Positions 1-34,170 of a stretch of DNA of 34,170 nucleotides are shown here, piece after piece. Location: positions 1 through 34,170 of the forward strand of contig JAAFJH010000015.1 of the NCBI GenBank assembly GCA_013298875.1. Direction: 5' to 3'. A model generated the notes under the pieces. It was not told where the DNA came from, searched no databases, and worked only from the letters and a program-made list of their open reading frames with translations. The stretch's first letter is position 1. Every line of letters starts with the position of its first letter. The translations under genes and the position numbers were made by a program. This DNA is from Synechococcales cyanobacterium bin2.concoct.b11b12b14.033 (lineage in GTDB: Bacteria > Cyanobacteriota > Vampirovibrionia > Caenarcaniphilales > Caenarcanaceae).

Positions 1-1185
1 CCTTGCCCAAATGGAATGATGCCTAATCCAACCAATGGTAAGTGTGAGCCAGCAACAACTTGTGGACCAGGAATGCCGGGTTACGATCCACAAACTAAAA
101 CTTGCTGTGGACCAGGAATGCCTAATTATAATCCGCAAACTAAAACTTGCACTCCTCCTGCTGCTGGTACTCCTCCAACTGCTAGTAATGATGGCTGTTT
201 GTATTTGGTTGAAAGAAAAACTTATTCCCAAGATGATGCAGCTAAATTTAGTGGGGATTTTCTTAAATTAATAAATAATAGGGTTGCACTTGGTGTTAGT
301 GGATGTTCTGACAAACTAAATGATAGTGCTACGGTTTTTGATCCTAACAAAAAGTACACAAGCGAAACTGATGCATCACATTCTTCAAGCATAAAGAGTT
401 TAGTAGACTTTGGTATTAATACTAAAGAAAAATATCAAGCTTGGAATTGCTTGTTAATAGGAGACAGTAATCGTCTTACTAGTAATACTAGTGGGGATGC
501 TAATGCAGCAAGCACTTTCTTATTCGACTCTACAGGCAAAATGGTTAGCACAGTGGTAGATGGAAGTAATTCTAATAGGATTTGTGGCTCTGTAAGTACA
601 CCTAGTCCAATATCATTAATTTTGTCAGAAGAAGTGAAAAATGATTATTCTGCTAGCCAATTTGCGATAGATAATAGCTCAATAAATAAATGGTTCAAGT
701 GGAAAGCTTCTGAACAAAGACCTTTATTAGTTTATGATCCAAAGCATACTAATAAAGTATCTTCTGCTAAACAACTATTTGGTAATTATACTTTTGGTAG
801 AAAATGGCAAAATGGTTATGATGCTTTGGCTACCCTAGATAAAAATCATGATAATAAAATTTCTGGTAATGAGCTAAATGACTTGAAATTATGGTTCGAC
901 AAGAATAGAAACGGTATTTCAGAAAAAGGAGAAGTTCAATCTTTAAATCAATCAAAAATCACAGCTCTTTTCTTCCAGCCAAGCTATACTGACCTAGAAA
1001 GCGGTGATATACATGCAAACCTTGGTTATGAGAAGATGGTGGATGGTAATAGGGTTATTGGTAAATCAGTTGACTGGTTTGGAGAAGGCCCATTTGAAAC
1101 TGAAGAGGAAGCTTTATTAGGCAAACAATACATTTTAGGCTCTGGGTTTGTGGAAACTTATAAAAATTATTTAGGAAGGAATTAA
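1..1185 (+). CDS. Cys-rich, EF-hand-containing surface protein (5' end missing)
   Basis: The frame is open to the first base of the window (it reads Pro-Cys-Pro-Asn-Gly before the first ATG at 16), so the gene almost certainly begins upstream and the N terminus, including any signal peptide, is not seen. The visible N-terminal part has tandem Cys-rich units of the form CGPGMPxYxPQTKTC, preceded by a diverged 14-residue unit starting CPNGMM. A middle region rich in Ser, Asn and Thr follows. Counting from the ATG at 16, residues 275-286 form a canonical EF-hand loop (Asp, Asn, Asp, Asn, Ile and Glu at positions 1, 3, 5, 6, 8, 12). Residues 295-306 form a second, slightly irregular loop (DKNRNGISEKGE). 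Paired loops of this kind occur in secreted calcium-binding bacterial proteins. The stop lies 2 bases before the start of a lipoprotein gene, so the two are probably co-translated. Function unknown; calcium-stabilised surface role inferred. Confidence 0.75.
   Translation, partial: PCPNGMMPNPTNGKCEPATTCGPGMPGYDPQTKTCCGPGMPNYNPQTKTCTPPAAGTPPTASNDGCLYLVERKTYSQDDAAKFSGDFLKLINNRVALGVSGCSDKLNDSATVFDPNKKYTSETDASHSSSIKSLVDFGINTKEKYQAWNCLLIGDSNRLTSNTSGDANAASTFLFDSTGKMVSTVVDGSNSNRICGSVSTPSPISLILSEEVKNDYSASQFAIDNSSINKWFKWKASEQRPLLVYDPKHTNKVSSAKQLFGNYTFGRKWQNGYDALATLDKNHDNKISGNELNDLKLWFDKNRNGISEKGEVQSLNQSKITALFFQPSYTDLESGDIHANLGYEKMVDGNRVIGKSVDWFGEGPFETEEEALLGKQYILGSGFVETYKNYLGRN
61..150 (+). repeat. Two tandem 45-bp coding repeats (Cys-rich unit)
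   Basis: Bases 61-105 and 106-150 are direct tandem copies, matching at 39 of 45 positions. Each encodes a 15-residue unit that begins and ends with Cys (CGPGMPxYxPQTKTC). A more diverged copy lies at about 4-45. More copies may lie beyond the left edge. Confidence 0.85.
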
Positions 1186-1187
1186 AA

Positions 1188-1748
1188 ATGAAAATAAATA
1201 AATTAGCTTTGGCTTTAATAGCTTTTAGTTCAATGTCTTTGGTAGGATGCAATAAGCAAAATGAAAACACAAATACATCTTCTCCAAATTCAGGTACCAA
1301 TCTGAAAGGCCAAGCACAAAAAAGCCTAAATGGCCGTTGGATATGGCAAGCAAAAAAAGATGGAAAGGTTCTTGGAATGGGAGAATTTGACCTAAAGGAA
1401 AATAATGGTGATTTAACAGGAGTTACTAAAGCTTTGATACCATCTCTAGAACCTATAAAAGGAAGGCTTGGGAAGGAAAGTGCCGCAGCTGCAATTATAG
1501 TTATGCCTTTAAAAGGTAAGCGTGATGGAGATACTATAAAATTTGAAGTAAAAGATGCAAGTGGATTAATAACTAAAAACGAAGCTAATTTAACTGGTTT
1601 AGGTAAAATGCAAGGAAAAAGTTATCAAGAAGCTAAAGCTCAAGACGTAGATGCAATGGGGTTAAAATCAAATCAAATGAAGAAAAGCTCTAATGGCTCG
1701 ACGGTTATGGAATACGATTGGATTGCTGTCCAAGTTTCTAATAAATAA
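1188..1748 (+). CDS. Small lipoprotein, function unknown
   Basis: 186 residues. The N terminus is a classic lipoprotein signal: basic start (MKINK), hydrophobic core, and lipobox LVGC with the lipidated Cys at residue 21. A low-complexity Asn/Thr/Ser linker follows (about residues 22-40). The mature domain starts at NGRWIWQAKKDGK and looks like a small beta-rich fold with alternating hydrophobic strands; I do not recognise the family. The ATG sits 2 bases after the stop of the upstream surface-protein gene, which suggests translational coupling and a shared envelope role. A lipid-anchored partner or chaperone of the upstream protein is plausible but unproven. Confidence 0.8.
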   Translation: MKINKLALALIAFSSMSLVGCNKQNENTNTSSPNSGTNLKGQAQKSLNGRWIWQAKKDGKVLGMGEFDLKENNGDLTGVTKALIPSLEPIKGRLGKESAAAAIIVMPLKGKRDGDTIKFEVKDASGLITKNEANLTGLGKMQGKSYQEAKAQDVDAMGLKSNQMKKSSNGSTVMEYDWIAVQVSNK

Positions 1749-1752
1749 GCTT

Positions 1753-1948
1753 CTGTCTGAATCACAGATGGACGCAGATTGTATTGAACTGGGATTACGC
1801 TGATTAAATGAGGAACTATCATTTTTACTTTTATGGTTCTACTCTAAAGTGCTTAATCATGGTAATCCTTAAATCATTTAATCCCGGTTCAGAACAAAAA
1901 GAGAAAATCAAAAAATTCGTTTAATCTTGAGAATCCTAATTCAGACAG
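1753..1948. repeat. Long imperfect inverted repeat with GGATTA-type motifs
   Basis: Two nested arms are visible. CTGTCTGAAT at 1753-1762 is the exact reverse complement of 1939-1948. TGAACTGGGATTA at 1785-1797 is the reverse complement of 1879-1891 with one mismatch. Between and around them are further GATT/AATC words at roughly helical spacing (for example 1761, 1775, 1791, 1800, 1862, 1931), and AGGATTA recurs at 2012-2018 just before the downstream gene. It fills most of the gap between the lipoprotein gene and the nuclease-like gene and contains no convincing ORF. It could be a non-autonomous mobile repeat, a structured RNA or a protein-binding array. Confidence 0.6.
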
Positions 1949-1988
1949 TTAAAAACAATCCTGAAAAGGCTGATTGAGAGAATTTGTG

Positions 1989-1994
1989 TATAAT
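1989..1994 (+). promoter_or_regulatory. Candidate -10 box for the nuclease-like gene
   Basis: A perfect TATAAT lies 31 bases before the ATG at 2025. No good -35 box is seen at 16-18 bp, so this is weakly supported. The AGGA at 2012-2015 could serve as ribosome binding site. Confidence 0.3.
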
Positions 1995-2024
1995 AAAAGT
2001 ACTTGAATTTTAGGATTAAATAAA

Positions 2025-2585
2025 ATGGCTTTTAAAAAAGAATTTGAGAATTTATTTCGTAGCTTTGCTGAATTAAGAGAGCAGCAAGCAAAACTTACGG
2101 ATTCTCAGGCTTGCACAGATGAGCAGATGAAAAAGACTGATAAGCAAATTGAAAAAGTTTTTAAAGAGCTAGGAAATATTAGTAATAATAATGGAGCCGT
2201 CGCTGAAGATTTCTTTTGGAATGGACTGAAAAACAGAAAAGAATTTGAAGGAATTACAATTGATTATTCAGAAAGAAATACTCATCGGAAGCTAGGAAAG
2301 ATTGAAGATGAATTTGATATTATTCTTTACAATGGCAACTCAGTAATAATTATTGAAACCAAATACAAAGTACGTTTGCAAGATATTGAAACTTTAAAAG
2401 ACCGAAAAATACCGAATTTCAGGCAACTTTTTAGAGAAAAAGCAAATCAAAAAATTTACGGAGCCATTGCTGGCTGGAACATGACAGACGAAGCCATTGA
2501 TTTTGCGAAGCAGGAAGGTTTTTTTATACTTAGTCAATCAGGAGACAATTTAGCTATTGAAAAAGGCGAAGTGAAGGCTTATTAA
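2025..2585 (+). CDS. PD-(D/E)XK nuclease-like protein with N-terminal coiled coil (DUF3782-like)
   Basis: 186 residues. Residues 5-52 form a heptad-like coiled coil rich in Glu, Gln and Lys. The C-terminal domain carries the signature of the PD-(D/E)XK nuclease fold: a helix with Glu61 (AEDFF), then Asp98 in EFDII, a hairpin, then Glu111-x-Lys113 in IIIETKYK. A following conserved-looking stretch (NQKIYGAIAGW) and a C-terminal strand (GFFILSQSG) match the layout of predicted restriction-like endonuclease families with an N-terminal coiled coil. Such genes are often solitary and scattered, without a methyltransferase, and their substrate is generally unknown. This one stands alone, preceded by a large inverted repeat. 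Fold confidence is fairly high; activity is inferred from motif only. Confidence 0.7.
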   Translation: MAFKKEFENLFRSFAELREQQAKLTDSQACTDEQMKKTDKQIEKVFKELGNISNNNGAVAEDFFWNGLKNRKEFEGITIDYSERNTHRKLGKIEDEFDIILYNGNSVIIIETKYKVRLQDIETLKDRKIPNFRQLFREKANQKIYGAIAGWNMTDEAIDFAKQEGFFILSQSGDNLAIEKGEVKAY

Positions 2586-2657
2586 TATGCAGTGCTTAAT
2601 CAAGAAATTTTGAGGTAAACTCTAATAATTATACTTTTCAATTTTTTGACGAAATTT

Positions 2658-3266
2658 ATGTTTGCACAATTATTTACCACGATTACTAAAATCATCTCTC
2701 AGACTGGTTATTTGGGCATTTCTTTTTTTATGGCTCTCGAAAGTATGATTTTTCCGATTCCCAGCGAAGCAATTATGCCATTTGCCGGTTTTTTAGCCGC
2801 TCAAGGTAAATTTAGTATGTTAGGTGTAGCGGTTGCCAGTACAATTGGGAGCTTAATTGGGTCTTACTTATCTTATGCAATTGGTTTTTATGGAGGAAAA
2901 CCTTTTTTGCAAAAATTTGGTAAATTCTTTTTATTAGACGAAAGCCATTTAGACTGGACAGAAAAATTCTTTCAAAAACATGGCAATAAAGCAGTTTTAA
3001 TCAGCCGTTTTATACCTATTGTACGGCATTTGATTTCAATTCCAGCTGGTATGGCCAGAATGCCTTGGCTCACTTTTGGTATTTATACAGCTTTGGGTGC
3101 TACTGCCTGGAATATGTTTTTGGCCTGGCTAGGTTTTAAACTAAAAGAAAAATGGCATTTAGTGGATGAGTCCACGCATTTCCTCGATTATATTGTGGCT
3201 TTTGTTTTACTTCTAATAATAATTTATGTGTTTTTCAAGCTCATCAAAAAAAGAAAAACTGTCTAA
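2658..3266 (+). CDS. DedA family membrane protein
   Basis: About 202 residues from ATG 2658; a TTG at 2646 would add four residues and cannot be excluded, since TTG is used elsewhere in this window. The protein is strongly hydrophobic with several membrane segments. It shows DedA hallmarks: Glu followed by FPIPSE near residues 30-37, a glycine-rich re-entrant stretch (GSLIGSYLSYAIGFYGG), and FISR-like SRFIPIVRHLISIPAG with the conserved Arg and Pro. A basic tail (KKRKTV) ends it. DedA proteins act in the inner membrane; several are implicated in undecaprenyl-phosphate or phospholipid flipping. It lies upstream of a polyketide synthase on the same strand, 64 bases away, but co-transcription is not shown. 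Confidence 0.88.
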   Translation: MFAQLFTTITKIISQTGYLGISFFMALESMIFPIPSEAIMPFAGFLAAQGKFSMLGVAVASTIGSLIGSYLSYAIGFYGGKPFLQKFGKFFLLDESHLDWTEKFFQKHGNKAVLISRFIPIVRHLISIPAGMARMPWLTFGIYTALGATAWNMFLAWLGFKLKEKWHLVDESTHFLDYIVAFVLLLIIIYVFFKLIKKRKTV

Positions 3267-3330
3267 AAGTTTGTTTATGGTTACACTGATTTATTAGGGA
3301 AGTAAAAACCAGGAGGGCAAAAGTTCTTAA

Positions 3331-4494
3331 ATGTTAGCTGTGTTTTTAAATCAATTTCAGGTTATCAAGCCCCAAAACTGCCTTTCCCAAGACAAATTAT
3401 TAAACTGGATTATTAAATGTCATCAATTAGCCGAAAAACAAAAGCTTAATAATAATCAAAAAGAAAAAATTGACCAAGAATTAATAAAAAAACTTTTTGA
3501 AAGATACGGAGTTAAACCATCACAAATTTCTCAGAGATATTTTGAATGTAATGATATTTGTGCCGAAACGTTTGATAATAATACAATTTACTCAATTGAT
3601 GAGCTGACACCTAACGGCAAAAATATTACCGAGAAAGCTATTTTTTTTGCTGAACGAGCTTATCAAGTTCTCGAACAATTTTATAGTATTGATTTACCTT
3701 TACTGTCCAAACCTAATCATTTAATTCATGTAACTTGCACCGGGTATGTTTCTCCGAGTGTTGCTCAGCAAATAGTTTCACGACCAAATTGGCAACAACA
3801 AACCGATATAACTCATGCTTATCATATGGGTTGTTATGCATCTTTACCGGCTACCAGATTAGCGAAAAGCTTAGTCGTGTCTGAAAATTCCACCACTAAT
3901 AATCAATTTCGGGTTGATATTGTTCATAATGAAATGTGTGGTTTGCATATGAATTCCCTGGCTCATACTCCTGAGCAGATGATTGTGCAAACTTTATTCG
4001 CCGATGGACATATTAAATACACTGCTTCAGCACAGGCACAAAAAAAAGGCTTTAACTTACAAATCATTACTTTGCACGAAAAAATTATTTCAAATTCACA
4101 AATGGATATGAGTTGGATTTCAGCTCCTTGGGGAATGCAAATGAATTTATCCCGTGAAGTACCAGCAAAAATAAAGCTTGAGCTAAAAGAATTTTCGAGT
4201 GAATTATTTTATAAAGCTAATCTTTCCGAAAATGAAGTTAAAAAAGCTATTTTTGCTATTCATCCGGGTGGCACTAAAATTATTGATTCTGTTAAAGAAG
4301 TTTTGGAACTAACCGACAGCCAAATTAGTGAGACACAAAAAGTTTTATTTGAAAGAGGAAATATGTCTTCAGCTACTTTGCCACATGTTTGGGAGGAAAT
4401 ATTGCATAGAAATTATCCAATTGGTACTAAAATAATTAGTTATGCTTTTGGCCCTGGCCTAACACTTTTTGGCTCGGTTTTTGAGATTAGTTAA
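3331..4494 (+). CDS. Type III polyketide synthase (chalcone synthase-like)
   Basis: 387 residues, the normal size for the family. The thiolase-fold catalytic triad is complete: Cys168 in MGCYASLPA, His311 in IHPGGTKI and Asn344 in RGNMSS. The His-to-Asn distance of 33 equals that of plant chalcone synthase, and Cys-to-His is 143 (139 in the plant enzyme). The C-terminal GPGLTLFG loop is also typical. Such enzymes condense malonyl-CoA onto an acyl-CoA starter to make pyrones, resorcinols or phloroglucinols. An in-frame TAA at 3328 fixes ATG 3331 as the first possible start; a strong AGGAGGG at 3311-3317 lies 13 bases upstream, which is a long spacing. No methyltransferase or oxidase that usually tailors the product is adjacent. 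Product and starter unit cannot be told from sequence. Confidence 0.93.
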   Translation: MLAVFLNQFQVIKPQNCLSQDKLLNWIIKCHQLAEKQKLNNNQKEKIDQELIKKLFERYGVKPSQISQRYFECNDICAETFDNNTIYSIDELTPNGKNITEKAIFFAERAYQVLEQFYSIDLPLLSKPNHLIHVTCTGYVSPSVAQQIVSRPNWQQQTDITHAYHMGCYASLPATRLAKSLVVSENSTTNNQFRVDIVHNEMCGLHMNSLAHTPEQMIVQTLFADGHIKYTASAQAQKKGFNLQIITLHEKIISNSQMDMSWISAPWGMQMNLSREVPAKIKLELKEFSSELFYKANLSENEVKKAIFAIHPGGTKIIDSVKEVLELTDSQISETQKVLFERGNMSSATLPHVWEEILHRNYPIGTKIISYAFGPGLTLFGSVFEIS

Positions 4495-4520
4495 TAAAAA
4501 AGATTTGAGATTGTAGAGTT

Positions 4521-4901
4521 TTAGGATTCTAGCTCGGATATTTGATTAGCGGAAGGCTTAAAAGATTTTGCACCTCCAAATATATAAACTTCTAATTTAG
4601 CAATTTCTATTCTGACATTTGCAAATGATTCCTGAAGATTATCAATTTTTGCTTCTAATTTTTGCTCAACTTGGCTGATTTTTGCTTCTAATTTCTGTTC
4701 AACTTGGTCGATTTTGGCTTCTAACTTCTGTTCAACTTGGTCAACTCGCTTAGATAATTTATCATCAACTTGATCAATGCGCTTAGATAATTTATCGTCG
4801 AGTTTATCAATTCTGGCCAACAGGAAATTAATAACCACAAAGCTGGTTGCCACCGTCGAAATAACAATTGATAAAACCGTGATAATAAGTTGACTATTCA
4901 T
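4521..4901 (-). CDS. Membrane-anchored coiled-coil protein of 11-residue repeats
   Basis: 126 residues. Residues 5-28 form a single hydrophobic membrane segment. Residues 30-95 are six consecutive 11-residue units, such as RIDQVDDKLSK and KIDQVEQKLEA, with Ile/Val at position 2 and Leu near position 9. This is a hendecad pattern, which favours a straight or right-handed coiled-coil stalk rather than a heptad one. The tail (EVYIFGGAKSFKP) is not repetitive. Short proteins of this type are common accessory genes of unknown function. It is convergent with the polyketide synthase. A probable promoter element shared with the toxin-antitoxin operon lies 34 bases upstream of the ATG. Confidence 0.75.
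   Translation of the reverse strand: MNSQLIITVLSIVISTVATSFVVINFLLARIDKLDDKLSKRIDQVDDKLSKRVDQVEQKLEAKIDQVEQKLEAKISQVEQKLEAKIDNLQESFANVRIEIAKLEVYIFGGAKSFKPSANQISELES
4617..4814 (-). repeat. Six 33-bp coding repeats (hendecad coiled coil)
   Basis: Minus-strand bases 4814 down to 4617 encode six in-register 11-residue units. The three central units are nearly identical in protein and similar in DNA (the plus strand repeats 'acttggtcgattttggcttc'-like blocks). A 33-bp tandem like this can gain or lose units by slippage while staying in frame. Confidence 0.85.
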
Positions 4902-4934
4902 TTATAGTTATAAAAATTTTTTTTAATTAACTTA

Positions 4935-4951
4935 AATATACCCTGAAATAC
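4935..4951 (-). promoter_or_regulatory. Shared promoter-like motif, copy 1
   Basis: On the minus strand this reads GTATTTCAGGGTATATT. The last six bases (TATATT) fit a -10 box, and TTGCAT 17 bp upstream (4963-4958) is a partial -35. The ATG of the coiled-coil gene is 34 bases downstream. The same 17-mer with one difference occurs at 14384-14400 upstream of the antitoxin gene. Confidence 0.5.
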
Positions 4952-5059
4952 AAATTTATGCAAAATCATCCCTAGGCGAGCTTAAATCAGGTGTGTGTTT
5001 GAGATTAGTTAAAATAAGCTAAAATTTACAAACATTATTTTTATCAATTTATAAGCCAA

Positions 5060-5578
5060 ATGGACAAATCAAATATTAAGTTTTGGAATGAAAGAAGAAG
5101 AAAATTAAAAGATGACCTCGATTCTAAACGTTTGCCTTGTGCGGTTGGAATTGTTGAATCTAAATTTGCCGAAAATGTCGGTGGAATTATTAGGACAGCT
5201 AATGCTTTTTTAATTGAAGAAATTATTTTGGACACAAAAGTTTATAATAAGTCTGCGACAGCTGGGACTGCGAATTGGGAAAATATTAAAGTTGAATCAA
5301 ATATATTTGAGTATTTAAAAAAAAACAATTATGCAATTATTGCTTTAGAACAACATGCCAGAAGTGTACCGCTTTGGGATTTTAAATTTCCGCTTAAAAG
5401 TGCCATTATACCAGGCCATGAAGTATTGGGTATGAGCGATGAGCTGGTAGATTTGTGTGATTATGTCGTGGAAATTCCGCAATTTGGTTTAGTCGAAAGC
5501 CTAAATGTTGCTACTGCCACTAGCATTACTTTATATGAATATTGCCGTCAACACCGAGGTCATAAACAAGAAGGTTAA
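5060..5578 (+). CDS. TrmH/SpoU family RNA 2'-O-methyltransferase
   Basis: 172 residues, enough for a bare SPOUT catalytic domain, so it lacks the N-terminal L30e-like RNA-binding domain of RlmB. All three SpoU motifs are visible: motif 1 ENVGGIIRTA (Asn and Arg of the active site), motif 2 IIPGHEVLGMS (the usual Gly-x-Glu-x-x-Gly), and motif 3 IPQFGLVESLNVATATSITLYE at the trefoil knot where S-adenosylmethionine binds. The family methylates ribose 2'-OH in tRNA or rRNA; size is closest to TrmL-like or small TrmH-like members, but the target nucleotide cannot be assigned. The basic N terminus (WNERRRKLKDD) could contact RNA. It stands alone upstream of the ribosomal block. Confidence 0.9.
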   Translation: MDKSNIKFWNERRRKLKDDLDSKRLPCAVGIVESKFAENVGGIIRTANAFLIEEIILDTKVYNKSATAGTANWENIKVESNIFEYLKKNNYAIIALEQHARSVPLWDFKFPLKSAIIPGHEVLGMSDELVDLCDYVVEIPQFGLVESLNVATATSITLYEYCRQHRGHKQEG

Positions 5579-5641
5579 AGTAAATTTATACAATAAACTT
5601 CTTGTTGAATTGACCCAGCTCTTAAACTTATTTTGGGTAAT

Positions 5642-5908
5642 TTAAAAGCATTTCTCGAAAATACAATTGCTTGAATTCGGGCATTCTTCTTTTAAGTGTA
5701 ATTTATGCCAAGCTTTCAAAAAACATTCTCGGCTGGCAATATAATGAAAAGTTTCTTCAAAAAAATCATTTTTATCTTTATTGTATAATGCAGCCAGACA
5801 ATTTATACATAAGTGATTGTCTTCCTCACCTAAAGCTAAATTTAGCGTATAAAGCCTTTGGCAAATTGGGGCAGAACACTTCGGGCAATAAGATAATATT
5901 GATTTCAT
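5642..5908 (-). CDS. Small cysteine-rich (probably zinc-binding) protein
   Basis: 88 residues with nine cysteines: Cys8, 11, 16, 34, 37, 62, 76, 82 and 87. CPKC at 8-11 and CINC at 34-37 look like the two knuckles of a zinc ribbon; the C-terminal cluster may bind a second metal or form a separate motif. I do not recognise the family. It is divergent from rplB with 69 bases between the two starts. The overlapping plus-strand ORF (5671-5916) has no protein-like features, and the Cys spacing makes the minus-strand reading much more convincing. Confidence 0.65.
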   Translation of the reverse strand: MKSILSYCPKCSAPICQRLYTLNLALGEEDNHLCINCLAALYNKDKNDFFEETFHYIASRECFLKAWHKLHLKEECPNSSNCIFEKCF

Positions 5909-5912
5909 TATT

Positions 5913-5941
5913 TTGACTTTAATTGTATAACTATGTTAGAT
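5913..5941 (+). promoter_or_regulatory. Putative promoter of the rplB ribosomal operon
   Basis: TTGACT at 5913-5918 and TTAGAT at 5936-5941 are separated by 17 bp; TATG directly precedes the -10 box. Transcription would start near 5948, leaving a leader of about 30 bases before the rplB ATG. It fits rplB being the first gene of its own unit here. Confidence 0.45.
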
Positions 5942-5977
5942 TAAACAAGCATTTATTTTTTAGAAAAAGTTGAAGAA

Positions 5978-6838
5978 ATGGGACTCAAACAATATAAACC
6001 TACTTCTGCTGGTGTTAGAACTAAATTAGTTCCAGACTTTGTCGAGCTGAAGATAGAAGGACCTGCTCGTAAATTAAAAGACAAAAAGCGTGAAACTCGC
6101 TCTTTAAGAAAAACTATTAAAAAACATGTTGGCCGTAATAATCAAGGCCGCATTACTAGCCGTTTTAGAGGTGGTGGACACAAAAAAGTTTATCGCCAAA
6201 TAGATTTTTTAAGAAGTGATAAGCAAGGTATTACCGGACGGGTAGATTCCTTGGAATATGATCCTAACCGTAATTGCTGGATCGCTTTAATAGTCTATCT
6301 TGACGGCGAAAAACGTTATATATTGGCTCCCAATAATATTAAAGTTGGTGGATTTGTCGTTAGTGGCTCACAAGCTCCAATTAAAGAAGGGAATGCTTTA
6401 CCTTTAATTAATATACCTTTAGGTTCTACCATTCATAATATTGAAATGACACCTGGTAAAGGCGGGCAAATGGTTAGAGCTGCTGGTCAATCCGCCCAAC
6501 TTATTGCCAAAGAAAAAGGTTTAGCTGGTTTAAGGCTTCCTTCGGGCGAAATGAGATGGGTTTTAGATCGTTGCTATGCAAGTTTAGGTCAATTAAGTAA
6601 TCCAGAATTTGCTAATCAAAGTTCCGGTAAAGCTGGACGTACAAGGTGGTTAGGACGTAAACCTCATAATAGAGGAGCTTCTATGAACCCGGTTGATCAT
6701 AAACACGGTGGAGGAGAAGGTCGCTCTCCAGTTGGAGCACCTGGCCCATATACTGCTTTTGGTAAAAAACATGGCTTAAAAACCAGACAAAAGCGTAAAA
6801 ATAGTAATAAGCATATAATTAGCAGACGGAAAAAATAG
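5978..6838 (+). CDS. rplB: 50S ribosomal protein L2 (uL2)
   Basis: 286 residues, about ten longer than usual. The start MGLKQYKPTSAGVR and the blocks GRNNQGRITSRFRGGGHKK, NIPLGSTIHNIE and GKGGQMVRAAG are diagnostic. The peptidyl-transferase-proximal loop reads NPVDHKHGGGEGR: the functionally important first His is kept, while the usual Pro between the two His is Lys. The C terminus (GKKHGLKTRQKRKNS...) is a basic extension. L2 binds 23S rRNA domain IV and helps subunit joining. It heads the local operon; rpsJ, rplC, rplD and rplW, which usually precede it, are absent. Confidence 0.98.
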   Translation: MGLKQYKPTSAGVRTKLVPDFVELKIEGPARKLKDKKRETRSLRKTIKKHVGRNNQGRITSRFRGGGHKKVYRQIDFLRSDKQGITGRVDSLEYDPNRNCWIALIVYLDGEKRYILAPNNIKVGGFVVSGSQAPIKEGNALPLINIPLGSTIHNIEMTPGKGGQMVRAAGQSAQLIAKEKGLAGLRLPSGEMRWVLDRCYASLGQLSNPEFANQSSGKAGRTRWLGRKPHNRGASMNPVDHKHGGGEGRSPVGAPGPYTAFGKKHGLKTRQKRKNSNKHIISRRKK

Positions 6839-6846
6839 GATAAAAA

Positions 6847-7128
6847 ATGGCTAGATCATTAAAAAAAGGCCCTTATATAGACCCTAATTTATTAGAAAAG
6901 GTTGAAAAAGCGGTTGAAAATAAAGATAAAAAATTAATAAAAACTTGGTCAAGGGCATCTGTAATTTTGCCTTTGATGATTGGCTTAAACATGGCAGTAC
7001 ATGATGGCAGGCAATTTGTGCCAGTTTATATTACCGAAACAATGGTAGGTCATAAATTGGGTGAATTTGCACCAACTCGTAAATTCAGAGGGCATAAAGC
7101 AGCCACTACTAGCAAGGGAGGCAAATAA
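6847..7128 (+). CDS. rpsS: 30S ribosomal protein S19 (uS19)
   Basis: 93 residues, standard length. It begins [12 protein letters not shown] and contains IKTWSRAS and the conserved [18 protein letters not shown] block that contacts 16S rRNA in the head of the small subunit near S13. It starts 8 bases after rplB, with a weak AGGAT ribosome binding site, and ends 2 bases before rplV, consistent with one transcript. Confidence 0.98.
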
Positions 7129-7130
7129 TT

Positions 7131-7502
7131 ATGGCAAATAAAAATAAACCTTCATTTACTCTTCATTCTCATGCAAATGTGATGATTAAAGGTTCAGTTG
7201 AAAAGATGCAAAGACCTTTAAATGAAATAAGAGGAAAAAGTTTAAAGGATGCGATGACATATTTGATGTTTTGTCCTTATGGAAGCAGTCGTTCTTTAGC
7301 CAAATTGTTAAAGTCAGCCGCTTCAAATTCACTTACTTTTCATCCAGAAAGCGATTTGGCTAATTTGTGGATTAGTGAAATATGGGCAGTAAAAGATATG
7401 GAATTAAGAAGAATGAAGGCTGGGCCCAAAGGCAAGGGGCGGCCAATTAGGAAGCGTTATAGTAAAATTTTTGTGGAACTGGGGGTAAAACATGGGGCAT
7501 AA
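7131..7502 (+). CDS. rplV: 50S ribosomal protein L22 (uL22)
   Basis: 123 residues. Recognised by RGKSLKDAMTYL near the start and by the C-terminal beta-hairpin region (AKDMELRRMKAGPKGKGRPIRKRYS) that lines the peptide exit tunnel, ending in strands typical of L22. The first ten residues are a short extension before the usual start of the fold. The last 11 bases overlap the start of rpsC, so the two genes are translationally coupled. Confidence 0.97.
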   Translation: MANKNKPSFTLHSHANVMIKGSVEKMQRPLNEIRGKSLKDAMTYLMFCPYGSSRSLAKLLKSAASNSLTFHPESDLANLWISEIWAVKDMELRRMKAGPKGKGRPIRKRYSKIFVELGVKHGA

Positions 7503-8250
7503 AATGCCGGCGAGAGCCAATAGATTAGGTGTTTGGGTTAAAAGAGAAAAAGATTTAGAAGCAAGACCAGCAGCGGATTATTTCTCAAGCTGGTTTTCTG
7601 AATTTAATGAATTTCCGGACACTTTAAAAAAAGACTGGCAAATCAGACAAGCTATTATTAAAAAGTTTGGCAAAAAAGCTGGTATTAGTAAGGTTAAGAT
7701 TAAACGCAAAGACAAAAAAGTCGAAGTTAATTTGCATTCAATTAGACCCGCTAATATTTTAGGTAAAGATAATCAGCGCATTGAAGAGTTAAAAACACAA
7801 TTAACAGCCTTAACTGGTGAAGATATTAAAGTTAATATTTCAGAAGCTAGTGGCACTGACGCACAAATTATTGCTGAAAAAATCGCACATGATTTAGAAA
7901 GGCGTATTGTTTTCCGTAGAGCGGCTAAAGGAGCAATTACTAAAGCCATGTCTAGCCCTAATGTTTTGGGTATTAAAGTTATTATTTCAGGTCGTTTAGG
8001 TGGTGCTGAAATTGCCAGAACTGAATGGTATTTAGAAGGAAAAGTTCCTTTGCATACTTGGTGGGCTAATGTGGAAAATGGATTTGCGGAAGCAGAAACA
8101 ACTTATGGGATTATTGGCGTAAAAGTAATTGTTAATCAGCAATTGCCTAATGTGAATAAAACTACCAATAAAGGCCATAATCCAAAGCAAGCTTATACAA
8201 ATCAAAACCAAAATCAAAGTAATAATTCATCAGCTGTAGCTGGTACATAA
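7492..8250 (+). CDS. rpsC: 30S ribosomal protein S3 (uS3)
   Basis: 252 residues, somewhat longer than most bacterial S3. ATG 7492 lies inside rplV, and MGHKMPARANRLGV aligns with the family's MGQKVNPxxxRLG start, which settles the start codon. A KH-type RNA-binding domain (KVEVNLHSIRPANILGKDNQRIEEL) and the C-terminal domain (RAAKGAITKAM, GVKVIISGRLGGAEIAR, VKVIV) are present. After the normal end, about 30 residues rich in Asn, Gln and Ser form a probably disordered tail. S3 sits at the mRNA entry channel and contributes to mRNA unwinding. Confidence 0.98.
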   Translation: MGHKMPARANRLGVWVKREKDLEARPAADYFSSWFSEFNEFPDTLKKDWQIRQAIIKKFGKKAGISKVKIKRKDKKVEVNLHSIRPANILGKDNQRIEELKTQLTALTGEDIKVNISEASGTDAQIIAEKIAHDLERRIVFRRAAKGAITKAMSSPNVLGIKVIISGRLGGAEIARTEWYLEGKVPLHTWWANVENGFAEAETTYGIIGVKVIVNQQLPNVNKTTNKGHNPKQAYTNQNQNQSNNSSAVAGT

Positions 8251-8278
8251 AAATTAAAAAATAAAAGGAGAAATTATT

Positions 8279-8686
8279 ATGTTAATGCCAAAAAGAACTA
8301 AGTTCAGAAAGCAAATGAGAGGCCGCATGAAAGGCAAAGCGACCAGATGTAATAAACTAGACTTTGGAAATATTGGCATTAAATCCATGGATCCAGGTTG
8401 GGTAACCGCTCAGCAAATAGAAGCTGCCCGAAAATGTTTGTCGAAACTTGTGAAAAAAAGTGGCAAAATGTGGTGTCGTGTTTTTCCGGATAAATCAGTA
8501 ACTAAAAAAGCGGCTGAAACAAGACAAGGGGGCGGTAAAGGTAATCCAGAATTTTGGGTGGCCGTTGTTAAACCTGGGACTATGCTTTTTGAATTGAGCG
8601 GAGTACCAATTGATGCTGCTATTGTGGCTTTAACCACTGCCGGACATAAATTACCAATTCACATTAAAATCGTACAATCTGAATAG
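8279..8686 (+). CDS. rplP: 50S ribosomal protein L16 (uL16)
   Basis: 135 residues, standard. MLMPKRTKFRKQMRGRMKG matches the family start exactly. The later GGGKGNPEFWVAVVKPGTMLFE holds the loop that reaches toward the A-site and peptidyl transferase centre. A good AAAGGAG ribosome binding site lies just upstream (about 8262-8269). It needs the usual late-assembly position in the large subunit. Confidence 0.98.
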   Translation: MLMPKRTKFRKQMRGRMKGKATRCNKLDFGNIGIKSMDPGWVTAQQIEAARKCLSKLVKKSGKMWCRVFPDKSVTKKAAETRQGGGKGNPEFWVAVVKPGTMLFELSGVPIDAAIVALTTAGHKLPIHIKIVQSE

Positions 8687-8708
8687 ATAAAAAGAGAAGG
8701 AAAAAATA

Positions 8709-8894
8709 ATGTCAATGACTCAAATGGCCGATTTAAGGAAGCTTTCAAGAGCCGAATTAATTAAAAGGCTGCAAGAATTAAAAACTGAATTAGATCAATT
8801 TTATACTTTACCCAAAGAAAAGCTTGAAAAAATAGCTGGCTCAAAACGAAAGTTTAAGCTAGAATATGCTAGAATAAAAACCATTCTCAATTAA
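8709..8894 (+). CDS. rpmC: 50S ribosomal protein L29 (uL29)
   Basis: 61 residues of two antiparallel helices: ADLRKLSRAELIKRLQELK, then KRKFKLEYARIKTIL, the typical L29 C-terminal helix. The loop between them is more divergent than usual (DQFYTLPKEKLEKIAG instead of the common FNLRFQLATGQLEN). A strong AGAAGGA lies 7-13 bases before the ATG at 8709; an internal ATG at 8724 is a less likely start. L29 lies near the tunnel exit beside L23 and helps dock trigger factor and SRP. Confidence 0.95.
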   Translation: MSMTQMADLRKLSRAELIKRLQELKTELDQFYTLPKEKLEKIAGSKRKFKLEYARIKTILN

Positions 8895-8920
8895 ATTTAA
8901 CTTATATTAACTAAAAGACT

Positions 8921-9217
8921 ATGATGCCCACCAGTCCGTTAAAAACGGAAGAAAAAGCCAAAAATAAAAAAAAGTTTGTTGGTATAGTTGTCAGTAATAA
9001 ATCACAAAAAACAATTTCAGTTTTAGTTGAAAGACAAGTACAGGACAGCACTTACAAAAAAATTGTTACTAAACACCGCAAATTCATGGCTCATGATGAA
9101 GAAGAAGTTTGTCAGGAAGGTGATTTAGTTGAAATTGAAGAAAGCCGTCCAATCAGTAAAAGAAAGGCTTTTTGCTTCAAAAGAATTATCAGGAAAAAAG
9201 TAGAGGTTACGGTTTAA
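8921..9217 (+). CDS. rpsQ: 30S ribosomal protein S17 (uS17)
   Basis: 98 residues. OB-fold core with [19 protein letters not shown], then [34 protein letters not shown], the family's diagnostic block. The first 17 residues are a charged extension and the end carries a few extra basic residues. The stop codon shares a base with the ATG of rplN (TAATG at 9215-9219), indicating coupled translation. S17 is a primary 16S rRNA-binding protein. Confidence 0.97.
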
Positions 9218-9594
9218 TGATTCAGCAAGAAAGTTGGCTAGAAGTAGCTGATAATAGCGGTGCTAAAAAAATTGAGTGCATCAGAGTTCTCAAAGTTGGC
9301 AGTAGTAGAGGTAATGCGGTCGGACAAGTCGGAGATATTATTGTAGCAGCAGTTAAATCAGCGGAACCAAAATCGTCTGTCAAAAAAGGTAGCGTCGTAA
9401 AAGCTGTAATAGTACGTACCAAATTTCGTAAAAGAAGAAAAAATGGTTTTTGTGCCTGTTTTGATGATAATGCCGCTGTTTTAATAAATGACAAAAAAGA
9501 ACCAATTGGCACTCGTGTTTTTGGTCCAGTAGATAGAGCCTTGAGAGATGTAGGCTTTACTAAAATTTTATCCTTAGCTCCTGAGGTAATATAA
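9217..9594 (+). CDS. rplN: 50S ribosomal protein L14 (uL14)
   Basis: 125 residues from ATG 9217, which gives the canonical start [17 protein letters not shown]; longer in-frame readings from 9172 run into rpsQ and add nothing family-like. Conserved blocks [33 protein letters not shown] and [14 protein letters not shown] are present. It carries a few more basic residues than usual in [13 protein letters not shown]14 forms an intersubunit bridge with 16S helix 14 and is the site where silencing factor RsfS binds. Confidence 0.98.
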
Positions 9595-9606
9595 AAATTA
9601 AATATT

Positions 9607-10056
9607 ATGGCAAATAAAGTTAGAAAGAAAAAAACTTATTCAAAATCCCCAATACGCCCAGTTGAAAAGAAAGACCGTATTGTTTCTAATACAGTTTGGT
9701 TAAAGGGCAGAACTAATATCAGACGTTCTTGGGATATTAAATTAGGGGATACCGTTATTGTTTTAAATGGCGATGATAAAGGTAAAGTCGGTAAGGTACA
9801 AAAAGTTATACCGTCTGAAGCTAAAATATTAGTTGAAGGTATTAATATAATTACAAAGCATATTAAATCATCTCCAGGTAAAGAAGAGGGCGAAATTGTT
9901 AAGAAAGAAGCTCCAATTTGGATTTGGAAAGTAGCTTTAGCAGTTAAAGATGCTAGAAATCCAGAAAAGTTTATTGGAACTAGAATTAGAAAAAGAAAAA
10001 ATAAAGAAGGTAAAACTGAAAGAATAGCTGTCAAAACTGGAGAGGTAATTGAATAA
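9607..10056 (+). CDS. rplX: 50S ribosomal protein L24 (uL24), N-terminally extended
   Basis: 149 residues against about 105 in typical bacteria. The extra length is at the N terminus: roughly 40 residues, highly basic (MANKVRKKKTYSKSPIRPVEKKDR). The KOW motif follows (IKLGDTVIVLNGDDKGKVGKV), then ILVEGINIITKHIK and the acidic-basic C-terminal part. L24 is an assembly initiator that binds 23S rRNA domain I and lies near the tunnel exit. The extension could reach rRNA or the exit rim; this is inference. rplE starts 2 bases later. Confidence 0.96.
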   Translation: MANKVRKKKTYSKSPIRPVEKKDRIVSNTVWLKGRTNIRRSWDIKLGDTVIVLNGDDKGKVGKVQKVIPSEAKILVEGINIITKHIKSSPGKEEGEIVKKEAPIWIWKVALAVKDARNPEKFIGTRIRKRKNKEGKTERIAVKTGEVIE

Positions 10057-10058
10057 AA

Positions 10059-10589
10059 ATGAATAGAAAACAATCAGAGTTTAAAGAAAAAGCACTTCCA
10101 GATTTAAAAGAAAAGTTTGGATATAAAAATGACTTTGAAGTTCCTCGCTTGGACAAAATTGTAATTAGCCGCGGTATAAATTCCGAAGATGCAAAATCTA
10201 ATAATTTAATAGACGAATTATTTAAAGATATTTCATTGATTGCTGGACAAAAACCAATTATGAAAAAGGCTAAAAAATCTATTGCAACTTTCAAGCTTCG
10301 GGAAGGAATGCCAAATGGAGTAATGGTAACTCTGCGTAGAGATAGGATGTATGCCTTCTTTGACAAATTAGTTTCTTTAGCTTCACCACGTATTCGGGAT
10401 TTTCAGGGTTTTAAAATTAAAGCTGACGGAAATGGGAATTTTACAGTTGGTATTAAAGACCAAAGAATCTTCTTAGAAACAGAGAATAGCAGCAATAAAG
10501 GCTTACAAGTTACTATTGTTACAACTGGTAATAGTAATGAAGAAGGAAGAGCTCTTTTAGAAGTTTTAGGTTTTCCTTTTAGTAAATAA
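10059..10589 (+). CDS. rplE: 50S ribosomal protein L5 (uL5)
   Basis: 176 residues, normal. Diagnostic stretches are FEVPRLDKIVISRGI, GQKPIMKKAKKSIATFKLREGMPNG and RDRMYAFFDKLVSLASPRIRDFQGF. L5 binds 5S rRNA in the central protuberance. It is the last gene of the local ribosomal run; rpsN/rpsH/rplF and the rest of the spc cluster do not follow. Confidence 0.98.
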   Translation: MNRKQSEFKEKALPDLKEKFGYKNDFEVPRLDKIVISRGINSEDAKSNNLIDELFKDISLIAGQKPIMKKAKKSIATFKLREGMPNGVMVTLRRDRMYAFFDKLVSLASPRIRDFQGFKIKADGNGNFTVGIKDQRIFLETENSSNKGLQVTIVTTGNSNEEGRALLEVLGFPFSK

Positions 10590-10614
10590 TTTTTAAATTT
10601 AAGATAACAAATTT

Positions 10615-10678
10615 AGCCTTTTATCATATTCTTTTAGTCTAATAATTAATTAGCTAGATTTAGGTGAAAGGCTTTTTT
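10615..10678 (+). terminator. Possible terminator after rplE
   Basis: AGCCTTT at 10615-10621 can pair with AAAGGCT at 10667-10673, which runs into six T (10673-10678). The loop of 45 bases is long, so this is a weak candidate. It sits between the ribosomal run and the next gene and would favour ATG 10685 over GTG 10664 as the start of that gene. Confidence 0.25.
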
Positions 10679-10684
10679 ACTTTT

Positions 10685-11476
10685 ATGGAATTATTGTTTT
10701 TAGGTGACATTGTTGGAGATAAGTCTTTCAGAGCGGTTATCCACTTTATGGAGACTAATAAGCTGGATATAAACTTTGCAAATATCGAAAATGTAGCTGG
10801 CGGCTTTGGTATAACACAAAATCATTATCAACAGTTAATAAATGCTGGCTTTGATGCAGTTACGGGTGGAAATCATATTTGGGATAAGAAAGAAGTTTTT
10901 AATTTCATTGCTCAATCAAAAATTGCCCGGCCTTATAATTTTCCGAAGGGAGTTCCTGGAAAAGGATGTCATTTAATTAATAGACCTGAATTAGGCTTAA
11001 AAATTGGCTTAATTAATGTTTTGGGGCGGGTTTTTATGAATATTGTATCTTTGAGCTGTCCATTTAGAGCTTGTGATGAAGCAATTGAGGAATTGAAGGC
11101 TCAAGGAGCTAATTTGATTATTGTCGATATGCACGCTGAGGCAACGGCCGAAAAAATTACTTTAGCTACTTATTTAGATGGTCGGGTAGGGGCTGTAGTA
11201 GGAACTCACACACATATACCAACGGCAGATGCAACTATATTGCCTAAAGGAACGGCTTATATTACCGATTTAGGAGCTTGCATGTCTGTTAATAGTATGC
11301 TGGGTATGTCATATGATTCGACTATTAATAGGTTTTTAACTGGAATACCGACCCGCATGGAAATTGATAAAAATCCAGATATTCAAATTAATGGCGTAAA
11401 AATTGAGTTTAATAATATGTTTAAAGCTGTGTCAATTAAGCGAATTGAAAATAATAATCTTATTAAAGTAAATTAA
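10685..11476 (+). CDS. YmdB-type metallophosphoesterase
   Basis: 263 residues from ATG 10685, giving MELLFLGDIVG as in the family; GTG 10664 would add seven atypical residues. Two-metal ligands line up with the Bacillus YmdB family: Asp8, Glu35-Asn36, Asn63-His64, His150, His175 and His177. Further family blocks are TGGNHIWDKKE, NVLGRVFM, DMHAEATAEK, VVGTHTHIPTAD and DLGACM. Characterised members hydrolyse cyclic nucleotides such as 2',3'-cAMP in the cytoplasm and affect biofilm or sporulation choices in Bacillus. It follows the ribosomal block by about 95 bases and is convergent with the LptC-like gene. RNase Y, a frequent neighbour in Firmicutes, is not present here. Confidence 0.92.
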   Translation: MELLFLGDIVGDKSFRAVIHFMETNKLDINFANIENVAGGFGITQNHYQQLINAGFDAVTGGNHIWDKKEVFNFIAQSKIARPYNFPKGVPGKGCHLINRPELGLKIGLINVLGRVFMNIVSLSCPFRACDEAIEELKAQGANLIIVDMHAEATAEKITLATYLDGRVGAVVGTHTHIPTADATILPKGTAYITDLGACMSVNSMLGMSYDSTINRFLTGIPTRMEIDKNPDIQINGVKIEFNNMFKAVSIKRIENNNLIKVN

Positions 11477-11499
11477 GTTATTAAGTCCCAATTTGTGCA

Positions 11500-12357
11500 T
11501 CAAAAACTATTAATTTTAACCCCGCCAACTGCTTTAACAGAGCCATTAGTCATATTATAAATTACTTTAGAAGCTTTTAAGATTTTACCTTTTTGATTTA
11601 CTACTACCGGTGAGCCGTAAAAAATAGCGGTTTGAGCATTGCCATTTCCATCCATAAAAACCTCAAGGGTAGAAGACTGACAAGTTAAATCACTATTTTG
11701 AACCCAAGCTCCATTTGACAAAACAATTTTTTCTGTTTTGGAATTATTTTGTTTTAATCTTAAAATTCCGCCTTTAATAGTTAAATTATCCGAGACTTTA
11801 GAAGGAGCGACTTGGTAAAAAACAATATCATCCATATCAGCAGAAATCACTCCTTTTTGGGCATTAATACGCTGGGAACCATCGGGTTTTAAAAAGACAA
11901 TTACATTTCCAATTGCTTCCATTGGCACACCTTTTTGCAAGATAAATTTATTTGATTGAATTTTAATATTTTTTTCAACCATAGTAATATCAGCTCTGGG
12001 AGTTAAAACTGCTCTACCATTGGCTTTTTCGACCACTGCTTTGGGCGACTTAACTAATATTTTCACTTTTTCCGAATCCTGATCGTCAAAAATCTGAGCT
12101 TCAACTCCTTCTGCCGTAATAATAGTCATGTCTTTATTGGCTAATCCTTTTTTGGTTTTTATTTTCCAACCTCGGTGCGATTTTGCGTCTAATTCAGAAA
12201 TTTCAAGGGCTGAAGCTTCGGGGTGAAATTCTTTTTTTTCGACATTTTCTTCAAAGTTTTTAACTAATTTACGAGATTCATAATATGAAAATCCTAAAAC
12301 TGAAACGATAGCGATTATGATTAAAAGAGCTATGATTAATTTGAAATTTTTAGACAA
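11500..12357 (-). CDS. lptC: LptC/OstA-like lipopolysaccharide-transport protein
   Basis: 285 residues. The start is TTG: the codon at 12357-12355 is the first possible one after an in-frame TAA and there is no ATG for more than 70 codons. Residues 6-26 form one membrane anchor. The rest is periplasmic beta-rich repeats: an LptC-like part (about 50-130; KIKTKKGLANKDMTIITAEG) followed by OstA/LptA-like strands (GNVIVFLKPDGSQRINAQKGVISADMD; QSSTLEVFMDGNGNAQTAIF; GKILKASKVIYN). It is about 100 residues longer than E. coli LptC and may unite LptC and LptA features in one anchored bridge that moves LPS across the periplasm. Together with lpxI it indicates lipid A biosynthesis and an outer membrane. 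Divergent from dnaB. Confidence 0.78.
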   Translation of the reverse strand: MSKNFKLIIALLIIIAIVSVLGFSYYESRKLVKNFEENVEKKEFHPEASALEISELDAKSHRGWKIKTKKGLANKDMTIITAEGVEAQIFDDQDSEKVKILVKSPKAVVEKANGRAVLTPRADITMVEKNIKIQSNKFILQKGVPMEAIGNVIVFLKPDGSQRINAQKGVISADMDDIVFYQVAPSKVSDNLTIKGGILRLKQNNSKTEKIVLSNGAWVQNSDLTCQSSTLEVFMDGNGNAQTAIFYGSPVVVNQKGKILKASKVIYNMTNGSVKAVGGVKINSF

Positions 12358-12444
12358 TTTATTAAATTACTTAACAATTATTCTTTTAAAATATCATTTT
12401 CAACTTTCTTATAAGCTTAAATTAATCTTTAAATCTAAATAATT

Positions 12445-13788
12445 ATGACCAATTCAACACTTGCTCAAAATATTATGATTCCTCAATCGATCGAATCTGA
12501 GCAGGCGGTTTTGGGTTGTATTATGACTAATAATGAAATTTTCGGAGATATACTTGAAGTCTTTGGCGAGAATTATCGTATTTTTTATGATTTAGCCCAC
12601 CAGAAAATTTTTGAAGTATTTTTAACTTTAAACCGTGAAAAAAAACCTATTGACATTATTACCGTTATTGACAGATTAACTATTAATGGACAATTAGAAG
12701 AAGTTGGCGGACATGAATATTTAGTTAATTTAGCAGAAAGTGCATCTATCGGTGGAAATGCAATTTATTATGCTCAAATCATTCAAGAAAAATTTACCCT
12801 TAGGCAATTAATTAAGGCAGGCAATAAAATTGTTGAAAATTCTTTTAAAGCGAATAATGTAGATGACGTTTTGGATGAAGCTCAACAAAGTATTTTTGCT
12901 ATCAGTGCCAAGCGGTCAAATAATAGCCTGGTACGCATTGATGAAATTACCAATCCTGTCTGGCAACAAATTGAAGAGAGATATGCCAATCAGGGCTCAT
13001 TGCTGGGTACTTCTTGCGGCTTTACGGATTTGGATAATATGACAGCTGGTTTGCAGAAATCAGATTTAATTATCGTGGCAGCCAGGCCATCCATGGGGAA
13101 AACCGCGTTTTGCTTGAATATTGCAGAATATGTTGGCGTCAGTGAAAAATGTCCCGTAGCAGTTTTTAGCTTAGAAATGTCCAAAACACAGCTTGTAAAC
13201 CGTATGATTTGTAGCATTAGTGGGGTTGATTCGCAGCGGATTAGAAATGGTAATTTACGCGATGAAGATTGGCAAAGAATTAGCTATGCCATTGGTGTAT
13301 TATCTGAAGCCCAAATTTATATTGATGATACTGCTGCTTTAACCGTCATGGATATTAGAACCAAAGCCCGCAAGCTTAAAACCGAAAAAAAAGATTTAGG
13401 CTTAATTGTGATTGATTATTTACAGCTTATGTCTGGCTCAGGAAAAGACAATCGTACTCAGGAAATTTCAGAGATTTCACGGGGTTTAAAAACTTTGGCT
13501 CGTGAATTGCATGTACCAATTATTGCTCTTAGTCAGCTGTCTCGTAGCGTCGAAGCCAGAACTGACAAAAGGCCTATGCTTTCGGATTTACGAGAATCGG
13601 GAGCAATTGAACAAGACGCTGATATGGTTATATTTTTGTATCGTCATGAATATTATGAGCCAAATGATACTTCGCGAAGCGGGGAATGTGAAGTTATTAT
13701 TGCCAAACAAAGAAATGGTCCAGTTGGAAATGTGAAATTAACCTTTCATGGAGCCACTACCAGGTTTAAAAATTATGCCGACAGTTAA
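12445..13788 (+). CDS. dnaB: Replicative DNA helicase DnaB
   Basis: 447 residues, full length, no intein. The N-terminal domain begins IPQSIESEQAVLGCIM, as in most DnaB. The RecA-like C-terminal domain has Walker A ARPSMGKTAF (about residues 213-222), SLEMSKTQLVNRM, Walker B GLIVIDYLQLM (about 323-333), and the LSQLSRSVEARTDKRPMLSDLRESGAIEQDAD block with the arginine finger region. The hexamer unwinds DNA at the replication fork and recruits primase. It is not next to rplI, its partner in many genomes; the gene is flanked by the divergent LptC-like gene and a convergent toxin-antitoxin pair. Confidence 0.98.
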   Translation: MTNSTLAQNIMIPQSIESEQAVLGCIMTNNEIFGDILEVFGENYRIFYDLAHQKIFEVFLTLNREKKPIDIITVIDRLTINGQLEEVGGHEYLVNLAESASIGGNAIYYAQIIQEKFTLRQLIKAGNKIVENSFKANNVDDVLDEAQQSIFAISAKRSNNSLVRIDEITNPVWQQIEERYANQGSLLGTSCGFTDLDNMTAGLQKSDLIIVAARPSMGKTAFCLNIAEYVGVSEKCPVAVFSLEMSKTQLVNRMICSISGVDSQRIRNGNLRDEDWQRISYAIGVLSEAQIYIDDTAALTVMDIRTKARKLKTEKKDLGLIVIDYLQLMSGSGKDNRTQEISEISRGLKTLARELHVPIIALSQLSRSVEARTDKRPMLSDLRESGAIEQDADMVIFLYRHEYYEPNDTSRSGECEVIIAKQRNGPVGNVKLTFHGATTRFKNYADS

Positions 13789-13880
13789 ATTAAAAAATTC
13801 TCTCATGTGATTATTTCTGGCTTTTTACCGTAGCAAGATTTCTAAAATAAATCAAAGTCAGTACAAGAATTTTAGTTAAA

Positions 13881-14144
13881 TCAGCTCTCATAGTGCGTCC
13901 ACATCATGATAATTTTAATAGCTTTTTCTTCTTCAAATACCTGATAGACTAAGCGATGTTGCTTATTAATTCTTCTAGAAATTGCCCTATCTAAACTACC
14001 TTTCAGAAGCTCAAAAGCTGGTGGATAGCCGTAAGGATCAGATGAAATTAAACTTAAAAGAACTTGAACTGTATTTTTTAAATTTGACTTTCCAATTAAA
14101 GAGGCATCCTTGCGAGCTTGTTTAGTGAAGTACAGTTGATACAT
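13881..14144 (-). CDS. YoeB/Txe-type toxin (RelE superfamily)
   Basis: 87 residues, the family's usual size. It begins YQLYFTKQARKDA, has PAFELLKGSLDRAISRRINKQHRLVYQV, and ends IIMMWTHYES: the Arg-Arg-Ile-x-x-x-His-Arg-Leu-Val-Tyr core and the terminal His-Tyr are the catalytic features of YoeB/Txe mRNA interferases, which cleave mRNA in the ribosomal A site. It follows the antitoxin gene by 4 bases on the same strand, the standard antitoxin-first order. Activity is inferred from motifs. Confidence 0.9.
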   Translation of the reverse strand: MYQLYFTKQARKDASLIGKSNLKNTVQVLLSLISSDPYGYPPAFELLKGSLDRAISRRINKQHRLVYQVFEEEKAIKIIMMWTHYES

Positions 14145-14148
14145 TATT

Positions 14149-14355
14149 TCACCAGTTTACTTCTTTAAAGCATTCATCAAGAGGAGTATTTAATCCATTT
14201 ATAATAGATTGTTTAATTTCTGAATCTCTTGATAAATAATCTGTATCAGTCTCTTCTTCTATTTTGTTTTTCAAAAAAAGGACAAAATCAAATACTTCTT
14301 TCTGATATTGAAGAGGCAGAGAGTTTATTTCATTTGTAATTTTATCTGAAAACAT
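14149..14355 (-). CDS. Antitoxin of the YoeB-type pair
   Basis: 68 residues. The N-terminal half (INSLPLQYQKEVFDFVLFLKNK) resembles DUF2281-like short antitoxins; the C terminus (GLNTPLDECFKEVNW) is the acidic, Trp-ending tail that wraps the YoeB-type toxin and blocks its active site. Such antitoxins usually repress their own promoter. A probable promoter element lies 29 bases upstream of the ATG and matches one upstream of the coiled-coil gene. Confidence 0.85.
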   Translation of the reverse strand: MFSDKITNEINSLPLQYQKEVFDFVLFLKNKIEEETDTDYLSRDSEIKQSIINGLNTPLDECFKEVNW

Positions 14356-14383
14356 AATCTACTTTTTCCAGTCAATGTAATTC

Positions 14384-14400
14384 AATATACCCTGTAATAC
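14384..14400 (-). promoter_or_regulatory. Shared promoter-like motif, copy 2 (toxin-antitoxin operon)
   Basis: Minus strand reads GTATTACAGGGTATATT, differing in one base from copy 1 at 4935-4951. TATATT would be the -10 box. A -35 match is poor (GCAAAT at 17 bp), so a bound regulator or activator may help, or the whole 17-mer may itself be an operator. Confidence 0.5.
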
Positions 14401-14474
14401 TTATTTATTTGCTAAAAATACTATCCATTTCATATAAGTCAAATATCATTTTTAGAAAAAATATTATCTCATTT

Positions 14475-15080
14475 CTAACAGTCACGTCTTCCTTCTAAGG
14501 CTCTAGCTAAGGTTAACTCATCAGTTTGTTCAATATCTGCTCCAACTGATAGGCCAAAAGCCAAACGTGTAACTTTACCAACTAAAGGTTTTAATAAACG
14601 AGTTAAATATAAAGTTGTAGCTTCTCCTTCGGTGGATGGGCTTAAAGCCAAAATAATTTCTTCGACTTGTTCTTCTTGCGTGGATAATCGTTGCACAAGT
14701 TCTTTAATTTTTAAATTTTCGGGGCTAATTCCGTCCATCGGAGAGATTAAGCCGTGCAAAACATGATAAAGGCCTTTAAATTCCAGTGTTCTCTCAAGGG
14801 CGGATAAATCTTTAATACCGGCGACAATACAAATAGTTTTTTTCTGACGCTTTGGATTAGAACAAATACCACATAAATCTTGGCCACTACTAAAATTAAA
14901 ACAAGCTGGGCAATAATTAATATCGGTGCTGGCTTTTAAAAGGGCTTCGGCAAATTTTTTAATATCTTCTTTGCTCCAACTTAAAAGTTGAAAAGCTAGT
15001 CTTTGTGCGGACTTTGCCCCAACTCCTGGTAATTTGCGAAATTGTTCAATTAATTCGGCTAAAGGTAAAACGTAATTCAC
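14475..15080 (-). CDS. recR: Recombination mediator RecR
   Basis: 201 residues, normal length, with a GTG start at 15080. Order of parts: helix-hairpin-helix (LPGVGAKSAQRLAF, residues 18-31), a Cys4 zinc finger (CPACFNFSSGQDLCGIC, 57-73), a TOPRIM domain (ICIVAGIKDLSALE; HGLISPMDGISPENL; EEIILALSPSTEGEATTLYL) and the C-terminal Walker-B-like GLSVGADIEQTDELTLARALEGR. RecR loads RecA on gapped DNA with RecO or RecF. It starts 15 bases after the TPR/NHL gene on the same strand; the common partner dnaX-ybaB is not adjacent. Confidence 0.97.
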   Translation of the reverse strand: MNYVLPLAELIEQFRKLPGVGAKSAQRLAFQLLSWSKEDIKKFAEALLKASTDINYCPACFNFSSGQDLCGICSNPKRQKKTICIVAGIKDLSALERTLEFKGLYHVLHGLISPMDGISPENLKIKELVQRLSTQEEQVEEIILALSPSTEGEATTLYLTRLLKPLVGKVTRLAFGLSVGADIEQTDELTLARALEGRRDC

Positions 15081-15094
15081 AGACTAATAAAATT

Positions 15095-16033
15095 TTAGTA
15101 ATTTGCAATATCTATTATAGAGACTGCTTGACGACCTTGCTCACTAATATATAATTTTCGGTCTGGTTTTAAAAATAAAGCATATGGTTTTTGCAAATTA
15201 TCAATTAAAACTTTGGCTTTTTTACTTACTAAATTCAGGGAAGTAATATTGCCAGATTTATAATTAGCAATTAAAAGACTTTTATTCTGAGCATCATAAA
15301 CAATATCCGAAGGGCCTGAAATTAAATCTCCTTGAATAATAATTTGTCTTTGGCCAGCCGAGGAAACTCTTTCGATTGTATTTGTAGAAAAATTAGCAAT
15401 ATAAATATTTTCCTCATTATCGGAGGCAATTCCGGTTGGAGTATTAAAGTCTAAATTATTTTTAAGATCATTTTCATTTTTGAATAGCTTGAGGTCTTTT
15501 TCGGAAGCGTATAAACTTTTGGTGATATTAGAAATTATTTGGGCTTTTTCGGTTTTATTTAAAGCTTTTTCTCTCTCTAATTGAGTTGAAACAAAGTTAT
15601 ATCTTTTTTCGGTTTTAGGGATTTTATTCAATTCTTTTTCGGCTGTTTCTAAGTTTTTAAGGGCAATTAAAGTTAAAGTTTTTTCTAATCTGGCTTCATG
15701 GTCGGCTGGGTCAATTTGCAAAAGCTGCTGAAAAGCAAAATAAGCGTCATTATATTTATGTTTGGCTCTATAAATTGAACCTAAGTTAAATAAAGCAATC
15801 ACAAATTTTGGTTCAATTTCTAAAGATCTTTTCAAATAAATAATAGCGGTATCATAATTTTTTTCAGACGCTACTTTGACGGCTAATTCGCATAAATGGA
15901 AAGCTTGAGAATTAATTTTTTTATTATTTTTAACTTTATTAGCCAAAACTCCCATAGAAGAAAAGCTGAAAACAATTAAAAGGCTTAGTTTCAAAAGTTT
16001 TAAATAAATACAACTATTTCGTTTTAATTTCAT
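15095..16033 (-). CDS. Exported TPR plus NHL-repeat protein
   Basis: 312 residues. Residues 1-31 are a signal peptide or N-terminal anchor (basic, hydrophobic, ending GVLA). About 45-140 hold TPR units (YDTAIIYLKRSLEIEPKFVIALFNLGSIYR; KYNDAYFAFQQLLQIDP; NLETAEKELNKIP). A charged helical linker follows. About 195-312 hold three NHL-like beta-propeller blades (PTGIASDNEENIYIANF; GPSDIVYDAQNKSLLIANY; KPYALFLKPDRKLYISEQG). A closed propeller usually needs more blades, so the protein may dimerise or be a shortened relative. It likely acts as a periplasmic scaffold. Upstream of recR in what looks like one operon. No enzymatic motif seen. Confidence 0.82.
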   Translation of the reverse strand: MKLKRNSCIYLKLLKLSLLIVFSFSSMGVLANKVKNNKKINSQAFHLCELAVKVASEKNYDTAIIYLKRSLEIEPKFVIALFNLGSIYRAKHKYNDAYFAFQQLLQIDPADHEARLEKTLTLIALKNLETAEKELNKIPKTEKRYNFVSTQLEREKALNKTEKAQIISNITKSLYASEKDLKLFKNENDLKNNLDFNTPTGIASDNEENIYIANFSTNTIERVSSAGQRQIIIQGDLISGPSDIVYDAQNKSLLIANYKSGNITSLNLVSKKAKVLIDNLQKPYALFLKPDRKLYISEQGRQAVSIIDIANY

Positions 16034-16145
16034 ATTTACTCAGCACAATAAATATTAAAGACTTAGTTTAAAACTTTTAGTGCCATTATTTTTTCACCAA
16101 ATTTATGATAATCTCAAGTATTAATTAACTGTTTTATATTTTTAT

Positions 16146-17552
16146 ATGCAAACTACCGTCGAAAACCTTGATAAAGCAAAAGTAAAACTTGTACTAGATT
16201 TTGAAGCCAAAGAAGTTGAAAAAGCTTACAATCAAGTTTTAAAGTCGGTTTCAAAAGAAGTGAAAATACCCGGTTTCAGACCAGGCCAAATACCTAAAAA
16301 TATTTTGGAAAGCCGTTTAGAACCAGCGGCAATGAAACGGTATGTTTTAGAAAAACTAGTAGAAGACAATTTAGATAAAACTTTAAAAGAAAAAGAATTA
16401 AAAATATTTTCCCAGCCATTTCTCGAAGATTTAAATCCAAACTTTTCATTTAAAGAAAGCTTAACTTTAGGCTTTACAGTAGAATTAATTCCTAGCTTAA
16501 ATGAAAATCCTTCTTATAAAGGGCAAAAAATTGTTGTGCTGGAAGAAGAAATTGACATAGAAGCAGAAATTCCTAAGCAATTAGAAGCATTAGCAAAGTC
16601 GAAAGGTGAATTACTCGAAGACGTTGAAAGCGTGGAAGAATTTGACAAAATTGAAATTGATTATGAAGGAAAATTTACGGATAATTCTTATATGCCCGAA
16701 GCCAAAGGCAAAAATAAAACCGTAACCGTAACCGAAAAAAACTTTGCACCAGGCCTTCTAAATAAACTAATTGGCTGCAAAAAAGGCGAAGAAAAAGAAA
16801 TTACAATTACTTTCCCTGAACATTATGTAGAAGGTGCATTCTCCGGAAAGGAAGCGACCTTTAAAGTAAAAGTAAATAATATAAATAGACAAAAGCCTTC
16901 AGCTATTGATGATGAATTGGCCAAAGAATTTGATTGCGAAAACTTGGAAGCTTTAAAAGAAAAAATTAAACAAGAACTTGAAGAAGAAAAAAAGAAAGAA
17001 AGTTTATATGCTAAAAACCTGGCAATTGTAAATCATATTGCTAATTCTAATCCAATTGAAATACCGGATTGGTTATATAAAAAAATATCTGAAACTTATA
17101 CTACTATTTTAGAAGATGATGAGCATGATCACGACCATGAAGATGATGAACATGTGCATGATGAAAACTGTAATCATGGAGACGAAAAAAACGACGAAAA
17201 AGAAAAACATCTATTAGAAATTACACCATTATTAGAAAAGCAAATTCTTAATAAAGCTAAAGTTGAAATTTTCTTTTTACACTTATTAGACCTAGAAAAA
17301 GTACCGATTGATAATAAAACTTTCAATGATTCTCTAAATCTTCAAGACAGATATTACAAACAAGTTTATGGAAAACCTCTGCCTGACAAATATAAACAAC
17401 AATTATTTGTCCAATTTGTTTTCCGGTCGACTTTAGAGTGGTTAATTAATAATAATGAATTTGAAGTAGTTAAAATTAATCCGAATTTGCCGGAAGATAA
17501 AGCTAAGCTTGAAAAAATAATGGCAGAAATGGCTTTAGCCTTGGAAGATTAA
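16146..17552 (+). CDS. tig: Trigger factor with His/Asp-rich insertion
   Basis: 468 residues against about 430 usually. The N-terminal ribosome-binding domain has the loop signature GFRPGQIPK (residues 43-51). A PPIase/FKBP domain spans about 155-245 (VEEFDKIEIDYEGKF; APGLLNKLIGCKKGEEKEI; TFKVKVNNI). The C-terminal chaperone arms follow. Between the arm helices, residues 324-355 form an acidic patch with eight His and one Cys (HDHDHEDDEHVHD..NCNH), which looks metal-binding and is not a regular part of the family. Trigger factor binds L23/L29 at the tunnel exit and folds nascent chains. clpP-clpX, the common downstream genes, are absent; an ABC ATPase starts 14 bases after the stop. Confidence 0.95.
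   Translation: MQTTVENLDKAKVKLVLDFEAKEVEKAYNQVLKSVSKEVKIPGFRPGQIPKNILESRLEPAAMKRYVLEKLVEDNLDKTLKEKELKIFSQPFLEDLNPNFSFKESLTLGFTVELIPSLNENPSYKGQKIVVLEEEIDIEAEIPKQLEALAKSKGELLEDVESVEEFDKIEIDYEGKFTDNSYMPEAKGKNKTVTVTEKNFAPGLLNKLIGCKKGEEKEITITFPEHYVEGAFSGKEATFKVKVNNINRQKPSAIDDELAKEFDCENLEALKEKIKQELEEEKKKESLYAKNLAIVNHIANSNPIEIPDWLYKKISETYTTILEDDEHDHDHEDDEHVHDENCNHGDEKNDEKEKHLLEITPLLEKQILNKAKVEIFFLHLLDLEKVPIDNKTFNDSLNLQDRYYKQVYGKPLPDKYKQQLFVQFVFRSTLEWLINNNEFEVVKINPNLPEDKAKLEKIMAEMALALED
17115..17210 (+). other. His/Asp/Glu-rich insertion in trigger factor (likely metal-binding)
   Basis: These codons give residues 324-355 of the trigger factor, with His at 327, 329, 331, 336, 338, 344 and 355 in an Asp/Glu background plus Cys342. 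The alternating His-Asp pattern resembles nickel, zinc or copper-binding tails such as those of SlyD or HypB. The metal is not known. Confidence 0.6.
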
Positions 17553-17566
17553 GTTTTGAATATAAA

Positions 17567-18250
17567 ATGAGCTTTATTGAATTAAAAAATATTAGTAAAA
17601 CTTATAATCAACAAGAAAGTGCTTTAAATCAGGTTAATTTAAATATTACAACTGGAGAATTTATTGCTTTAACTGGTGAATCAGGAGCCGGTAAAACTTC
17701 TTTATTAAATATTTTAGGATTAGTTGATCAGCCTTCTTCGGGAGAATATTTATTTGAAGGAATTCCAGTTTCTGATTTTTCAGAAGACCAAAGGACTTTA
17801 TTTAGAAGACAAAAATTAGGTTTTATTTTTCAATTTTTTAATTTATTCAATTCGCTCAATGTTGCGGAAAATGTAGCTATTCCATTGTATTTAAATGGCA
17901 TAAAAAACACCAAAGCTATTGTAAGAGAAAAATTAGCTCAAATTGGCATTTCAGAATTACACGATCGACCTTTAAATACTTTATCGGGTGGACAATTACA
18001 AAGAGTAGCAATTGCCAGAGCTATGGTGCATAAACCCAAATTAATTTTAGCGGACGAACCAACCGGCAACTTGGATAGCAAGAATGCTTTAGCTATTTTG
18101 GAGCTTTTAACTAGGCTAAAAAAAGAAGAAAATATAACTATTATTATGGCCACCCATAGTACACAGGCTTCTAATATTGCTGATCAGGTTTATCAGGTCG
18201 CTGATGGTAATTTGATAAAAATCAGAACTAGCCAGCCTGAATATTCTTAA
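17567..18250 (+). CDS. ABC transporter ATP-binding protein (LolD/MacB type), orphan
   Basis: 227 residues, one nucleotide-binding domain. Walker A is GESGAGKT (37-44), Q-loop about Gln89, signature LSGGQLQR (139-146), Walker B LILADEPTGNLDS with Asp163-Glu164, and H-loop His197. The GNLDS ending of Walker B and the short size put it in the MacB/LolD/FtsE group, which works with FtsX-like permeases to move lipoproteins, drive efflux or signal across the envelope. No permease gene is adjacent: the next gene is convergent pgi. It may be co-transcribed with tig, 14 bases upstream. The exact transporter cannot be assigned. Confidence 0.93.
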   Translation: MSFIELKNISKTYNQQESALNQVNLNITTGEFIALTGESGAGKTSLLNILGLVDQPSSGEYLFEGIPVSDFSEDQRTLFRRQKLGFIFQFFNLFNSLNVAENVAIPLYLNGIKNTKAIVREKLAQIGISELHDRPLNTLSGGQLQRVAIARAMVHKPKLILADEPTGNLDSKNALAILELLTRLKKEENITIIMATHSTQASNIADQVYQVADGNLIKIRTSQPEYS

Positions 18251-18338
18251 TTTTTCAAAGATTCAAAATGGTTTGATTAACTTGCTGCAATTTGGGATTT
18301 CCAGGCTTTCCGTGCATCGAACTTAATTTAAGAAAATT

Positions 18339-19670
18339 TTATTTCAAATCTTTTAAATATTCTTCATAACCTTTTTTACCCAGAAAAGCATAAGTGTATT
18401 TTTTGCTTAATTCCACTCCGGGCTGATTAAAAGCGTCTATTCCATAAAGTGAACCTGCAATAGCCGTCATTAACTGAAAAGTAAATAATAAATAAGCTAA
18501 GTTTTCTTCGTTTATTCTTTCTAATTCTAAAGTTAAACTTGGTACATTTTTCTGGGCTAAAGCTTGGGCAGTGCCTTTTTGTTGGGCTTCAATTAAACGA
18601 TTTAAAGTTTCACCCGCTAAATCTGAAAAACCTTCAATTATAGTTTCAGGGATTTTGAATTCATGTTTAAATTCAGCAACTTTAAGAAAAAATATAATTT
18701 TATCGAGTGGGCCTTCTGCAAATAATTGTAATTGAGAGTGTTGATCCGTGGCTCCCACCGCTTTTATTGGCGTAATACCAATTTGAGGAGTTTTACCTAA
18801 AGATTCAGCCACTAATTGCACATACCAATCTGAGATCCGGCCTAAATGGCTAGAATATGGCATTAATGGATTAATTTTTTTGCCTAATTTTTGATCAGCA
18901 TAAATCAAAGCACAAGCCAAATTAATTGCAATATTAGAATTTAAATTATTTTTACTTTCCAGCATATCTTTGTAAGCCTTGACTAAACCTAATCTAAACT
19001 TTTCAATTTTAATACCTGTTAAAGCCAAAGGCAATAAACCTACCGCCGAAAAAACCGAAAAACGACCGCCCACATTAGCAGGCACAGAAAAACTTTTAAT
19101 ATTTTCTTTATTAGCAAAAGCTCTCAAAGTGCCTTTTTCGGGGTCGGTGATTAGAACTAAATTGTCTTTCCAATTATCACCTAATTTTTTCTTTAAATTG
19201 TCTAAGGCCCATAAAAAAGCTGAAATTGTTTCCGCAGTGCCACCAGACTTGGTTATTACACAAAACAAACTTTTCTCTAAATTTAATTCAGTTAATAAAT
19301 TATGTGTCCAATCAGGGTCTACATTGTCAACAAAATAAACCTTTAAGGCATTATTTCTTTTTTCGGAGCTTAATTCATTCCACAAAGGGCTATGTAAAGC
19401 TTGTAATAAAGCTTGTGGCCCCAAAGCTGATCCACCAATGCCCAAAACAATTAAATTTTCAAATTTTTTGCTTTCAATGACACTGTCAGCATAATTTTGA
19501 ATTTCACTAAAAGTTTTTTGATCATTGTGCAATGTTAACCACCCCAACCAATCATTTGGATCGCTAGCTCTTTTTTCTAAATCTTGCAAAACGCCTTTCA
19601 ATTGGCCTTCTCGTCCGGAAATTACTTCGGGTAAATTAAACTTTAAGAGGGTGGAATCGAGCTTTAACAT
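18339..19670 (-). CDS. pgi: Glucose-6-phosphate isomerase
   Basis: 443 residues, matching the shorter bacterial form (about 450) rather than the 550-residue E. coli form. Sugar-phosphate binding motifs: IVLGIGGSALGPQAL, VITKSGGTAETISAF, and the family signature GGRFSVFSAVGLLPLAL. The C-terminal active-site Lys region is ELSKKYTYAFLGKKGYEEYL. It interconverts glucose-6-phosphate and fructose-6-phosphate in glycolysis and gluconeogenesis. Single gene, convergent with the ABC ATPase; 171 bases separate its start from the hisC open frame in the divergent direction. Confidence 0.98.
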   Translation of the reverse strand: MLKLDSTLLKFNLPEVISGREGQLKGVLQDLEKRASDPNDWLGWLTLHNDQKTFSEIQNYADSVIESKKFENLIVLGIGGSALGPQALLQALHSPLWNELSSEKRNNALKVYFVDNVDPDWTHNLLTELNLEKSLFCVITKSGGTAETISAFLWALDNLKKKLGDNWKDNLVLITDPEKGTLRAFANKENIKSFSVPANVGGRFSVFSAVGLLPLALTGIKIEKFRLGLVKAYKDMLESKNNLNSNIAINLACALIYADQKLGKKINPLMPYSSHLGRISDWYVQLVAESLGKTPQIGITPIKAVGATDQHSQLQLFAEGPLDKIIFFLKVAEFKHEFKIPETIIEGFSDLAGETLNRLIEAQQKGTAQALAQKNVPSLTLELERINEENLAYLLFTFQLMTAIAGSLYGIDAFNQPGVELSKKYTYAFLGKKGYEEYLKDLK

Positions 19671-19886
19671 AAAATATTGGCAGAAATAACTAAATCTTTT
19701 CTATATTTTTACCGCAAAACCCGAAATTTTATTTAAATTTTTTAACCAATTCTCGCCAAGATTCTTACTCTATTTCATTTTTGTATTTTATTTTTACCTT
19801 TTCATCTATAAATATAAAAAAATGCTTAGTATGAGAAGATATTGTCCAGGTTTTTATTTCGTGTTTGCGGTGGGCATAATGTCGGT

Positions 19887-21032
19887 ATGAAAAGTAAAAA
19901 TGAAGAAAAATTAGATTTATTAGCTTACAAAAAAGCACATTTAAGTTCACTTAAGCCTTATATAGCTGGTAAAAGTATAATTGAAATCGCTGAGCTTTAT
20001 AATTTACCAACCAGCAATATTATTAAACTTGGCAGTAATGAAAATCCACTTGGCTCTTCGCCAGCTGCACTTGAAGCTATTAATTATTATTTGCAAAAAA
20101 ACCAATTTAATTTTTACCCAGACGCTTTGGGACAATCTTTAGTTAAAAATATTAAACAAGAATTCCCCGAAATTGGCCAAGCTGAAATAATTACCGGGAA
20201 TGGCATGGACAATGTTTTGGAAGGTATTGCCCGACTAATTTTAAAAAAAGGAGATCAAACTTTAATTCATTTACCAACTTTTGAATATTATGAAATAATT
20301 ACTCGCTGGGCTGAAGCAGAGCCAATTTTCTATCAAACAAAGCCCGCTGATAATTTTAAAATAAATATAGACGAGTTTTTAGCTTCAATTAAACCTGAAA
20401 TCAAAATAGTTTTTTTATGTAATCCAAATAATCCGACCGGCAATAATTTAACTTGGCCTGAAATTGAAATTATTCTCAAGCAAGCCAAAAAAGTCGGCAG
20501 CTTTGTCTTTTTGGATGAAGCTTATATCGAATATATTAGCCCCGAAAATTCACAAATTAATAAAGTACAAAAATACGATAATTTAATGATTGGGCGTACT
20601 TTTTCTAAAATTCATGGTTTGGCTGCTTTACGTATTGGTTGGGGAGTTTTACCATCTAATTTGATAACTGAATACCGTAAAGTGCAAACTCCTTTTAGTA
20701 CTAATTCCTTAGGTTTATTAGCTGCCGAAAAAGCTTTAACCGACCATGAATTTATACAAAAAAGTTTTGAAAATAATAAAATTGGCTTAACTTATTTAAG
20801 TAATAGCTTAAAAGAATTGGGTTTTACCGTTTTTGATAGCCAAGCTAATTTTCTGTCATTTCAGGTTTCACCCAGGTTTACGGCCAAAGAATTTTGTGAT
20901 TATTTATTACCCAAAGGTATTATTGTGCGAAATGCTAGTTTGTTCAGAGGGTCGCCGGATGATTTAATACGTTTAACTGTTGGCACCCCCGAGCAAAACA
21001 AAAAAGTAATTCAAGCAATTCAGGCAATATAA
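19887..21032 (+). CDS. hisC: Histidinol-phosphate aminotransferase
   Basis: 381 residues from ATG 19887. An upstream TTG at 19842 would add 15 residues that do not look like the family, while MKSKNEEKLDLLAYKKAHLSSLKPYIAGKS fits the usual N terminus. Fold type I PLP enzyme: KLGSNENPLG near the start, CNPNNPTG, LDEAYIEY, and the PLP Lys241 in RTFSKIHGLAALRIGW, then FSTNSLGLLAAEKAL. It converts imidazole-acetol phosphate to histidinol phosphate using glutamate. No other his gene is nearby. Some members also transaminate aromatic amino acids, which cannot be excluded. Confidence 0.94.
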   Translation: MKSKNEEKLDLLAYKKAHLSSLKPYIAGKSIIEIAELYNLPTSNIIKLGSNENPLGSSPAALEAINYYLQKNQFNFYPDALGQSLVKNIKQEFPEIGQAEIITGNGMDNVLEGIARLILKKGDQTLIHLPTFEYYEIITRWAEAEPIFYQTKPADNFKINIDEFLASIKPEIKIVFLCNPNNPTGNNLTWPEIEIILKQAKKVGSFVFLDEAYIEYISPENSQINKVQKYDNLMIGRTFSKIHGLAALRIGWGVLPSNLITEYRKVQTPFSTNSLGLLAAEKALTDHEFIQKSFENNKIGLTYLSNSLKELGFTVFDSQANFLSFQVSPRFTAKEFCDYLLPKGIIVRNASLFRGSPDDLIRLTVGTPEQNKKVIQAIQAI

Positions 21033-21094
21033 TATCTGGAATTTGAATTTTGCATTAATATTGAAAATAGTTTTATTTAATATTATTTTATTTA

Positions 21095-21802
21095 ATGGAA
21101 AATCTTAGCGAGCAGAAATCTCAGCATATATCTCAGTTTTTGCAAATTGCTGATAGCCAAAATGTAGTACCTGAAGAATTACAAGGAAATGTTTTTGTCA
21201 CTAGTTTTACCAATTTTGTGGATGCCATTTATAATTGGGCTCGTTCAAATTCAATTTGGCCTTTAACCTTTGGTACTTCTTGTTGTGCGATTGAAATGAT
21301 GTGTACGGGTATGTCCAATCATGATATGTCGCGTTTTGGCTTCGAAGTTTTTAGGGCTACTCCAAGGCAAGCAGACGTTATAATCACATCAGGCACAATT
21401 GTCCGTAAAATGGCACCGGCTTTAATTACTCTTTATGAGCAAATGGCTGAACCTAAATATGTCATTGCAATGGGGGCTTGCACAATTACAGGCGGCATGT
21501 TTCATGATTCTTATTCGGTAGTGCAAGGCGTAGACCGTATAATACCCGTCGATGTTTATGTACCGGGCTGTCCACCACGTCCGGAGGCTTTATTGCATGG
21601 TTTTTTAAGCTTACAAAGAAAAATCCAGAAAGAAGGCTTAAAAGAAAGAGTAGCTCGTAGGCAAACTCCTTATATGGGTGTAAATGCTAAAACTGGTCTG
21701 CCAATTCCTTACGAAGAATTTGAAAAAGAAATGTCTTTTAATTTAGCCGATGAGCAAGAATTAAGTAAAATTGGAGCTTCTTTAAAAATAGAAAAATTTT
21801 AA
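21095..21802 (+). CDS. nuoB: NADH-quinone oxidoreductase subunit B (complex I)
   Basis: 235 residues. The four N2 [4Fe-4S] cluster cysteines are present: Cys63-Cys64 (TSCCAIEMM), Cys129 ([11 protein letters not shown]) and Cys159 ([11 protein letters not shown]). The core from [19 protein letters not shown] to [12 protein letters not shown] is highly conserved. A leader of about 35 residues and a C-terminal tail of about 50 are longer than in some relatives. NuoB lies at the junction of the peripheral arm and membrane and hands electrons to quinone. It normally sits between nuoA and nuoC; here it stands between hisC and upp, 16 bases from upp. A full complex must be encoded elsewhere if this subunit works. 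A chloroplast/cyanobacterial NdhK identity is possible but not determinable here. Confidence 0.95.
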
Positions 21803-21817
21803 GAAATAATCAAATTT

Positions 21818-22447
21818 ATGTATTCCAATTTAAATATTATTCATAATTCTTTAGCTGACAGCTTATTATGCACTCTGCGAGATAAAAATACAATTGTAGC
21901 TGACTTTAGAATGGCTTTGGATCGCTTAGCACACATATTAATAATTGAAGCTTTAAAAAATAGCGAAACTGAAATCATCGAAGTTGAAACTTTATTAGAA
22001 AAGACTAAAGCCAAAAAATTAAAAAGAGAAACTGTAATTATTCCTATTCTCAGAGCAGGTTTGGCTATGTTATCTGCGGGTTTATATTTTTTACCGAATG
22101 CTCAAATTGGTTTTATTGGCCAAAAAAGAGATGAAGAAACCGCTTTGGCAAAGGAATATTATCGTAATTTACCAGATCTAAAAGGCAAAGATATTTTAAT
22201 TATTGATCCAGTTTTGGCTACTGGTGGTTCAGCAATTGCAAGCATTCAAGCTCTTTTAGAAGAAAATGCCTCAATTAATCAAATTAAATTACTCTGTATT
22301 CTAGCTGCCCCCGAGGGTATTGAAGCGGTACACTCTAACTTTCCGGATTTATCAATTATCACTTTATCGCTAGAAAGAGAATTAAATGCCAAAAAATATA
22401 TACTACCTGGTTTAGGAGATGCGGGAGATTTATGGAGTGGCTTATAA
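21818..22447 (+). CDS. upp: Uracil phosphoribosyltransferase
   Basis: 209 residues, standard. PRPP-binding loop is LIIDPVLATGGSA; the uracil-binding C-terminal signature is YILPGLGDAGDLWSGL (usual form GDAGDRxFG). IIPILRAGLAML is also family-typical. It salvages uracil to UMP. It follows nuoB closely and converges with hflX, whose stop is 16 bases away. Confidence 0.97.
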   Translation: MYSNLNIIHNSLADSLLCTLRDKNTIVADFRMALDRLAHILIIEALKNSETEIIEVETLLEKTKAKKLKRETVIIPILRAGLAMLSAGLYFLPNAQIGFIGQKRDEETALAKEYYRNLPDLKGKDILIIDPVLATGGSAIASIQALLEENASINQIKLLCILAAPEGIEAVHSNFPDLSIITLSLERELNAKKYILPGLGDAGDLWSGL

Positions 22448-22463
22448 ATTAATTTAGCCAACA

Positions 22464-24113
22464 CTAACTACTACTCGGAGAAAGTTTTGGAAGTTTTAAT
22501 TGGCTCGACACTGTTTCAATCAAAGAACTTAAACCAGTTTTATTTTCGGCTGAAACGCAAATAGCCTCTGGGAATGAGCTTTTTAATTTTTCGAGTTCTT
22601 CTGTGGAAAGCAAATCTACTTTATTCAAAACTAAAAGCTCAGGATAATTTTCAACTTTTAGCTGTTCATAAATAGACTTAATAACTTTTAAATGTTCAAA
22701 TCTATTCGGATGGGAAGCGTCTAAAACCGTTAATATTAAATCTGCTTCGCCAATTTCTTCTAAGGTCGCTTTAAAAGCATCAATTAAAGTTGTGGGTAAA
22801 TTTTGAATAAAGCCCACTGTATCACTCATCAAAAAATTATAAGGGCTTTTAATCTCCCTAATAATCGGGTCTAAAGTGGCAAATAATTTATTTTCGGTTA
22901 TAACATGCGAATTGGTTAAAGCATTAAATAAAGTTGATTTACCCGCATTGGTATAGCCCGCAATTGAAACTAAAGGAATTTGTCTTTGCTTGCGTAAACG
23001 TCTTTGAACCGAACGAACCTGGCTTAAATCTTTTACTTTATTTTCCAAAACATGAATTCGCTCTTTTATATGGCGTCGCATTACTTCCAGCTTGGTTTCT
23101 CCTGGGCCACGTGTTCCAATTCCACCACCTAATTGGCTTAAACCTATTCCTTTGCCCACTAGTCTAGGAGCCATATATTTTAATTGTGCTAATTCAACTT
23201 GTAATTTCCCTTCTTCACTCAAAGCTCTTTGGGCAAAAATATCCAAAATTAATTCGGTGCGGTCAATTACTTTTATCCGTCCACCAATTTCTTGCTCAAT
23301 ATTTCTTTTCTGAGAAGGCGTCAATTCCGAGTCAAAAATAATTAAATCGGCTTCTTTGTCTTCAGCAATTAATTGAATTTCCTGTATTTTCCCCGCTCCA
23401 ACATAAAATTTAGAATCTGGTTTATTAATACTTTGAGCTATTTGCTCGCAAACTTCGGCTCCCGCTGTGGTAGTTAAACCATAAAGTTCACTAAAACTAT
23501 CTTCATAATTTGGTTTACTCGATAATCCGACTAAAATAGCTTTTTCTTTTTGTTTAGTTTCAACTGTTTCAGACAAGCTGGCCAAGTCTTCTTCAATATC
23601 TTTAATTAATTCTGGTAAGTCAATTTCACCAATTTCCCGAATGGTTTGTTTTTCCTCAATTTTCCAACGTTCCTGAATATCGCTAGTTAAATAGCATAAT
23701 TGTCCATAGTCGACATAAGCTAAAGAATCCCCTTTGGATGAGCTAAATTCGCTATTTTTATCGGCATGAATGAAAAGCATTAAGTCAAATCTATATCTTT
23801 TCAAAAACAATAATTCAGCTTTGGTAATTTCCTTTTTTGGGCTGACAACAATTAAACGCAATTGAGCCAAACGGGCTAAACCTTCCCGGGAGGCTTGGGC
23901 TTTTACGCTGCTAATTTTATTTAATTCACCAATATAATACTCCCGCACTTTGCCTTGCCGGTCGATTAAGCAGCTAATTTGTATTTTTAAAGTAAAGGCT
24001 AATTTGGCTATTTCCGAGGCAAGTTCAGTCGAAATTATTTGCCGAGCCATAACGCGCCGATCAACTAATTTTTGTAAAGATGTTGAATCAGTTTTAGATA
24101 ATTTTAAAGTCAA
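22464..24113 (-). CDS. hflX: GTPase HflX, long N-terminal form
   Basis: About 549 residues from TTG 24113, chosen because AAGG lies 8 bases before it; TTG at 24170 or 24134 would lengthen it and there is no ATG until 24050. An N-terminal domain of about 190 residues ([39 protein letters not shown]) precedes the usual HflX domain ([25 protein letters not shown]). The linker [15 protein letters not shown] is diagnostic. GTPase motifs are G1 GYTNAGKS, G3 DTVGF and G4 NKVD. The same long form is known from cyanobacteria and some Firmicutes. HflX splits stalled or hibernating ribosomes and binds the 50S. It is divergent from the DUF4435 ATPase gene. Confidence 0.94.
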
Positions 24114-24228
24114 ATTTATTACCTTAATACACAAAGTCCTTCTTTTAAATTTAGCAAAAATAAATGCCAAAAAGCTTTGTTAATTGATAACTTGAAAGTT
24201 AATTGATTGTTTTTAGTAAAATAAAATA

Positions 24229-26019
24229 ATGTTTATTAATAAATTACAACTAAAAAACTTTAAACGCTTCACTGATTTAACTATTGACTTAATTTCAGCC
24301 CAAAACGAAAGTCCACCGAAACTGGTTTTATTAATTGGTGCAAATGGCTGCGGAAAGTCTTGTATCTTTGATGCTTTTGAAAGTGTTAATGGAATAATAT
24401 CTAATGAAAAATTAATAAGAGCTTTTGAAGATTTACAAGCAGAAAAAACAAAAGGTTATTTATCAGGTTTAGGTTTACCAGATCATGATTACTGCTTAAA
24501 AGAAAAAGATATAAAAAACGAATATGAAATAATTATTGATTTTGATAAAGAAAAAATTTTTAACATCCATTATAAAGGTTCTTCAGAAACTAATATAGTT
24601 GGACAATCAAGTATAGAAACTAATTTGAATGTTGGTAATTATTTTTATGGTAGAACTGCATTTAGAAATATTATTGATTTAGAAACAAAGTTTAATGCTG
24701 ATGAATACGGTGAAAAAGACGTACAAAAAGTTATAGAAAAAAACTTAGATAAACCAAGCAGATTAATTGACTTAGATAAACGCTGGGACGGAGATATTTT
24801 ATATTGCTTTAAAGAAGAAATTAACCGTAAAGAATTAACAATAGAAATTAATCAAAGTCTGAATAGTATTTTTGAAAATAATCCAACTGGGCATTTTCAA
24901 ATTGAAAGTATTAGAAGTGAAATAGGTCGCTCAATTAAATTAACATTGGAAGTCTTGATTAGAAAAGGTAATTCAGTTTTTCCATATGAATATTTATCAG
25001 CTGGTGAAAAGCAATTATTTACAATTTTATTAAACTTACATTTACGCAAAAAGTACATTGAAAATACTATTATTTATTTAGATGAAATTGATTTACATTT
25101 GAATACAGCTATTCAAGCGGATTTACTAAAAGAAATTACTGAAAAATTAATACCTGATAATTCGCAAGTTTGGGTAGCCAGTCATTCGCTTGGTTTTATT
25201 GATTATGCGAGGCAGATAACATATAAATATGATGAAATAACCGAAACCGAAGTAGAAATAAAGAAAGTAATTATTGACTTTGATAGTTTAGATTTTGATC
25301 AAGAGCAAGTATTAAAACCAGCAAATAAAGATGACTTAAATATTTTTACAGTACCAATTCCAATTAGTTCAATTGAAAATATAGTTCAACTACCTTCAAT
25401 TATTTTATGTGAGGGCAAAGATTCTAAATACTATTCAGGACAAAATAGTAAACAATTCTTTGGAGTAAAAGATAAGTTTAATGTTTTAGAGTGGTGCTGG
25501 AGATTTAAATGCTTAGGAATTATTGACAAAGACTATTTATTCAAAACTGAAAGTATAAAATTAGAAAATAAATTTAAAGGAAAATTAAAAGTTTTAAAAT
25601 ATTATTCAATCGAAAATTATTTGCTCCATCCAGATAATTTAAAAGAATACGATTCAAGCTTAGATTTAAATGTGTATCAAAAAGAAATTACTGAAGCCAA
25701 GAATGAATACTTGCAAAATAAAATTTCTGACTACTTTTCGCAAATAAGGTCTAATTATAAAATACTAAAATCCAGAAAAGATGAAGGTCTAAAACACGAT
25801 TGGTTAGTTGAAATGGAAGACTCCTCTGAAGTTTTGAATTTATTTAAATCAGATAATTTTGAAATATTTTATGAGTTTTTTCCAATTAAAGACGAAAACA
25901 AAAAAATAAAATCTATTCAGGAAATCTTAAAAAATACAAACAAAAGTAAAGAGAGCTTATATTTAGAACTCTCTCAAACAAATTGGTTTAAAACTAAAAT
26001 TAGTGAGGTTTTACAATAA
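24229..26019 (+). CDS. Fused ABC/SMC-like ATPase and DUF4435 (TOPRIM-like) protein, PARIS-type defence candidate
   Basis: 596 residues. N-terminal ATPase of the AAA_15/AAA_21 type: Walker A GANGCGKS (37-44), ABC-type signature YLSAGEKQ (255-262), Walker B IIYLDE (Asp285-Glu286), and His319 in VASHSL. The C-terminal part matches DUF4435: Glu395-Gly-Lys-Asp398 after a hydrophobic strand (IILCEGKD), IIDKD with Asp433 and Asp435, and YYSIENYLL with Glu462-Asn463. These are the likely metal-binding acids of a TOPRIM-like nuclease. In the PARIS anti-phage system AriA (AAA_15/21) and AriB (DUF4435) carry these two domains, and merged versions are known. It stands alone, divergent from hflX, 3 bases from the convergent lpxI stop. 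Defence role is an inference from domain order; an OLD-family relative is the main alternative. Confidence 0.8.
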   Translation: MFINKLQLKNFKRFTDLTIDLISAQNESPPKLVLLIGANGCGKSCIFDAFESVNGIISNEKLIRAFEDLQAEKTKGYLSGLGLPDHDYCLKEKDIKNEYEIIIDFDKEKIFNIHYKGSSETNIVGQSSIETNLNVGNYFYGRTAFRNIIDLETKFNADEYGEKDVQKVIEKNLDKPSRLIDLDKRWDGDILYCFKEEINRKELTIEINQSLNSIFENNPTGHFQIESIRSEIGRSIKLTLEVLIRKGNSVFPYEYLSAGEKQLFTILLNLHLRKKYIENTIIYLDEIDLHLNTAIQADLLKEITEKLIPDNSQVWVASHSLGFIDYARQITYKYDEITETEVEIKKVIIDFDSLDFDQEQVLKPANKDDLNIFTVPIPISSIENIVQLPSIILCEGKDSKYYSGQNSKQFFGVKDKFNVLEWCWRFKCLGIIDKDYLFKTESIKLENKFKGKLKVLKYYSIENYLLHPDNLKEYDSSLDLNVYQKEITEAKNEYLQNKISDYFSQIRSNYKILKSRKDEGLKHDWLVEMEDSSEVLNLFKSDNFEIFYEFFPIKDENKKIKSIQEILKNTNKSKESLYLELSQTNWFKTKISEVLQ

Positions 26020-26022
26020 TGT

Positions 26023-26829
26023 TTAAATAGCTAAAAAAGCGATTCCTAATTTATTGGCCAAAGCAATAGTTTTTTCTTTTTCGGCAATAAAAGTTGAATT
26101 AGCTTCAATAGCCAAAACCGTTCCTTTGTATTTAGCAATATTTTTAATAGTTTTGCAGCCAACCGTGGGCAAATCAAATTTATCAGATTGTTTTTTCCAA
26201 GGTATTTTAATAATAACAGCTCCCGAGCGAGCTAATTGACAACCTCTCTGAATAGTTTGATCAGTTCCTTCCGCAGCTTCAAAAGCCATAACTGAGCTAT
26301 TTTTAACGACTATTGTTTGGCTTACTTCCATTTCCGACGCCTTTTTAGCCATTTGAAAACCGTATTCAATATCTTTTTTTTCACATTCTGTTAAATTTCT
26401 TGTCGTAAAAACTTCTTTGGGAGACAATAAATGGCTTAAAAACTTACTTTGTGGAATTATAGTTAAGCCTTGTTCATCGCAAATTTGAGCTAATAAATGA
26501 TGAAAAGTATTATCTTCTAAATTTATCATTCTCTTAAAATATGATTGCCCCAAAGAGTCCAAGAAAGGAATTTGAGAGATTGCCCACAATTTATGAACTT
26601 TCCCGATAAAAACTATTTCTTTTATATTGTTAGCTTTAAAATAATCAAAGCATTTTTGGCTTTGGGTCGGGCTAATCATTTTAGCTTCAGTATATTTTCC
26701 TTGCAAATCAAAAAAAGACTTCCAATTAGTAGCTAAAATATAAGTTTCATAGTTTTGATTTTGAGCATTTATGGATAATTCCCGCGGCAGAGAGCCTTCT
26801 CCAGCAATAATACCTAATTTTTTTTGCAT
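26023..26829 (-). CDS. lpxI: UDP-2,3-diacylglucosamine pyrophosphatase LpxI
   Basis: 268 residues from ATG 26829, which puts KLGIIAGEGSLP at the N terminus as in the family; upstream in-frame options are ATG 26841, ATG 26862 and TTG 26886. Conserved stretches include VFIGKVHK, FLSHLLSPKEV, FDLPTVGCKTI and VLAIEANSTFI. LpxI performs the fourth step of lipid A synthesis, cleaving UDP-2,3-diacylglucosamine to lipid X and UMP, in place of LpxH. Its presence means LPS is made. It lies downstream of the yceI-like gene on the same strand and its stop is 3 bases from that of the convergent ATPase gene. lpxA/B/D, common neighbours, are not here. Confidence 0.9.
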   Translation of the reverse strand: MQKKLGIIAGEGSLPRELSINAQNQNYETYILATNWKSFFDLQGKYTEAKMISPTQSQKCFDYFKANNIKEIVFIGKVHKLWAISQIPFLDSLGQSYFKRMINLEDNTFHHLLAQICDEQGLTIIPQSKFLSHLLSPKEVFTTRNLTECEKKDIEYGFQMAKKASEMEVSQTIVVKNSSVMAFEAAEGTDQTIQRGCQLARSGAVIIKIPWKKQSDKFDLPTVGCKTIKNIAKYKGTVLAIEANSTFIAEKEKTIALANKLGIAFLAI

Positions 26830-26892
26830 TTGACTGAGCATTAAATTAAAATTTGCTTTCATTCCACCATAAAACTTTTCACCCAAATCTTT

Positions 26893-27513
26893 TTATTTTT
26901 GTACGGCAGCTATAGCTTCAACTTCTAAAGAAACTTTTACTTGCTCACCAATTACTAAACCGCCATTATCCATAGTTTTATTCCAATTTAAGCCAAAGTC
27001 TTTGCGATTTAAAGTTATAGCGGCATTAGCACCCAAACGAGATTCTCCTTTCATACCTTTAATTAAACCGGTAATTTGAAATGGCAAGGAAATTTGCTTA
27101 GTTACTCCATGCATGGTTAAGTTACCAATACAAATATAATTATTATTTCCTTTAGCTTTTTTTATTTGCTTGCTCACAAAAGTTATTTCGGGATATTTAG
27201 CTGCATCAAAAAATTCAGCTGTTTTTAAATGCTCATCACGTTTTTCATTGTCAGTATCTATGCTGTCAACCTTAATACTCACATTCACTGAGGATTTGGT
27301 GATGTCTTTGGGATCATACGTTATAATTCCATTGAAGTTTTTAAAATTACCTTTCGCATTTGAAAGTACTAAGTGCTTAACTGCAAAGGCTACTGAGCTA
27401 TGATCATTATCAATTTCGAATCTGTCAGCGGCAAAACAAGAACTAATCAAAGAAAAACTCATTAAAGTCGTCAACAAAGCTTTTTTATAATTTAAATTTA
27501 ATTCTTTGTACAT
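26893..27513 (-). CDS. YceI family periplasmic lipid-binding protein
   Basis: 206 residues with a signal peptide (about residues 1-29, cleavage near CFAA-D). The mature part is the YceI lipocalin-like barrel: FEIDNDHSSVAFAVKHLVLSNAKGNFKNFNG, SIKVDSIDTDNEKRDEHLKTAEFFDAAKYPEITF, the classic core, then NLTMHGVTKQI and RKDFGLNWN. Family members bind polyisoprenoids or amphiphiles in the periplasm; the exact ligand is unknown. It precedes lpxI by about 60 bases on the same strand. Confidence 0.93.
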   Translation of the reverse strand: MYKELNLNYKKALLTTLMSFSLISSCFAADRFEIDNDHSSVAFAVKHLVLSNAKGNFKNFNGIITYDPKDITKSSVNVSIKVDSIDTDNEKRDEHLKTAEFFDAAKYPEITFVSKQIKKAKGNNNYICIGNLTMHGVTKQISLPFQITGLIKGMKGESRLGANAAITLNRKDFGLNWNKTMDNGGLVIGEQVKVSLEVEAIAAVQK

Positions 27514-27594
27514 AATTCGATTTCGATAAACTTCGGATAATTTAAATATAAACTATCTCACAGAGAAATAATTATATTCATTTAATAATAAAAT

Positions 27595-28077
27595 TTATTC
27601 ATTCCGAAAAGCAATTTTGGGTGCTTTAACAAAAAAATTGAGAATTATTTGTAAAAAAAAGAAAATACTTCCAATAATAAAAGCCAGGAAGAATAATGAT
27701 TTTCCTATTCCCAATAAGATCATAATTGCTCCTAAAGCCAAACTAACCCCGCTACATGAAAACATAATGGCATGAATTACTTGCTCAGACGGAAGACACT
27801 CTTTTTGGTGAATAAATTCATCTTTATAAGTTAAAAGCATAGTTATAAATGAAATGAAGCAATAAATCCAAAATAAATTACTCGAGTGCCAGGCTAAAGC
27901 TTCAAAGCCAAGTAACATGCTTAGGGTAATAAAAAAAGCATCAATTGGATGGCTTACTTTTTCCCACAGGCTAAGACCCCTTACATAATGAAGAGGTAAG
28001 TCAATAGTGGTACAAACACCTAAAAGTGTATTGATAATCAAAAAAAATACTAAAACAAAGTCTGGCAAGCTTGGCAT
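27595..28077 (-). CDS. Multi-pass inner-membrane protein, function unknown
   Basis: 160 residues with about five membrane segments (near 6-26, 42-60, 66-84, 103-123 and 128-150). Polar stretches between them look conserved: TIDLPLHYVRGLSLWEKVSHPIDAFF after the first segment and DEFIHQKECLPSEQVIHAIMF before the fourth, each with a His and acidic residues. I do not recognise the family. It lies upstream of the yceI-like gene on the same strand with 81 bases between them, and is divergent from argG. Confidence 0.75.
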   Translation of the reverse strand: MPSLPDFVLVFFLIINTLLGVCTTIDLPLHYVRGLSLWEKVSHPIDAFFITLSMLLGFEALAWHSSNLFWIYCFISFITMLLTYKDEFIHQKECLPSEQVIHAIMFSCSGVSLALGAIMILLGIGKSLFFLAFIIGSIFFFLQIILNFFVKAPKIAFRNE

Positions 28078-28242
28078 AAATTTATTTTAATTGAAATATT
28101 AATTATAAACGAATAATAACTGGCTCAGAGCATAAATTAATCCAAAATTTGAAAATTACAAACTATTTGGATAAAAGTAATGACTGTATTGTAAAATTAA
28201 GAAAATATTAATTATTTAAATCTTGAGGTTTAAGTTACATAA

Positions 28243-29448
28243 ATGAGTAAAGTTAAAAAAGTTGTTTTGGCTTATTCAGGCGGATTAGACACATCAATTG
28301 CCATTAGATGGTTACTTGAAAATAAAGCTGAAGAAGTAATTGCCGTAGCGGTGGATATGGGTCAAAAAGAAGATTTGGAAGCTGCCCGACAAAAAGCTTT
28401 AAAAGTGGGAGCTAGCCATGCTTATGTAATTGATGCACGTAAAGAGTTTGTAGAAAATTTTGTGTGGCCTTTATTAAAAGCAAATGCTCATTATGAGTTT
28501 GAATATCCATTAGCGACAGCCATTGCCAGGCCTTTAATTGCAAAAGTGTTAAACGATATTGCTGAAAAAACGGGAGCTGATACGGTTGCACACGGTTGTA
28601 CTGCTAAAGGAAATGATCAGGTACGCTTTGAGTTAGCTTGGTATGCTTTAAACCCTAAATTACAAGTAATTGCACCCGCACGTGAGTGGGGAGAGTTATG
28701 CGACCGAAATAAAGCCATTGATTATGCACAAAAACATAATATACCGGTTTCTTCAACCAAGAAATCACCTTACAGCATTGATTTAAACCTTTGGGGCCGC
28801 TCCGTAGAATGTGGTATTTTGGAAAACCCAATGATTGAACCACCCGAAGACGCTTATGCTTTAACCAATTCAATAGATAAAGCTCCTGACCAGCCTGTTT
28901 ACCTTGAAATCGGTTTTGAAAAAGGTATACCTATTAGCCTAAATGGGCAAAAAATGGATGGACTAGAATTGATCGAAGAATTAAATTCAATAGCTGGTTT
29001 GCATGGTATTGGCCGAGTTGATCAGATGGAAAATCGTTTGGTTGGTATTAAAAGCCGAGAAGTTTATGAAGCACCCGCCGCTTTAACCTTATTAAAAGCC
29101 CATCGAGAGCTGGAATTTTTGGTTAATTCAAAAGATTTAATGCACTTTAAACAGTCTATTGACCAGAAATATGCAGAATTAATTTATAATGGACTTTGGT
29201 TTTCTCAGTTTAGGACAGCCTTAGACTCTTTTATTGAAAAAACTCAGGAGAGAATGACTGGCTTAATAAAATTAAAATTATTTAAAGGTAATTGTATTGT
29301 GGTTGGCCGTCAATCACCTTATTCTTTATATAATCATGGCTTAGCCACTTATGACGCAGACGATCAATTTGACCATACCGCTGCCCCAGGATTTATTAAA
29401 ATATTTGGTTTAGGCGTAAAGACTTTTTATGAACAAAACATAAATTAA
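28243..29448 (+). CDS. argG: Argininosuccinate synthase
   Basis: 401 residues, standard. N-type ATP pyrophosphatase loop is AYSGGLDTS (residues 9-17). Other family blocks are YPLATAIARPLIAK, TVAHGCTAKGNDQVRFE, APAREWG, STKKSPYSIDLNLWGRSVECG and GIGRVDQMENRLVGIKSREVYEAPA. It joins citrulline and aspartate, using ATP, in arginine biosynthesis. argH or other arg genes are not adjacent. The last four bases overlap the convergent yidD stop. Confidence 0.98.
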   Translation: MSKVKKVVLAYSGGLDTSIAIRWLLENKAEEVIAVAVDMGQKEDLEAARQKALKVGASHAYVIDARKEFVENFVWPLLKANAHYEFEYPLATAIARPLIAKVLNDIAEKTGADTVAHGCTAKGNDQVRFELAWYALNPKLQVIAPAREWGELCDRNKAIDYAQKHNIPVSSTKKSPYSIDLNLWGRSVECGILENPMIEPPEDAYALTNSIDKAPDQPVYLEIGFEKGIPISLNGQKMDGLELIEELNSIAGLHGIGRVDQMENRLVGIKSREVYEAPAALTLLKAHRELEFLVNSKDLMHFKQSIDQKYAELIYNGLWFSQFRTALDSFIEKTQERMTGLIKLKLFKGNCIVVGRQSPYSLYNHGLATYDADDQFDHTAAPGFIKIFGLGVKTFYEQNIN

Positions 29449-29654
29449 ATCAAAGGATCAAAATAATTTCTTTTGGTAAAAGGATGGCAAGCCCCAATTC
29501 TTCTAATAGCCAAAAACCAACCCTTCCAAAAACCGTATTTGTTTAAAGCTTGCAAAGCATACTGAGAGCAAGTCGGATTGAATAAGCAAGTTGGCTTTTT
29601 CCAGGAAAATAATATTTTATAAAAATTAATAAATAAAATTGATAAATAAAGCAT
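29445..29654 (-). CDS. yidD: Membrane protein insertion efficiency factor YidD
   Basis: 69 residues with the full family signature: CLFNPTCSQYALQAL, NKYGFWKGWFLAIRRIGACHPF. The three conserved Cys are present. YidD helps YidC insert membrane proteins and is usually in the rpmH-rnpA-yidD-yidC cluster; here it is between argG and a phosphatase gene. It ends in a 4-base convergent overlap with argG and starts 3 bases after the phosphatase stop on the same strand, so it may be co-transcribed with that gene. Confidence 0.95.
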   Translation of the reverse strand: MLYLSILFINFYKILFSWKKPTCLFNPTCSQYALQALNKYGFWKGWFLAIRRIGACHPFTKRNYFDPLI

Positions 29655-29657
29655 AAA

Positions 29658-30584
29658 TTAGGCTTTTCGTAAAATGGCTTGGTCAAAAACTTTGCCTTGC
29701 AAGTTTACAGCTTCCACCGCCATTTGAGTTTGATTACCCCAAATACGTAAATAGTGATGGCAGCTGTTTACGGCTTGTCGGTCGAAATAAACCTTTTGCT
29801 CAAATTTGTGCAATGAAGCACTTCCCCCACCTGAGACAATAAATCTGCAATTGCCAGCTTCTGGAACCATTCCAATTCTTTCATATAAATGATTATGCCC
29901 GCTTAAACAGAGGTCAAAATTATATTTTTTTAAACTTGGGCATAAAGTTTTAATCATATGATTATTATTTTTATGCACTGAACCAGACGAATAAGGTGAA
30001 TGATGTAATAAAGCAATTTTCCATTTAGCCTGCGACTTTTGAGCGGATAAATTAAGCCAATTCATTTGCTGTGCATTAAGCTCATTACTATTTAAAGCCC
30101 AAAACTGCACTGGCCCTAAGCTAAAAGTATAATATTCTGGAATTTCAAAATACTCTTTAATATATTTGCCTTTTGATTCAAGATTATCGTGATTGCCTAA
30201 AATTGGATAAAAACGATGTCCTTTATCAAGCAGTGGGCTAAAAGGCTTAATCAAATTAGGTTCAATCAAATTAGCTTTGGCCGAAGGATAAATAAGATCC
30301 CCTAATAATATGACACTCGGGAAATATTGAGGTGAATTTAAAGCCATCAATTTAATTAATTCATATTCAGTTGCCCAACCAGTCCCCATATCACCAATTG
30401 CCAAAAAACCAAAATAATTAGAACCATTACCCAAAGAGCTAAGCCATTTATTTCTGGCTGGAATTTTCAAATTAAAAGATTGATTTTCGGCTCTGGCAGC
30501 TAAGGAATAATCAGATCCAGTTTTTCCTAGTAGCGATAAACTAATCAAAGATAAAAAACTTTTTATAAAATCTCTTCTATTCAT
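29658..30584 (-). CDS. Tat-exported metallophosphoesterase (acid phosphatase-like)
   Basis: 308 residues. The N terminus MNRRDFIKSFLSLISLSLLG is a twin-arginine signal (RRDFIK), predicting export of the folded, metal-loaded protein. The calcineurin-type metal site is complete: GDMG (Asp65), GDLIYP (Asp96), GNHDN (Asn131-His132), LLHHSPYSS (His194-His195) and SGHNHLYER (His230, His232). The overall layout is that of purple acid phosphatase-like enzymes, which release phosphate from monoesters outside the cytoplasm. Only 37 bases separate its start from the divergent diguanylate cyclase gene. Phosphate acquisition is a plausible role; substrate unknown. Confidence 0.9.
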   Translation of the reverse strand: MNRRDFIKSFLSLISLSLLGKTGSDYSLAARAENQSFNLKIPARNKWLSSLGNGSNYFGFLAIGDMGTGWATEYELIKLMALNSPQYFPSVILLGDLIYPSAKANLIEPNLIKPFSPLLDKGHRFYPILGNHDNLESKGKYIKEYFEIPEYYTFSLGPVQFWALNSNELNAQQMNWLNLSAQKSQAKWKIALLHHSPYSSGSVHKNNNHMIKTLCPSLKKYNFDLCLSGHNHLYERIGMVPEAGNCRFIVSGGGSASLHKFEQKVYFDRQAVNSCHHYLRIWGNQTQMAVEAVNLQGKVFDQAILRKA

Positions 30585-30621
30585 TATTTGATTTATTAAA
30601 AATTTGGGGCATATTTAAACT

Positions 30622-32154
30622 ATGAATTCATTGCTTCACAGGGAACCGCTTAGAATACTATCAAAGATTATTCAATTATTCTCTCTTACTAAAAATTTAA
30701 ACAGAGAACAGTGGAATATTGTCTATAAAGACCTATGGAGTGTTATTGCTAAGGATATTTCCCTTTTATTAAATTACAGTCCACTTGTCCAAATTTGGCA
30801 AATAGAAAGGTCTACTGGCGTTTCTTGTATGGTTGCCACTTCTATTCAAGTTATTGGTAATCTCGAAATACCAGATCGTTCGGTTTTATCGCATAAAGGT
30901 TCGGTTTTTGATATTGATGATAATTATTTTTTATATATAGAATTGCCCTTCAATGATTTAACTGAAGATCAAAAAATGCTTTTATGTTCAATTGTCGAGC
31001 ATTTAAAAATTTCACAAGAATGGAGATTGTCTCTGGAAAAGGGTTTTGAAGTACAAAAAAGATTAGATCTTTTGCATAAAATAACTGTTTCAATTCGCGG
31101 TACTTTGGATTTATCAGAAGTTTTAACTAGCACCGCCCGAGATTTGGGAGAAAGCTTAAAAGTTAGCCGTTGTTTTATACGTCGTTATGATCCGAATATA
31201 CCCGGCAAAGTTTTAGCCACTGAACAAGAATATACCTCTCCTGGCTTAATTAAAGCTTCGGATACGATTTTTGACTTTGAAACCGATTGGATGAAAGCTT
31301 TAAGCAAAAAAGCTGAAATGTCTATTAATAATAATGCAGAAATTAATTTAGATTCGGATATTTTATATATTGCTGACGCTGAAAAAGTGGAAGACCCGGA
31401 AGGATGGCTAATACCGATGGCCCAGGCAATTGGCTTAAAAACATTTTTGGGAGTTCCTTTAATTTACGAAGGCATGGTGGTCGGTAGTTTATGTTTTCAC
31501 CAAGCCGAAATGGTAAGACGTTTTGAAAATCAAGAAATAGAATTTATCAAACAAGTTGCGGATGAAGCCAGTGTTGCCATTATGCACGCCGAAATGTACA
31601 AACATATCAAACAACAAGCTAAAACCGACAGTATGACTGGCCTCAATAATAAAGCTTCCTTCCATGAATTATTACAAAATGAAATTGAAAGATCTAAACG
31701 TTCGCAAGCTAGTTTGTCGGTTATGATGATTGATTTAGACTTTTTGAAAAAGGCAAATGATACTTATGGCCATTTAGTAGGCGACGAAATGATTAAGCTT
31801 TTGGGTACCAAATTAAAGCAAATCTTGAGACAAATAGATATTGCAGCTCGTTTTGGGGGAGATGAATTTGGGGCAATTTTACCCGACACACCTATAACTG
31901 GGGCTAGGCAATTAGCTAATCGATTGGCAGAAGAAATAAAAGCTACCAAACATCCTATTGCTGGTTATTTAAGTGCAAGTGTCGGAGTGTCAGGTTCACC
32001 TTTTAATGAATTAGAAAAAGACCTTTTAATTGAAGAAGCCGACAAAGCTTTATATTTAGCTAAAAAAAGAGGAAAAGGACAAGCAGCCTCATCGGATGAA
32101 GAAGAATTAAATGGAAAAACCGTTGAAGACTTAATGGAAGCCTTAAAGCAGTGA
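30622..32154 (+). CDS. GAF-GGDEF diguanylate cyclase
   Basis: 510 residues. Residues 1-145 form an unassigned helical region. A GAF sensor domain spans about 150-325 (LLHKITVSIRGTLDLSEVLTSTARDLGESL; GLKTFLGVPLIYEGMVVGSLCFHQ; FIKQVADEASVAI). The cyclase domain covers about 330-495: TDSMTGLNNKASF, MIDLDFLKKANDTYGHLVGD, then Phe411 followed by GGDEF (412-416), so the active site is intact. RQID at 403-406, five residues before GGDEF, is the RxxD product-inhibition site. It has no membrane segment, so it is a cytoplasmic c-di-GMP synthase gated by a ligand or redox signal through GAF. No EAL phosphodiesterase is nearby. Confidence 0.95.
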   Translation: MNSLLHREPLRILSKIIQLFSLTKNLNREQWNIVYKDLWSVIAKDISLLLNYSPLVQIWQIERSTGVSCMVATSIQVIGNLEIPDRSVLSHKGSVFDIDDNYFLYIELPFNDLTEDQKMLLCSIVEHLKISQEWRLSLEKGFEVQKRLDLLHKITVSIRGTLDLSEVLTSTARDLGESLKVSRCFIRRYDPNIPGKVLATEQEYTSPGLIKASDTIFDFETDWMKALSKKAEMSINNNAEINLDSDILYIADAEKVEDPEGWLIPMAQAIGLKTFLGVPLIYEGMVVGSLCFHQAEMVRRFENQEIEFIKQVADEASVAIMHAEMYKHIKQQAKTDSMTGLNNKASFHELLQNEIERSKRSQASLSVMMIDLDFLKKANDTYGHLVGDEMIKLLGTKLKQILRQIDIAARFGGDEFGAILPDTPITGARQLANRLAEEIKATKHPIAGYLSASVGVSGSPFNELEKDLLIEEADKALYLAKKRGKGQAASSDEEELNGKTVEDLMEALKQ

Positions 32155-32296
32155 CCTACTCATCGTAATTTTGTTTTTGGAATAAAAAGCCCGACGAATT
32201 TTCTGGTTAAAGCAGAAAACACTTTAAATATAATCAATCGAAAAAACTTTTAAACCCCCGAGAGATACGTCCAGGTTTTAAACTCTGAAAATTCTT

Positions 32297-32313
32297 TCTA
32301 TTTAGGGTATATT
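32297..32313 (+). promoter_or_regulatory. Promoter-like motif, copy 3 (core only)
   Basis: The 10-base core AGGGTATATT (32304-32313) equals the core of copies at 4935 and 14384; the flanking bases are mostly different. CTGAAA at 32285-32290 gives a partial -35 at 17 bp. The downstream ATG is 100 bases away at 32413. The gap 32155-32412 otherwise shows nothing recognisable. Confidence 0.4.
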
Positions 32314-32412
32314 AATTTTTTCGGAAAATATAATTCTAGAAAACAAATTGTATTTTGGGAGCTTGATCAATTCATTTAGCAAGCCAATTCTTAGTTTCAG
32401 CTTAAATTAAAC

Positions 32413-33009
32413 ATGCTCAATTTAAAATTGAAAAAAATATTAGTATCCGTATTTATTTTAGTTTTTATTTATAGTAGTTTGTTTATTATTACTTCTCTTC
32501 CTTTACAAACTAATGGAAATAGTAAATTTGTTTCTATTGATTATTCCCTAGAAGAAGTAGCCATAAATATTAATTTAAGGTTTTTTCATTTTACTTATTC
32601 CTTACCCGATACTTTATTTGTTTTATTTAATAGTGCCGGAGTCTTTGACGGTGGTGGAGCTACTAACTCAAATGATTGGATTAATAGCGAATATGTTTTT
32701 TATGGTTTATCTTCTCGTACAAATACTTGGCAAGAACTGGATATTATAAATAAATATTTCCCTTATTCTAGGGGAGAACAAGCTTCGAGATTAACTCTTC
32801 CTTGGCATAATATGTTAGGAAGTCAAATATTTGTAGAAGAAAGCCAAAATTTGCTTAATAAAATCCAAACAAAATATAATATAGATTATCCTAAAAATAA
32901 AATTAGTAAATTGGCCTTATATAAAGTCTCTTGGCCATATTCAGAAAAAAGCTGGCTACTGGAAAAAAGAGCCGAAAATACTATTTACAATCTAATTTAT
33001 ACCAATTAA
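32413..33009 (+). CDS. Membrane-anchored protein coupled to an HTTM-like gene, function unknown
   Basis: 198 residues. A basic start (MLNLKLKKI) and a hydrophobic segment (residues 9-30) suggest one membrane anchor, with about 165 residues outside. The exposed part contains FNSAGVFDGGGATNSNDW and RGEQASRLTLPWHNML, both rather specific-looking, and ends in a Trp/Tyr-rich stretch. I do not recognise the family. The stop codon shares a base with the ATG of the next gene (TAATG at 33007-33011), so the two products are made together. A partner subunit of the HTTM-like protein is likely. Confidence 0.75.
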   Translation: MLNLKLKKILVSVFILVFIYSSLFIITSLPLQTNGNSKFVSIDYSLEEVAININLRFFHFTYSLPDTLFVLFNSAGVFDGGGATNSNDWINSEYVFYGLSSRTNTWQELDIINKYFPYSRGEQASRLTLPWHNMLGSQIFVEESQNLLNKIQTKYNIDYPKNKISKLALYKVSWPYSEKSWLLEKRAENTIYNLIYTN

Positions 33010-33881
33010 TGAAAACTATTAAATTATTAATTATCTTATGGGATAAATTTTGGTTTAGAAAAATATCTAGTATTAATTTACGAGCTTTTCGCCTATTAAT
33101 TGGAGTTTATTTATTCATTTATTTTTTATGGTCATTTCCTCACCTTGAACTTTTTTTCTCAAATCACGGTATTTATTCTACTTTTTTTGTACCTAATAAA
33201 ATTGCTCCTAATATAATAATCACTTGGTTAATATATAGTTCTACTTTATTAGTATGTTTACTCTACTCGCTTGGCTATAAGTTTAAGATGGTATCCTGGT
33301 TAATGTTGTTTTTATTTATATACTATTTTGTTTTAAATATTGGAGTAAAAGCTTGTACTTATGAAAAATTGATTTTCCTATTTTTATTAATTAACGCTTT
33401 AAGTTCTTCTGATATTATAGAAAATAAACCTAATAAGTTAGTTAGTGCTTGGCCGCAAAGACTTTTAACTTTATATATTGTTTGTTTTTATTTTTCAACT
33501 GGATTATATAAATTATTAGTACCAGCTTGGCATAGTAGTTTAGTTCTTAAAGGAGCAATTACCGGAACTTATGGTTCAGAGGCTGGTTATTCGTTATTAA
33601 ATTTAGGCTTACCAAATATTTTCTTTGACATGAGTTCTTGGGCATTAATTGTATTTGAATTAGTAGGAGGATTTATGTTTTTCTCTAAAAAATATCAGAA
33701 ATTATTTTTCCTTTTAGGTTTTTTCTTTCATTTATCAGTTGGGATTTTTATGCAGTTGCCGCAGTTCATGATTTTACCTTGTACCTACATTTTATTTGTA
33801 TGTTCTAGTGATGTGCAAAAGTTATTTTCGGAATTTCAGAACAAAATAAATGATTTTTGCTTAAGAAAACAGCCGGGCTAA
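33009..33881 (+). CDS. HTTM-like (vitamin K-dependent carboxylase-related) membrane protein
   Basis: 290 residues from ATG 33009, which overlaps the upstream stop; the longer frame from 32931 reads through the upstream gene and is rejected. About seven or eight membrane segments. The N-terminal part, INLRAFRLLIGVYLFIYFLW followed by FFSNHGIYSTFF, resembles the start of the HTTM family (Arg-x-x-x-Gly, then a His-Gly loop). The central AWPQRLLTLYIVCFYFSTGLYKLLVPAWHS with Tyr-Lys near the membrane also fits. HTTM proteins are bacterial relatives of gamma-glutamyl carboxylase; most are uncharacterised. The family call is moderate; function cannot be stated. Very AT-rich, like its partner. Confidence 0.7.
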   Translation: MKTIKLLIILWDKFWFRKISSINLRAFRLLIGVYLFIYFLWSFPHLELFFSNHGIYSTFFVPNKIAPNIIITWLIYSSTLLVCLLYSLGYKFKMVSWLMLFLFIYYFVLNIGVKACTYEKLIFLFLLINALSSSDIIENKPNKLVSAWPQRLLTLYIVCFYFSTGLYKLLVPAWHSSLVLKGAITGTYGSEAGYSLLNLGLPNIFFDMSSWALIVFELVGGFMFFSKKYQKLFFLLGFFFHLSVGIFMQLPQFMILPCTYILFVCSSDVQKLFSEFQNKINDFCLRKQPG

Positions 33882-33958
33882 ACCTTCTACTCTTTCAATG
33901 TTTGATTCAAGCTTTATGCTTCCATTAAAATAATTTGTACCGTACTCAAAATTTATAA

Positions 33959-34170
33959 TTAAAATGAATCACAAGTTTTCAATAATTGAGTCCAAGCAGC
34001 TGCTGGATTGGGAGCCTGGTAAATAGGTCGTCCGATAACTATAATGTCTGCTTTAGCTTCATTAAAAGCCATGCTAGGAGTAACTATCCGAGCTTGATCA
34101 TCTGACATCCCGTTCGGTTCATTTTTAAGCCTAATACCTGGGGTAATTGTTTTAAGATGAAAGAATTTTT
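33959..34170 (-). CDS. pyrF: Orotidine 5'-phosphate decarboxylase, C-terminal part (cut by window edge)
   Basis: On the minus strand the frame reads in from the right edge and stops at TAA (33961-33959), giving the last 70 residues. TPGIRLKNEP, SDDQARIVTPSMAF, ADIIVIGRPIYQAPNPAAAW are the diagnostic end of OMP decarboxylase: the phosphate-binding GRPI loop and the TPGIR loop. It makes UMP, the last step of de novo pyrimidine synthesis. Most of the protein, including the catalytic Lys-Asp-Lys-Asp set, is outside the window. Convergent with the HTTM-like gene. Confidence 0.93.
   Translation of the reverse strand, partial: KFFHLKTITPGIRLKNEPNGMSDDQARIVTPSMAFNEAKADIIVIGRPIYQAPNPAAAWTQLLKTCDSF

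Follow-up and report, generated by a model that had tools for sequence, protein, structure and literature searches.

Single-gene fusions of an AAA_15/AAA_21 ATPase with a DUF4435 domain have been reported together with PARIS (PMC9122126), so the single-gene architecture is already known. In the two-gene form of PARIS, a hexamer of AriA holds AriB, a phage trigger frees it, and the dimeric AriB cuts tRNA (PMC12409363, PMC11455837). Class 1 OLD genes, in which an ABC ATPase precedes a C-terminal TOPRIM domain, are described as solo genes that lie apart from other defence genes, and it is unclear whether single-gene AriAB fusions act like OLD or like PARIS (PMC10568477). With the toxin domain covalently tethered in such fusions, its means of activation becomes a question in itself.

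Here we examine a fusion gene in a contig of 34,170 nucleotides (the window) from a genome of the Caenarcaniphilales, a Melainabacteria-related group, as a sequence-only reading of the window had suspected. The gene (24229..26019, + strand) starts with ATG, runs for 596 codons without an internal stop, and encodes an ABC/AAA_21 ATPase fused to a DUF4435-related, TOPRIM-like domain. That reading had named a complete set of ATPase motifs and three acidic motifs behind them in one protein, and all of these lie at the residues it gave. What it missed is that sister genomes carry tandem arrays of related genes and that the window gene, like the array copies, is a mosaic. Arrays of mosaic copies with swapped sensor and cutter halves suggest a bacterium that mixes and matches its defence proteins.

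The ATPase half carries Walker A (G37-ANGCGK-S44), the signature (Y255-LSAGEKQ-262), Walker B (D285-E286) and the switch residue H319. Nine of these residues (G37, G42, K43, G259, E260, K261, D285, E286 and H319) are invariant in a 65-member family alignment. Pfam AAA_21 (E 9e-14, 52.7 bits), AAA_15 (32.3 bits) and SMC_N all score over their cut-offs, those for a PARIS ATPase being 27 bits for AAA_21 and 32 bits for AAA_15. Motifs and profiles thus mark the N-terminal 350 residues with certainty as an ABC/SMC-like ATPase. This half divides into a conserved N-terminal block with Walker A (codons 1-52; 24229..24384, +), a variable region inside the ATPase lobe that would be the sensor (codons 53-245; 24385..24963, +) and an ATPase core with the signature, D285-E286 and H319 (codons 246-350; 24964..25278, +). 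The PADLOC AriAB profile, which has no curated cut-off, matches the window protein with 67.6 bits over a best stretch of residues 201-327 only, in the ATPase half, and in some homologues its alignments extend into the C-terminal half. The AriA-like core also gives a weak match in the PDB. In structure searches with the whole AlphaFold2 (AF2) model, the best matches are the retron PtuA and Septu ATPases, and it is the ATPase that drives them; these proteins have an AAA_21 ATPase in common with ours but depend on a reverse transcriptase or on an HNH protein encoded separately, neither of which was found beside the window gene.

The C-terminal half begins behind a linker (codons 361-390; 25309..25398, +). 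Codons 371-390 have a pLDDT of only about 50-59 in the AF2 model, so the TOPRIM-like domain is probably flexibly tethered. This domain (codons 391-475; 25399..25653, +) contains E395-G-K-D, D433-K-D435 and S-I-E462-N-Y464. Every sequence of the 65-member alignment has E395, D433 and N463, and at least 90% of them have D435, E462 and Y464, a level of conservation far beyond chance; position 396, G in the window protein, is usually N. A helical tail of the effector half follows (codons 476-578; 25654..25962, +), with R507 and Y510 conserved, and then a conserved C-terminal end, TNWFKTKISEVLQ (25963..26016, +), whose DNA includes GAGG, a possible ribosome-binding site for a next array copy.

Assignment of this domain depended on the family rather than on the single protein. 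PF14491 (DUF4435; cut-off 27 bits) gave no match to the window protein at E up to 1, and none to its C-terminal part at E up to 10; the C-terminal 230 residues alone had no direct Pfam match and no sequence match in the PDB. A profile of 63 homologous C-terminal domains, when compared by hhalign with a six-member DUF4435 profile, scored 55.6 (E 1.9e-7) against at most 17.3 for reversed and column-shuffled controls, and the comparison aligned CEGKD, IDKDY and YYSIENY with the DUF4435 motifs. Four of the 63 domains match PF14491 directly (best E 7e-5). Against part of AriB the same family profile scored weakly, 23.2 compared with 19.9 for the best of 30 shuffles. Judged on profile-level homology and the common catalytic motif, the domain is a remote member of the DUF4435 superfamily, and the fusion of an ATPase to a DUF4435/TOPRIM-related domain, as first proposed, is borne out. 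The AF2 model, whose pLDDT averages 85 over the full protein and 89 over the C-terminal domain, points the same way: strands at residues 26-30, 44-48, 64-67 and 88-90 of the C-terminal model alternate with helices, E395 ends strand 1, D433 and D435 follow strand 3, and this order fits TOPRIM. In the structural comparison that the sequence-only reading called for, Foldseek searches of the PDB and of viral models with the C-terminal model returned no significant match, AriB and any other TOPRIM included; the fold assignment consequently rests on profile homology and topology.

How far the protein is PARIS can be answered in part. Given the DUF4435 profile match and the common E…DxD…ENY residues, we regard it as a divergent AriAB-like, or merged-PARIS-like, ATPase–TOPRIM fusion. 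As in merged PARIS (PMC9122126), an AAA_15/AAA_21-type ATPase is followed by a DUF4435-related domain in one protein, but in the window protein, as in most homologues, the DUF4435 half has diverged beyond the reach of PF14491, and the family typically has EN, not EG, at the first acid. The motif set of AriB in two-gene PARIS (E / D-R-E / S-L-E-N-Y) is shared; AriB, however, is freed from the AriA hexamer, whereas the TOPRIM-like domain here is covalently attached. Of the suggestion that the gene is a merged PARIS, the ATPase component stands, with both AAA profiles over cut-off; membership as a whole is not established, since PF14491 fails, the best AriAB match of the window protein lies in the ATPase half, and the model of the C-terminal domain has no significant match in the PDB, AriB included. 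By analogy the protein may be called PARIS-like in outline, and we do not file it as PARIS.

The window gene could also be of class 1 OLD type. Its product would then be an ABC ATPase with a TOPRIM domain that needs no partner and attacks DNA, by nicking or degradation, rather than a sensor-released RNase. The one-gene architecture is the same, and class 1 OLD genes, like most homologues of the window gene, stand alone and mostly without defence neighbours (PMC10568477). We nevertheless consider this unlikely, as Pfam scans list no OLD TOPRIM family for the C-terminal domain of the window protein or among the families shared by the 63 homologous domains, whereas DUF4435 is listed for some of the latter, and the hhalign comparison, which covered DUF4435 and AriB, gave a match to DUF4435.

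The gene lies between hflX (22464..24170, − strand, divergent; HflX profile match, 446 bits) and lpxI (26023..26886, − strand, convergent, with its stop codon at the junction), in agreement with the initial annotation; the LpxI match, at 84.6 bits, is under its NCBIfam cut-off. Further neighbours that were checked are metabolic or housekeeping genes (argG, upp, nuoB, hisC, pgi and a gene for a GGDEF protein). In keeping with the sequence-only reading, the nearby genes that were scanned include no other defence gene, nor did PADLOC assign any of seven more genes of the window to a defence family. No tRNA that could be an insertion target lies near the gene, and a search of the homologues' neighbourhoods found no conserved partner gene. 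The window assembly (G000; 93% complete, 145 contigs) has one copy, its sole other match being weak and confined to the ATPase core.

From a scan of 84,980 species genomes 80 loci were kept. Five of them are from Caenarcaniphilales MAGs, and the others are full-length or nearly full-length homologues of roughly 30-37% identity; full-length solo homologues number about 80. They are patchily distributed, mostly in Bacteroidota, with a few in Parabeggiatoa, Planctomycetes, Verrucomicrobia and others. When five genomes with such a homologue were searched in full, each had a single copy. No relatives were found on viral contigs. Most homologues are wedged tightly between housekeeping genes with flanks that vary by genus, and not in defence islands. 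Near one end of a contig in genome G044, a distant solo homologue has AbiEi/AbiEii-like genes in its vicinity (L026 5095-8411). Because hflX and lpxI are not adjacent in other family members, they could not serve as an empty site, and Mucilaginibacter was used instead. There, a DoxX-like gene and dppB flank all six copies, and among the 30 nearest species read the gene is missing from this site in 29, the one filled site being that of the query's own genome. In most of the other loci read, only a few bases separate doxX from the dppB that comes directly after it; some are arranged differently. Comparison of L039 7979-9632 with L163 2649-2656 shows a clean one-gene insertion between the doxX-like gene and dppB in which the downstream start codon overlaps the stop codon of the inserted gene.

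These distributions bear on whether the protein might instead do housekeeping work, as an ATPase that maintains or repairs the chromosome. Its ATPase is SMC/RecF-like and its neighbours in most genomes are housekeeping genes, yet it occurs in only 4 of the 382 genomes of its class, it is missing from the Mucilaginibacter site in 29 of the 30 nearest species read, and its sensor and effector diverge strongly with exchange of modules. We consider a housekeeping role very unlikely. The gene family is accessory, as had been anticipated, and other genera have empty sites.

In two other MAGs of the window's family, G001 (ZE-3nov15-135) and G003 (ZE-3nov15-198), whose names point to one sample series, copies are arranged head to tail with a stop/start overlap, TAATG, in which one base is common. 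GAGG in the coding end of one array copy lies upstream of the next start, and on this sequence evidence we propose that the copies are translationally coupled. A search for a 26-nt junction sequence, allowing up to three mismatches, gave six sites in G001 and five in G003. G000 has a single site, which lies where the window gene ends; genomes G002 and G004 have no matches, and a control pattern gave none. At the window gene the corresponding sequence, TAATGTTTA (26017..26025, +), has a stop codon overlapping ATG as at array junctions, and this array-like sequence ends exactly where the lpxI-flank sequence common to G001 starts. The match past the stop codon is only six bases, and reading the site as an array end is therefore suggestive. 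Arrays are seen in these two MAGs only, and most stop at contig edges, so the visible copies may be only part of an array.

The arrays lie in different positions, beside der, sulP, mutS and hisI. They are missing at the der and mutS sites of G000 and the mutS site of G001, and at the sulP site of G003 only the last codons of a copy are left. One alternative reading is a mainly selfish mobile unit made of one gene, which would enter the genome at gene boundaries irrespective of what it does to the cell. The precise insertion between the doxX-like gene and dppB with its stop/start overlap, the flanks that differ among genera, the different places of arrays in sister genomes and the tail remnant beside sulP would all suit a unit of this kind. 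The six of six Mucilaginibacter copies at one site, however, are what inheritance and loss predict, and no integrase, terminal repeat or target duplication was seen; we judge a primarily selfish unit to be quite unlikely.

When the window gene, as copy A, was compared with the array copies, its ancestry changed twice along its length. Codons 1-52 are C-like (14 of 18 informative sites), codons 53-350 are B-like (264 of 299; 264:35), and codons 351-596 are C-like again (231 of 258; 27:231), the second crossover lying near codons 350-353. The N-terminal block and the TOPRIM-like domain thus have C-like ancestry, whereas the variable sensor region, which is swapped as a block between copies, and the ATPase core are B-like. 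Fisher tests of the two switches gave p 1e-9 and 2e-84; copy B changes from J-like to H-like (p 4e-59) and copy C from I-like to A-like (p 3e-56). As the segments were delimited with the data already in view, the p-values serve as description only, though the contrasts are extreme. The window gene is itself a mosaic.

Trees of the two halves agree with this. In the head tree A, B, H and J group together and C and I separately; in the tail tree A pairs with C and B with H, and J falls among homologues of other phyla. Approximately unbiased (AU) tests reject both the head groups when kept in the tail and A with C in the head (p 3e-7 to 1e-54). No conclusion was drawn from the positions of copies F and D, whose branches in the tail tree are long. 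Codons 1-52 are nearly homogenised among the array copies (83-94% nucleotide identity), with a synonymous codon identity of 76-95% that exceeds both a 57% usage baseline and the value for unrelated sensors, as recombination or gene conversion would give. In 72 members from other genomes, distances correlate at 0.63-0.81 within the head (sensor, mid and core) and at 0.78 within the tail, but at only 0.41-0.56 between head and tail, which is consistent with a wider exchange of modules.

Mosaics of this sort might also be produced by assembly, if short-read metagenome assembly had joined heads to other tails at the conserved blocks. All three Caenarcaniphilales genomes are fragmented, G001 and G003 are by their names MAGs of one sample series, and the arrays stop at contig edges. 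The longest exact matches, however, are 51 nt between A and B, 49 nt between A and C and 39 nt between B and C, which is little for an assembly graph to join on; identity between the segments of A and their partner copies is about 88-97% and not 100%; the window gene is interior to its 34-kb contig; and a weaker head-tail discordance recurs in the 72 members from many genomes, isolates included. Chimaeric assembly as the source of the mosaics is distinctly unlikely.

The explanation we favour, and regard as fairly probable, is that the window gene encodes an abortive-infection-type ATPase to which a TOPRIM nuclease is tethered, and that recombination has diversified such proteins by exchanging their sensor and effector modules. 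The SMC/ABC-like ATPase, as a dimer or oligomer, would bear the variable sensor insert and, on the flexible linker, the DUF4435 (AriB-like) TOPRIM nuclease, which the ATPase scaffold would keep inactive in the resting state. On meeting an infection signal the sensor would cause the ATPase to rearrange, so that the TOPRIM domains meet on their tethers and become able to cut. A covalently bound domain cannot be released as AriB is in two-gene PARIS, and its activation would have to come from rearrangement or dimerisation. The target, by analogy with AriB, would probably be RNA such as tRNA, and less likely DNA. Genomic context lends the defence role limited support, in that a PDC-M29A/B-like pair lies directly upstream of one G001 array and AbiE genes lie beside the G044 homologue.

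Diversification may proceed through three conserved stretches, namely codons 1-52, codons 246-350 approximately, and the C-terminal end, which would act as recombination zones in the tandem arrays and thereby let sensor and effector modules be re-paired between copies. The window copy would be one such recombinant, now alone between hflX and lpxI. In type I restriction systems, hsdS shuffling likewise relies on conserved blocks that let variable modules be re-paired. The likeness is one of analogy only, as the copies here are tandem and head to tail, and no recombinase or inverted repeats as in hsdS shuffling were found. More tentatively, with a probability that we put somewhat short of even, the Caenarcaniphilales arrays could be a combinatorial repertoire that re-pairs sensors with nuclease effectors into new trigger-target combinations within a genome, with modules imported from distant phyla. 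If shuffling is real and selected, it would amount to a bacterial immune repertoire diversified by module exchange. The natural mosaics pair the same sensor with different TOPRIM domains (A, B and J) and the same TOPRIM domain with different sensors (A and C; B and H), and could tell which half sets the trigger and which the target. No description of tandem module-shuffled arrays of such genes was found in the open literature, as far as our partial coverage reached, and the shuffled arrays appear to be new.

Several further features of the array genomes were recorded. In array copy F (L022 3929-5572) the effector half, with the motifs EGENYK, IFDTDA and IENLF, diverges strongly from the others, and the TNWF end conserved at the C-terminus is missing, which suggests that a TOPRIM of another type was imported. 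A 24-nt in-frame insert in copies B, D and K was considered as a functional motif and rejected, as it is a dispersed genomic repeat. This GC-rich repeat, CCCCCAGCCCCCTAAAGGGGG, is scattered through all the family genomes but one, four out of five, with 36 sites in G002 and none in G004, and is inserted in frame near the N-terminus of the three copies, where it encodes APQPPKGG (L020 3546, L021 1894, L025 152). The PDC-M29A/B-like candidate defence pair, an AriA-like ATPase and a small protein (L022 1977-3889), ends 39 nt before the first G001 array gene. Contig C32 of G003 (L024 5789-15416) carries, from its ORF translations, an apparent type III CRISPR locus with Cas10-like, RAMP-like, Cas1 and Cas2 proteins, on the same contig as an array end.
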